Shown: piece after piece, positions 1 to 64,000 of the stretch
Layout: each line of letters begins with the position of its first letter
Numbering within the stretch: position 1 is the first letter of the stretch
The notes under the pieces: generated by a model
What the model was told of the DNA's origin: nothing
The model's database searches: none
What the model saw: the letters and a program-made list of their open reading frames with translations, nothing else
Assembly: GCA_035308025.1 (NCBI GenBank)
Contig: DATGHL010000029.1
Coordinates: forward strand, 1-64,000
DNA from: Candidatus Binataceae bacterium
Lineage (GTDB): Bacteria > Desulfobacterota > Binatia > Binatales > Binataceae
Direction of reading: 5' to 3'
Length of the DNA: 64,000 nt
Translations under genes and position numbers: made by a program

Positions 1-102
1 CGGCCTCGAATCCAAAACCCGACAGTTTTTCGACCGCCCTCAGGACATGAAGGGCGGCCGGAAAAACTTGGGATGACAAATGAGCCGAAACGGCGGCCGA
101 CA

Positions 103-540
103 CTAAGTTACGAATGGGATATCAAAAGGGGTAAGGCCAACGGGTTGATGGCGCATCAAAGTCGCCACCCACCGCTGTACGGGTGTGCGTAGAGCCCCTA
201 CCACGATCGCGAGCATCAGACCGATCTGAAGAGCCGGTGCGCTAGAAGTGCTGTGAAAAACGCCAGCGCCGCGGCCAGCCCTTGCCAATCCTGCCAAAGA
301 GTCTCGACACCTCCGAAGACCGTGATGAAGCTGCCCGTCCAAGGATCGTGAGACCGGAGCATGGGCACGGAATTCGCAATTACATAGAGCATCGGCGCGG
401 CTACAGTCAGAGCGAAAGTCCGATTGAGTGAATTTGTTTTGTAACGCGGGCAGGCCACTAGCATCGGGTCGTTGATCGGCTCGTTGTGTGTGCGGCTAAT
501 CAAGCTGATCGTCCGTCTAGAGCTCAACTTGAGGTAAGGC
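103..540 (-). pseudogene. PqiA-like membrane protein remnant, frameshifted
   Basis: This is a degenerate fragment of a PqiA (paraquat-inducible protein A) domain. From about 460 downward the minus strand reads a zinc-ribbon-like start in which the expected CPRC has become CPRY. It continues with a transmembrane stretch containing NSVPML and then GGVETLWQDWQGLAAALAFF, which matches the PqiA pattern of a membrane helix, a GG-x-LW motif and a second helix. Near position 240 the frame is lost. A neighbouring frame continues with APALQIGLMLAIVVGALRTP, as in intact homologues. The N-terminal half is missing because the neighbouring gene's stop (517) overlaps this end. In intact genomes PqiA sits with MCE-domain PqiB; no partner is present here. 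Confidence 0.6.
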
Positions 541-1380
541 AACGGTCAGGCCGAACCTGACGGTGTACCGTGGGGTAATCCCTGCAAATTGCCGATAGGC
601 TGTCCACTCGCCGGAGACCCAGGTATTGAGTTCAGGCCCTGCGAACCTCCACACTTTCCCGAAACCCGAACTGATCGGAATTGTCGTCGAACCGCCGTGC
701 CGCCAGTTGACGGTCCAAGTCGAATCGGCTGATTTCACATACCAGCCATGGCCAAGTGTGTACGAGATCAGTGGTTGGAGCTTCATTTGACTTTGAGGAG
801 TTGCCGCCGGATTCGTATAGGCGAAGGAAATCGGGTTCTGGAAAAGAACCCCCAGCATCAGATGCGGAACGCCCCGATAAACTGCCGCGGCGGCCGGTCC
901 TACCTCCCAAGCGCGCTTGCCCGCCCCAGGCACTTGGCCGGTCGGGAACACGAATGTCGGTCCCACGGCCCACCCGAATCCGGTCCGTTTCGGATCGGGC
1001 CAATTCGAAATGAACAGATCCAACAACTCCATGTCGGCGAACCCGGTTTTGCTGTCGCTGCCCTCTGACGTCGCAAAAGTCTGTAACTTGAACGTAGGTC
1101 TTATGACCTGCTGGAAAGGAATAAGCGAGAAGTGGTTTGTTGGAATCACCGCCTGCAATTGGACAGTGTTGGTTTGCGCTGACGTCTCGAAACTCCCAGG
1201 GGTGTAGAAATCTTGAAATTTAAGTTGCGTCAGAATCGCGGTCGGATCGTCGACTTCACCTGCCAGTTGGTCCTCTTCGCTCTCGGCGCCGGCTGCGTCG
1301 GCCGCGTTTCCCCACGCCGGCGCGCTGCAAGCGACCATCAGCAAGACGATCGAGAGGAGCGCCTGTCCCACAATTTTCAT
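517..1380 (-). CDS. Secreted/outer-membrane beta-barrel-like protein, unknown function
   Basis: The 287-aa product begins with a clear Sec signal peptide (MKIVGQALLSIVLLMVACSA, Ala-rich cleavage region near residue 25). The mature part has alternating hydrophobic/aromatic strands, the motif VGPTFVFPTG, and a C-terminal strand ending in FGLTVALPQVEL. This resembles the predicted outer-membrane proteins annotated as neuromedin U or phenol MetA-pathway family, whose function is not established. It has no strong Shine-Dalgarno. The ATG at 1380 was chosen because the signal peptide starts there. It is the only intact gene in a stretch of pseudogenes, so it may also be in decay, but no disruption is visible. 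Confidence 0.6.
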   Translation of the reverse strand: MKIVGQALLSIVLLMVACSAPAWGNAADAAGAESEEDQLAGEVDDPTAILTQLKFQDFYTPGSFETSAQTNTVQLQAVIPTNHFSLIPFQQVIRPTFKLQTFATSEGSDSKTGFADMELLDLFISNWPDPKRTGFGWAVGPTFVFPTGQVPGAGKRAWEVGPAAAAVYRGVPHLMLGVLFQNPISFAYTNPAATPQSQMKLQPLISYTLGHGWYVKSADSTWTVNWRHGGSTTIPISSGFGKVWRFAGPELNTWVSGEWTAYRQFAGITPRYTVRFGLTVALPQVEL

Positions 1381-1562
1381 GGAACTTTGTTAGACAACGA
1401 CTGGATCCGTGATCGGCACGGTGTGGTTCTCCGGCGCTCGCTAATCACTCAAAAGATTACCTTTGACGAGTGGAATTACAGGGTTATTGCGAATTGCAGA
1501 TTCCACTGCTGGCCGAATACATCAGAATGGACAGGCATGTTCTGCCTCTTGGACGGCAAATA

Positions 1563-2170
1563 TCATTGGTAGTATGCCGATCCAAATAACCTTAGGGGTA
1601 TGTTAAGAGGAAAAGCTCCTGTTGACAACTGCGCGAGGGCGATTGAACTAGAATTTCTACCTGACATTGAGCGCAACGAGCTTAAAAGATAGTTCGTCGA
1701 AAAATGTCCCTGCAGAGTTCCCGCAAGCGGTCCGCGACTATTACTAAATGGTGCGTGACCGGCGTCCATGAATTCCCACGCGGCGCCGGCGGTGACATCC
1801 CTACTGATCTCGTATTGGTTGCCGGTCCCGTAGCGTAGCTGACGATCAATCGGCAGGACCGCATTACGGTTCGCCTTGGAACCCGGCGAACTGTCATAGG
1901 CAAATCTCGCTGACCAGACCCATTTTTCGGCGACGTGGGATTGCTGCCCGATCGCAATCTGACAGGTATCTGAAAAATGCAGATTCGCCCCAACCGTCTT
2001 CTGATTGGTCGCCTAGGTTCCAACTGGGAACTCGCCGAAGGCCTGCCAATTCTCAATCCCACGTTTCCCAGCAAGCGCCAGTTGGGCAATACCTCGTAAA
2101 CCGCGCTAGCCATCACTTGCTGGGGCTCGGTCATCGGGACGTCGATCCTAAGGTCATATGGCGCGCCGCG
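1563..2170 (-). pseudogene. FadL/OmpP1-like hydrophobic-compound porin, broken
   Basis: Assembling the minus-strand frames gives the C-terminal third of an OMPP1/FadL/TodX-family outer-membrane transporter. The first part reads PQQVMASAVYEVLPNWRLLG. A frameshift near 2050 leads to ENWQAFGEFPVGT, followed by an in-frame TAG at about 2011. The frame then continues through IDRQLRYGTGNQYEISRDVT and SRGPLAGTLQGHFSTNY, which is characteristic of the last strands of FadL proteins. The terminal aromatic strand is missing and the frame drifts on to 1563. At least one frameshift, one nonsense codon and loss of the N-terminal two thirds make this non-functional. An intact DUF1329 gene, a common FadL neighbour, lies 2.8 kb away. 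Confidence 0.65.
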
Positions 2171-2378
2171 CTCACGGAATCATCCGGCATTCGAAAAGCT
2201 TGTTGGTGGAAGCCGCTACGGTTAGAGATACCTTCCAGCGCTATCTGCGACTCGGCAGCGTTCACTTCCTCAAGTTGGAGCTCGAGCGCGATGGGATAGG
2301 CCAACGATTGCTAGCATACCCAGGCCCCGTCGGTTTGCCGCGTCGCGAGAAGTCAATGCGCACGCCATGATGATAAGC

Positions 2379-2950
2379 TCATAGGTCCATTAATTGCCCG
2401 GTAAACTCCGCGTCATTATCCGCGAATAGGCAGCGCGGCGCGCCGTGTTTCTGTACCAGCCGGTTGAGTACTGCTACTAGCTGTTCACCGCGTAAACGAT
2501 GACCTAACTCGATCGCCAGGGCTTCGCGGCTGTAGACATCGATCACTGTCAAAGCCCGGAAGCTTTGCCCATTACTCAGTTGGTCGTGCACGAAATCCAC
2601 ACTCCAGGCGTCGTTAACCCGTGTGGGGCGGTAGCGCGCCTCGCGATTTACCGCCGCCTTGCGGCGGCGCGGGCGCCAGCGACGCAGCACCAGGCGCTCT
2701 TCGGGTACAGACGATAAACCAGGTTACGGCCCACGCTCCAGCCCTCACGCTTAAGCAGAATGTGTACCCGCCGATAGCCATAACGCACCCGGGTCTGCGC
2801 GATCTCATGCATCCGTAGGCGGATGGCCGTGTGGGGCTTGCGCCGGCTCGGCTTGCGCTGGGTCGAGCGGACCTGGAGTGTCAGCGCACAGGCTCGGCGC
2901 TCGCTGTAGCGGTGACACGCCGTCACGTAGACCACAACGTCTTTCATGAG
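2379..2950 (-). mobile_element. Truncated IS3-family transposase (orfB) remnant
   Basis: Two overlapping minus frames together give most of an IS3-family DDE transposase OrfB. The first frame (2944 to about 2690) has the YSERRAC and RVRYGYRRVHILLKREGWSV motifs. The second (2690 to 2379) carries the rve integrase core, with the first Asp in WSVDFVHDQL and the second in FADNDAEFTG. A frameshift near 2690 joins them. Translation stops right after the second Asp motif, so the third catalytic residue (Glu) and the C-terminus are gone. orfA is absent. The upstream end abuts a phage-type repressor fragment, so the element is a relic of an insertion or deletion. Confidence 0.8.
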
Positions 2951-3617
2951 CGCTGGCCTGAATTCGGCTCGCGCTACGCGCTCGCCAAGGCCAGCGGCAT
3001 CCCAGTCACCACGTTGCAAAACTACGCGACGGGTTCGCGGCCGGGCATCGACACCCTCACGACCCTGGCGCGCGTCGCCAATGTCGACGCGACCTGGCTG
3101 TTAACCGGCCGCGGCCAGATGCGCGGCGACGGCCAACAATCCGGGGCTTTGCTCGCGGATGTTTTGCTGGTGGATCAACACGATCCCAACGCCTCACTAA
3201 TCCATCCGACGATCCTCAATCAGCTCCCCTTCAGCCGCCATTATCTCGAGCGCACGCTGGGAATCAGCGAACCTACCTGGCAGTCGCTCCTGGCGATTGC
3301 CGCACCAGCGGAATTGTTCGACATCACCTAAGGCGATTTGTTGTTGATCGATCGCCGGCAGGCGCAACTCGCGCGCGACGGAGCCTACCTTCTGAGTCTG
3401 CCGGGATTTAGCCTCAGAGGCATCTTCAACCGGCCCGACAACCGCGTCAGCGCGATTGAACCACGTTTGAGTCGAGCCGCGGGTTCGATTCCGGCAAATG
3501 GCGCACTGTTGGCTGAGGCCTCCGCCGCCTATCAGATCGATCGCCAAGAATTACTCCTCGATGGGCCGCGGAGTTCAAGTGGTTGGGCGCGTCGTCTGGG
3601 TTGGCCGCGGCCGCTGA
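2950..3617 (+). pseudogene. XRE/S24 (CI/LexA-like) phage repressor, broken
   Basis: The N-terminal part reads as a helix-turn-helix of the CI type (ALAKASGIPVTTLQNYATGS, then ANVDATWLLTGRGQ). A peptidase S24 domain follows, with GDLLLIDRRQAQLARDGAYL and a C-terminal VVGRVVWVGRGR that matches the usual S24 ending. The start is missing where the IS3 relic begins. An in-frame TAA interrupts the gene at 3329-3331, just before GDLLLIDR, and a frameshift near 3575 is needed to reach the proper end at 3617. It is most likely a decayed prophage or mobile-element master repressor. Confidence 0.7.
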
Positions 3618-3967
3618 GCTTCAAAATGGCACCGCATCGCGATCCCTGATGTCGAAAAATCTTTTCCCTGTTCTGGACATAAAAATTCCCTCTTCGGCGC
3701 TTTACATTTCGCTGTTATGCGTCGTAGGGAATTTACGCGATAATCGCCCAGATACGCCTTCTTTCGATCGATTGCTAAGCCGTCCTTTTAGCCGTTTCCC
3801 TGAATTTGCGGGTAAATCAGGGAACTTTAATACAGAGAACAGTTCGAAGCAGACTGCCCCATCCGCCAGCCCGTCGCGAAATCAGATTAGACGCCGAACG
3901 GCGCGACCCAGGCGCGTGGGCCCGAGATTCCGCGAGCTTTCGCGGCGCCGGACAGCGTCAGGAGCAG
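3618..3967. other. Non-coding stretch with GGGAA-type inverted repeats
   Basis: I see no convincing gene here. Two inverted repeats share a TTCCCT core. One pairs AAATTCCCT at 3683-3691 with AGGGAATTT at 3726-3734. The other pairs TTCCCTGA at 3796-3803 with TCAGGGAA at 3817-3824, extended by ATTT/AAAT with one bulged base. This looks like an interspersed palindromic intergenic element rather than coding sequence. Confidence 0.4.
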
Positions 3968-4945
3968 TTATCTTGCGGCATCATGCAGCGCGCGCTTGAG
4001 CGCGTTATCGCGGTCGGCCTTGAATTGCTTTGACACCATCGCCGACGGCGCGAAGAGATCGAAGCCATGAAAGGCCCCAGGATAAACGTGGAGCTCAGTG
4101 GGCACGCCCGCCTCGATGAGACGCTGGGCGTACTCGATATTCTCGTCCACAAAAAGATCGAGTGCGCCAACTGGAATGTAGGTCGGCGGCAGATTGGTCA
4201 AATCGGTAGCCCGCGCCGCCGCCGCATAGGGCGAGACGTCGGCCCCACCCCCGTCGCGGCCCAGGTAGGCTTTCCAGCCCAGGCGGTTGCTCTCGCGATT
4301 CCACATGCGCGGGTCGGTAATCGCATAACTGGCCGGGGTAACGTTACGATCATCGATCATCGGGTAGATGAGAAGTTGAAAAGCGACCTGCACTGCGCCA
4401 CGGTCGCGCGCCAGCAATGCCAATCCCGCGGCCAAGCCGCCGCCGCCGCTTGCGCCCCCAATGGCGATCCGAGATGACTCAACACCAAGCTCGTCGGCAT
4501 GGGCAAACAGCCACTTTAGGCCGGCATAACAATCCTCGACTGGTGCGGGAAACGGATGTTCCGGCGCTAATCGGTAATCGACCGACACCGCCACGCAGCC
4601 GATTCTCTTGACCAGTTGCCTCATAAGTCGGTCGTCTTGCTCGATGTCTCCCATCACGTATCCGCCGCCATGAATCCAGTATAGGGCGGGAAGCTTGCTC
4701 GGCTGATCATTTGGCCGATAGACGCGGACTCGCACGGCAGGATCGCCTTGAGAACCGGGTGCGAATTGATCCTGGCTGGTGACACCCTCTACCGCGGCGA
4801 AGTTCGCCAGCATCGCGGTCACCATTTTTTTCATCTTCGCCCGGGCGGCTGGAATCTTATTGAGATCCAAAGGTCGATCAGTCGGCAGTTTCTCCACCGC
4901 GACGCGCAGCTCAGGGTCTAATTGGTCCATGAAGTTCATAGTCAT
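3968..4945 (-). CDS. Alpha/beta hydrolase, HSL-type esterase/lipase
   Basis: This 325-aa protein belongs to the hormone-sensitive lipase (bacterial type IV) esterases that hydrolyse short to medium acyl esters, probably in the cytoplasm as no signal peptide is visible. The oxyanion HGGG motif is at residues 92-95. The nucleophile lies in GASGG (Ser166), where most relatives have GDSAG. The catalytic Asp is about residue 263 (ALDLFVDE) and the His about 293 (FHGFD). The PEHPFPAPVED segment before the nucleophile elbow is also typical. Length matches the family. It is followed by non-coding DNA and preceded, 34 bp away, by the stop of the DUF1329 gene on the same strand, so co-transcription is possible. 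The natural substrate cannot be deduced. Confidence 0.88.
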   Translation of the reverse strand: MTMNFMDQLDPELRVAVEKLPTDRPLDLNKIPAARAKMKKMVTAMLANFAAVEGVTSQDQFAPGSQGDPAVRVRVYRPNDQPSKLPALYWIHGGGYVMGDIEQDDRLMRQLVKRIGCVAVSVDYRLAPEHPFPAPVEDCYAGLKWLFAHADELGVESSRIAIGGASGGGGLAAGLALLARDRGAVQVAFQLLIYPMIDDRNVTPASYAITDPRMWNRESNRLGWKAYLGRDGGGADVSPYAAAARATDLTNLPPTYIPVGALDLFVDENIEYAQRLIEAGVPTELHVYPGAFHGFDLFAPSAMVSKQFKADRDNALKRALHDAAR

Positions 4946-4979
4946 TTCCTCGGTAGCACTTCACTGATGTCGCGAAAAT

Positions 4980-6611
4980 CTACTTCATAATCTCTGCGAG
5001 GCCGGCGATCGTAGAGTAGGTGTTGAGATCTTGATATTCGCCGGGAACGTCGGCGTCGGCCAACATGTCTCGCCGACCTGAGCTCCTGGTTGAGGTGTTA
5101 GTGATGTGACCGCTCTTCACATCCCACGCGGTCGATGTGAACGCCCCGGGAACTTCGCCGAGTCCAGTCGCCGGCACAGTACGCTGCGCAATAAAACCCA
5201 TCTTCCACAATTGCAGATTTGTATCGTAAACATCCTCCCACAGCGCATAATGTAGTTCAGAATCTTCGTAAATTATGCGTTTACCATAGCAATAGCCTGC
5301 CTGTTCGGCGGGTATTCGGCGAACGTCGATAACGTCGACGTCCCGTAACTGCCATCTTCCCCAAGACGGCTTGGGCCATCCGAACGTGGTGTAGTAACCG
5401 GCGGGGAAATCGCTTGTTACCGAGTCATAGCTGCCGGCCAGCGCCAGAATCCTTCGATGATCCAGAAATCGCGCATCGAAAGAGCCGATCCCGCCATTGA
5501 AACCCTGCCGTTTGAAATCATCTTGCGTGTAATCGGTTCCAGCAATAGGACTACATCGAGCCGTTAGTGACACTCTAAGCCAGCGCCGCAGCGCCGGGAT
5601 AAAAACGGACTGCTCGATTGGACGCTGGTTGTCTTTCGGGTAGAGCGTCAGCTGCGTCGTGTATTTCAACTGCTCGGGCTCTTCGATCGACATCCACTCC
5701 GTGTACCAGTACTTCCTTGAGCCCGTCTCATCCATTGCAACATTTGGGTCGGTGTTGTAGGCCATCTGACGATATACATAAGATAATTTTATGCAACTGG
5801 AATACGACTCGCGAGTTTGCGTGCAGATCGTTAGCGGGTTGCTAGATGTACCAGCAACCAGATGGGGGATATAGGAAAACCACAAGTCAGCGAGAAGTTT
5901 GTCGCCCTTGTCGGGCGGTTGGGGATTCGGAAAGGGCTCGCCACCCTGGTAATTTTGGATGTCGTGATGTCCATCAGGAAGCAGCACGAGCCGTGCCTGC
6001 CGACTGTATTCTTCGGTGGCTGCCCGATAATTTCGCGAAGGCTTCAGAGCGGTTGTGCCGCCAATATCCATTTCGAAATCGGCGGGCATCTTCCAGAAGT
6101 AGCTACCGCGGAATAGAGCAATCATCCCGGTCGGCATATACCGTTGATATTCGCGCCAGTTCCGAGGGTTGATCCTGGTGCCAATCGGAATATCACCCCC
6201 GCCAACCTCCAGCACTGGGGAAAAGTTGTTTGCGGGTTTCGCAGGAAGGGAAGCCGGCACCGAAGGTGACCGGGTCCGATAGTGCAGGCTGTGAGCATGG
6301 GCTTGCGTGTGAGGGCGAGTTTTCGGCAGATTTAGTTCCTGTTGCATTACAAGGTGCCCGGCGGCTCTTACTGCTCTTTCTACTATATCACCACCACCCG
6401 CTTGGCGAAGCGAGGAGAGATCGGCCTCGGTAGGCGCGAAGGTGATTCCATGCTCTTCGACGAGATCGGCAACACGACTAGGGTAAACTCCCCCCGCCAG
6501 CAACTTCAGTAAATCACTTTCACTCAGGGGTCGGATCGGCGCGGCATTTACTATCGGACACAAGGTGCTTATTCCTATTGCAAGCAACAGAGCGGCCAAG
6601 ATTCGTTTCAT
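4980..6611 (-). CDS. DUF1329-type exported protein
   Basis: The ATG at 6611 opens a signal peptide (MKRILAALLLAIGISTLCPI) and has GGAGAG about 8 bases upstream; a longer frame to 6713 lacks such support. Residues of about 30-85 form a leucine-rich segment (LSESDLLKLLAGGVYPSRVA, EEHGITF, LRQAGGGDIVERAVRAA), a module seen at the start of some secreted TPR proteins. After a His/Pro-rich linker the remainder fits DUF1329: IPIGTRINPRNWREYQRYMP, LPDGHHDIQNYQGGEPFP and FIPALRRWLRVSLTARCSP. DUF1329 proteins are periplasmic or outer-membrane associated and often neighbour FadL-like porins; no biochemical function is firmly assigned. The fused N-terminal module is unusual. A FadL-like gene nearby is broken, so its partner may be lost. 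Confidence 0.65.
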   Translation of the reverse strand: MKRILAALLLAIGISTLCPIVNAAPIRPLSESDLLKLLAGGVYPSRVADLVEEHGITFAPTEADLSSLRQAGGGDIVERAVRAAGHLVMQQELNLPKTRPHTQAHAHSLHYRTRSPSVPASLPAKPANNFSPVLEVGGGDIPIGTRINPRNWREYQRYMPTGMIALFRGSYFWKMPADFEMDIGGTTALKPSRNYRAATEEYSRQARLVLLPDGHHDIQNYQGGEPFPNPQPPDKGDKLLADLWFSYIPHLVAGTSSNPLTICTQTRESYSSCIKLSYVYRQMAYNTDPNVAMDETGSRKYWYTEWMSIEEPEQLKYTTQLTLYPKDNQRPIEQSVFIPALRRWLRVSLTARCSPIAGTDYTQDDFKRQGFNGGIGSFDARFLDHRRILALAGSYDSVTSDFPAGYYTTFGWPKPSWGRWQLRDVDVIDVRRIPAEQAGYCYGKRIIYEDSELHYALWEDVYDTNLQLWKMGFIAQRTVPATGLGEVPGAFTSTAWDVKSGHITNTSTRSSGRRDMLADADVPGEYQDLNTYSTIAGLAEIMK

Positions 6612-6716
6612 AGGAAACTCTCCGTCCCTGAATTGCGTGGGGTCTCGGGTTTGCAGCGTTCGTGGTCGGGGCTGACCGTCAGAATGCACCTTGAGTGCAG
6701 CCTTCGGGTTCATGCT

Positions 6717-8471
6717 TCAAGGTTTTGTAGGGTCCGGAGGAATGTCCAAGACCAGCTCCTCCGCCGTTTTGGCTCGATAAGCGCGCGCGATCTCATCGCG
6801 CAGTTCGTCGCGCCCAGGATCAGTGACTAGACCGGCCTGGAAGATTTTGATCGCGCCGTCATAGTCGCCCCTCGCGAGCAATTTCCGGCCAACGCGTAGG
6901 CAGTTCTGGGCATGGGTATGCACAACGCCGGCCGATTTCCGCGCTTCACTCCGGGAAGCCAGTCGGCTGGAGTTCGCGGGCGGATGATTTGACTCCCTTG
7001 GACCGGCTGAAGGATTACTTGACTCGTCTTCTAATCTCAGGGTCGAGGTTTCGGCGCCGTAATCGATGAACACGCTCTGCTCAGCCCGCTTCGCCTTGGC
7101 TGCCTGCGTGATCGCATCGCGCAAGCCCGGATTGTTGGGATCGGCGGCAAGAGCGGTGTGAAAAATCTTGAGAGCGTCGCCATAGTCGCCTTTGCGCATC
7201 AATCTTACGCCGTCACGCAGTGAGTTCCGGCTGAGTACTGGCATAGGCATCGTTTGCGGCTCGCGTAGCGCGGGTATCGCATGCCGGGTGGAGGCATCTG
7301 GTGTAAGCGATGCGCCGTTCCCGAGCTCCCGAGCCAGCTGTGATAAAATCGATGAGGCTGACGCGTGTGTGTCAGAGTTCGACACGAAGCGAGAGTGTGA
7401 TAACGCCGACATGCGCGGCGCCATACCCTTATGGAGAGCCGTGACGGCGAGAAAAAGTATCGCCGTGGCCGGACCGGCACTCGCCAGAGTTAGCACGCGC
7501 CGATTAGTGAGCACGTTGCGCAACGCCCGACCTGTCTGGCGCAGGTCGGCGGAATTGCCTGACGATCTTGGTGTAAGTAAATTCTTTGCCGGAACTCGAT
7601 CTCCCGGAAGACTTGCAGCTACTTCGGATTCATCTCCGAGTTGCGCGATGAGTTCACCGTTGATGGTCGCCTTTCGCTCGCGCCCTACGGTTTCCAATAC
7701 CCTCTCGCACAAACCATTTATCGCGGCCGGAACGCCCCGGCTGATATCCGCAATCCGCGCACAAGCAGCCGGCGAGAAGACGCTGGTTTCGATCTCTCCA
7801 GCCATCTGCAGTCGATGGCCTATATACTCGGTCGCTTCGCTCGGTGTGAGAGCTCCAAATTCATAGGTCCATGTCTCAACGGGTCCGAAGCTTAGCGGAG
7901 CAAGCGCAGCGAGGCGGGTCCGGAATGCGGGCTGTCCGGAAAGTACCACTTGTACCAGCTTGCCGGTCCGATTGCTCAGCTCCGCTATCTGCAAGATCAA
8001 CCCGAGCGCATGTCCGTCAAGCTTGTCCGCATCGTCTATGATTATGACGAATCGTTTCCCGGCACTTCTCTGGCGAAGGGCAAACTCGCCGAGCATATCG
8101 AGCATTTCCGCGGGAGCCAGTGTGTCTGACCACAAGACGGCCAATACCGACCGGCGCATATTCGACGAACCCCAGTCGTCACCCTGGAGAAAGATCGATC
8201 GCACCGAATCGTAGAGTTCATCGGCGAGGCGGCTGAGAAGCTCAGTCTTGCCCAAGCCGGAGTGGGCGAGGAGAAGTAGCAATGGCCGCCCGCCCCCGAT
8301 GCCGGATTTGAGCGAATCCTTGATGTGACTTCGACTTGGCGAGAGGTATCGGCAGCGCCGGTCAAAGATTTTCCCTACCGTCGCTTTATACAATTCTAAA
8401 GAACGGGCTGAAATGTCAGTGTCACGCAGAGCATCGGATTTCACCGGCCCTTTCGCAGCCTTAGATGCCAT
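6717..8471 (-). CDS. ExeA/GspA-like AAA ATPase with membrane anchor and TPR-like repeats
   Basis: The N-terminal ~300 residues are an AAA ATPase of the ExeA/GspA type. Walker A is AHSGLGKTE (the first Gly is replaced by Ala), Walker B is FVIIIDDADK, and VVLSGQPAFRTRL and SRGVPAAINGLCERVL correspond to sensor and lid regions. A hydrophobic segment near residue 340 (ASAGPATAILFLAVTAL) is a likely single membrane span. The C-terminal part has two copies of a ~45-residue TPR-like unit (GDYGDALKIF...ADPNNPGLRD and GDYDGAIKIF...TDPGRDELRD), pointing to a peptidoglycan- or partner-binding role in the periplasm. No secretin or GspB gene is nearby. GTG at 8483 is an alternative start. The downstream DUF1329 gene may be co-transcribed. 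Confidence 0.75.
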   Translation of the reverse strand: MASKAAKGPVKSDALRDTDISARSLELYKATVGKIFDRRCRYLSPSRSHIKDSLKSGIGGGRPLLLLLAHSGLGKTELLSRLADELYDSVRSIFLQGDDWGSSNMRRSVLAVLWSDTLAPAEMLDMLGEFALRQRSAGKRFVIIIDDADKLDGHALGLILQIAELSNRTGKLVQVVLSGQPAFRTRLAALAPLSFGPVETWTYEFGALTPSEATEYIGHRLQMAGEIETSVFSPAACARIADISRGVPAAINGLCERVLETVGRERKATINGELIAQLGDESEVAASLPGDRVPAKNLLTPRSSGNSADLRQTGRALRNVLTNRRVLTLASAGPATAILFLAVTALHKGMAPRMSALSHSRFVSNSDTHASASSILSQLARELGNGASLTPDASTRHAIPALREPQTMPMPVLSRNSLRDGVRLMRKGDYGDALKIFHTALAADPNNPGLRDAITQAAKAKRAEQSVFIDYGAETSTLRLEDESSNPSAGPRESNHPPANSSRLASRSEARKSAGVVHTHAQNCLRVGRKLLARGDYDGAIKIFQAGLVTDPGRDELRDEIARAYRAKTAEELVLDIPPDPTKP

Positions 8472-8483
8472 CGCAATGCGCAC

Positions 8484-8804
8484 ACCTTGCTTGCGGGAAT
8501 GCAGCCCTAACTCGTGACAGACTCACACCCGCCTAAAATTCTCAGACGGAACTTTTACTCATCTAGATTGGCTGTACCGGGTCTAGTGAACTTACAGCCG
8601 CACCTTCCCTTAATTCCTCACTCTCGTCTGTTGTAGCGTATACTCGGCTATATCTTGCCGAGTCAAGAGACGAGTAGGCGAATACCCTATTCAGGAAAGC
8701 TCTGCGAGACGAGCCCCCGACGATCATACCTTTTCCGACCCTCTGCTCGTGTCGGACGCGGCCTGAAGTAGTCGAATGTCATAGCGAGGAGACCAGATGG
8801 GAGC
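8484..8804. other. Intergenic region between xthA-like gene and ATPase gene
   Basis: No gene is visible. The stretch lies upstream of the ATPase gene and downstream of the exonuclease gene (both minus strand), so it should hold the ATPase promoter. Its only clear structure is the nested inverted repeat at 8623-8674. Confidence 0.5.
8623..8674. repeat. Nested inverted repeat upstream of ATPase gene
   Basis: An inner pair, ACTCGGC (8642-8648) and GCCGAGT (8657-8663), is perfect with an 8-base AT-rich spacer. An outer pair, CTCGTCT (8623-8629) and AGACGAG (8668-8674), is perfect and nearly concentric with it. No T-tract follows on either strand, so this is not an intrinsic terminator. It could be a regulator-binding site or a structured leader of the ATPase gene about 150 bases downstream. 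Confidence 0.5.
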
Positions 8805-9593
8805 TCATTGAGATTGTGCTCCGTCCGCGATCACGATCCAGGCGGGCGCGTGGTCGCTCGCTTTTTCCCAGCCGCGGACTTCGCGATCGACGCCTGCGCT
8901 AACCATACGTGCGGCCGCAGACGGGCTCAGAAGCAGGTGATCGATGCGTAGTCCCGCATCGCGCACCCAGGCATTTCGGAAGTAATCCCAAAAAGTGTAG
9001 ATGCGCTGGTCTTGATAGAGCTTACGCACCGCGTCGGTCCAGCCCATTGCGAGAAGATCAGCAAACGCGCTCCGTACCTCTGGCAGAAAGAGCGCGTCAT
9101 CAAGCCAGCGTTCGGGCTTATAGACATCAATATCAGTCGGGATAACGTTGTAGTCGCCGGCGAGAACGACCGGCTCTGTCGTGGCGAGTAGTTCCTCTGC
9201 GTGTTTCGTCAAGCGTTCCAACCACCGCAGTTTATAATCGAACTTCGGGCCAGGCGCTGGATTGCCGTTGGGTAAGTAAAGGCATCCCACGCGCACGCCA
9301 TCGATCAGCGCCTCAATATAGCGACTGTTGAAGTCCGCTGGATCGCCGGGCAGGCTGCGACGACTCTCAACCGGATCTGCTCCACGCGCAAGGATAGCGA
9401 CACCATTCCAGCTCTTCTGGCCATGCCAGATCGCGCCATAACCTGCTGCGCGAATCGCGGCTTCCGGAAATTTCTCCTGCGGCGCCTTCAACTCCTGAAG
9501 GCACGCAACGTCCGGCTTGGATTCGGCGAGCCAGCGCAGAAGCGCCGATAGGCGCGCACTGATGCCGTTGACGTTGAAGGTCGCTATCTTCAT
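8805..9593 (-). CDS. xthA: Exodeoxyribonuclease III (AP endonuclease family)
   Basis: The 262-aa product starts with MKIATFNVNGISARL, the canonical first strand of ExoIII/AP endonucleases. It contains the metal ligand Glu in LQELKAP, the PNGNP motif, the catalytic GDYNVIPTDIDVY and the C-terminal IDHLLLS and KASDHAPAWIV (catalytic Asp-His). The family excises 3' blocks and cuts at abasic sites in cytoplasmic base-excision repair. The frame can be extended upstream to 9713, but the conserved domain begins exactly at the ATG at 9593. It is divergent from the LigD polymerase gene (75 bp gap), placing it in a small DNA-repair cluster. Confidence 0.93.
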   Translation of the reverse strand: MKIATFNVNGISARLSALLRWLAESKPDVACLQELKAPQEKFPEAAIRAAGYGAIWHGQKSWNGVAILARGADPVESRRSLPGDPADFNSRYIEALIDGVRVGCLYLPNGNPAPGPKFDYKLRWLERLTKHAEELLATTEPVVLAGDYNVIPTDIDVYKPERWLDDALFLPEVRSAFADLLAMGWTDAVRKLYQDQRIYTFWDYFRNAWVRDAGLRIDHLLLSPSAAARMVSAGVDREVRGWEKASDHAPAWIVIADGAQSQ

Positions 9594-9668
9594 TGGTTTT
9601 CGATTTAGTCTGTGACGAAGCGTCTGCGCAAATCCTGTCACATCGTGTTTATGGTGTAGACTTAGCTT

Positions 9669-10976
9669 GTGCCGAAGCAAGACGCTACGGAGTTGCTCTC
9701 GATTAACGGACACGAGGTCGCGGTTACTAACCCGGGCAAGCTGTACTTCTCGAAGCAGACAAAGCTCTCAAAACTAGACCTGGTTCGCTACTATTTGTCG
9801 GTCGCGGCGGGCGCGCTCGCCGGAATCCGCGACCGGCCGCTTGTCCTCAAGCGGTACGTTAACGGCGCCGAAGGCGAAGCCTTCTATCAGAAGCGTGCAC
9901 CAGTGCAACGCCCCTCGTGGCTGCGAACGATAACGCTCGCGTTCCCTTCGGGACGGACTGCGGAAGAGATCGTTGTCGATGACGCGGCGGGGCTTGCATG
10001 GATCGTCAATCTTGGTTGCATCGAGCTGCATCCGCATCCTGTGCGCTCCGGCGATCTCGATCATCCGGACGAGTTGAGGGTCGATCTCGATCCTGTTCCG
10101 GGCGTCAGTTGGGCGGACGTGCGCACGGTCGCGCTCGAAGTGAAGTCGCTGCTGGATGAAATGGGCCTGTATGGCTGGCCCAAGACCAGCGGGTCGCGCG
10201 GGATGCACATCAATGTGCGGATTTATCCGCGGTGGACCTTCGCAGAGGTGCGCCGCGCGGCGCTCGCGCTGTCGCGAGCGGTCGAGCGGCGCGCGCCCAG
10301 CCTGGCCACATCGAAATGGTGGAAAGAGGAGCGGCATGGCGTGTTCCTCGACTACAACCAGAACGCGAAGGACCGCACCACCTGCTCGGCCTATTCTGTG
10401 CGGCCGCTCCCCGACGCCCGCGTCTCTGCGCCGCTTCACTGGCACGAGGTTCCCGACTGCGAGCCGTCCGACTTTACCGTCCTTACTATTCCGCAACGTT
10501 TTCTCGAGATCGGCGATCCGCAGGAAGGTATCGATGGAGCGGCCGGTTCGCTCGAAAAATTGCTCGAGCTTGCCGCACGAGACGAGGCCGCGGGCCTCGG
10601 CGACGCACCTTGGCCGCCGCACTTTCGCAAAACCGCGGGCGAACCGCGCCGGATTGCACCTTCGCGCGCCAGCTCCGTCGCCAGCGAACCGCGAACGAAG
10701 ATGCCCGTGATAGTTGTGGCGAACTCACCAAGTAAGGAGGCCGCGTTTTCGGGTCTGGAAAGATGGAAACGCGAACATGCCGAGGCGGCCAAGCTTCTCG
10801 CCGCCGATGACGTGCTGATTGATTCGATGCGCGGCAGATCGTCCACCTGGACGCGGATCCGAATCAACCTGCGCCATGTGCCCGATAAGTTACGGCCGCC
10901 GCACGAAACTCCTGATCCTGATGACGACCCAACTCGCGAATGGCGCACGATGCGCGCGTCGAAGAAAGGCCCTTGA
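9669..10976 (+). CDS. LigD-type polymerase/primase domain protein
   Basis: This GTG-started 435-aa protein has the AEP-family polymerase domain of LigD (PolDom), the nucleotidyltransferase that fills ends in bacterial non-homologous end joining. Visible signatures are LVLKRYVNGAEGEAFYQKRA, LAWIVNLGCIELHPHPVRS, the catalytic carboxylates in LRVDLDPVPG, TSGSRGMHINVRIYP and RTTCSAYSVRPLPDARVSAP. After about residue 300 a less conserved, basic C-terminal extension of about 130 residues follows. It is stand-alone (no ligase or nuclease domain fused) and ends 12 bp from the convergent ATP-dependent ligase gene, so polymerase and ligase functions are encoded separately. No Ku gene is in the window. 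Confidence 0.9.
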   Translation: MPKQDATELLSINGHEVAVTNPGKLYFSKQTKLSKLDLVRYYLSVAAGALAGIRDRPLVLKRYVNGAEGEAFYQKRAPVQRPSWLRTITLAFPSGRTAEEIVVDDAAGLAWIVNLGCIELHPHPVRSGDLDHPDELRVDLDPVPGVSWADVRTVALEVKSLLDEMGLYGWPKTSGSRGMHINVRIYPRWTFAEVRRAALALSRAVERRAPSLATSKWWKEERHGVFLDYNQNAKDRTTCSAYSVRPLPDARVSAPLHWHEVPDCEPSDFTVLTIPQRFLEIGDPQEGIDGAAGSLEKLLELAARDEAAGLGDAPWPPHFRKTAGEPRRIAPSRASSVASEPRTKMPVIVVANSPSKEAAFSGLERWKREHAEAAKLLAADDVLIDSMRGRSSTWTRIRINLRHVPDKLRPPHETPDPDDDPTREWRTMRASKKGP

Positions 10977-10988
10977 GAGCATCCCGGC

Positions 10989-12071
10989 TCAGATGGATCC
11001 GGCAAAAATGGCTTTCAGCTCGTGCGGCGGAACAACTTCAAGCTGCTCGTAGGTGCAATCGCGCGGCTGCTTGTCGGTACGCCACCTCCGGAACTGCGCC
11101 ATATGACGAAAGCGGGCGCCCTGCATATGCTCGTACGCGACTTCGACTACCAGTTCGGGTCTGAGCGGTTCCCACGATAGATCCTTACCGTGGCTCCAAC
11201 GGCTCTGGCCTCCCGGCATCCGCGGCGTTGCGTCATTTGCAGTTGGCTCCGCCCACGACTTCCATGGGTGATCGATGAGAGCGTTGCGACGATAGGGCGC
11301 CAGAAATTTCACCAGCTCCTGGCGTTTAGTTTGCGTGAAGCTCGCGCACACGCCGACGTGTTGCAGCGCGCCCGAATCGTCAAACAGGCCGAGCAGAAGC
11401 GAGCCGATCGCCGTGCCGACCCCTCCCTTGTGCCATCGAAAGCCGGCGACCACGCAATCGCAGTCGCGCCCGTGCTTGACTTTGAACATCACGCGCTTGT
11501 CAGGTTGATAGGCGCCGGAAATCGACTTGGCCATCACGCCGTCGAGGCCCGCGCCTTCAAAGCGTCTGAACCAATCCGCTGCGACACTTGGTGCACGCGT
11601 CGCCGGAGTCAGATGGATTGGCGGCATCGTGCTTGCCAGCAACGACTCCAGCTTCTCGCGCCGCCGCTCGAATGAAGCGGTCCGCCAATCGCAGTTTCCT
11701 TCGCACAATAGGTCGAAAAAGACGATCGAAGCCGGACTCTGTCGCGAAAGCAGTTTAACCCGCGAGGCGGCTGGATGAATCCGAAGCTGCAATTCCTCGA
11801 AATCGAGCCCGTCGTTCTTTGCGACAACGATTTCGCCGTCGAGAACGCATCGCGCGGGCAACTGCGCGCCCAGCGGCTCGAGCAACTCGGGAAAGTATCG
11901 ATTCAGCGATTTCGCCTCGCGGCTCTGCATAAGGATTTCGTCCCGGTCGCGGAAGATCAACACGCGAAACCCGTCCCACTTCGGTTCGAAGATCCAGGTT
12001 TCGCCCGCAGGTAATTTATCAATCCGCTGCGCGAGCATCGGTAGGATCGGCGGGTTCACGGGGAGATGCAC
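10989..12071 (-). CDS. ATP-dependent DNA ligase (LigD ligase type)
   Basis: The protein carries the ligase motif I EPKWDGFR with the nucleotide-accepting Lys near the N-terminus, motif III VLDGEIVV, DLLCEG, GLDGVMAKSI (motif IV) and MFKVKHGRDCDCVVAGFRWH (motif V region). An OB-fold follows with LRPELVVEVAYEHMQGARFR (motif VI region). Such ligases seal nicks and double-strand breaks, usually with Ku and the LigD polymerase. The start is uncertain: GTG at 12071 precedes the conserved NPPILPMLAQ, while a TTG at 12107 would add 12 residues. The gene converges on the polymerase gene with a 12-bp gap. A 3'-phosphoesterase domain is absent. Confidence 0.9.
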   Translation of the reverse strand: MHLPVNPPILPMLAQRIDKLPAGETWIFEPKWDGFRVLIFRDRDEILMQSREAKSLNRYFPELLEPLGAQLPARCVLDGEIVVAKNDGLDFEELQLRIHPAASRVKLLSRQSPASIVFFDLLCEGNCDWRTASFERRREKLESLLASTMPPIHLTPATRAPSVAADWFRRFEGAGLDGVMAKSISGAYQPDKRVMFKVKHGRDCDCVVAGFRWHKGGVGTAIGSLLLGLFDDSGALQHVGVCASFTQTKRQELVKFLAPYRRNALIDHPWKSWAEPTANDATPRMPGGQSRWSHGKDLSWEPLRPELVVEVAYEHMQGARFRHMAQFRRWRTDKQPRDCTYEQLEVVPPHELKAIFAGSI

Positions 12072-12107
12072 GCTTTCAACGCTATTACCGGGACGGGAAC
12101 GAACCAA

Positions 12108-12605
12108 TCCGAAGACGCATGCCGGTTCGCCTTTTGGGGCGGGCGCGATCTGTGGAAATTAGCCATAGAAGATCTTATCCGGTATGCGACCGTCGCCCCG
12201 CGATCGCGCAGGCGGTTCGACGCCGCGTCCAGCCTCCGACCAAGGCGACGAAGAGAAGGCCCGATGAGACGACCTCGCAGCAGCCGCCGCCAGACCTTCG
12301 CGCACGAGCGTTCATTAGCAAAGCTAATAATTTGCGACGCAGCGTCGGTCGCTTGTCGGCGGTCAAGAATGATCCAGGATGACTCTTGACGCGCCATAGC
12401 GTCTCGATGTTCGCCCCGCCCGATGACGCTAAAGCACAGGGTGCCTGTCGCCACGCCATCCGGTCGGCTAGATAGGCGTTTGATCGCGATAATCAGCGAC
12501 TCTCCGCGCGACCCGAGATAATCGCATTGTGCTCGCCGGCCTATACAGATTGGCGATATGCTGGCGCGGCCCCCGCAATGGGTCCGCGCCATCTTCTCAT
12601 AAGTC
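12108..12605. other. Long intergenic region, no recognised gene
   Basis: About 500 bases separate the ligase and desaturase genes. Open frames exist on both strands but are low-complexity Arg/Ala-rich with no recognisable domain or ribosome-binding site. The one notable element is a short perfect dyad, ATTAGC-AAA-GCTAAT at 12314-12328, in a locally AT-rich patch. Confidence 0.4.
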
Positions 12606-13667
12606 TCACGCCTCGATTAGCTGCGGCGACACCAGCGGCAACTCTGAATGCGGCTGCGGCCGTCCCATGCACTCACGCAGCAAGGCCGCATAACTCCGGG
12701 TTATATGCGCGGAACTGGCGAACTCCGCCTTCGACATCAACAAGGCGTGCAATTGCGGCAACCGAAAGAACGGCACGCTCGGAAAGAAGTGATGCTCGAT
12801 ATGGTAGGAGACATTCTTGGGCGCCACCAGCAGCCGTCCAACCAGACCGACCTGCATCGTGCGGCTCTGGCCGAAGGCGCCGGCAGTGTAGTCGATCGCA
12901 AAATGCTCGGCGATACTTCGCCAACGCATTATCACGATAAGCCAGGTGAAAAATGGGACCACCCAGTAGAGGATCAAGGCCTCTTCTTCGCGCGTCCAGA
13001 TAATCGCCGCCAGAGCGGCAACGTAAAAAGCGACGCGCGCGCGCACAAAGGCCTTGCTGGGCTTGTCAGGCGCAGAGAACGACGACGCCAGCCTGATCAG
13101 GTTGACGCCGCCCACTCCCGACAGGTCGCGCAAGGCGATGCGTAGGAGACTCGATAGCGGCTGCGGAAAGCGCCACTCCGGATTGTCTTTCTTGCGCCTC
13201 CAGTCAGGGTCCTGTTCGCTATTGACAAAGTTGTGATGGTTCATGTGATTGTGGCGGTACGCGCGCATCGTGGTCAGGTGCGGCCACGCCAACAGCAATT
13301 CCGACAACCAGTCGTTTAGACGCCGATTGCCGAACAGCCGATAGTGCGTCCCGTCGTGCATGAGGATTAACAGCGCGTGCTGTCGCGCCCCGATGAAGAT
13401 CACCGTCCCCACGTATAACCACGGATTCCACCAATGCTGGCAGCATGCGATCGCCGCGATGATCAGGATCCACTCAAGCATGATGTGATAGACGCTCATC
13501 AGGGGATTGATTTGCGAAAGCGCCAGCAGCTCCTCTTTGCCCAGCTTGACCGGCGTTGCGATCCTGCCGCCGGTTTCCACTTCGTTACTTGTATTCATCT
13601 TCGCTGCTCCGGATCTTTGGTTGGCCGATTCATCTCGTTCAGCTTGATCTTTAGTTAGGTTTCTCAT
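12606..13667 (-). CDS. Membrane fatty-acid desaturase family protein
   Basis: This 353-aa integral membrane protein shows the three di-iron histidine boxes of the fatty-acid desaturase superfamily: HDGTH, HNHMNHH and HIEHH in order, separated by hydrophobic segments (LEWILIIAAIACC, YVGTVIFIGARQHALLILM, VAFYVAALAAIIW, YWVVPFFTWLIVIM). The family introduces double bonds or hydroxyl groups into acyl chains or carotenoids in the cytoplasmic membrane using O2 and an electron donor. A GAGGAA sequence about 10 bases upstream supports the ATG at 13667. It is preceded by the GNAT-like gene with a 24-bp gap on the same strand, suggesting an operon. The substrate is not deducible from sequence alone. 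Confidence 0.9.
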   Translation of the reverse strand: MRNLTKDQAERDESANQRSGAAKMNTSNEVETGGRIATPVKLGKEELLALSQINPLMSVYHIMLEWILIIAAIACCQHWWNPWLYVGTVIFIGARQHALLILMHDGTHYRLFGNRRLNDWLSELLLAWPHLTTMRAYRHNHMNHHNFVNSEQDPDWRRKKDNPEWRFPQPLSSLLRIALRDLSGVGGVNLIRLASSFSAPDKPSKAFVRARVAFYVAALAAIIWTREEEALILYWVVPFFTWLIVIMRWRSIAEHFAIDYTAGAFGQSRTMQVGLVGRLLVAPKNVSYHIEHHFFPSVPFFRLPQLHALLMSKAEFASSAHITRSYAALLRECMGRPQPHSELPLVSPQLIEA

Positions 13668-13691
13668 TTTTGGATTCCTCGCATCGAGCGG

Positions 13692-14390
13692 CTATCCAGC
13701 CATGGACATCTCGGCGGCAGAGGGGACCGCGGCGGCCGCCCGGCGCTCGACATGACTTGGGCGCCGCGAGGAGCCTCGGAGCAAAGGCCGCATAAAGCTT
13801 CGCATCCGTGGCACGTCGTCGGAGAACTCCGCCGCGAAAGCATCGATCACGTTGACTAAAGCCGCGCCCTGCAAAATCACCGGCTGCACCCGCAGATAGC
13901 CGCCGCCGGCGGCCTCCACGAATGGATGCTCCACGATCGGTCCGGCGCCAACGAAACCCATCGCGGCGTAAAAGCCTGCGTGCTCGTTTGCCAGATCCCC
14001 GGCGGCCAAATATGCGATGACGGCTTTGACGCCGAGCACACGTATGCGCTTCGCCAGGCCGGCCCACACGAACAATCCGGCGCCGCTGGAGAGCGACCAG
14101 TGATCACTGCATTCGAATACGGTGCGCGGAATAAAGTCCGAAAGGTCGGGCTCGCGGCAACTTTGTGGAAAGGCTTCGAGATCGTGGGTCGCGATCCCCG
14201 CGATCATGCGGTCGGCGGACGCCGCCTCATCTTTGAAGAGACCGTAAAGTTGCGACGCGGCGAGGCGCCGGCGATTCTCCGACTGCATGCGGCTGGTTTC
14301 GCGGAAAATGCCGGCCGCCGCCCGGGCTCTTTCGACCTGCTCGATGAAAACGTCGCGTTCTGCCTCATTAACGAGTTGACGGAATTCCAT
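13692..14390 (-). CDS. GNAT-like hypothetical protein
   Basis: The protein of about 232 residues is not clearly assigned. Its second half (LAKRIRVLGVKAVIAYLAAG, ANEHAGFYAAMGFVGAGPIV) resembles the end of an acyl-CoA N-acyltransferase fold, where a helix is followed by a x-FY-x-x-x-GF motif. A strong AAGGAGGA lies about 6 bases upstream of the ATG at 14390, which was preferred over the GTG at 14396. It probably forms an operon with the desaturase 24 bp downstream. The C-terminal 40 residues are Arg/Ala-rich and poorly structured. Confidence 0.5.
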   Translation of the reverse strand: MEFRQLVNEAERDVFIEQVERARAAAGIFRETSRMQSENRRRLAASQLYGLFKDEAASADRMIAGIATHDLEAFPQSCREPDLSDFIPRTVFECSDHWSLSSGAGLFVWAGLAKRIRVLGVKAVIAYLAAGDLANEHAGFYAAMGFVGAGPIVEHPFVEAAGGGYLRVQPVILQGAALVNVIDAFAAEFSDDVPRMRSFMRPLLRGSSRRPSHVERRAAAAVPSAAEMSMAG

Positions 14391-14567
14391 AAACACTCCT
14401 CCTTCGAGTGCGAGTTTGCGGAGGCGCGGGCGACCCTTTCCGCTCGCGCTCCAAGTTTTGGCTTGATTTTGGGAATAAAAATGTATAACCGCGGCTGAAG
14501 CCGCAGTCCCCCCCTCTGTGAATTTAGCTCTTCATTAGCGTCTTGAACAATTCCTATTGCTAACTAG

Positions 14568-15431
14568 GTGTCATCTGCGGTATCGTGCTCGTATTCTGCG
14601 CAAAACAATGGCCATAGCCGCATGGACCTCGATCTGAGGGCGAAGAAGCCCAACCTGCTGTTTCAACGGCTCGCAGCCGAGTTGACGGATACTTCGCCAC
14701 TTGCTGCTCAGCCGAAACACGAAGGTCACGCCAAAGCTTTTGCGGAAATTCGCGAGCTCGCGACTTTGAACTACGCGAAGCCCTTGCGGCAGAAATTGAG
14801 CCGGGGAGAATTGCAGGAGATACTTCGAGAAGCTAAACGCGGGGCTTGGCCGAATTTGAATAAACAGGCAGTCAAGCTCGTATCACCCAACGAATTTGTC
14901 CAGCTGTGGTCTCCGTTAGGGCTGGAGATAAAGTTCGCGAATTTTTCGGCAAAAGAGGACCTCTCCCTGCTTGGTTTCTACACCAACGGCGAGGCTGTGC
15001 GCCGCCGTCCGCTGATCTGTGTCAACATCGCGCACCATCCGGCGGTCGTTGGCGCCGCGCTGGTTCACGAAATGGGGCATCACCTGACCGCAAGGATGTT
15101 TGCCTCCAATGCAGTCGCTACCAGATCTCTCAGCCTGACTGGTTACAAAGAGCATTTGACCGATCAGGCCGAGTTGGTGGCCGACATTCTCGTGAGCTTC
15201 GGTATGTATCCTGAAGGTATCGCGCGGATGCTCTTGGATAACGATGCTGCGCAAGCATCGCCGAAGCATCTATCCGATCCTGTATTTGCCAAGGTACTTG
15301 CCTACGTCGCGGATCAGTACGGTCTGCGGCTCGACGCTAAGTTTGCCGCCGGGCAGAAACTCTATGCGCTGGCGGGACTGATCCATTACACTAAATTGCG
15401 CGAGGCGTTATTGGGGGAGTTTGACACATGA
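14568..15431 (+). CDS. ImmA/IrrE-like zinc metallopeptidase
   Basis: The 287-aa protein contains the zincin motif VHEMGHHLTARM (HExxH) near residue 167, with a downstream acidic ligand candidate in DQAELVADILVSFGMYPEGI, the arrangement seen in ImmA/IrrE (COG2856) peptidases. These cleave XRE-family repressors to switch on mobile elements or stress responses. The next gene is an XRE regulator whose ATG overlaps this gene's TGA, so the two are translationally coupled. The order peptidase then regulator is the reverse of the classic immR-immA. The start is uncertain: GTG at 14568 or ATG at 14622 (MDLDLRAKK); neither has a strong Shine-Dalgarno. Confidence 0.7.
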   Translation: MSSAVSCSYSAQNNGHSRMDLDLRAKKPNLLFQRLAAELTDTSPLAAQPKHEGHAKAFAEIRELATLNYAKPLRQKLSRGELQEILREAKRGAWPNLNKQAVKLVSPNEFVQLWSPLGLEIKFANFSAKEDLSLLGFYTNGEAVRRRPLICVNIAHHPAVVGAALVHEMGHHLTARMFASNAVATRSLSLTGYKEHLTDQAELVADILVSFGMYPEGIARMLLDNDAAQASPKHLSDPVFAKVLAYVADQYGLRLDAKFAAGQKLYALAGLIHYTKLREALLGEFDT

Positions 15432-15862
15432 AATCCAAGGAAACCCTCGGGAATTGTCTGAAGGAGCGGCGCTTGGCCTTAGGTTTCACCCAGCGCGCGC
15501 TCGCCCGCCTGCTCGGAGTTGAGGCGAGTCACGTCGCCTTTATCGAAGGGGGACGACGTCGTCCGTCGCTTAAACTAATCGGACGATTGGCCAATACCCT
15601 CGGCCTTGACCAGCAGGCACTTTTCGGCCTCGCTCATCCGGAAGCAAAAACTTTGCTGACGCCGACGTCGTACGAAGAACCCAAAAAGACCAGCCCTTCA
15701 TGGCAGCGCTTCATCAGCGATCGCGCACTGCTCACGCGCTATCGCGTGACGGCTCGCGAGCTCCAGACTCTCCAGCACGTAAACCTGATGGGAAGAGTCT
15801 CTTCGCCTCAGCAACTTCTTGCTATCCTGATGTTGATACGGGATACCTCAGAAAAGGAATAG
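15428..15862 (+). CDS. XRE-family helix-turn-helix regulator
   Basis: Residues of about 7-62 form a Cro/CI-type helix-turn-helix (LKERRLALGFTQRALARLLG, then VEASHVAFIEGGRRRPSLKL). The C-terminal ~70 residues are helical without a recognised domain and include WQRFISDRALLTRYRVTARE. It overlaps the metallopeptidase gene by 4 bp (ATGA), strongly implying a functional pair in which the peptidase inactivates or is held in check by this DNA-binding protein. A strong intrinsic terminator follows about 55 bases downstream, closing the two-gene unit. Confidence 0.8.
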   Translation: MKSKETLGNCLKERRLALGFTQRALARLLGVEASHVAFIEGGRRRPSLKLIGRLANTLGLDQQALFGLAHPEAKTLLTPTSYEEPKKTSPSWQRFISDRALLTRYRVTARELQTLQHVNLMGRVSSPQQLLAILMLIRDTSEKE

Positions 15863-15916
15863 TCTCAGGATTCTCCTCTGCTCGGCGAATCGCCGCGCAC
15901 ACTAATTCAGGATTTC

Positions 15917-15948
15917 AACGACCAGTCGGCAAGACTGGTCGTTTCTTT
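15917..15948 (+). terminator. Intrinsic terminator after the metallopeptidase-XRE pair
   Basis: An 11-bp perfect stem (AACGACCAGTC at 15917-15927, GACTGGTCGTT at 15933-15943) encloses a 5-base loop and is followed by TCTTT. It sits 55 bases after the XRE stop codon on the same strand. Confidence 0.85.
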
Positions 15949-16018
15949 ATGCGCAAGAAACCTGAACTGTCCGAGACATTATCTCGTGCGGCAGGTAATC
16001 GACAGACTATGTTCCTAA

Positions 16019-16195
16019 TCAGACAACTCTTTGCTCGGCCTGATTAATCCATTTATCGACTGACTCGAGATTGAAGCGCCAATCACTGCCGACCTTGAAG
16101 GCAGGCAGCTGATTCTTGCGCAGCAACCGATAAATTGTGGAAGGATGCACCCGCAGATAATCTGCCATTTCTTCAAGCGTGATTACCTTATTCAT
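16019..16195 (-). CDS. Excisionase-like HTH_17 DNA-binding protein, 58 aa
   Basis: A short minus-strand frame encodes MNKVITLEEMADYLRVHPST, then IYRLLRKNQLPAFKVGSDWR, then FNLESVDKWI to a stop at 16019. This is a complete MerR-like/HTH_17 domain with the typical recognition helix HPSTIYRLLRKNQLP and wing FKVGSDWRF. Such proteins act as recombination directionality factors or small transcriptional regulators in mobile elements. It converges with the XRE gene across the terminator. Its upstream DNA is clearly AT-richer than the surrounding genome, consistent with acquired DNA. Confidence 0.88.
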   Translation of the reverse strand: MNKVITLEEMADYLRVHPSTIYRLLRKNQLPAFKVGSDWRFNLESVDKWINQAEQRVV

Positions 16196-16418
16196 CGACT
16201 TAGCCTCTTCTTAATATCACGTACCACAGCACTGCCATTATAATCAAGAACAGTCACATCTAAAACCAGCATAGCAATGTATACCTGAAACGCGCGGAGT
16301 TATGTCGGTTTTGTTATTGGACATCAATTTACCCTTTTGGTATTCTTTTATAGGTTATGTTTGCTTACTGAGAGTTAGTTTTGTGCTAACTTTTAGTGCG
16401 CACAGGGGGATAACCAAA

Positions 16419-16640
16419 ATGGAATCAAGACATTTTGAAGTTGAGCTGATGAGCGATCCCGCTCAACTCGCGATTTTTTCGGCGCGAATCATCGCTGGCG
16501 GCGGCTTGCTGGTTTGCGATCGCTGCTGCGACGCGGAAGAGATCATCGTGGCGATCATGCGTATTCCCGATCTGGAAGGCGCATGGTCCTTATGCGGGCC
16601 ATGCCTGAGGGAACTGCCACAAGCACCGATTATTGTTTGA
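16419..16640 (+). CDS. Small CxxC protein, possible zinc ribbon
   Basis: The 73-aa product starts at MESRHFEVELMSDP, preceded by GGGGGATAACCAAA as a likely ribosome-binding region; a longer frame to 16302 reads through an AT-rich leader and was not chosen. It has CDRCCDAEE and, 25 residues later, LCGPCLRELP, giving two CxxC pairs that could bind one zinc ion. No family is recognised. It lies divergently from the excisionase-like gene and shares an AT-rich 220-bp promoter region with it. Confidence 0.6.
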   Translation: MESRHFEVELMSDPAQLAIFSARIIAGGGLLVCDRCCDAEEIIVAIMRIPDLEGAWSLCGPCLRELPQAPIIV

Positions 16641-17003
16641 TTTCATGCTCCGACTTGGCGAGTTGGATCCGCTTCGATCTAGCTACGCGGCGGGATCAAC
16701 TTTTGTTCCGCTTAACTCGCAGTCATCGCACACCGGGAGCTCTCTGAAACTTCTGTAATGAAACACCACCCGCGCCATTTAGGAGGGCGGCAGGGAACCG
16801 CCCTTCAGAGCGGCAACCCACAGGTAGATGCGGCTAGTTTGCGCCGCGTGGGATCGATCGCAATCACAGTCGCAGCGCTTCGCTTGAAATGAGTCCGCGG
16901 GGGGAGAAAAACTCGAGCGAATGACCAGCGCTTAACCGGCCAGCAGTGCAATGCCGTACTGCCGTCCTCCTGAGCTCTCCAGCGGCTCGGCAGCGTGAGA
17001 AAA
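16641..17003. other. Intergenic region, nothing recognised
   Basis: No gene is supported here. A weak GC-rich hairpin (GGGCGG/CCGCCC around 16784-16802) is the only structure before the radical SAM gene's terminator. Confidence 0.35.
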
Positions 17004-17031
17004 AAAGGGACGCCGAAAACGGCGTCCCTTT
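17001..17031 (-). terminator. Intrinsic terminator of the radical SAM gene
   Basis: On the minus strand a 12-bp perfect stem (17020-17031 pairing with 17004-17015, GGGACGCCG core) with a TTTT loop runs into a T-tract at 17006-17001. It lies 30 bases past the stop of the radical SAM gene. Confidence 0.9.
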
Positions 17032-17060
17032 CGAGCTATATCTGCGAAGAGCACGCGCGT

Positions 17061-18386
17061 CTAGTAATAGTCGACTGGATCGATCTGACGTTTGGCGCCG
17101 TACCAGAAGAGCATGTTCTCAGTCAGACCCTGCCAAGTGAATTTGTTCGGCGGCAGCAACAGCCGCTTGAACATCGATCTGAATGAGTAGAACTCCTTCG
17201 TACAGCGCCACACCCCTTCCTCGACCTGCTGCGGCGAGAGATTCTTCGGCACGAACATGCAGCGGAAGTTGTTGGTGTACATGTCCGCGTCCGGGATGAT
17301 CACGCGGCCCTCGTTTTCGAGCTGCGTGCGCATCGGCGTGCCGACCCGCGGCGTGACCGTGTTGAAGAAGGCTTCGGGCGCGCGCACCTCGTGCAGAAAT
17401 TTGAGCGTGTCCTCGAAAATCTGCGGATGATCGTCCTCGAGGCCGAAAAGGAAATTCAGCGAATAGTAGATACCGTGATGCTCCAGCCGCTTGAGGAGCT
17501 TCTTGTAGTCCTTGGTGTGATTCTGAATCTTGTTCATCGACAACAGGCTGTCCTGGCTGATCGATTCGACGCCGATATTGACGTGAAAGACGCCGGCCTT
17601 GGCGGCCAGCTCGAGCAACTCGTCGTCGTGATTCGAGTTGACCGTCCATAAGCAGGAAAACCGGATATTGAGCGGCTCGAGTGCGCGAAACAATTCCTTC
17701 GCGAACTTATGCTTGCCGGTAATCTGATCATCGATAAACTGGAAGCGCTTGAAGCCGGTGACGGCGATAACCTGCTTGATCTCCTCGACGATGTCGGCGA
17801 TTGGCCGCGTCCGATAACTTCCGCTGTAAAACACCGGGATCTCGCAAAACGAACAGCGGTACGGGCATCCGCGGCTGGCCTGCACCGGCACCGCCTTGAA
17901 CAGGTAGCGGTTGAGCTTGAGCAGCTCGTGCCGTGGCCGCGGCAGGTTCTTCAGATCGTGCAGTTTGTCGGACTTGTAGATCTGTTTGAGCTTGCCGTCA
18001 CGCCAGTCCTGCAACAGCTCCGGCCAGACCACGTCGGCCTCGCCCTGGACAACCGCGTCGGCATGTTTGAGCGCCTCCTGCGTCTGCAAGGTCGCGTGGA
18101 AGCCGCCCATCACGACGGGAGTGCCGCGGCGGCGAAACTCGTCGCTGAGCTGATAGGCGCGCAGCGAGGCGCCGATCGTCGTGGTCATCCCGACGAGGTC
18201 CCAGCCGCCATCGAAGTCGAGCTCTTCCAGGCGCTCGTCGCACAACGTGACGTCGTAGTCGTCAGGCGTTAGCCCGGCCATCAGCGGAATCATCAGGCCC
18301 ATGATCAGACGCCAACGGGTCTTGTGCGGCGTCCCGTCAAGATGGAGCGTGGTCGGTTGCACCAATAGGATTCTAGGTTTTTTCAC
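17061..18386 (-). CDS. Cobalamin-binding-type radical SAM enzyme
   Basis: The 441-aa protein has an N-terminal Rossmann-like B12-binding domain (KPRILLVQPTTLHLDG at residues 3-18, GWDLVGMTTTIGASLRAYQL, GTPVVMGGFHATLQTQEAL) and a radical SAM TIM-barrel domain. The 4Fe-4S motif is SRGCPYRCSFCEIP (CxxxCxxC) near residue 180, followed by FQFIDDQITGK and NIGVESISQDSLLSMNK. Members use SAM and often methylcobalamin for C- or P-methylation and related steps in lipid, hopanoid or cofactor synthesis; the substrate is unknown. The canonical DxHxxG cobalamin-ligand motif is not evident. It lies 39 bp downstream of a CDP-alcohol phosphatidyltransferase on the same strand, suggesting a shared lipid-related pathway. 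Confidence 0.85.
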   Translation of the reverse strand: MKKPRILLVQPTTLHLDGTPHKTRWRLIMGLMIPLMAGLTPDDYDVTLCDERLEELDFDGGWDLVGMTTTIGASLRAYQLSDEFRRRGTPVVMGGFHATLQTQEALKHADAVVQGEADVVWPELLQDWRDGKLKQIYKSDKLHDLKNLPRPRHELLKLNRYLFKAVPVQASRGCPYRCSFCEIPVFYSGSYRTRPIADIVEEIKQVIAVTGFKRFQFIDDQITGKHKFAKELFRALEPLNIRFSCLWTVNSNHDDELLELAAKAGVFHVNIGVESISQDSLLSMNKIQNHTKDYKKLLKRLEHHGIYYSLNFLFGLEDDHPQIFEDTLKFLHEVRAPEAFFNTVTPRVGTPMRTQLENEGRVIIPDADMYTNNFRCMFVPKNLSPQQVEEGVWRCTKEFYSFRSMFKRLLLPPNKFTWQGLTENMLFWYGAKRQIDPVDYY

Positions 18387-18425
18387 AACTTTCTCTCGGA
18401 GTGCAGATGGAGATAGATCAGTTTT

Positions 18426-19580
18426 TCAGGACCCTTGCCGTTGCCGACTAGTCAGAATCCAGAGCACGAACGCGAAGGCGTAGCAGCCGACCGCCGCGGT
18501 CCATGCAAACCACGCCAGCCGATTGGCGATCGCCAGAATCAGTACGATATATGCAAAGTCGCGCCCCGTCGCCCGCTCGACCTTGCTGATCCATCTGCTG
18601 GTGGAAGCGCCCGCGACGCGCAGTGCGCGATCTACGGAAACTGCGCACAGGCTGAAACCGGCCAAGAGAATCAGCAGCAGGTAAAGATATGCGGCGCTGT
18701 GGTTGACGCGATAACAACCCGTCATCAGGCCGGCGAAAATCGCCACGTGGACCAGATTGTCGGTGAAGACGTCGAGCTTGCCGCCGAACTTGGTCTCGAC
18801 CATGCGCAGGCGCGCCAGTTCGCCATCAACGCCATCGATCGTCGTCGATACCACGAACAGCATCGCACCGAGGAGCCTCAGCCAATAGCTGGTCGACGCC
18901 AGCATGGCGGCGCAGCCGAACCCCAGCGCGGTATTCGCGAGCGTAACCGCGTTCGGTGAGACACGGCGGCGCGCGAGTGGCAAGCTGAGGCGCCACGACA
19001 GTCGCCGATCGAGCCATCGCGCCATCGGTGCGTCGGAGGCGACGCTTTCATCGCGCACGGCGCGCGCCAGTCGCACTTCGGCTTCGTTCCGATCCTCGGG
19101 GCGTCCATTCAGCGCGAACGGCAGCACGCCAGTGACCATCCGGTCGGGCCGCGCAGCGCCTGCCGCGTCGCCGTCGAGCAAATTCCTTAGCGGACCCACT
19201 ATGATCGCACCGCCCTGCTCCGGGTCGGCACTGTTGATAGTCAACGTACCACCCGGCGATGCGGCGTACTGCGCGAGCGCGCGCCTCAGGTTCGACTGCG
19301 CCATCACCAGATTACCGGTGAAACGGACACATGGCGTAGAGGGCTCAATATCTTCACTCGCATCGGCAAGAGATTCGACCAGACAAACCGCCGGATTGTC
19401 GCGAAAACGTCCCAAAGCCGCCTGAGCTTCCGCACGCCGAGCCGTCGGGGTTTCAATCAGGAAGCGCCGGATACCTGCGCGTTCGCAGAGGATCATCAAG
19501 CGCTCCAGCAACGGCCGGCCGAAGATAGAATCTTTTGCTCTCGACGGGGCTTGTATTAGCGCAGTTTCTATCACAGGCAA
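18426..19580 (-). CDS. CDP-alcohol phosphatidyltransferase with N-terminal nucleotidyltransferase-like domain
   Basis: The C-terminal half (about residues 195-384) is a CDP-alcohol phosphotransferase. The diagnostic DGxxAR-x8-Gx3Dx3D motif appears as DGELARLRMVETKFGGKLDV followed by FTDN, surrounded by five or six membrane helices (FGCAAMLASTSYWLRLLGAM, YLYLLLILLAGFSLCAV, YIVLILAIANRLAWFAW). The first ~170 residues resemble a degenerate nucleotidyltransferase fold (RPLLERLMILCERAGIRRFL) without the glycine-rich activating loop. Similar fusions make inositol- or glycerol-type phosphodiesters. The enzyme would join a CDP-activated lipid or polyol to an alcohol in the membrane. It is divergent from the HAD/nucleotidyltransferase/ATP-grasp genes, which could supply the activated headgroup. 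Confidence 0.82.
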   Translation of the reverse strand: MPVIETALIQAPSRAKDSIFGRPLLERLMILCERAGIRRFLIETPTARRAEAQAALGRFRDNPAVCLVESLADASEDIEPSTPCVRFTGNLVMAQSNLRRALAQYAASPGGTLTINSADPEQGGAIIVGPLRNLLDGDAAGAARPDRMVTGVLPFALNGRPEDRNEAEVRLARAVRDESVASDAPMARWLDRRLSWRLSLPLARRRVSPNAVTLANTALGFGCAAMLASTSYWLRLLGAMLFVVSTTIDGVDGELARLRMVETKFGGKLDVFTDNLVHVAIFAGLMTGCYRVNHSAAYLYLLLILLAGFSLCAVSVDRALRVAGASTSRWISKVERATGRDFAYIVLILAIANRLAWFAWTAAVGCYAFAFVLWILTSRQRQGS

Positions 19581-19592
19581 TTACGGAACACG

Positions 19593-19621
19593 GTTCTAAA
19601 CGATTCTGACCGATGAGTCAA
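19593..19621 (-). promoter_or_regulatory. Possible sigma-70 promoter of the CDP-alcohol transferase gene
   Basis: On the minus strand TTGACT (19621-19616) is followed after 17 bases by TAGAAC (19598-19593), matching the -35 box well and the -10 box in four of six positions. The start codon at 19580 would leave a very short leader. This is a weak prediction. Confidence 0.3.
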
Positions 19622-19763
19622 TGTAACAAGCCGACAACTCGCGGTTAACACCCTATGCGTAAGTATAGCCCCGGGTCACTGACTCGATGGGACCAAGGAC
19701 AGCCGATCGTCGCCCACCCTATATGTTCGGCCCAGAGAGGGGCTGCTAAACTCGTGCGGACGA

Positions 19764-20492
19764 ATGCGCGCTCTCCTCTTCGACTTCGGTGGAACGCTAG
19801 ATTTTCCGCGCCATTGGCTCGATCGTTTCGTCGGACACTACCACGGCGCCGGGCTGAGTCTCAGCCGCGCCGAGCTTGACCCGGCCTTTGCGGCGGCAAC
19901 TTTGGCGGGTTATCGCGCAGGGCCGGCGATTTGGAATTACAGTCTGCGCGAACTGGTTGCGTTTATGGTGGATCACCAAATCAGATTCTTGAGTAATCAA
20001 AAGATGAAAGGACATCCGTTCTATGGAGAACCGAACCAACTTCCGCTCATTGGGGAAATGAAGCATCTTATCCAGTCGGCTTTTGTCGAGGAGTCCGAGA
20101 TCGGACTCGCGCGTAGCCGCGGCCTTATCTCAACGCTCGCGCAGGAATTCAGGATCGGCGTGGTGTCGAACTTTTACGGCAATCTGGAGCGGGTGCTCGA
20201 CGACGCCGGGTTCGGCAGGATTATCACGACAGTTGCGGATTCGGGGCGGTTGGGGGTCTACAAGCCCGACGCAGGAATCTATGCGGCGGCGCTCGCGATG
20301 CTCGGAGCCGAGGCGCGCGCGGCCGTGATGGTCGGTGATTCCCTGAGCAAAGACTGCGCGCCCGCCCGCCGCGTCGGGATGCGCACGGTTTGGCTGCGAC
20401 ACGCGGATGCAACCGCCATCGAACCGGTTGAAGCCGATTTCACGATCGATACGCTCGATGAGTTGGAGGATGTGCTATGCCGGATGGGCTGA
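19764..20492 (+). CDS. HAD-superfamily hydrolase
   Basis: This 242-aa protein has HAD motif I as LLFDFGGTLD at residues 4-13 (the second Asp of DxD is replaced by Gly, a variant found in several HAD subfamilies). Motif II lies in IGVVSNFYGN, the Lys in VYKPDAGIY, and motif IV in VMVGDSLSKDCAPARRVGM. An alpha-helical cap (about residues 18-120) is inserted after motif I. It probably dephosphorylates a small phosphorylated intermediate. It overlaps the nucleotidyltransferase gene by 16 bp, so the two are co-translated, and both should act on the same headgroup pathway. Specificity cannot be read from sequence. Confidence 0.85.
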   Translation: MRALLFDFGGTLDFPRHWLDRFVGHYHGAGLSLSRAELDPAFAAATLAGYRAGPAIWNYSLRELVAFMVDHQIRFLSNQKMKGHPFYGEPNQLPLIGEMKHLIQSAFVEESEIGLARSRGLISTLAQEFRIGVVSNFYGNLERVLDDAGFGRIITTVADSGRLGVYKPDAGIYAAALAMLGAEARAAVMVGDSLSKDCAPARRVGMRTVWLRHADATAIEPVEADFTIDTLDELEDVLCRMG

Positions 20493-21205
20493 GTGGCGCG
20501 ATTATCGCGGCTGGACGCGGCGAACGTCTGCGAGCGGCCAGCGGCGGGCTGCCCAAGCCGTTGGTCGAGTTGGGCGGCAAATCGCTGCTCTTGCGTCAGG
20601 TTGAGGGGCTGACGCGGCTCGGCGCCAATCCGATCCACGTAATCGTTAATTCCGAAACGGCAGCTTTGATGGGGGCGCGGCAAATCCGCATGCCCGATCA
20701 GGTGCAATTGATTGTAGCCGATACGCCGAACTCGATGGAGTCGCTGCTGATTCTGGGTGAGCGGATCCAATCACCGCGGTTTCTCTTGAGCACGGTCGAT
20801 GCGATCGTCGCTGAGGATGAACTGGAAACGTTCGCGGCACACGCGCAGCTCGCGATGGAATTACGCTCGCTGGACGGCGCGCTTGGCGTCGTGCGATGGC
20901 GCGGCGACCATCGGCCGCTGTTTGTCGAGACTATCGCCGACGGTGCGATCACTCACTTTGGCGGCGAAGCAGCCGCTCGCGTGACGGCCGGAATCTACCT
21001 CTTTACGCAGCGAATCTTTACGTATGCTGCCATGGCGCACGCGCGGCGACTCGGCGCGCTGCGCGAGTTTCTGGGGTTCCTGCTTGAGCAGCGGCTGCGG
21101 TTTATCGCGATTGAACTGAAGAGTGCAGTGGATATCGACGAGGCGGCAGATCTCGCTTTGGCCCGCTCGATAATCGCGAGCCGGGCGACGGGAGAATCCG
21201 GATGA
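20477..21205 (+). CDS. Sugar-phosphate/alcohol-phosphate nucleotidyltransferase
   Basis: The first 40 residues hold the nucleotidyltransferase signature (SGAIIAAGRGERLRAASGGL, then PKPLVELGGKSLL) with the activating-loop glycines and the PKP lysine. PRFLLSTVDAIV corresponds to the metal-binding D-x-D region, with only one Asp clear. At 242 aa it is the size of the MobA-like/GlmU-N-like single-domain enzymes that form CDP-, GDP- or dTDP-activated compounds. It overlaps the HAD gene upstream and the ATP-grasp gene downstream (ATGA, 4 bp). Given the nearby CDP-alcohol transferase, CTP is the likely nucleotide (inference). Confidence 0.85.
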   Translation: MPDGLSGAIIAAGRGERLRAASGGLPKPLVELGGKSLLLRQVEGLTRLGANPIHVIVNSETAALMGARQIRMPDQVQLIVADTPNSMESLLILGERIQSPRFLLSTVDAIVAEDELETFAAHAQLAMELRSLDGALGVVRWRGDHRPLFVETIADGAITHFGGEAAARVTAGIYLFTQRIFTYAAMAHARRLGALREFLGFLLEQRLRFIAIELKSAVDIDEAADLALARSIIASRATGESG

Positions 21206-22116
21206 GTCTGCAGGTTCTCGGTATCTATCGGGAAGTTGAGTTTTCGCCCGGCAAGGTCGGGGCGGACCGCGCAATCATGGACGCCGCACTGGATTGTCTG
21301 CGTGCGAGAGGAGCGCGAACCGCGGCGCTGGAAGCCCCGGCGTTCGTCTCGTCGTCGGCGGAGCTGCCCGACACGCAACTGGTGCTGGCAATGTGTCAGG
21401 GCGGCGAGGCGCTCGCGCGTCTGGCCGCGGTTGAGAAAGCCGGCGCTGTCGTAATCAACTCCGCCTTGGCGATCCGCAACTGTTATCGCGACCTGCTCGG
21501 CCTGGGTTTGAGTAACGCCCGAGTGCCGACCCCTGCCGGGGCGGTGGTGCAAACGCACGCGCCATATTTTTCATCGCCCGGCGGCAGCGCCGCTCCGTTG
21601 TCGCGGCTTGAGCCGGTTCCGAGGTTGGGGCTCACGGCCTCGCAGCCGTTGGATTTGTCGCGGCCGATGTACGTCAAGCGCGGGGATATGCACGCGCTGG
21701 CCGAGGACGACGTCAGTCGGGTAGACGGGGGCGCACAACTCGAGGCGGCGTTGCGGCGGTTCGCGCAACGCGGGATTGCCCAAGCCTATGTTCAGCAGGA
21801 GGCCGAGGGCATCGTGATCAAGTTCTATGGCGTGGGCAACGGGCAGGAGTATTTCTCGACGCTTGCGGCTGACGGTCTCCAGTTGCCGGAGGAGGTTCGT
21901 CGTGAACTAGTCTCCGCGGCCGGCCGCGGCGCGAAAGCCCTGGGACTCGAAGTCTGGGGCGGGGACGCCGTGATTGGCGCCGGCGGCCTTTCGGTGATCG
22001 ATTTTAACGACTGGCCGAGCTTTGAGCGCGTGCGCGCCGCCGCCGCCCCCGCTATCGCCCGCCGTGGCCTCGATTGCTGGCGGCGTCACGTGGCGGAGCG
22101 CGACGTTGCAGTCTGA
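21202..22116 (+). CDS. ATP-grasp-type ligase, substrate unknown
   Basis: The 304-aa protein looks like a divergent ATP-grasp enzyme. It has an N-terminal pre-ATP domain, a central RPMYVKRGDMHALAEDDVSR segment where the ATP-binding Lys sits on a strand, then VQQEAEGIVIKFYGVG and a C-terminal ALGLEVWGGDAVIGAGGLSV leading to IDFNDWPSF, which matches the metal-binding D/N-x-N-x-x-P ending of RimK/Ddl-like members. Such enzymes make amide or ester bonds through acyl-phosphates. It is the third gene of a tightly overlapping plus-strand cassette. A role in tailoring a phospholipid or soluble phosphodiester headgroup (for example amino-acyl attachment) is a guess from context. Confidence 0.75.
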   Translation: MSLQVLGIYREVEFSPGKVGADRAIMDAALDCLRARGARTAALEAPAFVSSSAELPDTQLVLAMCQGGEALARLAAVEKAGAVVINSALAIRNCYRDLLGLGLSNARVPTPAGAVVQTHAPYFSSPGGSAAPLSRLEPVPRLGLTASQPLDLSRPMYVKRGDMHALAEDDVSRVDGGAQLEAALRRFAQRGIAQAYVQQEAEGIVIKFYGVGNGQEYFSTLAADGLQLPEEVRRELVSAAGRGAKALGLEVWGGDAVIGAGGLSVIDFNDWPSFERVRAAAAPAIARRGLDCWRRHVAERDVAV

Positions 22117-22140
22117 AAATCCAGCCGTGAGCTGGGTCTC

Positions 22141-22425
22141 TCAGTGCACGTAGTTGAACCCGAGATAGCCTAACACCATGTCGGCGTCCACGTTCGAGAG
22201 CATCGCGGCGCTGACCACCTGCAGCACCTGATCGGTGACATTGGCGGGAACGGGCTCATCTTCACGAGGATCAAACAGCAACGGATCGTCGGGTTTGGGT
22301 TCTCGTCCGAAGCGTTCGCGAAACGCCTCGTAGCGAATACGCGCAATCTCAAGCAACGCCGAAGCAATTCGTGTATCCCGCTCGAGCGGCTCGAGCGATT
22401 CGGACGTGTCGTGGGTATCGTGCAT
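22141..22425 (-). CDS. 94-aa hypothetical protein downstream of a predicted sigma-54 promoter
   Basis: No family is recognised. The protein is acidic and starts MHDTHDTSESLEPLERDTRI. It has a helical middle (ALLEIARIRYEAFRERFGRE), a Pro/Asp-rich linker and a hydrophobic C-terminal helix (VTDQVLQVVSAAMLSNVDAD) ending GYLGFNYVH. An AAGGGGG sequence lies about 10 bases before the ATG. It is transcribed in the same direction as, and 253 bp downstream of, a GAF-domain sigma-54 activator. The gap contains a near-consensus sigma-54 promoter, a perfect palindrome and an upstream dyad. It is therefore the most likely direct target of that activator. Confidence 0.65.
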   Translation of the reverse strand: MHDTHDTSESLEPLERDTRIASALLEIARIRYEAFRERFGREPKPDDPLLFDPREDEPVPANVTDQVLQVVSAAMLSNVDADMVLGYLGFNYVH

Positions 22426-22447
22426 TGTGAATAGCCCCCTTGGCGCC

Positions 22448-22463
22448 CTTCCAAATTTGGAAG
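22448..22463. promoter_or_regulatory. 16-bp perfect palindrome between promoter and start codon
   Basis: CTTCCAAATTTGGAAG is a perfect palindrome lying 8 bases past the predicted sigma-54 transcription start and 22 bases before the ATG of the 94-aa gene. Its position suits a repressor operator or an mRNA 5' hairpin. Confidence 0.5.
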
Positions 22464-22481
22464 CGGCACACGAGGTTATTC

Positions 22482-22497
22482 AGCAACGCCTGTGCCA
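22482..22497 (-). promoter_or_regulatory. Predicted sigma-54 (-24/-12) promoter
   Basis: The minus strand reads TGGCACAGGCGTTGCT, matching the sigma-54 consensus TGGCACGN4TTGCW at every position except the seventh. The GG/GC elements have the required spacing. Transcription would start near 22471, upstream of the 94-aa gene. The gene just upstream encodes a sigma-54-dependent activator. Confidence 0.72.
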
Positions 22498-22500
22498 TCC

Positions 22501-22541
22501 GCTTTGCGATACCAGTGGGAACCAACGGCTGCTTTGCGATA
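22501..22541. repeat. Direct repeats upstream of the sigma-54 promoter
   Basis: GCTTTGCGATA occurs twice, at 22501-22511 and 22531-22541, exactly 30 bp apart (about three helical turns), between the predicted promoter and the upstream dyad. They could be binding sites for an accessory regulator. Confidence 0.4.
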
Positions 22542-22575
22542 TGCGCGCGGTGCGCAACGACCCATCCATACATTT

Positions 22576-22608
22576 TCGATACGTTGCGCTTTCGAGCGAC
22601 CGTATCGA
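22576..22608. promoter_or_regulatory. Candidate enhancer (activator-binding) dyad
   Basis: TCGATACG (22576-22583) and CGTATCGA (22601-22608) form a perfect inverted repeat with a 17-base spacer that itself contains CGCT-TTCG-AGCG. The centre lies about 120 bp upstream of the predicted sigma-54 start, the usual distance for an activator enhancer. No T-tract follows, so a terminator is unlikely. Confidence 0.5.
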
Positions 22609-22677
22609 TCTCGCCAGCGGTTTCTTGTGCAAGCTCGCGTAATCACCGGCCGGATCGGAACCGATTGCAGGCCCGCG

Positions 22678-24282
<1,605 letters not shown>

Positions 24283-24361
24283 GTTCGGCGTCCGGTCGAG
24301 AGCGACGGTCTAACTACTGCTACTTATTTGACGCCGGACGATCTGTAAACCTCGCCCAGGC

Positions 24362-25378
24362 TCAGGAGCCGAATTGTTCGGCGCGTTTCTCGAGCGCGCG
24401 CAAGCGTCGCGCAAGTTCGGGTAGGCGCGGCTCGACCGCAACCATCCGACGGAAGACTTTCAGATCGATCGCCGGCGTGCCGCCGACCAGAGCGTCGTCC
24501 GCCAAATCGTTATGCACGCCCGCCTGCGCAATGACGCGAACCCGATCGCCGATATTAGCATGATCGGCGCAGCCCGATTGTCCGCCGAACTGGCACCAGC
24601 TCCCGAGCTTGACCGAACCGGCGAGGCCGGACTGCGCCGCCATCCGCGAGTATTCGCCAACCTCGCAGTTGTGCCCCACCTGAATCAGATTGTCGAGTTT
24701 GACGCCACGCCGGATGAGCGTCACGCCCATCGTGGCGCGATCAATCGTCGTGTTCGCGCCGATTTCGACGTCGTCCTCGAGCATTACGCTGCCGACCTGC
24801 GGGACCTTGAGCAAGGCGCCGCGATGCTCGACGAAGCCGAAGCCGTCGGCGCCGATCACCGCACCGTTGAGAATCACGACGCGGTTGCCGATCGTGACGC
24901 CCTCACGAAGCGAAACCTGGCTGTGGCAGACGAAGTCGTCACCGATACGGACGTTCGCGTAAATCGTTACATGGGGATGAATCACCGCGTTGCGGCCGAT
25001 CTTGACGTTCTCGCCAATCACCGCGTATGCGCCGACATGGGCGTTGTCGCCGATCCGGGCCGACGCGGCGATGGCGGCACTCGGATGGATTCCGGCCGAG
25101 GGACGATAGGGCGGAAAGAAGACCTCGAGCGCGCGCGCGAAGTCGAACGCCGGATTCTCGCTGATCAAGACGGCGCCCGGGGCATCGCCGACGAGGTCGG
25201 CGGGCACGATCGCCGCGGCGGCGGCCGAGGATCGTAACGCCGCGGCGTATTTCGGCCCGGTCGCAAAGGTAATCATGCCGGGCCCGGCCATCTCGATCGG
25301 AGCCGGGCCGGCGATCTCGACTGATCCATCACCGCGAATTGGCAAGCCGAGCTTTTGCGCAAGTTCAGTCAGCTTCAT
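24362..25378 (-). CDS. lpxD: UDP-3-O-acylglucosamine N-acyltransferase LpxD
   Basis: This 338-aa protein catalyses the third step of lipid A synthesis, adding a 3-hydroxyacyl chain to the 2-amino group of UDP-3-O-acyl-glucosamine in the cytoplasm. Residues 1-100 match the N-terminal uridine-binding domain (MKLTELAQKLGLPIRGD, ISENPAFDFARALEVFFPP). A left-handed hexapeptide-repeat helix follows (NAVIHPHVTIYANVRIGDDF, GADGFGF), with the catalytic His region LDNLIQVGHNCEVGEYSRMA, and a C-terminal helix. Its presence shows an LPS-bearing outer membrane. An IS1595 element is inserted roughly 10 bases before the start codon, leaving GGAGAA as the ribosome-binding site; expression may now depend on a promoter in the IS. 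Confidence 0.95.
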   Translation of the reverse strand: MKLTELAQKLGLPIRGDGSVEIAGPAPIEMAGPGMITFATGPKYAAALRSSAAAAAIVPADLVGDAPGAVLISENPAFDFARALEVFFPPYRPSAGIHPSAAIAASARIGDNAHVGAYAVIGENVKIGRNAVIHPHVTIYANVRIGDDFVCHSQVSLREGVTIGNRVVILNGAVIGADGFGFVEHRGALLKVPQVGSVMLEDDVEIGANTTIDRATMGVTLIRRGVKLDNLIQVGHNCEVGEYSRMAAQSGLAGSVKLGSWCQFGGQSGCADHANIGDRVRVIAQAGVHNDLADDALVGGTPAIDLKVFRRMVAVEPRLPELARRLRALEKRAEQFGS

Positions 25379-25467
25379 GAGCGATTCTCCGGTCCAGGTG
25401 AACTAAAGCTATATTTGGCGATTATGCTGGACTTGACTAACGGTACACCGTGTGTTAGATTTGTCGC

Positions 25468-26394
25468 ATGAACATATGGAAAGATGGCGAACCGCAGATT
25501 GCCCGCCAGATGACGCTTGCTGACTTTGACCGGATGTTTCCTGATGAAACGGCGTGCAAGCTCTACCTGACCCTGAAGCGCTGGCCCGGAGGCGTTCAGT
25601 GCCCGCGCTGCGCCAATACCAAGGTTTACGAGAGCACCAAGCGCCCGTTCCATTGGCAGTGCATGAAATGCGGTCCAGGAAAGCGCAGGCCCTATCGGTT
25701 CTCGGTCACGGTCGGTACTGTATTCGAGAACACTAATTACAAACTGCTGGTTTGGTTTAAGGTTCTGTATCTGATCCTTACCAGCAAGAAGGGAATCAGC
25801 GCGCTTCAGATTCACCGCATGATCGGAAGCGGCTCCTACCGTACGGCTTGGTTCATGTGCCATCGGCTTCGCGCTGGACTCGCCGACGAGGGATTCCGCA
25901 AGTTGATGGGTATTGTCGAAGTTGACGAGACCTATATCGGTGGACTCAATGCAAACCGACCGCTGAAAAAGCGCTTCGCCCAGAAAGGACGCGGCCCGTC
26001 CGGAAAAACTGCGGTTATTGGAGCTATCGCCCGCAAAGGTAACGTCACCTGTCAAATCATCGAAGATACTTCCATCCCGACCATTTCGCGGTTCGTCCGT
26101 AAAGCGGTCTCCGACAAGGTTAGCTTGGTCGCCACCGATGAAGGCGCGGGCTATCGCTCTTTGCATCGTGAGTTTCCGCACGACACGGTTGACCATAAGG
26201 CACTCGAATACGTTCGCGGCGAAGTACATACGAACAATATCGAAAGCTTTTGGAGTCTGCTGAAGCGCGGAATTATCGGCACCTATCACAACGTGAGCAC
26301 GAAATACCTGCCGCTGTACCTGAATGAGTTTCAGTTTCGCCACAATAACCGCAAAAATCCTGACATATTCGGCGAGGCGGTAAGAGGATGCTGA
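25468..26394 (+). CDS. IS1595-family transposase (ISXO2-like)
   Basis: The 308-aa protein has the N-terminal zinc-ribbon of this family (VQCPRCANTKVYES and WQCMKCGPGKRR) and an ISXO2-like DDE domain. The catalytic region includes VDETYIGG, LVATDEGAGYRSLHREFPHD and NNIESFWSLLKRGIIGTYHN. Length and motifs are complete with no frameshift, so it may be active. The enzyme would cut and rejoin DNA at the element's inverted repeats. It is oriented opposite to the surrounding minus-strand genes. Confidence 0.92.
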   Translation: MNIWKDGEPQIARQMTLADFDRMFPDETACKLYLTLKRWPGGVQCPRCANTKVYESTKRPFHWQCMKCGPGKRRPYRFSVTVGTVFENTNYKLLVWFKVLYLILTSKKGISALQIHRMIGSGSYRTAWFMCHRLRAGLADEGFRKLMGIVEVDETYIGGLNANRPLKKRFAQKGRGPSGKTAVIGAIARKGNVTCQIIEDTSIPTISRFVRKAVSDKVSLVATDEGAGYRSLHREFPHDTVDHKALEYVRGEVHTNNIESFWSLLKRGIIGTYHNVSTKYLPLYLNEFQFRHNNRKNPDIFGEAVRGC

Positions 26395-26473
26395 AGCGTC
26401 CGAACTGGCGGATGCTTCTGCATCATGCGACCAGAAAGCCAACGCAGCTTGATTTGTTTCCGCGAGCACGGCG

Positions 26474-26620
26474 CTACTGTTGATCCTGCACGGCTTTAGC
26501 CGCCGCTTCTTTGGCGCGTTTGGCTTTGCGCCGCTTCATCGCCCGATAGTGCGGATGTGTCTTCAGGTGATACTCAGCGCACGGGCGGCAGAAGAAGTGA
26601 ATGATTTTCTGTTTATACAT
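26474..26620 (-). CDS. 48-aa basic passenger protein of the IS1595 element
   Basis: A short minus-strand frame starts MYKQKIIHFFCRPCAEYHLK, continues THPHYRAMKRRKAKRAKEAA and ends at 26474. It has one CRPC knuckle followed by two His residues, a possible zinc site, and a strongly basic C-terminal helix. It lies inside the IS, convergent with the transposase, and begins only 15 bases from the IS end. No family is recognised. Confidence 0.5.
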   Translation of the reverse strand: MYKQKIIHFFCRPCAEYHLKTHPHYRAMKRRKAKRAKEAAAKAVQDQQ

Positions 26621-26635
26621 AAAGGTTCAGACACC

Positions 26636-27307
26636 TCATTTGCCATTTTGGATGACTATTTCAAAGTAATCCAACTTTCTCATGTTGGCATCTTCGACGT
26701 CCGTCCGGTCAATACCAAAGTCATAGAGCGTGTTTGCTAGAACAGCAGCGCACGTATCATCGACCTTTGAATGAATGACGAGCCGGGACTTTAATCGGGT
26801 CCATCCGTGCGATGTTGGCTCCCAGGGCATTGCCCAGCCAGCCCGCGCTAGAACCGCAGTGAGGGCGCGACTATCATCCTCGCAGCCCACTGAAGGGCAA
26901 CGTAGTATGAGTGCCCTGCAATGCAAATTCATACTCTGTGCGCGTTTCGCTATCGCATCGCCCAAATCTGCCTGGTCCTGCGGCTTGATGAGTGTGCTTG
27001 TTACTGGTGCGAAAATCCCTGTCGCGGCGCTGCTTGGGATAGGAGCGGCACGCTCAACGCTGGATGGTATTGGGATAGCTTTAGGAGCGCCCGCCGCTAC
27101 AATAGGCGCCCCGACAACTTGCTGAAAGGGCAAGCTAGAAGGGCTGCTAGTTGACCTAATTACTGCGAGCATAATAGCCGCTACCATGCAGGCTACTCCG
27201 AAGGCATAAGAGAACACGGCCCAGATGCGATGCCGATGGTCTAGTGCGTAGCCGCCGTACACAAAAGCTGCGCCTCCGAAGAATAGGGTGAGTAAGATCC
27301 CAAACAT
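26636..27307 (-). CDS. Hypothetical membrane protein
   Basis: The 223-aa protein begins MFGILLTLFFGGAAFVYGGY and has a second membrane span (VFSYAFGVACMVAAIMLAVI), then a Pro/Ala/Ser-rich linker and a soluble C-terminal domain of about 110 residues with three conserved-looking cysteines (LHCRALILRCPSVGC). GGAGGGG stands about 8 bases before the ATG. No family is recognised. Its stop codon directly touches the IS1595 right end, so the natural 3' end may have been altered by the insertion. It lies 120 bp downstream of the heptosyltransferase-like gene. Confidence 0.55.
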   Translation of the reverse strand: MFGILLTLFFGGAAFVYGGYALDHRHRIWAVFSYAFGVACMVAAIMLAVIRSTSSPSSLPFQQVVGAPIVAAGAPKAIPIPSSVERAAPIPSSAATGIFAPVTSTLIKPQDQADLGDAIAKRAQSMNLHCRALILRCPSVGCEDDSRALTAVLARAGWAMPWEPTSHGWTRLKSRLVIHSKVDDTCAAVLANTLYDFGIDRTDVEDANMRKLDYFEIVIQNGK

Positions 27308-27427
27308 GAGACGCCCCTCCGCATCGAGAGATTCAGGCTCGCCAAAGTGGTGAAATCTTTGGCAATCTCTTGACCGGAGACGCTTATAGCCCGGCCCGAC
27401 TTGTTAGTCAAGCTTGGCATAATCGCC

Positions 27428-28540
27428 CTATATTTCAGGATGGTCGAAAGCGCCGAGCTGCACGAGCGTCGCCGCGACTTCGCTCGCGGTAATAGCGTGC
27501 AGACAGTCGTAGTGTCCGAAGCGGCAGGTGCGCGCCAGACACGGGCTGCACGGCGGGGGATGAAGGATAAAGCGGGCACGCGGCCCGAGCGGTCCGGTGC
27601 GCGCTGGGTTAGTCGAGCCGAAGATCCCGACCGTCGCAATGCCGAGCGCCGCCGCCAGATGCATCGCGCCCGAGTCGTTACCGGCGAAGCCATCGCAGAG
27701 ACTCAGCAGTGCTATCTGCTCACCCAAGGAGAGCGCTCCCGCGGCAACGATCGCACCGCCGCGCGCGACCGCCGCAAGCTGTTCGCAGCGGGTTCGCTCC
27801 GAAGCAGCGCCAACGATCACGCATCGTGCGCCGTGCACTTCCTGCAAGCGATTGATCAGCTCGACGTAACGCGCGGAGGGCCACTCCTTGGCCGCGCCGT
27901 ACGCCGCGATCGGAGCGATCGCGACCAGCGCTCCGACGTGCCGGCCGCGCTGAGTATCGAGCCATGCGCGGATCCGTGCGAGATTATCGCGCGAAGGCTC
28001 GAGCTGTTCGCCGGTCGTTTCGGCGCTAGTCTGCGCGCCCAGAGTATCGCGCACCATCCCCAGCCAATAACCCGCCTGGTGGCCGCCGAGTGCGTCCGGC
28101 GCCGGTGTGGCGCGATGGGTCAAGAGAGGCCGCCGCCCGCCGGTCGCGTAGCCGGCGCGATTGGGAATTCTCGCCAGCGTCATCCATAGCGCCGACTCGA
28201 AGCTGTTGGGAAAGAGTATCGCGAGGTCAAAACTTCGCGCACGAATTCCCCGAACCACATGCCAATTGCGGCGCAGGACGCGCAAGCCGGAAGCGTCGCG
28301 GTAGGTGATCGTCTCGTTGATCCAGTCGATACCGTCGAAGAAACCTGCGAGGTTCTCTCTGACCAGGACGGCGAGCCGGGCGGCTGGAAAAGCGGCGCGT
28401 ACGGCGCGCAGCGCCGGCAGGCTCATCACGAGGTCGCCGAGCCAGTTGACCTCCTTGACGAGAATCCGCTGCGGAACGATCTCTAGCGCACGCGGAGCGG
28501 GCCGATGTGGCGATGTCGGCGTGGGTGAGACTTCATCCAT
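27428..28540 (-). CDS. waaF: Glycosyltransferase family 9, heptosyltransferase II-like
   Basis: The 370-aa protein has the ADP-heptose:LPS heptosyltransferase fold. The N-terminal domain carries VPQRILVKEVNWLGDLVMSL, the usual NWLGD acceptor loop, and the C-terminal nucleotide-sugar domain carries VAIAPIAAYGAAKEWPSARY and the GNDSGAMHLAAALGIATVGI motif followed by FGSTNPARTGPLGP. It would add heptose to the LPS inner core on the cytoplasmic face. A C-terminal CSPCLARTCRFGHYDCL cluster fits the Cys-rich end common in WaaF-like proteins. It is 34 bp downstream of gatB on the same strand and upstream of lpxD, forming an envelope-biogenesis block. The waaF symbol rests on motif similarity. Confidence 0.82.
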   Translation of the reverse strand: MDEVSPTPTSPHRPAPRALEIVPQRILVKEVNWLGDLVMSLPALRAVRAAFPAARLAVLVRENLAGFFDGIDWINETITYRDASGLRVLRRNWHVVRGIRARSFDLAILFPNSFESALWMTLARIPNRAGYATGGRRPLLTHRATPAPDALGGHQAGYWLGMVRDTLGAQTSAETTGEQLEPSRDNLARIRAWLDTQRGRHVGALVAIAPIAAYGAAKEWPSARYVELINRLQEVHGARCVIVGAASERTRCEQLAAVARGGAIVAAGALSLGEQIALLSLCDGFAGNDSGAMHLAAALGIATVGIFGSTNPARTGPLGPRARFILHPPPCSPCLARTCRFGHYDCLHAITASEVAATLVQLGAFDHPEI

Positions 28541-28573
28541 CGCGTGGGCGGATAGGCAAGTAGAGATCGTCGC

Positions 28574-30022
28574 TCAACCGTCGAGCTTGCGTTTGAGAAT
28601 GTCGTTGACCATGCGCGGATTGCCCTTGCCGCTCATCTCCTTCATGACCGAGCCGACGAAGAAGCCAAAGAGCTTGTCGCGGCCCGCGCGATATTCGCCG
28701 ACTTTGCGGATATGTCTTTCGATTACGCGATCGCATGCGTCTGCGATCGCGGCCTCATCGGAGACCTGCATCAGGCCCAGTTCGCCGACTGTGGCAGTGG
28801 CGCTTTTGCCCGACTTGACCATCGCGGCGAAAGCGGTCTTCGCGGCGTTGAGGCTGATCGCGCCGTCCTCGATTAGTTTGAGCAGCGCGCCCGTTTCTGC
28901 CGCCGCGGGCGCGGCCTCGGCGAGCGGCTTGCCGCTCTCGTTGACCAGGCGGAGGACTTCGGTCATCACCCAGTTGGCTGCAGCCTTGTAATTTTTGAGG
29001 CCCACGGCGAGCAGATTGGTGAAGTAGTCGGCCAGCTCGCGATCTTCGGTGAGCACGCCCGCTTCGTATGCCGTTAGCCCATAGTCGCGCACGAGGTTTT
29101 CGCGAAGCTGGGCAGGCAGCACCGGCATCGCCGCGGCGATCTGCTCGATCATTTCGGCGCTTACGCGCAGCGGCGGCAGGTCGGGCTCGGGGAAATAACG
29201 ATAGTCGTTGGCGAACTCCTTGGAACGCATCGGGCGGGTCTCTGCGCGCACCGGATCCCACAGCAGGGTTTCCTGCGGGATGCGGCCGCCCGCCGCGATA
29301 ACGTCAATCTGGCGCGCGACTTCGTGACCTATCGCATCCTCGACGAAGCGGATCGAATTGAGATTTTTGATTTCGGTCCGTGAGCCGAATTTTTCCGAGC
29401 CCCTGGGCCTGACCGAGACATTGACGTCGCAGCGGAAGTTGCCCTCTTCCATCCGCGCCTCGGATGCGCCGGTATAGCGCAGCAACGCGCGCAGCGCGTG
29501 CAGGTAGGCCGCGGCCTCGGCGGCCGTGCGAATATCAGGCTCGCTGACAACCTCGACGAGCGGCACGCCGGAACGGTTGAAATCAACCAGGCTAAAGTCG
29601 CCTTCGTGGATGTTCTTGCCGGCGTCTTCCTCCATGTGAATGCGCACGAGGCGGATAGGCCTTACCCCGCCGTTATGGGGAATCTCGATATAGCCGCCGA
29701 TACACAGCGGCTGATCATACATGCTGATCTGATAGCCCTTGGGCAGGTCCGGATAGAAGTAGCTCTTGCGCGCGAAGATCGAATCGGGCGCGATGGTGCA
29801 ATGGGCGGCGAGTCCCATCCGAATCGCCAGCTCGACCGCGTCCCGATTGAGCACCGGCAACACTCCCGGCATCCCGAGACATACCGGGCACGTATGCTCG
29901 TTGGGTCCGGCGCCGAAGCCGTTCGCGCATCCGCAAAACAGTTTCGAGCGGGTCGCCAGATGGGCGTGGACTTCGAGTCCGATTACCGCTTCATAGGTTT
30001 CTGAAGAAATTGACTCGTTCAT
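28574..30022 (-). CDS. gatB: Aspartyl/glutamyl-tRNA amidotransferase subunit B
   Basis: The 482-aa protein starts at MNESISSETYEAVIGLEVHA. The long frame upstream of 30022 overlaps gatA and is discarded. Typical GatB features are GLEVHAHLATRSKLFCGC, the zinc-site cysteines CGC and CPVCLGMPG, ARKSYFYPDLPKGYQISMYD, DFNRSGVPLVEVVSEPDI and FRCDVNVSVRPRGS. A C-terminal YqeY-like tail includes NPRMVNDILKRKL. It converts Glu-tRNA(Gln) and/or Asp-tRNA(Asn) to the amidated form together with GatA and GatC, both encoded directly upstream. The gap to gatA is 4 bp. Confidence 0.97.
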   Translation of the reverse strand: MNESISSETYEAVIGLEVHAHLATRSKLFCGCANGFGAGPNEHTCPVCLGMPGVLPVLNRDAVELAIRMGLAAHCTIAPDSIFARKSYFYPDLPKGYQISMYDQPLCIGGYIEIPHNGGVRPIRLVRIHMEEDAGKNIHEGDFSLVDFNRSGVPLVEVVSEPDIRTAAEAAAYLHALRALLRYTGASEARMEEGNFRCDVNVSVRPRGSEKFGSRTEIKNLNSIRFVEDAIGHEVARQIDVIAAGGRIPQETLLWDPVRAETRPMRSKEFANDYRYFPEPDLPPLRVSAEMIEQIAAAMPVLPAQLRENLVRDYGLTAYEAGVLTEDRELADYFTNLLAVGLKNYKAAANWVMTEVLRLVNESGKPLAEAAPAAAETGALLKLIEDGAISLNAAKTAFAAMVKSGKSATATVGELGLMQVSDEAAIADACDRVIERHIRKVGEYRAGRDKLFGFFVGSVMKEMSGKGNPRMVNDILKRKLDG

Positions 30023-30026
30023 TCTA

Positions 30027-31499
30027 TTAAGCCGCACTGCGCAACGGCGGTGTCCGGCGCTCGCAAGCGCCCGAGTTTTCGTAGGCGTCGGCCGCGCGCA
30101 GCATCGCCTCTTCGCCGAACGGTGCGCCGATGATCTGCAAGCCGATCGGCAGCCCGGCGCCGTCGTAGCCGCAAGGGAGCGAGAGCCCGGGCAGTCCCGC
30201 CAGATTAACCGAAATCGTAAAAATGTCCGAGAGGTACATCTGCATTGGATCGGCCGTCTTCTCGCCCAGGCGAAAAGCCGTGGTTGGCGCGACCGGCGTA
30301 GCGATAAGGTCGCAGCGCGCGAAGGCCGCTTCAAAGTCACGCCGAATCAGCGTGCGCACCTGCTGCGCCTTCAAATAGTAGGCGTCGTAATAGCCGCTCG
30401 AGAGTGCGAAGGTGCCGAGCATGATCCGCCGTTTGACCTCGGCGCCGAAGCCGCGCGCGCGCGTCCGGTTATACAACTCGATATTGTTGTCGGCATCGAC
30501 GCGCAGGCCGTAGCGGATGCCGTCGTAGCGCGCGAGATTGGCGCTCGCCTCGGCGGTCGCGACAATGTAGTAAGTCGCGATCGCATAATCGGTATGCGGC
30601 AGCGAGATTTCGACCAGCTTCGCGCCCAGCGACTCAAACTGCCGCAACGCGGTGCGTACAGACTCCTCGACTTCAGGATTCATCCCGCTGACGAAGTATT
30701 CGCGCGGGACGCCGATTCGCAGCCCCTCGATGTCGCCGGTCAGCGCGCGCTCGTAATCGGGAACGGGCCGCGCCGAACAGGTCGAATCCTGCGGGTCGCT
30801 GCCCGCGAGCTCGCGCAACATGATCGCGGCGTCGCGCACGGTCTTGGTGAAGGGGCCGACCTGATCGAGCGACGAAGCGAAAGCGATTACGCCGAAGCGG
30901 CTGACGCGGCTGTAGGTCGGCTTGAGGCCGACGACGCCGCAGAACGATGCCGGCTCGCGGATCGAGCCGCCGGTATCGGTGCCGAGCGCGGCGAGACACT
31001 CCTCCGCAGCGACCGCCGCGGCCGAGCCGCCCGACGAGCCGCCGGCGACGCGCGTCAAATCGTAGGGATTGCGCGTCGGCCCGAAGGCGGAATTCTCGCT
31101 CGACGAGCCCATCGCGAACTCGTCCATATTGGCCTTGCCGACGAAGACTGCGCCGGCCTCCCGCAGCCGTGCGATCACCGTGGCGTCGTAGGGCGCGACG
31201 AAATTGCCGAGGATCTTTGACGCGCAGGTCGTCCGGATGCCGCGGGTCAGATAGATGTCCTTGATCGCGAGCGGGATGCCGCAGAGCGCCGGGGCGTCGC
31301 CGCGCGCGAGCCGCGCGTCCGCCGCCGCGGCCTGCTCCAGAGCTTCGCGCGGGCAGACCGTGATGAAGGCGTTGAGACGGCGCTCCAACTCGGCGATGCG
31401 ATCGAGGCAGGCGCGCGTCAGCTCCTGCGCGGAGATTTCGCGGCGCACGAGGCGATCGCGGGCCTCGGCGATAGTCAGTCTGAACAACTCTCCACTCAT
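30027..31499 (-). CDS. gatA: Aspartyl/glutamyl-tRNA amidotransferase subunit A
   Basis: The 490-aa amidase-signature protein shows the Ser-cisSer-Lys machinery: the catalytic Lys in [14 protein letters not shown], the glycine-rich [17 protein letters not shown], and the serine nucleophile in [16 protein letters not shown]. It hydrolyses glutamine and channels ammonia to GatB. The C-terminal [20 protein letters not shown] segment is also typical. It lies between gatC (17 bp gap) and gatB (4 bp gap) in a clear operon. Confidence 0.97.
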
Positions 31500-31516
31500 C
31501 GTTACGGTGCCCGGGC

Positions 31517-31813
31517 CTACTCGATAATCTTTGGCACCCGAAAGAAATGGTCCTGACGTGCGGGCGCGTTCGCGAGCATCGGTTCGGCCGCCGGCGCGTT
31601 GAGAACCTCATCGGCGCGCATCGGAACGCCGATCTCGCCGACCTGAGCAGTTGGCGGGATGGCGCTGGTGTCGAGCTGATTGAGCTTGTCCACGTAAGTG
31701 AGGATCGCGCTGAGGTCATTCTGCAGCGCACCTTCTTCCTCGGGCGCCAGTTCGAGCCGGGCCAGGCGCGCGACATGACGGACCTGCTCGAGGGTTATGC
31801 GGCTGTCAGACAT
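31517..31813 (-). CDS. gatC: Aspartyl/glutamyl-tRNA amidotransferase subunit C
   Basis: This 98-aa protein starts at [20 protein letters not shown], the classic GatC N-terminus; an ATG 18 bases upstream (31831) is an alternative. The helix [13 protein letters not shown] and the C-terminal [13 protein letters not shown] are family hallmarks. GatC wraps around GatA and GatB and stabilises the complex. It is the first gene of the gatCAB operon, divergent from yraN. Confidence 0.93.
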
Positions 31814-31930
31814 GGACGGAAATCGTAACATCGGTCGCGGGCCAAGTCAGGGGCTTTGGGCATCGCCGCACCCGGGTAATCGCGCCCGCGGTGGCGGCTC
31901 GTTAAGATAGCTCATCCGCACCAAACTCCG

Positions 31931-32386
31931 ATGCCGCCAATACCGTCGCACAGCCGCTCAATCCGCAACTGGATCCGAAGGCCGTACATCGCGCTGGGCG
32001 AGCTCCTGGATCGCTGCTACGAGGAGCTGCCGTGGCGCAGACGGCTCCCGCTCGGTCCGCGCGGCGAGCAGATCGCACGGCGCTATCTGCGCCGCTGCGG
32101 CTATTTGATTCTAGCGCGGAACTATCGCGCGATGGGCGCTGAAATCGATCTCGTCGCGCTCGACGACGCCGCGCTGGTGTTCGTCGAGGTCAAGGCGCGC
32201 AGCGGCCTCGAGGCCGGGACGCCGCAGGAGGCGGTGGACGAGCGCAAGCAGGAGCAGATCCGCCGCGCGGCCGAGGCCTATGTCGCCGCCCGCCACGCCC
32301 ACGGCGTCGCGACCCGCTTTGACGTAATCGCGATTACCGGGGCCGGACGCCGGCGCAAGCTCGAACTGATAAAGGATGCGTTCTAA
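31931..32386 (+). CDS. YraN/UPF0102 nuclease-like protein
   Basis: The 151-aa protein has the restriction-endonuclease-like core of UPF0102: [40 protein letters not shown] with the Asp, and [10 protein letters not shown] (E-x-K). [20 protein letters not shown] stretch closes the domain. The N-terminus (about 35 residues) is an Arg-rich extension not found in most members. Function is unproven in the family, with a role in DNA processing suspected. Its stop codon is immediately followed by the serS start (no gap). Confidence 0.88.
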
Positions 32387-33658
32387 ATGCTGGATATCAA
32401 GCTGATTCGCGAACAGACCGCCTGGGTCAAGGCGGAACTCGGCCGTGCCGGAGTGCCTGAGGGTGATGTCGACACGGTGCTCGAAGCAGATGTGGCGCGC
32501 CGCCTCGCACAAAAGGAACTTGACGACCTACGCGCGCATCGAAGCAGCAGGTCAAAGGAACTCGGTGCCTTGCCGGCCGCGCAGCGCGAAAAGCTTCGCG
32601 GCGAAATGCGCGAGGTGGGCGACCGGATTGCCGCGCTGGAGCAGCATCAGGCCGAGGTCGAGAAACGCTTCGCCGAATCGATGCTCGCCTTGCGGAACAT
32701 CCCGCGCGACTACGTTCCGACCGGCAATAGCGAGGCCGATAACCGCGTGATCCGGACCGAGGGTGAGCCGCGCCAATTCGACTTCAAGCCGCTACCGCAT
32801 TGGGAGCTCGGTGAACGCCTCGGCATCATCGACTTCGAGCGCGGGGTGAAGCTCTCCGGCTCACGCTTCTACTTGTTGCGCGGGCCTGGCGCGCGGCTCG
32901 AGCGCGCGCTCATCTCATGGATGCTCGACCTCAAGCGCGAGCAGGGTTATCTCGAAATCATCCCGCCGCTGATGGTCAACACCGCGACGGCGACCAGCAC
33001 GGGACATCTGCCAAAGAATGCCGACACGATGTATCGCGACGTCGAAGACGATTTTTGGTTCATCCCGACCGCCGAGGTGCCGCTGACCAGCATGTATCGC
33101 GACGAGATTCTCGACGCCGGCCAGCTACCGATCAATCTCACGGCCTATACGCCCTGCTTCCGGCGCGAGCGGATGTCGGCCGGCCGCGACGTGCGCGGTA
33201 TCAAGCGTGGCCATCAGTTCGACAAGGTCGAGATGGTCAAGCTGGTGCGGCCCGAGACCTCGGATGAGGAATTGAAGACGTTGGTCGATCACGCCGCCGC
33301 GGTCTGCCGCGGGCTCGAGATTCCGTTCCGCGTCGTGCAGCAGTGCACCGGCGATCTTAACGTGGCGAGCGCCGCGAGCTACGACCTCGAGCTGTGGGCG
33401 CCCGGACTCGGCGAGTGGCTCGAAGTAAGCTCGTGCTCGAACTGCACCGATTTCCAGATGCGACGCGCCAATATCCGCTTCCGGCCGCAGAAAGGCGGCA
33501 AGACCGAGTTCGTCCACGCGCTCAACGGCTCGGGGCTGGGATTGCCGCGGACGCTAATCGCGGTGCTCGAGAATTATCAGCAGGCCGACGGCAGTGTCAC
33601 GATTCCCGAGGTGCTGCGTCCGTATATGGGTGGGTCAGCGACGATTTCGGCGGGTTGA
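32387..33658 (+). CDS. serS: Seryl-tRNA synthetase
   Basis: The 423-aa class II synthetase has the N-terminal tRNA-binding coiled coil (about 30-110, KLRGEMREVGDRIAALEQHQ) and a catalytic core with motif 2 (FRRERMSAGRDVRGIKRGHQ, then FDKVEMVKLV) and motif 3 (GSGLGLPRTLIAVLENYQ). PTAEVPLTSMYRDEIL is the serine-binding TxE region. It charges tRNA(Ser) and tRNA(Sec). It is directly adjacent to yraN. Confidence 0.97.
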   Translation: MLDIKLIREQTAWVKAELGRAGVPEGDVDTVLEADVARRLAQKELDDLRAHRSSRSKELGALPAAQREKLRGEMREVGDRIAALEQHQAEVEKRFAESMLALRNIPRDYVPTGNSEADNRVIRTEGEPRQFDFKPLPHWELGERLGIIDFERGVKLSGSRFYLLRGPGARLERALISWMLDLKREQGYLEIIPPLMVNTATATSTGHLPKNADTMYRDVEDDFWFIPTAEVPLTSMYRDEILDAGQLPINLTAYTPCFRRERMSAGRDVRGIKRGHQFDKVEMVKLVRPETSDEELKTLVDHAAAVCRGLEIPFRVVQQCTGDLNVASAASYDLELWAPGLGEWLEVSSCSNCTDFQMRRANIRFRPQKGGKTEFVHALNGSGLGLPRTLIAVLENYQQADGSVTIPEVLRPYMGGSATISAG

Positions 33659-33908
33659 GGACCGCCGGCCCATAGACTCGTCGTCCACGATCGGGCTCCT
33701 GCAAAATTCACGGGGAGCTCTCAGGCCCAAGGCCAAGTCACGTTGGTAGGCTTTTAACAATTTGATAACACGCGCTACCTGTACTTTTGGTAGACCGCAG
33801 GTTGTGATCAAAGTCGGCCGGTTTTGCGCGTCAGCACAATGGGTGTCGTTATATTGCCCGCGCCGGGATTAAGATGGATCACGAGCAGCAGCTCCAGAGT
33901 AGTGAGGG
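33659..33908. other. Upstream region of the phosphate-response genes
   Basis: About 250 bases lie before pstB. TTATATTG at 33850 could be a -10 element. I looked for direct 11-bp Pho-box repeats (CTGTCAT-type) and did not find a convincing pair. No gene is visible. Confidence 0.35.
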
Positions 33909-34670
33909 ATGGCGGATAAACTGGAAGCCCGGCGGCTTAGCGCCTGGTTCGGCAAGACGCGCGCGCTGCACGAGATTAGTCTCGGCGTCGCGGCGAATCG
34001 GATCACGGCGATCATCGGTCCGTCGGGCTGCGGCAAGTCAACGCTGGTGCGTTGTTTCAATCGTATGCACGAGGTCATACCCGGCGCGACGGCCGAGGGT
34101 GAGGTGCTGCTGGACGGCAAGAATATCTACGATGCCCCGATTGATCCGGTAAGGGTGCGGCGGCGGATCGGAATGGTCTTTCAAAGGCCGACGCCGTTCC
34201 CGACGATGTCGGTCGCCGAGAATGTCGCCGCCGGGTTGACCCTCAATGGCGCCGCGCCCTCGCGCGCCGAGCGCGATCGCATCGTCGAGCAAAGTTTGCG
34301 GCTGGCGGCCTTGTGGGATGAGGTCAAAGATCGCCTGCGACGACCCGGCACCAGCCTGTCAGGCGGTCAGCAGCAGCGGTTGTGTGTGGCGCGCGCCCTG
34401 GCAGTCGAGCCGGAGGTGCTGCTGATGGACGAGCCATGCTCGGCGCTCGACCCGATCTCGACGGCGCGGATCGAAGAGCTGCTGCTCGAACTGAAGGAGA
34501 ATTATACGATCGCGATTGTGACGCATAATATGCAGCAGGCGGCCCGCACCGCGGACTTCACCGCGTTCTTGTATGCGGGCGATCTGATCGAGTTCGGCGA
34601 GACCAAGCAAATTTTTACTAATCCGTCGAAGCGCGAAACTGAGGACTACATCACCGGCAGATTCGGCTAA
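33909..34670 (+). CDS. pstB: Phosphate ABC transporter ATP-binding protein PstB
   Basis: The 253-aa ATPase carries Walker [10 protein letters not shown] near residue 37, the PstB-type [11 protein letters not shown], the Q-loop [13 protein letters not shown], signature LSGGQQQRL and Walker [14 protein letters not shown], with switch His in [14 protein letters not shown] and the C-terminal YITGRFG typical of PstB. It powers high-affinity phosphate import. pstS, pstC and pstA are not in the window, so the transporter's other parts must lie elsewhere. It leads phoU, phoB and phoR in a tight operon. Confidence 0.95.
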
Positions 34671-34692
34671 AGGCGGTAAGCGAGGAAGTCTC

Positions 34693-35382
34693 ATGGACAC
34701 GGTTCAGCCCCAGCACACTAATCGCCAGTACGAAGTCGAGTTGCGCGAGCTGCGAGCCGGTCTGATCAAGATGGGCGGTCTGGTTGAGAGCCAGATCGCC
34801 GAGGCGATCGAAGCCCTGACCGAGCGCGATACTGCGCAGGCGCACGCGACGATTGCTCGCGACGCCGAGGTCAACCGCATGGACGTCGAGAACGATGAGC
34901 GCTCGATTCGCCTGCTCGCACTGCATCAGCCGGCGGCGAGCGACCTGCGCTTCATCACGACCAGCCTCAAGATCACCACGGATCTGGAAAGGATCGGCGA
35001 CAACGCCGTCAATATCTGCGAGCGCGCGCTTGAGTTGAGCGGGCTGCCTCAGATCAAACCTTATATCGACATTCCGCGCATGGCTGCGATTGCGCAATCG
35101 ATGGTCAGGGATAGCGTTGACGCCTTCATGCGCGACGATCCCAACCTGGCCGAAGACGTGATCAGCCGCGACGACGAAGTGGACGCGCTCAATTATCAGA
35201 TTTACCGCGAGCTGCTGAGCTACATGGCGGAGGATCCGACGATCATCGGGCACGCCACGCAGGTGTTGTTTGTGTCGAAGAACCTTGAACGCGTCGCGGA
35301 TCACGCGACCAATATCGCGGAGATGGTGGTCTATATGGTGAAAGGGCGGACGATCCGGCACATGGAAAAGAAGCAGCCATGA
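34693..35382 (+). CDS. phoU: Phosphate signalling protein PhoU
   Basis: The 229-aa all-helical protein contains two PhoU repeats: ELREL...MGGLVESQIAEAIEAL with DVENDERSIRLLALHQP, and AQSMVRDSVDAFM with AEDVISRDDEVDALNYQIYR. Both include metal-cluster acidic motifs (DxEND, DDEVD). VSKNLERVADHATNIAEMVV closes it. PhoU relays the state of the PstB transporter to the PhoR kinase. It lies 22 bp after pstB and overlaps phoB by 4 bp. Confidence 0.95.
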   Translation: MDTVQPQHTNRQYEVELRELRAGLIKMGGLVESQIAEAIEALTERDTAQAHATIARDAEVNRMDVENDERSIRLLALHQPAASDLRFITTSLKITTDLERIGDNAVNICERALELSGLPQIKPYIDIPRMAAIAQSMVRDSVDAFMRDDPNLAEDVISRDDEVDALNYQIYRELLSYMAEDPTIIGHATQVLFVSKNLERVADHATNIAEMVVYMVKGRTIRHMEKKQP

Positions 35383-36122
35383 TGAATCAAACAGCCGAAG
35401 CGACGCGGGAACGGATTCGCCAGAAAATCCTGGTGGTCGAGGATGAGGCCGACATCCGCGAACTGCTCTGCTACAGCCTCACGCAAGAGGGTTACGCAGT
35501 CGAGGAAGCCGCCGACGGCGCCGAGGCGCTTGAGCGCGTGAACCGGCGCGCGCCGGACCTCGCGATGCTCGATTTGATGCTGCCGCGCATGTCGGGGCTC
35601 GAGGTCTGCCGGCGCCTGCGCGCCAATCCCGAAACCGCGCGTCTGCCGGTGATCATGGTGACGGCGAAGGGCGCTGAGGTCGATCGCATCCTGGGGCTCG
35701 AAATGGGCGCGGACGATTACGTCGTCAAGCCCTTCAGCCCGCGCGAAGTGGTCGCCCGCGTCAAGGCTCTACTGCGGCGCGCCAACGCAGAGCTCGAGCC
35801 GCGCGCCGCGGGGAGCTACGAAAAAGGACGACTGCGGGTGGACTTCGGCACCTATGAAGTTTTTGTCGAAGACGTTAAGCATGATCTCGCCTTGCGCGAG
35901 TTCGAGCTGCTGCGCTTTTTCGTCCAGCACCCGCTGCGCGTTTACAGCCGCGAGCAATTGCTCGACCTGGTGTGGGGCCGCGACACCTTTGTCGAGCCGC
36001 GCACCGTCGACGTCCATGTACGCCGCCTCCGTCAGCAGATCGAGCGCGACGACGCCAACCCCGAACTCATTCTGACAGTGCGCAGCGTCGGCTATCGGTT
36101 CAATCCGGAACCGCTTGGCTAG
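35379..36122 (+). CDS. phoB: Phosphate response regulator, OmpR/PhoB family
   Basis: The 247-aa protein has a receiver domain with phospho-acceptor Asp in LAMLDLMLPRMSG (acidic pocket VVEDEADI, Lys in VVKPFSP) and a winged-helix DNA-binding domain from about residue 150 (LALREFELLRFFVQHPLRVY, EPRTVDVHVRRLRQQI, VRSVGYRFNPEPLG). By context it activates phosphate-starvation genes after phosphorylation by the kinase encoded next. A longer than usual N-terminus of about 15 residues precedes the receiver. It overlaps phoU by 4 bp and the kinase gene by 8 bp. Confidence 0.92.
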   Translation: MMNQTAEATRERIRQKILVVEDEADIRELLCYSLTQEGYAVEEAADGAEALERVNRRAPDLAMLDLMLPRMSGLEVCRRLRANPETARLPVIMVTAKGAEVDRILGLEMGADDYVVKPFSPREVVARVKALLRRANAELEPRAAGSYEKGRLRVDFGTYEVFVEDVKHDLALREFELLRFFVQHPLRVYSREQLLDLVWGRDTFVEPRTVDVHVRRLRQQIERDDANPELILTVRSVGYRFNPEPLG

Positions 36123-37539
36123 ATCGTTCACGGCCCGGCTAGCGGCCGCGACCTTTCTCGGATTCCTTCCGGCGGCCGCGCTCCTCCTGGTGCTCGCCGC
36201 ACGTGGTGTGGTGGCGCCGCTTTGGGTTGGGCTGGCGCTCGCGCTGAGCCTGCTTACTGGAGGAGCCGCAGTGGCGGCCTTGGCGCGCGGCCGGCAGCGG
36301 CGTGATGAGCGCCTGGCCGCGGTGGCCGACGCCCTGATGCGGCACAAGCCGCCGTTTCATCTGATTACGCGCCGCCGCGACGCACCGCCAGATCCGGTGG
36401 AGAGCCGCCTGCTCGACGCCGCCGCCGCGATCGCGGCCGAACTCGCCGTCCTGGCCGGCCAGCGCGAGGAATTCGAGGCGATTCTGCGCAGTATGTCGGA
36501 GGCCGTGGTCGTCACCGGCCGGCGCGGCGACGTCGTCCTGCTCAATGGCGCTGCCCATCGGATGTTTGCGCTGGCGCCTGACGCCAACTACCTCGCGCGC
36601 GATTTCGTTGAACTGTGCCGCGATCCGCGCCTGCAGGAGTTCGTCGCCCGCGCCACCGCCGCCGACGCCACCGAGCTGATTGCCGGCGAGGTGCAGATTC
36701 AGTTACCCGCGCCCCGCGCGCTCGAGGTCAGCGCCGCGCCGGTGCGTCAGAATCCGTCGGCTGCCGCCTGGGTCTTCGTCTTTCACGACATCTCACGGCT
36801 CAAGTCCTACGAAACCATGCGCAGCGACTTTATCGCCAACCTGACGCACGAATTGCGCACGCCGCTGACGGCGCTGTACGGCTACGCCGAGACCCTGCAA
36901 AAGGGCGTCGATGATCCGCCCACCGCCCGCCGTTTCCTCGGGATCATCGCGCGCCAGACACGCCGTCTCGCGCGGCTCATCGACGACCTCGTCTCGCTCT
37001 CCGACCTCGAGCGCGGCTTTACTCCGCTCAAGTTCGAGCGGGTCGCGCCAATGAGGGTGATCGAGGAGGCCGTCGAGCTGATGCTCGAGCAGGCCCGCGA
37101 GCGCGGGGTCGCGCTCGCCGTCAAGCCGGAAGCCGCTGAGGCGGAGCTCACCGCGGACCGCGATCGCCTGCATCAGGTGCTGATCAATTTGATCGATAAC
37201 GCGCTCAAATACACGCCGCGCGGCGGAAGCGTGACCGTGCAGGCGCACGCCGTCGAAGACATTGGGGTCAACATCGCGGGTCACAACCCGTTGGGTGGCA
37301 TCGCTTTCAGCGTGGCGGATACGGGCGAGGGGATCCCAGCGGCGCATATCCCGCGGCTCACGGAACGCTTCTATCGGGTCGATCGCGCCCGCTCGCGTGA
37401 ACTCGGCGGCACCGGGTTAGGCCTTGCGATCGTCAAGCATATCGTGCAGATGCATCGCGGCAACCTGAAGATTGAAAGCCGCGTGCGCGAAGGCACCACC
37501 GTAACGGTCTTCCTGCCCTCGGCGCCGCCGCGAAATTAA
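36115..37539 (+). CDS. phoR: PhoR-like sensor histidine kinase
   Basis: The 474-aa kinase opens with two adjacent membrane helices (ATFLGFLPAAALLLVLAARG and PLWVGLALALSLLTGGAAVA) with almost no periplasmic loop, as in PhoR. A PAS domain follows (about 120-230, ILRSMSEAVVVTGRRGDVVL), then the HisKA domain (NLTHELRTPLTALYGYAETL) and HATPase with N, G1 and G2 boxes ([39 protein letters not shown]). The start is the TTG at 36115, overlapping phoB by 8 bp; an exact start is uncertain. It would phosphorylate the upstream regulator under phosphate limitation. Confidence 0.9.
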   Translation: MARSFTARLAAATFLGFLPAAALLLVLAARGVVAPLWVGLALALSLLTGGAAVAALARGRQRRDERLAAVADALMRHKPPFHLITRRRDAPPDPVESRLLDAAAAIAAELAVLAGQREEFEAILRSMSEAVVVTGRRGDVVLLNGAAHRMFALAPDANYLARDFVELCRDPRLQEFVARATAADATELIAGEVQIQLPAPRALEVSAAPVRQNPSAAAWVFVFHDISRLKSYETMRSDFIANLTHELRTPLTALYGYAETLQKGVDDPPTARRFLGIIARQTRRLARLIDDLVSLSDLERGFTPLKFERVAPMRVIEEAVELMLEQARERGVALAVKPEAAEAELTADRDRLHQVLINLIDNALKYTPRGGSVTVQAHAVEDIGVNIAGHNPLGGIAFSVADTGEGIPAAHIPRLTERFYRVDRARSRELGGTGLGLAIVKHIVQMHRGNLKIESRVREGTTVTVFLPSAPPRN

Positions 37540-37599
37540 GGCCGCAGTGCGTCTTGCGATAGCCCTCCGCTTATGGACAATGAAAGGTTCACGCCAGCC

Positions 37600-37676
37600 G
37601 CGCCCTTAGCTCAGCGGATTAGAGCAACAGACTACGGATCTGTGGGTCGGGGGTTCAAATCCCTCAGGGCGCGCCA
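37600..37676 (+). tRNA. tRNA-Arg (anticodon ACG)
   Basis: A full cloverleaf is visible: acceptor GCGCCCT pairs with AGGGCGC, D stem GCTC/GAGC, anticodon stem ACAGA/TCTGT around loop CTACGGA (anticodon ACG), and T arm GGGGG-TTCAAAT-CCCTC. Discriminator G and an encoded CCA follow. The A34 would be deaminated to inosine to read CGU, CGC and CGA. Confidence 0.97.
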
Positions 37677-38065
37677 TTTCCATCAGCTGATTCCGGTCGC
37701 GCCGACTTTGCCTTTGCTAAATTGTGTTCTCCAGAGAACATTCAGTTACTTACGGTCCTTCCCGGCGCCCGGCTGCCAGATTAGATATGAGAGACCCTGG
37801 AGCGCAGAACAGAATGGAACTTAGCTAGCCGCTCCCCCCGGCAAGTCGGTTCTATAAGTTCTGCGCCCTCCCAGGGCCTCCTTCCCGCCTTCACGTTCAA
37901 TCTTTAGTCTTTGAGACAACTTTCGCGGCGGCGCCCGAAGACGACCCACCGTCTGACAGCCGCCGCCACCCCTTGAACCTTTCATTCTGCACGGTTAGAC
38001 GATGCAACCTGCATCGGCTGATCGGCTGGACGCCAAATAATCGAGGCTTTCCCACTTCCGGCGCG
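37677..38065. other. Intergenic region upstream of the kdp operon
   Basis: No gene is supported here. The segment contains a 17-bp dyad at 38000-38016 and leads into the predicted sigma-54 promoter at 38066. Confidence 0.45.
38000..38016. promoter_or_regulatory. Candidate enhancer dyad for the kdp operon
   Basis: CGATGCA-ACC-TGCATCG is a perfect 7-3-7 inverted repeat centred about 84 bp upstream of the predicted sigma-54 transcription start, the position and symmetry expected of an NtrC-type activator site. Confidence 0.5.
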
Positions 38066-38081
38066 CGGCACGGATGCTGCT
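38066..38081 (+). promoter_or_regulatory. Predicted sigma-54 promoter of the kdp operon
   Basis: CGGCACGGATGCTGCT matches the sigma-54 consensus TGGCACGN4TTGCW except at positions 1 and 12, with correct spacing of GG and GC. The start site would be near 38092, just before the first small gene. The operon's own regulator is an NtrC-type activator, which supports the call. Confidence 0.5.
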
Positions 38082-38094
38082 CCGCCTCTCGCTC

Positions 38095-38178
38095 ATGATG
38101 GACTTTATTTTCCTTTCGACGACCGGCGCATTCTTCCTGATCGCGCTTGCATATGTCTGGGGGTGCACACGCCTATGA
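38095..38178 (+). CDS. 27-aa membrane peptide leading the kdp operon
   Basis: The frame ATGATGGAC encodes MMDFIFLSTTGAFFLIALAY ending VWGCTRL, a single membrane helix with a short cytoplasmic-like tail. Very similar mini-proteins (ending in a C-x-R/E-L pattern) precede kdpF in several bacteria, though their role is not established. Its TGA overlaps the kdpF ATG (ATGA). An in-frame ATG at 38074 would overlap the predicted promoter and is not preferred. Confidence 0.6.
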   Translation: MMDFIFLSTTGAFFLIALAYVWGCTRL

Positions 38179-38267
38179 GCCCGTGGGAATTGGTGATGGG
38201 CTCGCTCATGGCGGTGGGGCTGACGACCTACCTGGTCTACGCAATGTTGCGCCCGGAAAAGTTCTAG
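38175..38267 (+). CDS. kdpF: KdpF small subunit of the potassium-transporting ATPase
   Basis: The 30-aa peptide MSPWELVMGSLMAVGLTTYL continues VYAMLRPEKF. One membrane helix followed by the LRPEKF ending is diagnostic of KdpF, which stabilises the KdpABC complex. It overlaps the preceding mini-gene by 4 bp and lies 12 bp before kdpA. Confidence 0.9.
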   Translation: MSPWELVMGSLMAVGLTTYLVYAMLRPEKF

Positions 38268-38279
38268 GCGGAGCCGTCG

Positions 38280-40004
38280 ATGCTAAACGCCATCATTCAA
38301 GTTGGACTATTTTTCGTTCTCGTGACTGTGATCAGCGTGCCGTTGGGACTCTACATGGCGCGAGTTTTTGCGGGCGAACGGACGCTGCTCGATCCCGTGC
38401 TGAGGCCGGTCGAGCGCTTGATCTGTCGACTGTGCAGTGTGCAGCCCGCGACCGAGCAGACTTGGGTCGAGTATGCGGTCGCGATGCTGCTGTTCAGCGC
38501 GGCTGGCATGATTCTGCTCTACGCGATGGAACGGTTGCAGCAATTTCTCCCGTTGAATCCCGCCGGGTTAGGGGCGGTCGCGCCGGACCTCGCTTTCAAC
38601 ACCGCAGCGAGCTTCACGACCAATACCAACTGGCAGGCCTACGGTGGCGAATCGACCATGAGCTACTTCACGCAAATGGCCGGGCTCGCCTTTCACAACT
38701 TCGTCTCGGCCGCCGCGGGTATCGCCGTCGCGATCGCGGTTATCCGCGGCTTCGTGCGCCGCAGCAGTAAGACGATCGGGAATTTCTGGGTCGATCTCGT
38801 GCGCGCGACCCTGTGGGTGCTGCTGCCGATCAGTCTCCTCGGCACGCTGGTGCTCGTATGGCAGGGCGTGCCGGACAACTTCAGCTCCTACACGCACGTG
38901 AAAACCGTTGAAGGGGCCGAGCAGGTAATTGCGCAAGGTCCCGTCGCGTCACAGGAAGTGATCAAGGAGCTCGGCACCAACGGCGGCGGCTTTTTTAACG
39001 CCAACTCGGCCCATCCGTACGAGAATCCGACGCCGCTGACCAACTTGCTCGAGATGCTTGCGATCTTAGCGATCAGCGCCGGCCTCACTCACACCTTCGG
39101 CCAGATGGCCGGCGACCGCCGTCAGGGCTGGGCGTTGTTCGGCGCGATGGCGCTTCTGTTCCTGATGGGCGCCGCGGTCGCCATTCGCAGCGAGCAGCAC
39201 GGCAATCCGCAATTCGCCGCGATGGGCATACATCAGGCCGCCAGCGCGACGCAAAGCGGCGGCAACATGGAAGGTAAGGAGACCCGCTTCGGCATCGTCA
39301 ATTCAGCGCTCTGGGCGACCATCACGACCGATACGTCATGCGGCGCGGTCAATGCGATGCATGACAGCTTCACGCCGCTCGGTGGCCTGATTCCGCTGAT
39401 CGATATGCAGATCGGCGAAATCATCTTTGGCGGCGTCGGCTCGGGGCTCTATGGGATGCTGATCATGGCCGTGCTCGCAGTTTTCATCGCGGGCCTGATG
39501 GTCGGTCGCACGCCGGAATATCTCGGCAAGAAAATCGAGGGACGCGAGATGAAACTCGCGATGCTCTTCATCCTGATTTTTCCGACAGTAATTCTCTTGC
39601 CGGCTGCGATCGCAGTAGTTATCAAGCCCGGACTCGCCGGCATTTCGAATCCCGGCCCGCACGGCTTTTCGCAGATTCTCTATGCCTTCACTGAGGCCTC
39701 GGCGAACAACGGCTCGGCCTTCGGCGGACTCAACGCGAACGCACCGTTCTACAACGTGACGCTCGCGGTGGTGATGCTCTTCGGCCGCTTCATGATGAAA
39801 GTGCCCGCGCTGGCGCTGGCCGGATCGTTGGTGGTCAAAAAAACCGTGCCGCCGAGCGCCGGAACCTTTCCCACCAATGGCGCGATCTTCGTGGTGCTGC
39901 TGGTCGGCGTCATTCTGATTGTCGCCGCGCTGACGTTTTTTCCTGCCGACGCGCTCGGACCAATCGTCGAGCATCTCGTGATGCGCGCCGGCAAGCTCTA
40001 CTAG
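38280..40004 (+). CDS. kdpA: Potassium-transporting ATPase subunit KdpA
   Basis: The 574-aa polytopic membrane protein is the K+-selective channel-like subunit of the Kdp pump. All four selectivity-filter loops are visible: [59 protein letters not shown] and [14 protein letters not shown]. About ten membrane helices are predicted and length fits the family. It follows kdpF by 12 bp. Unusually, 176 bp separate it from kdpB, and the gap holds repeat DNA. Confidence 0.97.
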
Positions 40005-40025
40005 GAAACCTCTGCACAACCTCCT

Positions 40026-40096
40026 GTGTCATCCTGAGCGAAGTGAGCGACGCGAACGCAGTCGAAGGACCTCGGACAGCTTCGCGTCAGCGAAGC
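40026..40096. repeat. Repeat-like insert and hairpin between kdpA and kdpB
   Basis: The spacer contains GTCATCCTGAGCGAAGTGAG and GCAGTCGAAGGACCTC, a sequence type seen as an interspersed repeat in many environmental genomes. A perfect hairpin follows (GCTTCGC at 40079-40085, GCGAAGC at 40090-40096, loop GTCA). No T-tract follows, so it is more likely an mRNA processing or stability element than a terminator. Confidence 0.55.
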
Positions 40097-40180
40097 CGGC
40101 ACCGGTTTCTGAGCTCGGTGAGTTCTGGTTTTTTCAAGGAATTTCTAACCCGCTCTACTAGGCAAGAGGACTGAGCTGAA

Positions 40181-42220
40181 ATGGCTGATCGCAAGGCAAC
40201 CCCGCTGTGGCAAGGCGAAATCGTTCGCGGCGCGATGCGGGACTCCATCCGCAAGTTCGATCCGCGCATCCAGGCGCGCAACCCGGTGATGTTCGTGGTC
40301 GAAGTTACGGCGCTCGCCGTGACCTTTATCCTGGCGCGCGATTTTTTCATGGGACGCAACACGCTCGCGCTCTTCGAGCTGCAAATCGCGCTGTGGCTGT
40401 GGTTTACCGTCGGATTCGCCAACTTCGCCGAGGCGATGGCGGAGGGGCGCGGCAAAGCCCAAGCCGACAACCTGCGCAAAACCCGTACGGAAACTCAGGC
40501 GCGGCAGATCAAAGACGACCGTGAAATCATAGTGCCGGCGCCCTCGCTGCGGCGCGACGATGTCGTCCTGGTCAAGGCGGGCGAAGTGATCCCCGGTGAC
40601 GGCGAGGTCATCGAGGGCGTCGCCGCGGTCAACGAGGCGGCGATCACCGGCGAGTCGGCCCCGGTAATTCGCGAGAGCGGCGGCGATCGCAGCGCGGTCA
40701 CCGGCGGCACCACCGTCATCTCGGACTGGATCAAGGTACGGGTCACCGCCAATCCGGGCGAGACCTTTCTCGATCGCATGATCGCGCTTGTCGAGGGCGC
40801 GGCGCGGCAAAAAACCCCCAACGAGATTGCACTGAGCATCCTGCTCGCCGGCCTGACGATCATCTTCATGCTGGTCTGCGTGAGCCTCTATCCGTTCGCG
40901 CTTTTCGGCGGCACGACCTTGACGCTGCCGATGCTGGTGGCCTTGCTGGTCTGTCTGATTCCAACCACGATCGGCGGCCTGCTCTCGGCGATCGGGATCG
41001 CCGGCATGGACCGGCTGGTGCAGCACAACGTACTCGCGATGTCCGGCCGCGCGGTCGAGGCCGCCGGTGACGTCGATACCTTGCTGCTCGACAAGACCGG
41101 CACGATTACCCTGGGTGATCGGATGGCCACCGAGTTTCTTCCCGTCGGCGGTTTGAGCGCGGCTGACCTCGCCGACGCGGCGCAGCTCGCGTCGCTGGCC
41201 GACGAGACCCCAGAAGGGCGCTCGATCGTGGTGCTGGCCAAGCGCGAATATAATCTGCGCGGCCGCGAGCTGGCGGACGCCGGCGCGGAATTCATCGCGT
41301 TTTCGGCGCAGACCCGCATGAGCGGCGTCGATATCGGGGGGCGCAAAATTCGCAAGGGTGCCGCCGCGCAAATCACCAGGTTCGTCCAAGACAATCACGG
41401 CCTGGTGCCGGAAGAGCTCGCCGAGATTGTCGAGCGTATCGCCAAGGGCGGCGGCACGCCGCTGGTGGTCGCCGACAGCGCGCGCGTGCTCGGCGTGATC
41501 CATTTGAAGGACATCATCAAAGAGGGCATCAAGGAGCGCTTCGCCCGGCTGCGCGCGATGGGTATGCGGACCGTGATGATCACCGGCGACAATCCGTTGA
41601 CCGCCGCCGCGATCGCGCGCGAGGCCGGCGTCGACGACTTCCGCGCCGAGGCCACGCCCGAAACCAAGCTCAAGCTGATTCGCGACGAGCAGGCGGACGG
41701 CAAGCTGGTCGCGATGATCGGCGACGGCACCAACGATGCACCCGCGCTCGCGCAGGCCGACGTAGGCATCGCCATGAACGCCGGCACGCAGGCGGCGCGC
41801 GAAGCCGGCAATATGATCGATTTGGATTCGAATCCGACCAAAATTATGGAGGTCGTCGAGATCGGCAAGCAACTCCTGATCACCCGCGGCGCGTTGACTA
41901 CTTTCTCCATCGCCAATGACGTCGCCAAATACTTCGCGATTATTCCCGCCATGTTCGTCATCGGCTATCCCGAGTTGCAGTCGCTCAACATCATGCATCT
42001 GGCGACGCCGCAGAGCGCGATCCTCTCCGCAGTAATTTTCAACGCGCTGATTATCGTGGCGCTGATTCCGCTGGCGCTGCGCGGAGTGAAGTACCGCCCA
42101 GTTGGTGCAGCCTCGATTCTGACGCGCAATCTGCTGATCTACGGGATGGGCGGAGTGATCGTCCCGTTCATCGGGATTAAGGTTATCGATCTCGCGATCG
42201 CCGCGCTCCATCTGGCCTAA
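40181..42220 (+). CDS. kdpB: Potassium-transporting ATPase ATP-binding subunit KdpB
   Basis: The 679-aa P-type ATPase has the actuator TGES loop ([11 protein letters not shown]), the phosphorylation site [12 protein letters not shown], the nucleotide-binding region ([20 protein letters not shown]) and the hinge [20 protein letters not shown]. Membrane helices are as expected and the full length is present. It drives K+ import with KdpA. GAGCTGAA precedes the ATG. It is 13 bp before kdpC. Confidence 0.97.
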
Positions 42221-42233
42221 GGAGAATTAGGTT

Positions 42234-42836
42234 ATGCGCCTCTGGACTGCGCTCAAGATGACGTTAGTGCTGACCGTGCTTACGGGTATAATCTATCCCG
42301 TCGCGATGGCCGGCATAGCCAATCTGGTATTCCCCTATCAGGCTCAGGGTAGCCTGCTGAGCCGCAACGGCAAAATCGTCGGTTCAGCGTTGATCGGGCA
42401 GAATTTCAGCGCGCCGCGCTACTTTCAAAGCCGTCCTTCGGCGGCCGGCGCCAAGGGTTACGACGCCTCGAATTCGAGCGGCTCGAACCTGGGTCCGACC
42501 AACAAGGCGCTCATCGACGCGGTGCGGCAGCGGCTGAAGGCTGTGACCGAGAACAATCCGGGCGTTACCGCGGCCCAAGTGCCGATCGATCTGGTAACTG
42601 CTTCCGGCAGCGGGCTCGATTTCGAGATCAGTCCCGCCGCCGCCGATCTTCAGGTTGAACGGGTGGCCAAGGCGCGCGGGCTGGATGAGGCCGCGGTGCG
42701 GAAGCTCGTCGCGGATCACACGCGGGGACGCTGGGCGGGAATCCTCGGCGAGCCGGGCGTCAACGTCTTGGCCCTCAACCTCGCGCTCGAGCGCCTGACG
42801 CCGGGATCGCCACCGAGCGGCGCGGGGCGGAATTGA
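42234..42836 (+). CDS. kdpC: Potassium-transporting ATPase subunit KdpC
   Basis: The 200-aa protein has one N-terminal membrane helix (MTLVLTVLTGIIYPVAMAGI) and a periplasmic domain with GSALIGQNFSAPRYFQSRPS, the PTNKALIDAVRQRL helix and DLVTASGSGLDFEISPAAAD. KdpC is the helper that raises ATP affinity and stabilises the complex. AGGAG lies 8 bases upstream of the ATG. The gene completes kdpFABC and is followed by the regulatory genes after 31 bp. Confidence 0.95.
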   Translation: MRLWTALKMTLVLTVLTGIIYPVAMAGIANLVFPYQAQGSLLSRNGKIVGSALIGQNFSAPRYFQSRPSAAGAKGYDASNSSGSNLGPTNKALIDAVRQRLKAVTENNPGVTAAQVPIDLVTASGSGLDFEISPAAADLQVERVAKARGLDEAAVRKLVADHTRGRWAGILGEPGVNVLALNLALERLTPGSPPSGAGRN

Positions 42837-42867
42837 TCCGAGCCGGCAGCCAAGCTTTACCCCGCCG

Positions 42868-44028
42868 ATGAACGGCGACGAGCGCAAAGATCCGGAAGCC
42901 TTCCTTGACCTCGTCGCGCAATCAAAGAAGGGGCGGCTGAAAATCTATCTCGGCGGCGCCGCCGGCGTCGGCAAAACCTACCGCATGCTCGAAGAGGCGC
43001 ATCAGTTGCGTGAGCGCGGCCACGATGTAGTCCTCGGCTTCATCGAGACCCATGGCCGCGCTGGAACCATCGCGCAGATCGGCGACCTCGAAATCGTCCC
43101 GCTGCGCAAGGTCCCCTATCGCGGCGTGAACCTCGAGGAGATGGACCTCGACGCCATCATTGCGCGCGCACCCGAATTCGCGATCGTCGACGAGCTGGCG
43201 CATACCAATGTCAGCGGTTCGCGTCACGCCAAGCGCTTCCAGGACGCCGAGGCTCTGCTCGCCGCCGGCATTAATGTGATCACAGCGTTCAACGTCCAGC
43301 ACATCGAGAGCCTCAATCAGATGGTCCGGCAAATCACCGGGGTCGAGATTCGGGAAACCATCCCGGACGCTTTTTTGCAGCGCGCCGACCAGATCGTAAC
43401 CGTCGATGTGCCGGTGGATGAGCTGCGCCAACGCCTTCGCGAAGGCAAGATATATCCGCCGGAACGGGTCGAGAACGCGCTCAAGAACTTTTTCAAACCA
43501 AGCAACCTCGCCGCCCTGCGCGAGCTGGCATTGCGTGAGGTCGCGCGCGATCAGGGGCGTCAGCGCGAGGAACTCGAACTGCTCAAACGCGACGGGGGCC
43601 GCCGCACCGCCGTCACCGAGCGCCTCATGGTCTGCCTGTCATCGAATCCCGAGGGCAGCGAGGAGCTCTTGCGCAAGGCCGCGCGCACTGCGGCGCGCAT
43701 GAATGCCGAGTGGTATGCGGTCCATGTCGAGACCCCGGCGGAGTCGGTGCAGAAAATCAGCACCGCCGACTTTCGCGCACTGCTCGACAATATCAGCCTG
43801 GCCGCCGATCTGGGCGCCGAGACCGTCTGGCTGAAATCCGCCGATGTCGTCAAGGCCACGATTGATTTCGCACATGAGCACAAAATCAGCCACATCATCG
43901 TCGGCCGCACCCATCCCACCCTGCTGAACCGCTTGCTGCGCCGTTCGATTGCCGATCGGATTATCGCCGCGGCGGGCGATTTTGACATCGAACTGGTCGG
44001 CCAGGAGACCAAGAGGAAGCGAGGATGA
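42868..44028 (+). CDS. kdpD: KdpD N-terminal sensory half (KdpD domain plus universal-stress domain), no kinase
   Basis: The 386-aa protein matches only the cytoplasmic N-terminal half of the K+ sensor KdpD. The KdpD domain (residues ~20-230) has Walker A GGAAGVGKTY, FIETHGRAGT, Walker B FAIVDELAHTNVSGSRHAKR and NVQHIESLN. A USP-like domain follows (about 250-380, RLMVCLSSNPEGSEELLRKA). The transmembrane, HisKA and ATPase parts of classical KdpD (about 900 aa) are absent; the stop overlaps the start of a separate histidine kinase gene (ATGA). Such stand-alone KdpD halves are known in cyanobacteria and some other groups. It probably senses K+ or c-di-AMP and acts on the neighbouring kinase (inference). 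Confidence 0.9.
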   Translation: MNGDERKDPEAFLDLVAQSKKGRLKIYLGGAAGVGKTYRMLEEAHQLRERGHDVVLGFIETHGRAGTIAQIGDLEIVPLRKVPYRGVNLEEMDLDAIIARAPEFAIVDELAHTNVSGSRHAKRFQDAEALLAAGINVITAFNVQHIESLNQMVRQITGVEIRETIPDAFLQRADQIVTVDVPVDELRQRLREGKIYPPERVENALKNFFKPSNLAALRELALREVARDQGRQREELELLKRDGGRRTAVTERLMVCLSSNPEGSEELLRKAARTAARMNAEWYAVHVETPAESVQKISTADFRALLDNISLAADLGAETVWLKSADVVKATIDFAHEHKISHIIVGRTHPTLLNRLLRRSIADRIIAAAGDFDIELVGQETKRKRG

Positions 44029-45821
44029 GACCGCCCCGATTAAGCGCGCGGATTCGGAACGGCACGCTGGCGATGCTCGTGCTGACCCTGACCATCGGGG
44101 CCTTCGCCGTGCCGACGGTGCATAAGCTCGGCGGCTCGATTCGCGCCACCCTCTATCGCAATTACATCAGTATCGAGGCCGCGCAGCATATGCACGCGGC
44201 GCTGAGCGCGGTCGAAGTGGCGCAACTGCGCGGGACCTTGCCGGCAGTGCTGCCGTCGAGCCGCGCGACCTTTATTTATTGGATCAACGTCGAGCTGGGC
44301 GATATCACGGAGGTCGGCGAGGACGCCCTCGCGCATGAGATCCAGCGCGGCGGCGCACGCATCTTCGACGCGCTCGATAAAGGTCGGGTGCCCGCTCCCA
44401 AGGAATTCGACCGCCTGCATCAGCGCATCGATGCGCTGATTGAGATGAATCAGTCCGCGATGTTCCGTGCCGACAGCCGCACCATTCGCATGAGTGATCG
44501 GCTCGCCTTCGAATTCGCGATCGCACTCGTGGTACTGCTGGTGCTCGGCGCGGCGCTCTCCGGTACCCTCGCCTGGAGCATTGCAAAGCCGCTGGCGGAG
44601 CTCTCGGAGCATCTGCGCAGCTTCAGCCTGCGCGGCCCGGCCCTGCGCTTGGGTCCGCAGCCGCTGGCCGAACTCGAGGCCGTCGCCTCCGAATTCAACA
44701 AGATGGCGGAACGTCTCGAACAATTCGAGAAGCTCAACGTGGACCGCTTGATTTATGAGAAGGGCAAAACCGAGGCGATCCTCGAGAGCATCGAGGACGG
44801 CATCGTTTTGATCGACGCGAACGGCATCGTCACGCACATCAATGAGATCGGCGGCATCATCCTCGGGGTCGGGCGCGACGAGGCCCTGGGCAGCCAGTTC
44901 GACGATCTCAACAGCAATCATCCGCATTACCTGCGCGTGCGCGCGGCGCTGCGCGGGATGGCGCGGCAGGCCGCGGAGGTGCCACGGGTCGAAGTCGACC
45001 TGCACGTGCGCGGACGCAATCACACCTACGTTTTGAAACCGGTGCCGTTGCGTCAGGAAGGCGGCCAGTCGTTCGGCACGATTCTGATTCTCCAGGACAT
45101 CACCTACCTGCGCGACAAGGACCGCGCACGCACCAACCTCGTCGCGACGCTTTCGCACGAGCTCAAGACCCCGCTGACGTCGCTCGCGTTGTCAGCAGAA
45201 CTGCTCGAACGCAGTAACGGGTTGAACGCGGAACAGCGCGAGATGGTGGGGACAATCCGTCAGGATATCGCGCGCATGAGCACGATGGCCAACGAGCTGC
45301 TCGACCTCGCGCGCGGCGCCGGCGCAGCAATCACGCTGCAAAGTGCTGAAATTGATCTCACGCAGTTGCTCGAGGCCGTGACGCGGACTTTTACGCTGCA
45401 GGCCGAACAGAAGCCGCTCCGCTTCGAAACCGACTTCGATCGCTCGACGCCGCCGATTCGCGCCGATCCGGTTAAACTGTCATGGGTGATCTCGAACCTG
45501 GTCGCCAATGCGCTGCGCTACACGCCCGCAGGCGGCACGATCGCGGTATCCTCACGCTCGCTGGCGCAGGTGGTGCAATTGCAAGTGCGCGATAGTGGCC
45601 CCGGGATCGCCGCCGAGGTGCGCGCGCATCTCTTCGAGCGCTTCGCCCAATGGAACGTCAATGGCGTGGCGCCCGGCGCCGCCGGACTCGGCCTGGCGAT
45701 CGCCAAGGAGATCGTCGAGGCCCATGGCGGCCGCATCTTCGTCGATAGTGAGTTGGGTAACGGCGCCTGCTTTACCGTCGAGCTGCCCGCAGGGTCGGAG
45801 GCGGCATGGCAACCCTCCTGA
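44025..45821 (+). CDS. Membrane sensor histidine kinase (HAMP-PAS) of the kdp module
   Basis: The 598-aa kinase has a first membrane helix (MLVLTLTIGAFAVPTVHKLG), an extracytoplasmic helical domain of about 130 residues (KinB-like), and a second helix (FEFAIALVVLLVLGAALSGT). HAMP follows (IAKPLAELSEHLRSFSLRGP), then PAS (about 255-360, ESIEDGIVLIDANGIVTHIN), HisKA (TLSHELKTPLTSLALSAELL) and HATPase (ISNLVANALRYTPAGGTIAV, AAGLGLAIAKEIVEAHGGR). It overlaps the KdpD half by 4 bp and the NtrC-type regulator by 16 bp. It would phosphorylate that regulator, with KdpD as an input. Confidence 0.9.
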   Translation: MRPPRLSARIRNGTLAMLVLTLTIGAFAVPTVHKLGGSIRATLYRNYISIEAAQHMHAALSAVEVAQLRGTLPAVLPSSRATFIYWINVELGDITEVGEDALAHEIQRGGARIFDALDKGRVPAPKEFDRLHQRIDALIEMNQSAMFRADSRTIRMSDRLAFEFAIALVVLLVLGAALSGTLAWSIAKPLAELSEHLRSFSLRGPALRLGPQPLAELEAVASEFNKMAERLEQFEKLNVDRLIYEKGKTEAILESIEDGIVLIDANGIVTHINEIGGIILGVGRDEALGSQFDDLNSNHPHYLRVRAALRGMARQAAEVPRVEVDLHVRGRNHTYVLKPVPLRQEGGQSFGTILILQDITYLRDKDRARTNLVATLSHELKTPLTSLALSAELLERSNGLNAEQREMVGTIRQDIARMSTMANELLDLARGAGAAITLQSAEIDLTQLLEAVTRTFTLQAEQKPLRFETDFDRSTPPIRADPVKLSWVISNLVANALRYTPAGGTIAVSSRSLAQVVQLQVRDSGPGIAAEVRAHLFERFAQWNVNGVAPGAAGLGLAIAKEIVEAHGGRIFVDSELGNGACFTVELPAGSEAAWQPS

Positions 45822-47140
45822 TCGTGGATGATGAAAAGACTATCCGCGCCCGCCTGGTCACCTTCTTCGCCGGCTGCGGGCACGAAGTTCAGGGGGCCGA
45901 AAGCGGCGAGCGCGCTGTACAGCTTTTGGCCAACGGGCCGCCCTTCGATGTCGTCCTGACCGACTATCGCATGGCCGAGCTCAACGGGCTCGAGCTGCTC
46001 CAGCAGATCAAGCGCCAGGCGCCGGAGACCTCGGTGATTCTGATGACGGCGTATGGCACCGTCGAAAATGCGGTGACCGCGATGAAGGCCGGTGCCTTCG
46101 ATTATTTGACCAAGCCGTTCTCGCTGGATCAGGTGCAGCACGTGGTCGAGCGCGCGCTCGAGTTGCGCGGGCTGCGCGAGGAAAACCGCCGCCTGCGCGG
46201 CGCGCTCGAGGAGTTGCCGTTGCTCAAGTCGCACAGCCCGGCGATGATCGAATTGCTGCAAACTGCGCGGCAGGCCGCGGCGAGCGACGCCACCATCCTC
46301 CTGACCGGCGACAGCGGCACCGGCAAGAACGTGCTGGCGCGCCAGATTCACGACTGGAGCGCGCGGCGCACGCATCCGTTCGTCGTCGTCACCTGCACGA
46401 CTCTCTCGGAGCAACTCCTCGAGAGCGAGCTCTTCGGCCATATGCGCGGCGCCTTCACCGGCGCGATGAAGGACAAGCCCGGACGGCTCGAAGCGGCGGA
46501 CGGCGGCACGGTCTTCCTCGACGAAATCGCCGATTTGCCGGCGGTCCTGCAGAGCAAGTTTTTGCGCTTCTTGCAGGATCAGAATTTTGAACGGGTCGGC
46601 GGCGAGCGCACGCTGCGCGTCGACGCGCGCATTGTCGCGGCGTCAAACCGCGACCTCGAAGCCGAGCTCGCGGCGCATCGCTTCCGCGAGGATCTCTTCT
46701 ACCGCCTTAACGTCATCGCGCTGCGCGTGCCGCGCCTGCGCGAGCGCCGCGAAGACATCATCGCGCTGGCGGAGTGGATCCTGCGGGCTGCGAGCCTGCG
46801 CAATCGCCGCGCGCCGATGAGCCTGACCGACGCTGCGGTAGAAGCGATCCGGAATTACAGTTGGCCGGGCAATATCCGCGAGCTGCGCAACGCGCTCGAG
46901 CGGGCAGCCGTGCTCTGTCGCAGCGACACGATCGGAAGTGACGACCTGCCCGACGCGCTTTTCCGCGCCACTACAGAGCCGCCCGCGGCCGCGGCGTCAA
47001 CCAACAGCCTCGAAGACCTTGAGCGCCAGCACATCGCGAGGGTGCTCGCGCAAAGCGCCACACTCGAAGAAGCCGCGGCCACGCTCGGCATCAATGTCAC
47101 CACGTTGTGGCGCAAGCGCCGCCGCTACGGCATCGAATGA
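45806..47140 (+). CDS. NtrC-family sigma-54 response regulator of the kdp module
   Basis: The 444-aa protein has a receiver domain (LLIVDDEKTI; phospho-acceptor Asp in DVVLTDYRMAELNG; Lys in YLTKPFSLDQ), an AAA+ sigma-54 activation domain (Walker A LTGDSGTGKN, GAFTGA in MRGAFTGAMKDK, GGTVFLDEIADLP, FREDLFYRLNVIALRVPRLR) and a C-terminal Fis-type HTH (ATLEEAAATLGINVTTLWRK). In most bacteria KdpE, an OmpR-type regulator working with sigma-70, fills this role. Here the replacement by a sigma-54 activator agrees with the sigma-54-like promoter and dyad found upstream of the operon. It overlaps the kinase gene by 16 bp. Confidence 0.93.
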   Translation: MATLLIVDDEKTIRARLVTFFAGCGHEVQGAESGERAVQLLANGPPFDVVLTDYRMAELNGLELLQQIKRQAPETSVILMTAYGTVENAVTAMKAGAFDYLTKPFSLDQVQHVVERALELRGLREENRRLRGALEELPLLKSHSPAMIELLQTARQAAASDATILLTGDSGTGKNVLARQIHDWSARRTHPFVVVTCTTLSEQLLESELFGHMRGAFTGAMKDKPGRLEAADGGTVFLDEIADLPAVLQSKFLRFLQDQNFERVGGERTLRVDARIVAASNRDLEAELAAHRFREDLFYRLNVIALRVPRLRERREDIIALAEWILRAASLRNRRAPMSLTDAAVEAIRNYSWPGNIRELRNALERAAVLCRSDTIGSDDLPDALFRATTEPPAAAASTNSLEDLERQHIARVLAQSATLEEAAATLGINVTTLWRKRRRYGIE

Positions 47141-47209
47141 GGGCTCGCTAATCAGCCGTTTCCAGCTCGGAGGGCGCGCGAGCGCACTCGCATTCGTATG
47201 GCCGGGCGC

Positions 47210-49939
47210 CTAGCCCGCGGCAACGATCGAAGTGGTGGTCTCGGCGCCATGATGGCCGATCGCGCCGCGGATTGCCTCAAGCAATACCGCTTTCCTGACC
47301 GGCTTGGCGACATGGGTGTCGGCCCCAGCTTCGATACAGCGGCGGACGTCGTCATTGAGGGCTGAGGCCGTGAGCGCGATAATCGGCGTCCGCGCCGCGC
47401 CCTGCGCCTGCTCGAACGCGCGTATCCGGCGCATCGCCTCGAAGCCATCGACCACCGGCATCTGCAGGTCCATCAACACAATGTCGTATGCGCCTTGCGC
47501 AAATTTGCGGACGCCGACCTCGCCATCTTCCGCCTCATCGATCAGATGCGGCTGATGTCTGAGATAGGCGCGAATCAGCAGCCGATTATCGGGCGAGTCC
47601 TCGACCAACAGGACGCGCCAATGCGGCTGCACCGCGGGCGCCGCGATGGCCGTGGCCGCGCCGCGGCGATAGGCAGGTGCGGCTTGGTTGTCCATCGCCT
47701 GCGCGATAGCGTCGAAGAGCTCCGCGCGCCGCACCGGCTTAACCAGGTAGGCATTGAGCCCGAGCGCGCGGGCGCTTTCCACTTGCAGCGCGAGGTCGTC
47801 CGAGGTCAGCATCAGCACCGTCATCTCACCGTCGTGCCGCCGCTTGAGTTCCCGCGCCACCGCAAAGCCGTCCATTCCAGGCATCCGGCAGTCGAGCAGG
47901 ACCAGTTGGTAAGGACGGCCGTTGCGCCGCGCCGCAGCGATATCTTCGAGCGCCGCCGCGCCGCTCGCCGCCTCTCCGATTAAGGCGCCGCGCGCAAAGA
48001 GCATCTCGCGTAAGAGCATCCGATTGGCTTCATTATCGTCAACGATGATGGTCCGCAGACCCACCAATCGCGGATCGCGCACAGCGGTGGGCGGACGGGC
48101 TTGCGAGACCTCGAATTGTGCAATGAAGTGAAACGTGCTGCCCGCGCCGACGGCGCTCTCGACCCACACCTGCCCGCCCATCAGTTCGACCAGCCGCTTG
48201 ACGATCGCGAGACCGAGTCCGCTGCCGCCATAACGCCGCGCGGTCGAAGAATCCGCCTGCGCGAAGTTGGCGAACAGCGTCGGCACCTTGTCTGCAGCGA
48301 TTCCGATACCGGTGTCGCGCACGGCAAAATGGAGCGCGCCCCGCCGATCGGCGTTTTCGAGCGTCACGTTGATTTCGCCGCGCTCGGTGAACTTGATCGC
48401 ATTGCCGATCAGATTGACCAGCACCTGCCGCAGCCGCAGCGGATCGCCAATCAGATGGGTCGGCAGGTCCGGCGCGATCCGCAGCGTCAATTCGAGCCCT
48501 TTGGCGTGCGCGCGCACCGCTAGCGTCTCGCCGATTTTGTCGAGCACCTGCTCGGGCTCAAAACTCATCTGCTCCAGGCTGAGCCGCCCGCTTTCCACCT
48601 TGGCCAGATCGAGGATGTCGTTGATCAGGGTCAACAGCGCGTTGCCGTTATTGCGCATGACCTCGAGGAATTTCTGCTGTTGGCCGTCCAGCGGGGTCTC
48701 CGCCAGGAGCTCCGCCATGCCGAGAATCGCGTTCATCGGCGTGCGGATTTCGTGCGACATGCTCGACAGGAACTCGGACTTCGCGCGCGAAGCCGCCAGC
48801 GCCTCCTCGCGCGCGGCAATCAGATCGCGTTCGGTTTGCTTGAGCCCGGTGATGTCGTGCGCGACGAAAATCGCGCATCGCTCCCCGTTGATTTCCACCA
48901 CCGAGCTTGAGGACAGGGTCTGCAGCACGCGCCCGTCAGGCAGCCGATAATCGAGTTCGACGTTGTGCATCGGCTCGCCGCGGCGGAAGCGTTCGAGGTT
49001 CTCGTCGCGATCCGTATAATTCCTCCACAGGTCGAGCACATGAGCCGATTGGCCCAGCAGCTCGGCGGGCTTCAGGCCAAACATCGTGCACGCAGGATTG
49101 GCTTCGAGGAACACGCCGTCGCTCAGCCGCCGGATCGAAATCCCCTCGTCAACCGAATCGAACAAGCACCGCAGCGTAGCCTCTTTTTCCCGAAGGCTGA
49201 TCTCGGTCGCGCGATGCTCGGAAATCTCCTGATGCAGCCGCGCCTCGCTCATCTGCAGACGCAGGACCTGACGGCGCTGGGCGGCGCGGAAGCGCTCGCC
49301 GATCACCGTCGCACACTGCCCCAACGCGACCGCACTAATCAGGCTGAGCCATCTGATCGTGCCGGGATAGTCTGCGCCGTCGCGCGAGCCAATGAGATAA
49401 CTTGCGAGGATCACGCCGCTGAACATTAGTTGCCAGCGCGCCCGCCACGGCACCAGCGCCCCGCTGCCGATCGCGAAGAGCAGCAGCCCCAGATAAAGTT
49501 CTAACGACTGACCCGAGACCAGCGCGAGCGCAGTCATGCCGAGGACGACAGTCGTGCACATCGCAAACGCGATCAACGGCCAAAACCGTTCGACCCAGCC
49601 GCGCTTCGCGTGCAGACCCGCAAAACCTGCTGCGCCACTCGCGATACAAAAACCGTGCAGCAGCCAGACCACTGGCGTTAGCGGAGCACTCCAGTACAGC
49701 GCGAGCAGTAGCGAAGTTACCTGAAAGAGCACGATGATGACCGCGCCCGTGCTCACCAGTGTGATCGACCACTCGAACTCGAGTGCGGCGCTTTTGCGCG
49801 CCGCCACCACTTGCGGCGGTATGTCGGGATCGTGAGGTTCGAGGGGTCCGGACTCGCTGCCGTGCAAAATTTCACGTTCAGCGTTAGTTAGTTCACCGGC
49901 TTCAGGTTCGTGCCTGTTACGCTTGATGCTGAGGTTCAT
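47210..49939 (-). CDS. Hybrid sensor histidine kinase with two receiver domains
   Basis: The roughly 909-aa protein has about six membrane helices (residues ~55-215: [56 protein letters not shown]), a coiled segment, a PAS domain ([20 protein letters not shown]), HisKA ([20 protein letters not shown]) and HATPase ([37 protein letters not shown]). Two receivers complete it, with Asp in [13 protein letters not shown] and [14 protein letters not shown]. No output or HPt domain is present, so a separate phosphotransfer partner is implied. The ATG at 49939 begins [13 protein letters not shown]; an upstream GTG at 50008 is possible. It converges with the kdp regulator gene and need not belong to it. 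Confidence 0.88.
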
Positions 49940-50131
49940 AGCGTCCGACAACTCTAGTATGGCATACAAGCAAGGCCGATGCCGGTCCGCAGTTGTCCAC
50001 GCTTTCACTTGTTAGGCGGAGATGTCGCGATTCAGGACGGTATGTAACGATTTCGCGCTAGCTCTGAACCCCGATCGCGCCGCCAACTCGGGAAAAGGTC
50101 ACGCTGACGCTGCCCGAGCGGTCGAAAAACG

Positions 50132-51040
50132 CTAGCCGAGATAATCGTCCACGACGATCGCCGCGATCGCAAAATCCCGCACCTGGTTGTCGCGCATGAT
50201 CTTCAGCACGACGCTCTCGCCGGGGCGATGGCGATTGATCGCCTCGTACAGCGCCTTGCGCTCGCGAATCTCGCTCCCGTCGGCGCTCAATACCAGGTCA
50301 CCCTGCCGCAACCCTGCTTTTTCGCCCGGGCTGCCCGGCATCACGCCCGCGATCACGACGTGCTCGCGCAGCGTGTAGGAAAGCACCCCCAGCCATAACC
50401 GCTGTGGCGTGCTGACCCGATGGCCATGGCGCACCAGCTCGTCGCGGCCCGAAAGAAAGCATTCGCCCGGGATGCCCAGGATTGGCCGGACCAACTCGGC
50501 GAAATTCAGATAGCAGACCGCGAGCAACTGGCCCTTGGTGTTCACGATCGGGCCGCCGCTCAGTCCGATATTGAGCGCCGACGCAGTCACGCAGACGCAG
50601 CGTTCGAGCACGAATTCCCAAGCCGCGTCAAAGGGTCCCAGATAGGTGATGTGACCGACGTCGGCGCAGCGTTTCTCGCCGCCGATGCTCGAAACGATCA
50701 GGATCTCATCGCCTAGCGCCGCGAGCTGCGACGACACCACTTCCAGATGGGGCAGGCGGGTGCCGTCGATTTTCACCAGGCCCAGGCTGGTGGTGAAGTC
50801 GCGCGCGATGACGCGGCCGGGCGCCTGCTCGCCATTCGCGAAGGTCACGATGACGTCCTGCGCGCCCATGATCATGTAATTGACTGTGATGATCAGGCCG
50901 TCGGCGCTGACCAGAGCGCCAGTGCCGCGCCGATCAGTCCCCAATCCGATCGCGACCGATGGATGGGTATGCGGGACCTGCACATGAATACCCACGGTCG
51001 CGCGTGAAACTTTTTCGAGCAGTGGTAACGCAGCGTTCAA
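50132..51040 (-). CDS. HtrA-like protein with PDZ domain and degraded catalytic triad
   Basis: The protein has the trypsin-like fold of HtrA/DegP followed by a PDZ domain (VMPGSPGEKAGLRQGDLVLS, GSEIRERKALYEAINRHRPG). The usual catalytic residues are mostly lost. NHVV has become NYMI (within VSADGLIITVNYMIMGAQDV), removing the His, and the D-x-x-x-D-L-A motif reads DFTTSLGLVKID, removing the Asp. Only the nucleophile region remains (NIGLSGGPIVN). It is probably a pseudoprotease acting as a binding or chaperone module. No signal peptide is seen, so it may be cytoplasmic. The start is uncertain: TTG at 51040 has AAGAG upstream; TTG at 51079 is longer. It is 120 bp downstream of hemC. Confidence 0.75.
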   Translation of the reverse strand: MNAALPLLEKVSRATVGIHVQVPHTHPSVAIGLGTDRRGTGALVSADGLIITVNYMIMGAQDVIVTFANGEQAPGRVIARDFTTSLGLVKIDGTRLPHLEVVSSQLAALGDEILIVSSIGGEKRCADVGHITYLGPFDAAWEFVLERCVCVTASALNIGLSGGPIVNTKGQLLAVCYLNFAELVRPILGIPGECFLSGRDELVRHGHRVSTPQRLWLGVLSYTLREHVVIAGVMPGSPGEKAGLRQGDLVLSADGSEIRERKALYEAINRHRPGESVVLKIMRDNQVRDFAIAAIVVDDYLG

Positions 51041-51200
51041 GCTTTTACTCTTCGGCCTCGCCGCGATGCGAGGGGACAATCAATGCTTAATCATTCTCAA
51101 AGTCGCGTCAACGCAACTGTCAGGACGTTCCATCCTTGACTTTCGTGCAGCGCAGCATAGTGCCGAAGAAAAATTCGTCAGCGCAGCGGCTGCGGCGCTC

Positions 51201-52139
51201 TCACGTCGAGCCCTGTATCAGCGCGCCGGCCCCGCGCGCGAGCAGGCGGGCGCCGAGCTCCTCGCCGAGGGCTGCAGGATCGGCGGCGCGTCGTTGCTCG
51301 CTTTCGCCGGAGAGACTATGCGCGCCGTCGAGGCTGAAAAGCAGCGCGCGGAGCGCGAGGTGATCGCCGGTTAGCGTGCCTTTGACGCCGACCGGCGAGA
51401 CGCATGACGCGCCGATCTTAGCCAGAAAAGCGCGTTCGGCGGCGACTTCGGCCGCGGCGCAAGGATCGTTCAGGTAGGCGATCGCCTGCCCAATCCCGTT
51501 CGATCCGCCAGCGCCGAACTCCGCGAGGCTTTCGATCGCGAGCGCGCCCTGGCCTGCGGACGGCACGAAGTCCCTTTCGTCGAGCTCGACGGCGCTGACA
51601 CCATCGATCCGGTTCAGTCGCTTAAGCCCGGCCATCGCGAGGATAATCGCGTCGAAGTCGCCAGCCGCTAATCGGCGCAGCCGTGTATCGACGTTACCGC
51701 GCAGAGGGAGGATCTCCAGGTTAGGACGCAGCCGCAGCGCCTCGAGCCGCCGGCGCGCCGACGCCGTGCCGAGGCGCGCGCCCGGCGCGAGCGCGTCCCA
51801 TCCCATGCCGTCACGCGTGAGCAAAGCGTCTCGCGGATCCCCGCGCGCAGGCACCGCAGCGATCCGATAGGCCGGGGCCAGCACCGCGGGCAGATCTTTC
51901 ATCGAATGCACAGCGAGATCGATCGTCTTTGCGCTCAGCGCTTGCTCGAGTTCACGAATGAAGAGCCCCTTGCCGCCGACCTGCGCGAGCGATGCAGTCG
52001 CCATCCGGTCGCCGCTGGTGCTGATCTGCACCACTTCGACCGCAAGGCCGGGCAGTAGAGCTTCGAGCTGATGCTGGACAATCGCGGCCTGCGCCAGAGC
52101 CAGCGAACTGGGCCGCGAGCCGATGCGCAGTGGCGTCAT
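51201..52139 (-). CDS. hemC: Hydroxymethylbilane synthase (porphobilinogen deaminase)
   Basis: The 312-aa enzyme polymerises four porphobilinogens into hydroxymethylbilane. Motifs visible are the N-terminal LRIGSRPSSLALAQAAIVQH, the catalytic-Asp region IDLAVHSMKDLP, the substrate loop LGTASARRRLEALRLRPNLE with LRGNVDTRLRRL, and the dipyrromethane-cofactor Cys in IGASCVSPVGV. It overlaps hemA by 4 bp (ATGA), the last of four coupled genes (siroheme synthase domain, ccsA, hemA, hemC). Confidence 0.96.
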   Translation of the reverse strand: MTPLRIGSRPSSLALAQAAIVQHQLEALLPGLAVEVVQISTSGDRMATASLAQVGGKGLFIRELEQALSAKTIDLAVHSMKDLPAVLAPAYRIAAVPARGDPRDALLTRDGMGWDALAPGARLGTASARRRLEALRLRPNLEILPLRGNVDTRLRRLAAGDFDAIILAMAGLKRLNRIDGVSAVELDERDFVPSAGQGALAIESLAEFGAGGSNGIGQAIAYLNDPCAAAEVAAERAFLAKIGASCVSPVGVKGTLTGDHLALRALLFSLDGAHSLSGESEQRRAADPAALGEELGARLLARGAGALIQGST

Positions 52140-53464
52140 GAATCCTCACTCTTGTCGTCGGCAATCTCACTCGCGATCGCGCTCGATTCGGCCTGCTGAC
52201 AGAGCAGGCGGCGCGCGAGTTCTGCGGCATGCAACTGCGCCGCGGCGCCCGCGCTTTCGTCGCGCAACGCCGAGAGCACGCGATGGAGCAGCTTGTTGAC
52301 CAGCCCGCGCGTCATCGCTTCGACGCGCTCGCGCTCGCCGGCCGGCAGCGCCGCGAGCCAACCCTCATTGCGCTCGAGTTCGTCGTCGCGCAACTGCTCG
52401 ATACTCGACCTGATCTGCTTGATCGCGGGCACCAGTTCGAGCGCGCCGAGCCAGCGCATGAAGGCGTCGGCTTCGAGCTCGACCAGTTCTGCCGCCTTTT
52501 CCGCCTCTCGTGCGCGGTCCTCGAGCGAGCGCGCGGCGACCGCGCCCAAATCGTCGATATCGTAGAGATAAACGTCGGCGAGCAGATTGATCCGTTCATC
52601 AAAATTACGCGGCACGCCCAGATCGATCAGGAACATCGGACGATAGCGGCGCTCCTTGATGATCGCCTCCACCTCGGATCGTTCCAGCACCGGGTTGGCC
52701 ACCGCCAGTGAAGCAATCACAATATCCGCGAGCTTGAGCCACGACTTGAACTCGTCAAAGGGGACGGCGGTGCCGCCGAGCTCGCCGGCCAGGGCCGCCG
52801 CGTGCTCAAAGGTGCGGCTCGTGATGAGCAGCGACTTGATCCCCGCGCGCCGCAGGTTGCGCGCGGCCAGTTCGGCGACCCGCCCGGCCCCGATCAGCAT
52901 CACGGTCTTGTCGCGCAGGCTATCAAAAATCTTCGCCGCGAGCGTGACCGCGGCCGAGCTGACTGAGACCGCGCCGTGCCCGATCAGCGTTGCCTTGCGG
53001 ACCTGCTTGCCGACCGCAAAGGCGCGATGGAACGCGCGATGGAGCACCAGGCCGGTGGCGCCCGCGGCCACCGCTTCGGCGTAGACCGCTTTGAGTTGGC
53101 CGAGAATCTGCGGCTCCCCGACCACCATCGAATCGAGGCTGGCGCTGACGCGGAACAGATGGCGGACGGCGTCGCGGCCAGTGAAGTGATAGAGCATCGG
53201 CGCGAAGCGCTCGGCGGCAAGGCCGCGATCGGCGGCGAGGAATGCGGCGATTTGCCCGGCGCTCGGCGGCTCGCCGTGGGCGAGCGCGATCAGTTCGACG
53301 CGGTTGCAGGTCGAGAGCAGGGCCGCTTCAGCGATCGGCGGGAGCTGCTCGCGTAAACGCCCCAGCGCCGGCACGATCTCAGCGTCGGCATAGGCGAGGC
53401 GTTCGCGCACCGCGACCGCGGCCGTGCGATGGTTGACGCCGACCACGAAGATTGCCCGGCCCAT
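52136..53464 (-). CDS. hemA: Glutamyl-tRNA reductase
   Basis: The 442-aa enzyme reduces glutamyl-tRNA to glutamate-1-semialdehyde, the first step of the C5 haem pathway. The catalytic Cys is in LLSTCNRVELIAL (about residue 51), with VGVNHRTAAVAVRERLAY at the N-terminus and GEPQILGQLKAVYAEA. The NADPH-binding domain carries VMLIGAGRVAELAARNLRRA, and a C-terminal dimerisation helix is present. The gene lies 1 bp after ccsA and overlaps hemC. Confidence 0.96.
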   Translation of the reverse strand: MGRAIFVVGVNHRTAAVAVRERLAYADAEIVPALGRLREQLPPIAEAALLSTCNRVELIALAHGEPPSAGQIAAFLAADRGLAAERFAPMLYHFTGRDAVRHLFRVSASLDSMVVGEPQILGQLKAVYAEAVAAGATGLVLHRAFHRAFAVGKQVRKATLIGHGAVSVSSAAVTLAAKIFDSLRDKTVMLIGAGRVAELAARNLRRAGIKSLLITSRTFEHAAALAGELGGTAVPFDEFKSWLKLADIVIASLAVANPVLERSEVEAIIKERRYRPMFLIDLGVPRNFDERINLLADVYLYDIDDLGAVAARSLEDRAREAEKAAELVELEADAFMRWLGALELVPAIKQIRSSIEQLRDDELERNEGWLAALPAGERERVEAMTRGLVNKLLHRVLSALRDESAGAAAQLHAAELARRLLCQQAESSAIASEIADDKSEDS

Positions 53465-53465
53465 C

Positions 53466-54293
53466 CTAGCCGAAGCTCCCGCCGTGCTTGCCCGGAGTCA
53501 CAAGCTGTATCCCGACGAACGACCCAATCAACAGGGTGAAAACCACAATGGTCAAGGCCGCGACACGCCGCCCACGCCATCCAGCGGTCAGCCGCGATTC
53601 GAGCAACGCCGCATACATCAACCAGATCACCAGCGACCACGACTCCTGCGGCTCCCATGACCAAAAATGGCCCCAGGTGGAGTCGGCCCAGATGGCGCCG
53701 GTCACGATCGCCAAGCTGAGCATCAGAAAGCCCCAAATCAGCAGACGGTAATTAACGCGGTCGAGCTTTTCGAGGCTTGGCGCGCGCTCGTCGTCCGGCG
53801 CCAATGGCCGTTTGGCCTTCAGCCGATGCTCGAAGATGAGGTAAACCAGGCTCACGCTGGCGGCTAGCAGAAAGAGGGCGAAGCCGGCGAAGGCGAGCGT
53901 CACGTGAATCGGCAGCCAGGCGCTGCGCAGCGCTGCAGGAATGCGCAGGTTCTGCCGGCTCATCGTCGCGACGGCGATCGTCGTCGCGACCAGCACTAGT
54001 GGCGCGACGAAAGCGCCAATCACCGCCATCCGAAACCGCAGGATCAGGATCAAACCGGCAAGCGCGGTCAGCCACGATAGAAAATCAATCGATTGCACCA
54101 GGTTGGTGACCGGCATATTGCCGGCTTCCGTCGCGCTCCCGATCAGCACTGCCGCCTGCGCCACGATCCCGACCGCAAAGGCGCCGAGCGCGATCCGTGT
54201 CCATCGGCGATCGCGCCCCTCACGATCGAGAATAAAACCGGTGGCCGCCGCCAGGTAACAGATCAGCGCCGGCAGGAGCACGAGAGGATTCAT
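53466..54293 (-). CDS. ccsA: CcsA/HemX-type cytochrome c assembly membrane protein
   Basis: The 275-aa polytopic protein has about eight membrane helices and the Trp-rich WWD-like motif in ADSTWGHFWSWEPQESWSLV, close to the C-terminus, typical of CcsA/ResC proteins that handle haem for System II cytochrome c maturation; the shorter HemX relatives next to hemA share the same motif. Position directly before hemA fits HemX or CcsA equally. It overlaps the upstream siroheme gene by 4 bp. Confidence 0.85.
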   Translation of the reverse strand: MNPLVLLPALICYLAAATGFILDREGRDRRWTRIALGAFAVGIVAQAAVLIGSATEAGNMPVTNLVQSIDFLSWLTALAGLILILRFRMAVIGAFVAPLVLVATTIAVATMSRQNLRIPAALRSAWLPIHVTLAFAGFALFLLAASVSLVYLIFEHRLKAKRPLAPDDERAPSLEKLDRVNYRLLIWGFLMLSLAIVTGAIWADSTWGHFWSWEPQESWSLVIWLMYAALLESRLTAGWRGRRVAALTIVVFTLLIGSFVGIQLVTPGKHGGSFG

Positions 54294-54994
54294 TTGGCTT
54301 CGACGGCCGGCGTAACTTGATAGTGCAGCGGATCGGACAACCTCGCATCAAGGCCGAGGCCGGCGAGGGTGGCCCCAAGATGGCGCATCAGGATATCGTC
54401 CAGCGCGGCATAGTCGCCCCGCGTGATCGCGTTGCGCAATTCCCGCACGAGGGTGTTCGAGAGCTGCGCTCGTCGGGCTAAGTCCGGTTCGCATTCGCGG
54501 AGTCGGGCGCGGGTCTGAGCCAGGATTGTCAGCAGCGTCGCGTATTCCACGCCGAAAGACTGCTCGAGCTCCTGGCGCAGCATCTTGGCCAAAGCCGGAC
54601 TCGCCCCGCCGGTCGAAATCGCGATCTGCAACGCGCCGCGCTTGACTACGGCAGGCGCAATAAAAGTGCACAGTGCGGTACGATCGGCAACATTCAGCGG
54701 GATGCTCAGAGCTCGGGCTTCGAGCGCTATAGCGCGCCCCAGGTCGAAATCCGTTTCGTAGCACCAGGCGAGCACGAAACCGCGCAGATCGCCCGACGTG
54801 AACGCGCGCCGGCGATGGCGGATCTGCTGGTTCGCCGCGAGGCTCGTCAGTCCCGCGGTCACCTCGGCGCTGATCACCGTTACATCGGCCGCGGCCTCGA
54901 GCAGCGTCCGTACGCGATGCTCGGCCAAACTATCGCCACCGATCACGACGCAGGGCTGCGCAGTGACGTCGAAGAAAAGTGGGACGTAACCCAT
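54290..54994 (-). CDS. Precorrin-2 dehydrogenase / sirohydrochlorin ferrochelatase (CysG N-terminal type)
   Basis: The 234-aa protein matches the Met8p/CysG-N domain that oxidises precorrin-2 and can insert iron to make sirohaem. The NAD-binding start is YVPLFFDVTAQPCVVIGGDS then LAEHRVRTLL. The motif LQIAISTGGASPALAKMLRQ is diagnostic. The second Gly-rich turn is GGDSLAEH, deviating from the usual GGGxVAxRK. It begins the minus-strand haem/sirohaem operon and overlaps ccsA. Confidence 0.9.
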   Translation of the reverse strand: MGYVPLFFDVTAQPCVVIGGDSLAEHRVRTLLEAAADVTVISAEVTAGLTSLAANQQIRHRRRAFTSGDLRGFVLAWCYETDFDLGRAIALEARALSIPLNVADRTALCTFIAPAVVKRGALQIAISTGGASPALAKMLRQELEQSFGVEYATLLTILAQTRARLRECEPDLARRAQLSNTLVRELRNAITRGDYAALDDILMRHLGATLAGLGLDARLSDPLHYQVTPAVEAK

Positions 54995-55116
54995 TACGCG
55001 ATTCTATTACAACGATGGGTTTGGGAGACAGCCCGATCCAATTGTCCTGATTCAACCCGCTTGATTGATTTACCCCCGCGGCGAAAAATCGGGGAGCGCC
55101 AGGAGCGACTATCCGG

Positions 55117-55482
55117 ATGATGCGGGCAGTCAATCAGACCCGAGGCACCGTCCTCTGCGCGCGGCTCGACGTCGCCGACGGAACTGGCGGCCGCGCCCGC
55201 GGCTTGCTAGGGCGGATAAGTATCGCACCGGACGAGGGACTGCTCTTCGTCCGCAGCCGCTTCGAACCCTTTATGCTGATGCACATGTTCTTCATGCGCT
55301 TCGCGATCGATATCGTGTTCCTCGACCGCGCCGGTCGCGTCGTGCGGATCAGCCGCGAGCTCAAGCCGTGGCGTCTTTCGCCAATCGTTTTCGCGGCGCG
55401 CCAGGCGCTCGAGCTGGCGCCCGGCGCAGCATCGCGCAGCCTTACCGCGGTCGGCGATTCGATCAGGATTGTCGAAGACTAA
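55117..55482 (+). CDS. DUF192 family protein
   Basis: The 121-aa protein shows the DUF192 fold: RGLLGRISIAPDEGLLFV, the aromatic/Met-rich FEPFMLMHMFFMRFAIDIVF then LDRAGRVVRI, and ALELAPGAASRSLTAVGDSI. Members are small, mostly beta proteins of unknown function; most have a signal peptide, which this one lacks. AGGAGCG precedes the tandem ATGs. It lies convergent with the TPR-SH3 gene. Confidence 0.85.
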   Translation: MMRAVNQTRGTVLCARLDVADGTGGRARGLLGRISIAPDEGLLFVRSRFEPFMLMHMFFMRFAIDIVFLDRAGRVVRISRELKPWRLSPIVFAARQALELAPGAASRSLTAVGDSIRIVED

Positions 55483-55504
55483 GCCGTGCAATGCCGGCTA
55501 TCGG

Positions 55505-56356
55505 CTACTCGGCCGCAGTCGCCGGAATGTATCCTACTATGCCGCTCCTCAACTGAATCCGCAGCCAGCCGCCCGCGATGCCGGTTACGTGAACCAGCTT
55601 GCGATGATGGACTTGGGCAACCACTTGCGCGCTGCTGTCCGGCGCCTGGTAGACCGGTGAATCGTGAGTCAGCAGGAATTTCCGGTTGAGAGGGCGCAGT
55701 TTTGGCGGCGGCGTTGATGCGACCGTACCGGTCGTCGCAGGAGTCGGAACCGTCGGCGGCGCCGTTACCACCGGCGCCGCGGTCATCAGGCTCGGATCGA
55801 GCGCCTTAACCTGCGCATACTCGGCCTGCGCCTCGTCCTGACGACTAGTATCGGCGCTGAGCAGGTTGCCGAGAGCCAGATGGGCATGAGCATTTTTCGG
55901 CTCGAGACCGATTGCAGTCAGGAACTGGGCTTCGGCCTCTCTAGGCTTGTTGCGCCTCTGCAGGAGCGCGCCCAGCTTGAGGCGATAACTCACGGCTGCC
56001 GGATCGAGCGCGACCGCGGCGCGATACTGCGCCTCCGCCAGACTGGTCTGCTCGTCTGCGTAAGCGTCGCCCAAACCGGCGTGGGCCGCCGCGTTTTTGG
56101 GATCGAGCTCCAGCGCCTTCATGTATTCAGGTTGGGCCTGACCGAGCTTATGCTCGAAGGCGTAAAGGTTTCCGAGCGCCAGATGAGGCCGCGCATCCTG
56201 CGGCGCGGCGTTTATCGCCGATTGATAGTCAGTTTCAGCATTAGCCACTTGCCCATTAGCCATTGCCTGATCACCGTCGTGCAGATAGTCATCGACCGTC
56301 TTATGCGCGCATCCGCTGACTATGAAGAATAAAAACGCAACAAATATTATCCGCAT
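55505..56356 (-). CDS. TPR-repeat lipoprotein with C-terminal SH3 domain
   Basis: Starting at the ATG at 56356 the product has a lipoprotein signal (MRIIFVAFLFFIVSGCAHKT, lipobox VSGC), about five tetratricopeptide repeats (ANAETDYQSAINAAPQDARP, AQPEYMKALELDPKNAAAHA, AQYRAAVALDPAAVSYRLKL, AQFLTAIGLEPKNAHAHLAL and a fifth), a Pro/Thr/Val linker, and a bacterial SH3 domain (SPVYQAPDSSAQVVAQVHHR, WLRIQLRSGIVGYIP). Such proteins are envelope scaffolds that bind peptidoglycan or partners. A longer frame to 56461 lacks a signal peptide start. Function is not predictable. Confidence 0.8.
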   Translation of the reverse strand: MRIIFVAFLFFIVSGCAHKTVDDYLHDGDQAMANGQVANAETDYQSAINAAPQDARPHLALGNLYAFEHKLGQAQPEYMKALELDPKNAAAHAGLGDAYADEQTSLAEAQYRAAVALDPAAVSYRLKLGALLQRRNKPREAEAQFLTAIGLEPKNAHAHLALGNLLSADTSRQDEAQAEYAQVKALDPSLMTAAPVVTAPPTVPTPATTGTVASTPPPKLRPLNRKFLLTHDSPVYQAPDSSAQVVAQVHHRKLVHVTGIAGGWLRIQLRSGIVGYIPATAAE

Positions 56357-56550
56357 TGCGACGCCTGGCAGCAGATTCCGCTCGATTCGCATGGTAGTGG
56401 CTCCGATTATCCCGACGGTGCTCGAGCCCCGCCTTCCAGTTTGCGCGGCGAGCGCTCGCACTCATATCGTGCCATGAACATCACGAGTGTCAAAGAAACG
56501 CCGCGCGTTTACGGTTGGCGCGACCGGCACGGTGCGTTATAAGAGGCAGC

Positions 56551-57195
56551 GTGCGGGTTGTTCTTGTCGCAGCCAAACAACTGGCGCTCGCGAAATCGCG
56601 GCTGGCGCCGGCCTTACCCTCGAACCTCGAGCGGGCGACGCTCGCCGAGGCGATGTTCCGCGACGTTCTCGCCGCGGCGCTGAGCGCGCGGCTGGCTGAC
56701 CGTGTCGCGGTTGTGACCTCGGATATCCGCTTGATTGGTTATGCGCGAGCGGCCGGAACGCTCGTGGTCGACGAGGAATTCCCGCGCGGACTCAACGTCG
56801 CGGTGCGGATAGCGACGACGGCATTGAGGGACGCCGGCGCAACCACGATCTGCACCGTCCTATCGGATATTCCATTGACGACCGGCGCCGACATCGATAC
56901 CGCTCTCACCGTTGATCCCGCTGCACAAGTCGTGCTGATTCCGTCGCGCGACTGCTCGGGCACCAACATGATAGTGCGGACGCCGCCCGACGTCATTGCC
57001 ACCCAGTTCGGGCGGCTCAGCCTGGTGCGTCATCGCGAGGACTGCCGTGAGCGCGCGATTTCCTGTCAGGTCGTGCGAATCTCCCGTCCGGCGCTTGACC
57101 TCGACCTTCCCGCCGACTTAATTGAGTTCGCGCGAACGCCCACCATGACCCATACTTTTCGCAACCTTGACCGCTTGGGCCTGCTCCACGGCTGA
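56551..57195 (+). CDS. cofC: 2-phospho-L-lactate/PEP guanylyltransferase (CofC/FbiD-like)
   Basis: The 214-aa protein matches CofC/FbiD, which transfers GMP to phospholactate or phosphoenolpyruvate in coenzyme F420 synthesis. It opens with VVLVAAKQLALAKSRLAPAL (family KxxxxxKSRL), then VAVVTSDIRLIGYARAAGTL, GLNVAVRIATTALRDAGA, TVLSDIPLTTGADIDTAL and IPSRDCSGTNMIVRTPPDVI, each placed as in CofC. GTG at 56551 was chosen because AGAGG lies just upstream. It sits directly before the Mla genes (26 bp). Other F420 genes (cofD, cofE, fbiC) are not in the window. Confidence 0.82.
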   Translation: MRVVLVAAKQLALAKSRLAPALPSNLERATLAEAMFRDVLAAALSARLADRVAVVTSDIRLIGYARAAGTLVVDEEFPRGLNVAVRIATTALRDAGATTICTVLSDIPLTTGADIDTALTVDPAAQVVLIPSRDCSGTNMIVRTPPDVIATQFGRLSLVRHREDCRERAISCQVVRISRPALDLDLPADLIEFARTPTMTHTFRNLDRLGLLHG

Positions 57196-57220
57196 CCACT
57201 CGGCGCGGGCTGCAGACACT

Positions 57221-57991
57221 ATGCTTCAACGAATCCAGCGGCTTGGCGCCGCAATCCTCGACGGGGTCTCGCGCCTGGGACTCTTTGTGCTCTTCCTTGG
57301 CGCCGCGCTCGCCCACATAATCGTGCCGCCCTACAAGCCGCGATTGTTGATCCGGCAGATTCGCGCAATCGGCGCGGACTCGTTCTTTCTCGTTGCGCTG
57401 ATCGGCCTGTTCACCGGCATGGTCTTGGGCCTGCAAGGCTATAACACGCTGCGCCGCTTCGGCTCGGAGGGCGCCCTGGGCACCGTCGTCGCGCTGGTGC
57501 TGGTCCGCGAACTCGGACCAGTGCTGGCCGCCTTGATGATCGCGGCGCGCGCCGGCTCCGCGATGGCGGCCGAAATCGGCGCGATGCAAGCGACTGAGCA
57601 GATCGATGCGCTGACTGTCATGGCGATCAATCCGATCCAATATCTGGTCTCGCCGCGGGTACTCGCGGGGGTGCTTAGCTTTCCCTTGCTTACGGTGATC
57701 TTCGATGTGATTGGTATCTGGGGCGGATGGCTGGTCGGGGTCATTTTCCTGGGCGCCCCGAGCGGCCCGTTCTTCAACGGCATCGCCCACAATTTGGGCT
57801 GGCACGACATCCTGACCGGCCTCGTCAAAGCCTTGGTCTTCGGCCTCGTCGTGATGTGGGTCTGCTGCTACAAGGGCTATTTCGCCGCCCGCATGGCGAC
57901 CGGCGTCAGCCGCGCCACCACGGAGGCGGTCGTCCTGTCAAGCGTACTGGTCCTCGCCTGGGACTATTTTTTGACCGCGATAATGCTGTAA
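57221..57991 (+). CDS. mlaE: MlaE-type phospholipid ABC transporter permease
   Basis: The 256-aa integral membrane protein matches MlaE/YrbE: IVPPYKPRLLIRQIRAIGAD, FTGMVLGLQGYNTLRRFGSE, LVRELGPVLAALMIAARAGS then AMAAEIGAM, and VSRATTEAVVLSSVLVLAWD. It forms the membrane core of the inner-membrane complex that moves phospholipids between inner and outer membrane. The start ATG at 57221 (MLQRIQRLGA) is preferred to a longer frame that overlaps cofC. It is followed by mlaF after 32 bp. Confidence 0.94.
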   Translation: MLQRIQRLGAAILDGVSRLGLFVLFLGAALAHIIVPPYKPRLLIRQIRAIGADSFFLVALIGLFTGMVLGLQGYNTLRRFGSEGALGTVVALVLVRELGPVLAALMIAARAGSAMAAEIGAMQATEQIDALTVMAINPIQYLVSPRVLAGVLSFPLLTVIFDVIGIWGGWLVGVIFLGAPSGPFFNGIAHNLGWHDILTGLVKALVFGLVVMWVCCYKGYFAARMATGVSRATTEAVVLSSVLVLAWDYFLTAIML

Positions 57992-58023
57992 ACAGTTGAA
58001 CCGACCTGAATAGATCAGCCTGA

Positions 58024-58824
58024 ATGGATCACAATGGTAACACAGCGGCGATCGTCGTCCGCAACCTGCGCCGCCGCTTCGGCGCTCAGCAGGTGCTCGA
58101 TGGCGTCAATCTCGACTGCCCCAGCGGCCAGATTACGACGATCGTGGGGCCCAGCGGCTGCGGTAAGACTGTCCTGCTGAAGCATCTTAATCTCCTGTTG
58201 CGGCCCGACTCGGGCAGCATCACGATCGATAACACCGACGTGACGCGCGCCGGCACGCGAGTTGCCGACGCGGTGCGCGAGAAATTCGGCATGCTGTTTC
58301 AGGCTGGCGCGCTGTTCGATTCGATGAGCGTCTTCGATAACGTGGCCTTTCCGCTCGTCGAGAAAACGCATCTGAGCCGCGACGAGATCGCGGCGCGCGT
58401 CCATGAGATTATCGCCCAGGTCGGACTCGAAGGGATGGAGCATAAGTTTCCTTCCGAGATGAGCGGCGGGATGCAGAAGCGAGCGGCGCTGGCGCGCGCG
58501 CTGGTTCATCGGCCGCGAATTCTGATGCTCGACGAACCGACCACCGGCCTCGACCCGACCCGCACCTACTCGATTCATGAACTGGTGCGCGAAACCCAGC
58601 GCAAATTCAAACTCACCGCGGTGATGGTGAGCCACGATGTACCGCAGGTGTTTGAGATTTCCGATCGCGTGGCTTATATGCACGCGGGCCGCATCGCGCT
58701 CAACGGTCCGGCTGCCGAGATCACCGTATCAAAGGATGAAAACTTCCAGAAGTTCCTGGCCGGCAAGGCCTCGGGCGAGGAGGAACGACCCCTGTCGCAG
58801 GTAATTGCGACGCCGGGCCGCTAA
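58024..58824 (+). CDS. mlaF: MlaF-type phospholipid ABC transporter ATPase
   Basis: The 266-aa ATPase has Walker A GPSGCGKTVLL near residue 41, the MlaF-type Q-loop MLFQAGALFDSMSVFDNVAF, signature EMSGGMQKRAALARAL, Walker B ILMLDEPTTGLDPTRTYSIH and the switch His in VMVSHDVPQVFEISDRVAYM. It energises the MlaE permease. It lies between mlaE and mlaD, with the mlaD start 5 bp after its stop. Confidence 0.95.
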   Translation: MDHNGNTAAIVVRNLRRRFGAQQVLDGVNLDCPSGQITTIVGPSGCGKTVLLKHLNLLLRPDSGSITIDNTDVTRAGTRVADAVREKFGMLFQAGALFDSMSVFDNVAFPLVEKTHLSRDEIAARVHEIIAQVGLEGMEHKFPSEMSGGMQKRAALARALVHRPRILMLDEPTTGLDPTRTYSIHELVRETQRKFKLTAVMVSHDVPQVFEISDRVAYMHAGRIALNGPAAEITVSKDENFQKFLAGKASGEEERPLSQVIATPGR

Positions 58825-58829
58825 CCGGT

Positions 58830-59393
58830 ATGTACGCCAGCCGCACCACTCAGTTGATCGTTGGCATCTTTGCCCTCGTCGGCATTGCCGCCCTCGCCAT
58901 CCTCTCGATGAGCCTCGGACGGATCGAACTGTTCGCCGGCCCGACCTACACGCTCTTCGCGAACTTCGACAATATTTCGGGCCTCAAGGCCGGTGACCAG
59001 GTGCAACTCGCGGGCGTCGACATCGGCAAGGTTACGGCGATCGGACTTCATGACAACCGCGCCCATGTTGCGATGCGGATCAAGCAGGGTATCGCGATCG
59101 ATGACGATGCGATTGCCTCGATAAAGACCAGCGGAATTATCGGCGACAAATATATCGCAATTGCGCTCGGCCCAAGTGATCAAACCATGGCTAATGGCGA
59201 AACAATCCGCCATACTCAGTCAGCATTTGTCCTGGAAGATGCGATCGGCCAGTTGATTAACGGTACAGGCTCGGGTTCGTCGCCGGCTGGTAACAATACT
59301 AAAACTGCGGCAGGTAGCGGGTCGGGTGTGTCTATTGACCCGACCGCAAATGCCGCGAACTGCGATTGCAGTCAGCAGAAGGGTAGTAAATAG
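58830..59393 (+). CDS. mlaD: MlaD MCE-domain substrate-binding protein
   Basis: The 187-aa protein has one N-terminal membrane helix (LIVGIFALVGIAALAILSMS) and an MCE domain (YTLFANFDNISGLKAGDQVQ, LAGVDIGKVTAI, SIKTSGIIGDKYIAIALGPS). MlaD forms a hexameric ring in the periplasm that receives lipid from MlaC. The C-terminal tail is Ser/Gly-rich and ends with a CDC motif near the stop. It is 3-6 bp before mlaC. Confidence 0.93.
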   Translation: MYASRTTQLIVGIFALVGIAALAILSMSLGRIELFAGPTYTLFANFDNISGLKAGDQVQLAGVDIGKVTAIGLHDNRAHVAMRIKQGIAIDDDAIASIKTSGIIGDKYIAIALGPSDQTMANGETIRHTQSAFVLEDAIGQLINGTGSGSSPAGNNTKTAAGSGSGVSIDPTANAANCDCSQQKGSK

Positions 59394-59399
59394 ATTGTG

Positions 59400-60041
59400 A
59401 TGAAGTTTGGTGTTTCAGACAAAAGCCGCATAGTCTTTGCGTCCCTCTTCGTTGGCGTACTGACCATGATCAGTGCGCCTGGCGCGGTTGCGCGCGCCGA
59501 CGACAGCGCCATGAGCGCCGTGCAATCGATGGTCAACCAGGCGGTCAAGATTTTGGCCGACCAAGCGACCCCTCAGGCCACGCGCGCCAGTCAACTGCGC
59601 GACCTGATCGCACCTTCGTTCGACTTCGCCGCGATGTCGCGCTCGGCGCTCGGCTATCACTGGAAGTCGCTGAATCCTGCCCAGCGCGCCGACTTCACGC
59701 AAACTTTCACCGGTTTTATTGAAGCCGCCTACGGGAGCAAAATCGGCGACTACCACGGTCAGCAGGTCAATTTTATCAAACAGACCTCGCTCGGTAACGG
59801 CTATTTTCAGGTTTTCTCCCAGATCGTCCAGCCGGGGGGTAAGGCTCCCGTGCCGGTAAATTATCTGGTCGAACAAAAAGACGGACAATGGAAAGTCTAC
59901 GATGTCACCGTCGATGACATCAGCATCATCGCCAACTATCGGACGCAGTTTAATCGCGTGATCAACGAAAATGGCTTCGATAAGCTGCTCGCCGATCTGA
60001 AGGCCAAGCAGCAGCAACTCAATCAGACGAAGAGCGGGTAA
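59400..60041 (+). CDS. mlaC: MlaC periplasmic phospholipid carrier
   Basis: The protein of about 213 residues has a Sec signal peptide (ending near VARADDSAM) and an MlaC/Tol-Pal-like fold: VNQAVKILADQATPQATRAS, LRDLIAPSFDFAAMSRSALG, FTQTFTGFIEAAYGSKIGDY, FKLQ-like linker replaced by QVNFIKQTSLGNGYFQVFSQ, and VNYLVEQKDGQWKVYDVTVD. It shuttles phospholipid between MlaA and MlaD. The ATG at 59400 or GTG at 59397 is the start. It is followed by mlaA after about 90 bp. Confidence 0.92.
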   Translation: MKFGVSDKSRIVFASLFVGVLTMISAPGAVARADDSAMSAVQSMVNQAVKILADQATPQATRASQLRDLIAPSFDFAAMSRSALGYHWKSLNPAQRADFTQTFTGFIEAAYGSKIGDYHGQQVNFIKQTSLGNGYFQVFSQIVQPGGKAPVPVNYLVEQKDGQWKVYDVTVDDISIIANYRTQFNRVINENGFDKLLADLKAKQQQLNQTKSG

Positions 60042-60134
60042 TCCGGGCGCACGGCCGTCGCACGTTTTTTCGATGACACTCAAGTTTTGCGCGCTATGAT
60101 TGCGCCTGGCTTAGCGCGGAGGTTAGGGGAAAGA

Positions 60135-60875
60135 GTGGAAGTGAAGCGAAGTTTTGCGGCGATGGCCGCGCTGGCGATGGTTCTCGGTTTCGCTCGGCAG
60201 TCCGCGCTCGCGGAGGATCAGGAACCGCCGCATCCGCCCGGCGAGAGCACCCAGGTTTACAGCGACCCATGGGCGCCGTTTAACGAGAAAATGTTCTCGT
60301 TCAACCTCAAGCTGGATCACTACGTCCTCCATCCGGTGGCCAAGGGTTATGCCGCGGTGGCCCCGGTGATCGTGCGCGAAAGCGTGGGTCGTTTCTTCAA
60401 CAACGTCAATTTCATTCCGCGCGTCGCCAATAACCTCTTCCAGCTCCGCTTTCCTCAGGCCGGCGACGAGCTCCTGCGCTTTGGCATTAACACCACTCTG
60501 GGCATCGCCGGAGTATTTGACCCGGCCGACCGCTGGTTTGGCATCAAACCTAACCCGAACGATCTGGGCCTGACCTTCGGTCATTACGGGATCAGCCCCG
60601 GGCCATACCTGGTATTACCCTTCCTCGGACCCTTCACGGTTCGCGATGCGATCGGCTCCGCTGGCGATCAGGCGATGTGGCCCTTGCCCTATTTCGTGCC
60701 TTGGTACGTCTCGATCCCAACCGATGCGGGCAAGGGTGTCATCGAGGCGGTCAATTATCGCTCGCTGCACCTCGATCTCTTCGAGGACGTTGACCGCTAT
60801 GCGGTCGACTTGTACGGCGCGGTCGAGGACGGCTATATGCAGAAGCGCGCCGCCGAGTTGAAGGCGCTGGATTAG
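60135..60875 (+). CDS. mlaA: MlaA (VacJ) outer-membrane phospholipid protein
   Basis: The 246-aa protein matches MlaA: DPWAPFNEKMFSFNLKLDHY near the start, RFFNNVNFIPRVANNLFQLR, GLTFGHYGISPGPYLVLPFL and GPFTVRDAIGSAGDQAMWP. It pulls misplaced phospholipid from the outer leaflet. The N-terminus has a Sec signal (LAMVLGFARQSALA) but no lipobox Cys, unlike E. coli MlaA. The GTG at 60135 has AGGGGAAA before it; the longer frame to 60087 is less likely. It completes mlaE-F-D-C-A. Confidence 0.94.
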   Translation: MEVKRSFAAMAALAMVLGFARQSALAEDQEPPHPPGESTQVYSDPWAPFNEKMFSFNLKLDHYVLHPVAKGYAAVAPVIVRESVGRFFNNVNFIPRVANNLFQLRFPQAGDELLRFGINTTLGIAGVFDPADRWFGIKPNPNDLGLTFGHYGISPGPYLVLPFLGPFTVRDAIGSAGDQAMWPLPYFVPWYVSIPTDAGKGVIEAVNYRSLHLDLFEDVDRYAVDLYGAVEDGYMQKRAAELKALD

Positions 60876-60917
60876 CCGCGCCGCCATCAGCCTCTTAGAC
60901 CTCGCCGCGAGTGCGTA

Positions 60918-60989
60918 ACGCTAGCGGAGCACTACCGCGCGGAGCGAGCACCGGGGCCAGCGGAGTCTGCGCGCGCTGCGTCAGGATTC
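60918..60989 (+). repeat. Intergenic repeat, copy 1
   Basis: This copy follows the mlaA stop. It shares ACGCTAGCGGA, GGAGCGAGCA, AGTCTGCG and GCTGCGTCAGGATTC in order with copy 2 at 61608-61663, but has a longer middle. Both copies have the same orientation and lie just after a stop codon. Confidence 0.6.
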
Positions 60990-61135
60990 TTAAATTCGCG
61001 GCTAGGTTTTTTCTTCGGCATCGTCCGAGGGCTTTTGTAATTTCCGCGCGCGCTCAGAAGACGCGCCCCTTCTTTACCGCCGGCCACGCGCCATGTTGAA
61101 ATTACCCAATCACTACAGCCCGCCAGGAGGTTCGG

Positions 61136-61603
61136 ATGGAAACGATTCGCTTCGATGACGTCGAGCAGTTGCGCAAGAAAATCAGCACGGAATTCGGTCC
61201 GTGGAGCGCACCGATCGCCGTCCCGCAGGAGAAAATCAATCAGTTCGCCGACGTCACCGGCGACCATCAGTGGATTCACATCGATCTCGAGCGCGCCAAA
61301 CGCGAGAGTCCGTTCGGCGGCCCGGTCGCGCACGGCTTCCTGACCCTGAGCATGTTGCCGGCCTTTGAGATAGACAATGGCTGGAAGGTCGCGGGCTACC
61401 GCAACGTCGTCAACTACGGCGCCAACAAGCTGCGCTTCATCTCGCCGGTCCCGGCCGGCGCCAGCGTCCACGCCCGCCAGCGGATCCTCGGCGTCGAGGC
61501 CAAGCCGCAAGGCACGCAGCTCACGGTCGAAAGTCAGGTCCAGGTGGTCGGCGGCGACAAGCCGGCGCTGATTTACGAGGGCATCTTCCTGTACGTGCGC
61601 TAG
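61136..61603 (+). CDS. MaoC-family (R)-specific enoyl-CoA hydratase-like protein
   Basis: The 155-aa single hot-dog protein has the hydratase-2 motif QFADVTGDHQWIHIDLERAK (catalytic Asp and His) and GGPVAHGFLTLSMLPAF. It hydrates trans-2-enoyl-CoA, in fatty-acid, polyhydroxyalkanoate or other acyl-CoA metabolism. AGGAGG lies about 6 bases upstream of the ATG, an unusually strong Shine-Dalgarno for this region. The gene is single, bracketed by two copies of an intergenic repeat. Confidence 0.9.
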   Translation: METIRFDDVEQLRKKISTEFGPWSAPIAVPQEKINQFADVTGDHQWIHIDLERAKRESPFGGPVAHGFLTLSMLPAFEIDNGWKVAGYRNVVNYGANKLRFISPVPAGASVHARQRILGVEAKPQGTQLTVESQVQVVGGDKPALIYEGIFLYVR

Positions 61604-61607
61604 CCAG

Positions 61608-61663
61608 ACGCTAGCGGAACGAAGTGGAGCGAGCAGGCGAGTCTGCGAGCTGCGTCAAGATTC
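61608..61663 (+). repeat. Intergenic repeat, copy 2
   Basis: This copy begins 4 bases after the maoC-type stop codon and carries the same ordered blocks as copy 1: ACGCTAGCGGA, GGAGCGAGCA, AGTCTGCG and GCTGCGTCAAGATTC. Confidence 0.6.
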
Positions 61664-61699
61664 CCCGTTGAAAACCTTCTTTCAAAAGCGTACCCGCGG

Positions 61700-62455
61700 A
61701 TGAACGAGGCCCATCTGCTCGTCATCGAAGACGAGGTCCGGCTGCTCAATCATCTGTGCCGCGGGCTCGGCGAAGCGGGTTTCACTGTGATGAGCGCCGG
61801 CAGTGCGGAAGCGGCTGAACGCGCGGTCGCGACCGGCGAGTTCTCGGCGATCGTTCTCGATCTGCGGCTGCCCGGCAAGGACGGCTTGGAATTTTTGCGC
61901 GGTCTGCGCGCGGCCGGCAATGCCATTCCCGTGCTAATCTTGACGGCGCGCAGCAGCCTTGAGGAGCGCGTCAGCGGCTTGGACGCGGGCGCGGACGACT
62001 ACCTGGCCAAGCCCTTCGCCTTTGCCGAGCTGGTGGCGCGGATTCGCGCGCTGATCCGGCGTCAAACCGCGGCGCCGCAGCCGCGGCTGCGCTTCGCCGA
62101 TCTCGAATTCGATCCGGTCAAGCGTCGCGCCCGACGCGGAACGCGCGAACTCAACCTCTCGCCCAAAGAGACCATCCTGCTGGAACTTCTGATGCGCAAT
62201 GCGGGCCAGGCCGTCACCCGCGCCATGATTGCCGAGGTCGTCTGGGGCCCCGGCTACAACGATTTCACCAATCTGATCGAGGTCTTCGTCAATCGCCTGC
62301 GGAGTAAAATCGGCATCGACGGCGATGAGCCGCTGATCGCTACGATCCGCGGCGTCGGCTATTCGATGCGGCCGCCGCCGGGGGGCGGCGAAGTCTCCGG
62401 CGCGCGGCCAAAGTCGGGGGGCGGCGTAGTTTCTGACGCGCGGCCAAAGTCATGA
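61700..62455 (+). CDS. OmpR-family response regulator
   Basis: The 251-aa protein has a receiver domain (VIEDEVRLL; Asp in AIVLDLRLPGKDG; Lys in YLAKPFAFAE) and a winged-helix domain (LNLSPKETILLELLMRNAGQ, FTNLIEVFVNRLRSKIG, IRGVGYSMRPPP). Normal members end at about GYSMR. The last 24 residues here are a tandem-duplicated Gly/Pro tail (GGGEVSGARPKS, GGGVVSDARPKS). It overlaps the kinase gene by 4 bp (ATGA), so the pair is co-expressed. Target genes may include the TolC-like gene downstream (inference). Confidence 0.9.
   Translation: MNEAHLLVIEDEVRLLNHLCRGLGEAGFTVMSAGSAEAAERAVATGEFSAIVLDLRLPGKDGLEFLRGLRAAGNAIPVLILTARSSLEERVSGLDAGADDYLAKPFAFAELVARIRALIRRQTAAPQPRLRFADLEFDPVKRRARRGTRELNLSPKETILLELLMRNAGQAVTRAMIAEVVWGPGYNDFTNLIEVFVNRLRSKIGIDGDEPLIATIRGVGYSMRPPPGGGEVSGARPKSGGGVVSDARPKS
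62380..62451 (+). repeat. 36-bp tandem duplication at the regulator/kinase junction
   Basis: Two head-to-tail 36-bp units (62380-62415 and 62416-62451) differ at only a few positions and share GGGGGGCGGCG and GCGCGGCCAAAGTC. They encode the extra C-terminal tail of the regulator, and the second ends immediately before the kinase ATG. The tract can slip and may vary between strains. Confidence 0.8.
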
Positions 62456-63807
62456 CGATCCGGCTGCGCCTGACGCTCTACTGGGCCGCCGTGCTGGCTG
62501 TCATTCTGATTCTGTCCGGCGCCGCCGTGCTGCTCCTGTTTGCGCGTGAACAGTGGGGACAGCTCGACAGCGCGCTGCTCGAAGAGGCCGACACCGCGAG
62601 CGCAACGATCCAGCAAAACGACGGCGCTACCGCGGCGACGATCGTGCGCGCGCTCAGCGCCGAGCGCGATCTCGGCCCGGCGCGCCGCGTCCGGCTGACA
62701 TGCGGAACCCAGGTGCTCGCTGATTCTGGCGACGCACGCGCGGATCTGCCGGCGGCGCCTAGCCCGGCGCGGCGCCAGATCGTCAACGGGCGCCACCGTG
62801 TCTACCGCTTCGCCGCGATGCCGTTGCGGCTCGCCGGGCGGCCCGCCCTTCTGCTCGACGGCGTCGATGCGCGTCCGATCCGCGCCTCGATCGCGCGGCT
62901 GCGGCGCAATCTGCTCGTAGCGCTGCCGCTGATCCTCGCGCTTAGCGTCGCCGGCGGTAGTTGGCTGGCGCGCCGCGCGCTCGAACCGATCAACGCGCTC
63001 GCCGCCGGTCTCGGACGGATCGAGCCGCGCGATCTGCAGAGCCGCCTGGCGCGCGCCGCCGTCGAGGACGAGGTCGCGCGCCTGACCGACGCGATCAATT
63101 CCCTGCTCGCCCGCGTCGCGCGCGCCACCGAGGCCGAACGCCGCTTCGCTGCCGACGCCGCCCACGAGCTGCGCACGCCCTTGGCCGTGCTGCGCGCCGG
63201 ACTCGAAGTCGCGCTTGCGCATCCGCGCCCCGCTGCTGAGTACGCCGACGCGCTGGCCGCCTCGCTGCGCGAAACCGTGGCCTTGTGCCGGATGGCCGAC
63301 GAGCTGCTCACGTTGGCGCGGCTCGATCATGACGGCGCACTGGCGCGCAGTCCGTTGAATCTCTGCACGCTGCTGCAGGAAGTGATCGACGCGGTCGAGC
63401 CCCTGCTTGAAGCCAAACAACTCGAATTGCGCAGCGCGCTGGGCACCGCCTTGATCGTCAACGGCAATGCGGATTACTTGCGCCGCTTGATCGTCAACCT
63501 GCTCGACAATGCGCTCAAGTTCGCCCCGCCAGGCGGCTGGGTCGCCATAGCCCTGACGAGCCATGACGGCGTGGCGACGCTGCGGTTTGCCGATAGCGGC
63601 CCCGGTATTGCCGCGGCAGACCTGCCGCGCATTTTCGATCGCTTCTTTCGCGGAACCTCGACAACTCAGCCCGGCAACGGCCTTGGCCTCAGCCTCTGCC
63701 GCGAGATCGCGCGGCTTCACGCCGGTGAGATTCGCGTGGCAAACCTCGCGGGCGGGGGCGCCGAGTTCGTCGTCACGCTCCCGCTCGCCGCGGCAATGCG
63801 AGCTTAA
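62452..63807 (+). CDS. Sensor histidine kinase (QseC/PmrB-like)
   Basis: The 451-aa kinase has two membrane helices (YWAAVLAVILILSGAAVLLL and LLVALPLILALSVAGGSWLA) flanking a periplasmic sensor of about 110 residues with one Cys. A HAMP segment follows (LEPINALAAGLGRIEPRDLQ), then HisKA (AADAAHELRTPLAVLRAGLE) and HATPase (LLDNALKFAPPGGWVAIAL, DSGPGIAAADLPRIFDRFF, GNGLGLSLCREIARLHAGEI). It phosphorylates the upstream OmpR-type regulator. The next gene starts about 47 bp downstream, a TolC-like outer-membrane protein. Confidence 0.92.
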   Translation: MTIRLRLTLYWAAVLAVILILSGAAVLLLFAREQWGQLDSALLEEADTASATIQQNDGATAATIVRALSAERDLGPARRVRLTCGTQVLADSGDARADLPAAPSPARRQIVNGRHRVYRFAAMPLRLAGRPALLLDGVDARPIRASIARLRRNLLVALPLILALSVAGGSWLARRALEPINALAAGLGRIEPRDLQSRLARAAVEDEVARLTDAINSLLARVARATEAERRFAADAAHELRTPLAVLRAGLEVALAHPRPAAEYADALAASLRETVALCRMADELLTLARLDHDGALARSPLNLCTLLQEVIDAVEPLLEAKQLELRSALGTALIVNGNADYLRRLIVNLLDNALKFAPPGGWVAIALTSHDGVATLRFADSGPGIAAADLPRIFDRFFRGTSTTQPGNGLGLSLCREIARLHAGEIRVANLAGGGAEFVVTLPLAAAMRA

Positions 63808-63853
63808 CGTTTATTAATTAGCGAGCCGCTCTGCCGGTCGTTAGGATCGGCGG

Positions 63854-64000
63854 ATGATGCGAACCTCAGCCGTCGTCTTCGGCGCCGCGATCGTGGCGGC
63901 GCTCAGCTCTGTATGCATCAGCGCGCGTGCGTCGGAACCTCTGACGCTAAAGGAAGCGATTGGCCGCGCGCTCGCCTATGCACCCGCCGCCGCGATCGCC
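63854..64000 (+). CDS. TolC-family outer-membrane efflux protein, partial (5' end)
   Basis: Only the first 49 residues are in the window: a signal peptide (MMRTSAVVFGAAIVAALSSV, cleavage near SARASEP) and PLTLKEAIGRALAYAPAAAI, the typical opening of TolC/OEP outer-membrane channel proteins (LTLxEAIxxALxxNP). The gene continues past the window edge. Its position after a two-component pair suggests an efflux operon under that pair's control. Confidence 0.65.
   Translation, partial: MMRTSAVVFGAAIVAALSSVCISARASEPLTLKEAIGRALAYAPAAAIA

Follow-up and report, generated by a model that had tools for sequence, protein, structure and literature searches.

A predicted CDP-(amino)inositol lipid headgroup pathway with an ITPK-like ATP-grasp protein in the Binataceae

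Genes for a CDP-alcohol phosphotransferase, a HAD-family enzyme, a nucleotidyltransferase, an ATP-grasp enzyme, an aminotransferase, an oxidoreductase and myo-inositol-1-phosphate synthase (MIPS) behave as one unit in the Binataceae. The first four lie together in the window, the 64,000-nucleotide stretch of Candidatus Binataceae DNA that was analysed, and the rest elsewhere in the same genome. Our best explanation of the whole, held with moderate confidence, is that it builds a lipid headgroup through CDP-(amino)inositol; the ATP-grasp enzyme would be a kinase and the product would be aminated. That the genes make a lipid headgroup by way of a CDP-cyclitol is the firmer part of this explanation and we consider it likely; that the product would be an amino-inositol is a tentative suggestion, held at slightly below even confidence. 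The pathway is backed by conserved linkage, joint loss, homology and protein fold.

Five open reading frames occupy positions 17061-22116 of the window, where a sequence-only reading of this DNA had also placed them. Two are on the reverse strand: a B12-binding radical SAM enzyme (rSAM; 17061..18386), in which Pfam and NCBIfam recognize both the rSAM and the B12-binding domain, and, after a gap of 39 bp, the CDP-alcohol phosphotransferase (CDP-OH; 18426..19580; Pfam PF01066, CDP-OH_P_transf). On the forward strand are a HAD-family hydrolase/phosphotransferase with D-x-G-G-T at motif I (HAD; 19764..20492; Pfam PF00702), a nucleotidyltransferase with the AAGxGxR...PK signature (NTP; 20477..21205; NTP_transf_3), predicted to be a CTP:(amino)inositol-phosphate cytidylyltransferase, and the ATP-grasp enzyme (21202..22116), predicted to be an ITPK-like inositol/inosamine kinase. 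HAD overlaps NTP by 16 bp and NTP overlaps ATP-grasp by 4 bp. The reading frames, both overlaps and the 39-bp gap proved exact when the sequence was read again, and the B12-binding domain bears out the earlier description of rSAM as cobalamin-type.

In a survey of 57 genomes, nearly all Binataceae retain the divergent unit CDP-OH // HAD-NTP-ATP-grasp (// marks a divergent gene pair; surveyed genomes are numbered with G, that of the window being G000, loci with L and contigs with C). The ATP-grasp protein is present in 36 of the 57 relatives, nearly every member of the family among them, and CDP-OH usually lies nearby on the opposite strand. Since the unit has been kept even though the four proteins share 37-61% identity among Binataceae, chance grouping is ruled out. 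The order common to about 33 loci is rSAM-CDP // HAD-NTP-ATPgrasp-AT3-HADIIIA-LLM oxidoreductase-OxRed-TetR-HpnH-polyprenyl synthase-Zn dehydrogenase-squalene hopene cyclase. Here AT3 is a class III aminotransferase, whose ortholog is immediately downstream of ATP-grasp in most relatives, and OxRed is an inositol-dehydrogenase-like oxidoreductase of the Gfo/Idh/MocA type. In the window's genome this order is broken after ATP-grasp and the second half is found on contig C38 (L219), with AT3 at 10242-11690 and OxRed at 13147-14175. MIPS is on a third contig (G000:C41); it does not lie next to the module in the window or in the Binatota loci examined. It is present in the window's genome and in nearly all others that carry the module, being undetected in module-bearing G020 and G033, which are 93% and 91% complete. 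OxRed occurs in all 21 searched Binataceae with an intact module. In the class outgroup, all four genomes with ATP-grasp (G036, G040, G046 and G052) have MIPS, and the three of these searched for OxRed (G036, G040 and G046) have it as well.

The extent of the unit follows from its losses. G008 and G027 have an intact, empty locus, PanC-rSAM // HADIIIA-TetR-HpnH-...-cyclase, at which CDP-OH, HAD, NTP, ATP-grasp, AT3 and OxRed are all missing. Neither MIPS nor an AT3 ortholog was found anywhere in these two genomes, and OxRed is absent from the whole of G008, the one of the pair searched genome-wide for it. G016, which shares a genus with G027, retains a decaying copy of the module, with a CDP-OH of 316 aa, a fragment of HAD and no NTP, while MIPS, the AT3 ortholog and OxRed have all disappeared from this genome. 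The module-less outgroups searched for OxRed, like G008 and G016, lack it. This shared loss or decay in G008, G027 and G016 joins MIPS, OxRed and AT3 to the four core genes and leaves rSAM and the HAD-IIIA gene outside; at least two independent losses of the module are implied. The unit is thus longer than the five genes proposed by the sequence-only reading: it includes AT3 and OxRed, and its inositol is likely to come from MIPS. The expectation that those five genes travel together is borne out by the neighbourhood survey for CDP-OH, HAD, NTP and ATP-grasp but fails for rSAM, which is kept also without the module. The HAD-IIIA gene downstream of AT3, another candidate member, was rejected because G008, G016 and G027 retain it.

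A role for rSAM as a tailoring methylase of the pathway, as first suggested, does not hold. It is present in all 35 family genomes at 82-93% identity, including G008 and G027 (82-83%), where it persists beside the empty loci. Median identity to the window's proteins is 89% for rSAM, in contrast to 46-53% for CDP-OH, HAD, NTP and ATP-grasp. We judge rSAM to be a conserved syntenic neighbour in a hopanoid-gene region, outside the pathway. It belongs to the same superfamily as the B12 radical SAM enzymes HpnJ and TIGR04072 (80 bits each) but represents a distinct family far under both equivalog cut-offs, the match to the HpnJ model TIGR03471 scoring 79.8 bits where 577.6 are required; no NCBIfam equivalog cut-off was reached. 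In the Desulfarculales locus L136, an rSAM with an N-terminus resembling, by eye, that of the window enzyme accompanies the module, so that the window type may occasionally be associated with it. In L133 the HAD gene has a true HpnJ as its neighbour, and in L131 and L141 it is flanked by the same gene cluster.

The assignment of NTP is consistent with the activation of an inositol phosphate. Its AAGxGxR...PK signature is present in 34 of 34 relatives. The two highest PDB matches of the NTP profile are partial and to sugar-1-phosphate enzymes, and its full-length matches include the CTP-inositol-1-phosphate cytidylyltransferase 2xme (7.3e-13) and 4mnd (3e-12), the latter being the bifunctional IPCT-DIPPS of Archaeoglobus fulgidus. 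In view of these full-length matches, synthesis of GDP-mannose or activation of another sugar is not favoured, and we found no evidence that NTP makes a standard precursor for unrelated pathways, the outcome that the sequence-only reading had named as fatal to its proposal. HAD carries D-[FY]-G-G-T at motif I in nearly all of 86 relatives and conserves the residues of motifs III and IV; the D-x-D of classical HAD phosphatases is not found, the second Asp of motif I being absent, and it may for this reason not be an ordinary phosphatase.

CDP-OH resembles the A. fulgidus enzyme throughout its length. Its AlphaFold model (pLDDT 86.5) superposes over the whole chain on 4mnd (Z 24.5, 344 residues, 20% identity), the next structural matches being AF2299 and the PIP synthases, and both proteins share a two-domain architecture and the CDP-OH catalytic motif. 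That motif, D-x2-D-G-x2-A-R-x8-G-x3-D-x3-D, is intact in 33 of 33 relatives and lies in a membrane domain at about residues 184-384, across which the IPCT-DIPPS model NF041135 scores 68 bits against a cut-off of 580. The N-domain (about residues 1-175) has a nucleotidyltransferase-like fold, as the earlier description of a two-domain protein had it, but is a degenerate version that, in contrast to IPCT-DIPPS, has lost the cytidylyltransferase signature; AAGxGxR is missing from it in all 33 relatives. The cytidylyltransferase activity probably resides in a separate gene. With conserved linkage and with inositol-type matches for both proteins, the earlier proposal of a dedicated phosphodiester or lipid headgroup pathway in which NTP feeds CDP-OH is supported. 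The aminotransferase had raised a phosphonolipid pathway of the PntC/AEPT type as a candidate, and this was set aside: PntC matches the CDP-OH N-domain only at the level of general fold (Z 14.8), the recurrent partner is MIPS, and the gene neighbourhoods that were read showed no PEP mutase.

Given that the nearest structure is an archaeal IPCT-DIPPS, CDP-inositol might be condensed with inositol phosphate to a soluble phosphodiester, such as the compatible solute di-myo-inositol phosphate, rather than placed on a lipid. This is very improbable: LPG_synthase_TM membrane proteins are frequent partners of the module, and to our knowledge there is no sign of a hyperthermophile in the clades that bear it. 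The Bacteroidetes counterparts, moreover, are tied to inositol lipids (PMC9246714).

The ATP-grasp enzyme was the least easily assigned. Family models give it little by sequence (LysX at 20 bits, Pfam Ins134_P3_kin at E 0.014 and ATPgrasp_ST, a weak family matched by most members), and its AlphaFold model (pLDDT 89) has a clear ATP-grasp fold with RimK/LysX at Z of about 22 and no ITPK among the 50 structural matches listed. The sequence-only reading had taken it for a ligase. Such an enzyme might attach an amino acid to the amino group of a headgroup alcohol that AT3 had aminated, and the closeness of the overall fold to RimK/LysX and the position of the aminotransferase beside ATP-grasp in Binatota and Desulfobacterota both fit such a role. 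The profile points elsewhere. Its best PDB match is plant ITPK4, in two alignments (E 1.9e-6 and 3.1e-4), with RimK behind (0.0026 and 0.0042) and with EhITPK1 and human ITPK1 also matched. The ITPK signal is modest, 30 bits over 100 residues. All 39 aligned members of the family share an invariant D-x-N-D-W-P-S-F in place of the E-x-N metal motif with P-G of RimK/LysX; the aligned segments are IIDFNDWPSF in ATP-grasp, IVDLNYLPSF in ITPK4, VVDVNVFPSY in EhITPK1 and VMEVNSSPGL in RimK. The protein thus resembles the ITPK kinases (AtITPK4, 7pup; EhITPK1, 1z2n; human ITPK1) in its ATP-grasp fold, its best profile match and its D-x-N-x-x-P-S-[FY] and KFY segments, although overall similarity is weak and the bacterial protein is short (270-300 aa). 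This resemblance is suggestive rather than proof.

The neighbours of ATP-grasp argue in the same direction. The enzyme is equally conserved in clusters that lack an aminotransferase, an observation that speaks against its being an amine ligase, and it is fused to NTP in three loci (L137, L143 and L187), which implies consecutive steps and suits a kinase feeding a cytidylyltransferase. The main argument is that the same core occurs with and without AT3 and OxRed, so that ATP-grasp would act before CDP activation, as a kinase. An inositol or inosamine kinase is, on this combination of motif, profile and context, moderately favoured over a ligase, which we regard as improbable. The literature searched, a partial coverage, contained nothing relevant on bacterial ITPK in lipid clusters or on inosamine lipids.

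The module is not confined to the Binataceae. When the ATP-grasp alignment was run against 84,980 species genomes, at least 584 relatives were returned; among the 80 best loci are ones from Desulfobacterota, Bdellovibrio-like and Chlorobiota/Ignavibacteria-like bacteria and many Bacteroidales. The closest named relatives include 'Candidatus Binataceae' and 'Candidatus Binatus soli', which marks the window's genome as a Binatota-type MAG. Among the 71 loci outside Binataceae, many of them cut by contig ends, ATP-grasp is accompanied by CDP-OH in 67, NTP in 64, HAD in 62 and MIPS in 41. Desulfobacterota and Binatota have an aminotransferase beside ATP-grasp, and in L136 a single run reads CDP-OH (two-domain)-flippase-like-rSAM-HAD-NTP-ATPgrasp-AT3-OxRed. 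A cultured strain, Desulfoferrobacter suflitae DRH4, also carries the cluster, with AT3 and OxRed included (L141). In Bacteroidales the clusters consist of MIPS, NTP, ATP-grasp, CDP-OH and HAD, with AT3 and OxRed absent and ATP-grasp located between NTP and CDP-OH.

These Bacteroidales clusters correspond to a putative alternative inositol lipid cluster in Bacteroides vulgatus and Prevotella described by Heaver et al. in 2022, which in B. vulgatus comprises an NTP (BVU_RS13095), a CDP-alcohol phosphotransferase (RS13105), a HAD (RS13115) and MIPS, and for which CDP-inositol was proposed as an intermediate, the authors calling the gene functions unconfirmed (PMC9246714). Their text nowhere uses the terms 'ATP-grasp' or 'ligase', and 'kinase' is confined to the reference list (PMC9246714); judging from the gene order in Bacteroidales loci, the ATP-grasp gene of B. 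vulgatus is probably RS13100. The window's module shares with that cluster the association of NTP, CDP-OH and HAD and the presence of MIPS in the genome, whereas Binatota and Desulfobacterota add AT3 and OxRed, a two-domain CDP-OH and another gene order. The earlier claim of a product outside standard pathways is accordingly half true: the pathway had been predicted before, in Bacteroidetes, but the version in the window is a divergent one.

B. vulgatus produces inositol lipids (PMC9246714) and Bacteroidales carry the core without AT3 and OxRed, and the Binataceae product might accordingly be a plain phosphatidylinositol-like lipid, the kind of product predicted for B. vulgatus, with AT3 and OxRed acting elsewhere. 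We consider this unlikely, if less so than the other alternatives. AT3 and OxRed are tightly paired, both being present in 14 of the 71 loci outside Binataceae, AT3 alone in 2 and OxRed alone in none (the loci are not phylogenetically independent), and in Binataceae they are lost along with the module, which suggests a shared intermediate. The nearest named relatives of AT3 are GABA/ornithine-type aminotransferases and racemases; among NCBIfam models OxRed scores best, with 51 bits, against that of inositol 2-dehydrogenase IolG, a match far under cut-off and tied with sugar dehydrogenases.

The biosynthesis of aminocyclitols proceeds from an inositol phosphate through a phosphatase, a dehydrogenase, an aminotransferase and a kinase. 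By analogy with this sequence, we infer an order of steps in which inositol or its derivative is the substrate of each enzyme. MIPS would supply inositol phosphate from which HAD would free inositol, OxRed and AT3 would convert this to an amino-inositol (inosamine), and the ITPK-like kinase would phosphorylate the (amino)inositol. NTP would then form CDP-(amino)inositol, and the membrane enzyme CDP-OH would move the cyclitol phosphate onto a lipid alcohol. Where AT3 and OxRed are absent, as in Bacteroidales, this core would lead to CDP-inositol.

More speculatively, and in our view doubtful as yet, the module may make membrane lipids of a class not recognised before, whose headgroup, a phosphate of amino-inositol (inosamine), would be formed via CDP-inosamine, and its widespread bacterial ITPK-family kinase may be tied to the ancestry of the eukaryotic inositol phosphate kinases. 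To the alternative bacterial route to inositol lipids, itself predicted and unconfirmed, the analysis adds a conserved and previously undiscussed ITPK-like ATP-grasp protein and gives the pairing of a kinase with HAD a chemical logic. The route, so far placed in gut Bacteroidetes, now reaches Binatota, Desulfobacterota and Bdellovibrio-like lineages, and an amino-cyclitol version of it is indicated; the bacterial relatives of ITPK bear on the origin of the enzymes of inositol phosphate signalling.

The B12-binding radical SAM protein encoded at 17061-18386 on the minus strand (see also L229 and L230), judged a syntenic neighbour outside the module, shows 82-93% identity family-wide in the Binataceae, and the median identities of its neighbour genes in the family are far below this, at 46-53%. 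Where the module has been lost, the radical SAM gene is still retained. In other families of the class, acyltransferase-like genes lie close to relatives of the radical SAM protein with 37% identity (L233, L234 and L235).

Also beside the module in the window are a sigma-54 activator and LpxD (22678-25378). This adjacency is limited to the genus, genome G001 having the same arrangement (L087), and most Binataceae carry different genes at this place. A transposase-like ORF with an IS1595-type look (25468-26394) separates the LpxD-like and heptosyltransferase-like genes; the stretch around it is otherwise housekeeping. Within the module, the ATP-grasp protein of the window has an extra segment of ~20 residues with low pLDDT, inserted around residues 119-145 (21555-21650), which was not seen in its relatives.

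In the Binataceae, the module is enclosed by a hopanoid gene region comprising HpnH, polyprenyl synthase and squalene-hopene cyclase (14997-19998 of L219, a locus on contig C38 of the window's own genome; L229; L230). Outside the family, the HAD gene of Desulfobacterota locus L133 is flanked by a true HpnJ (723 bits), and the same gene cluster occurs at L131 and L141. It is possible that hopanoids and this cyclitol pathway are functionally connected.
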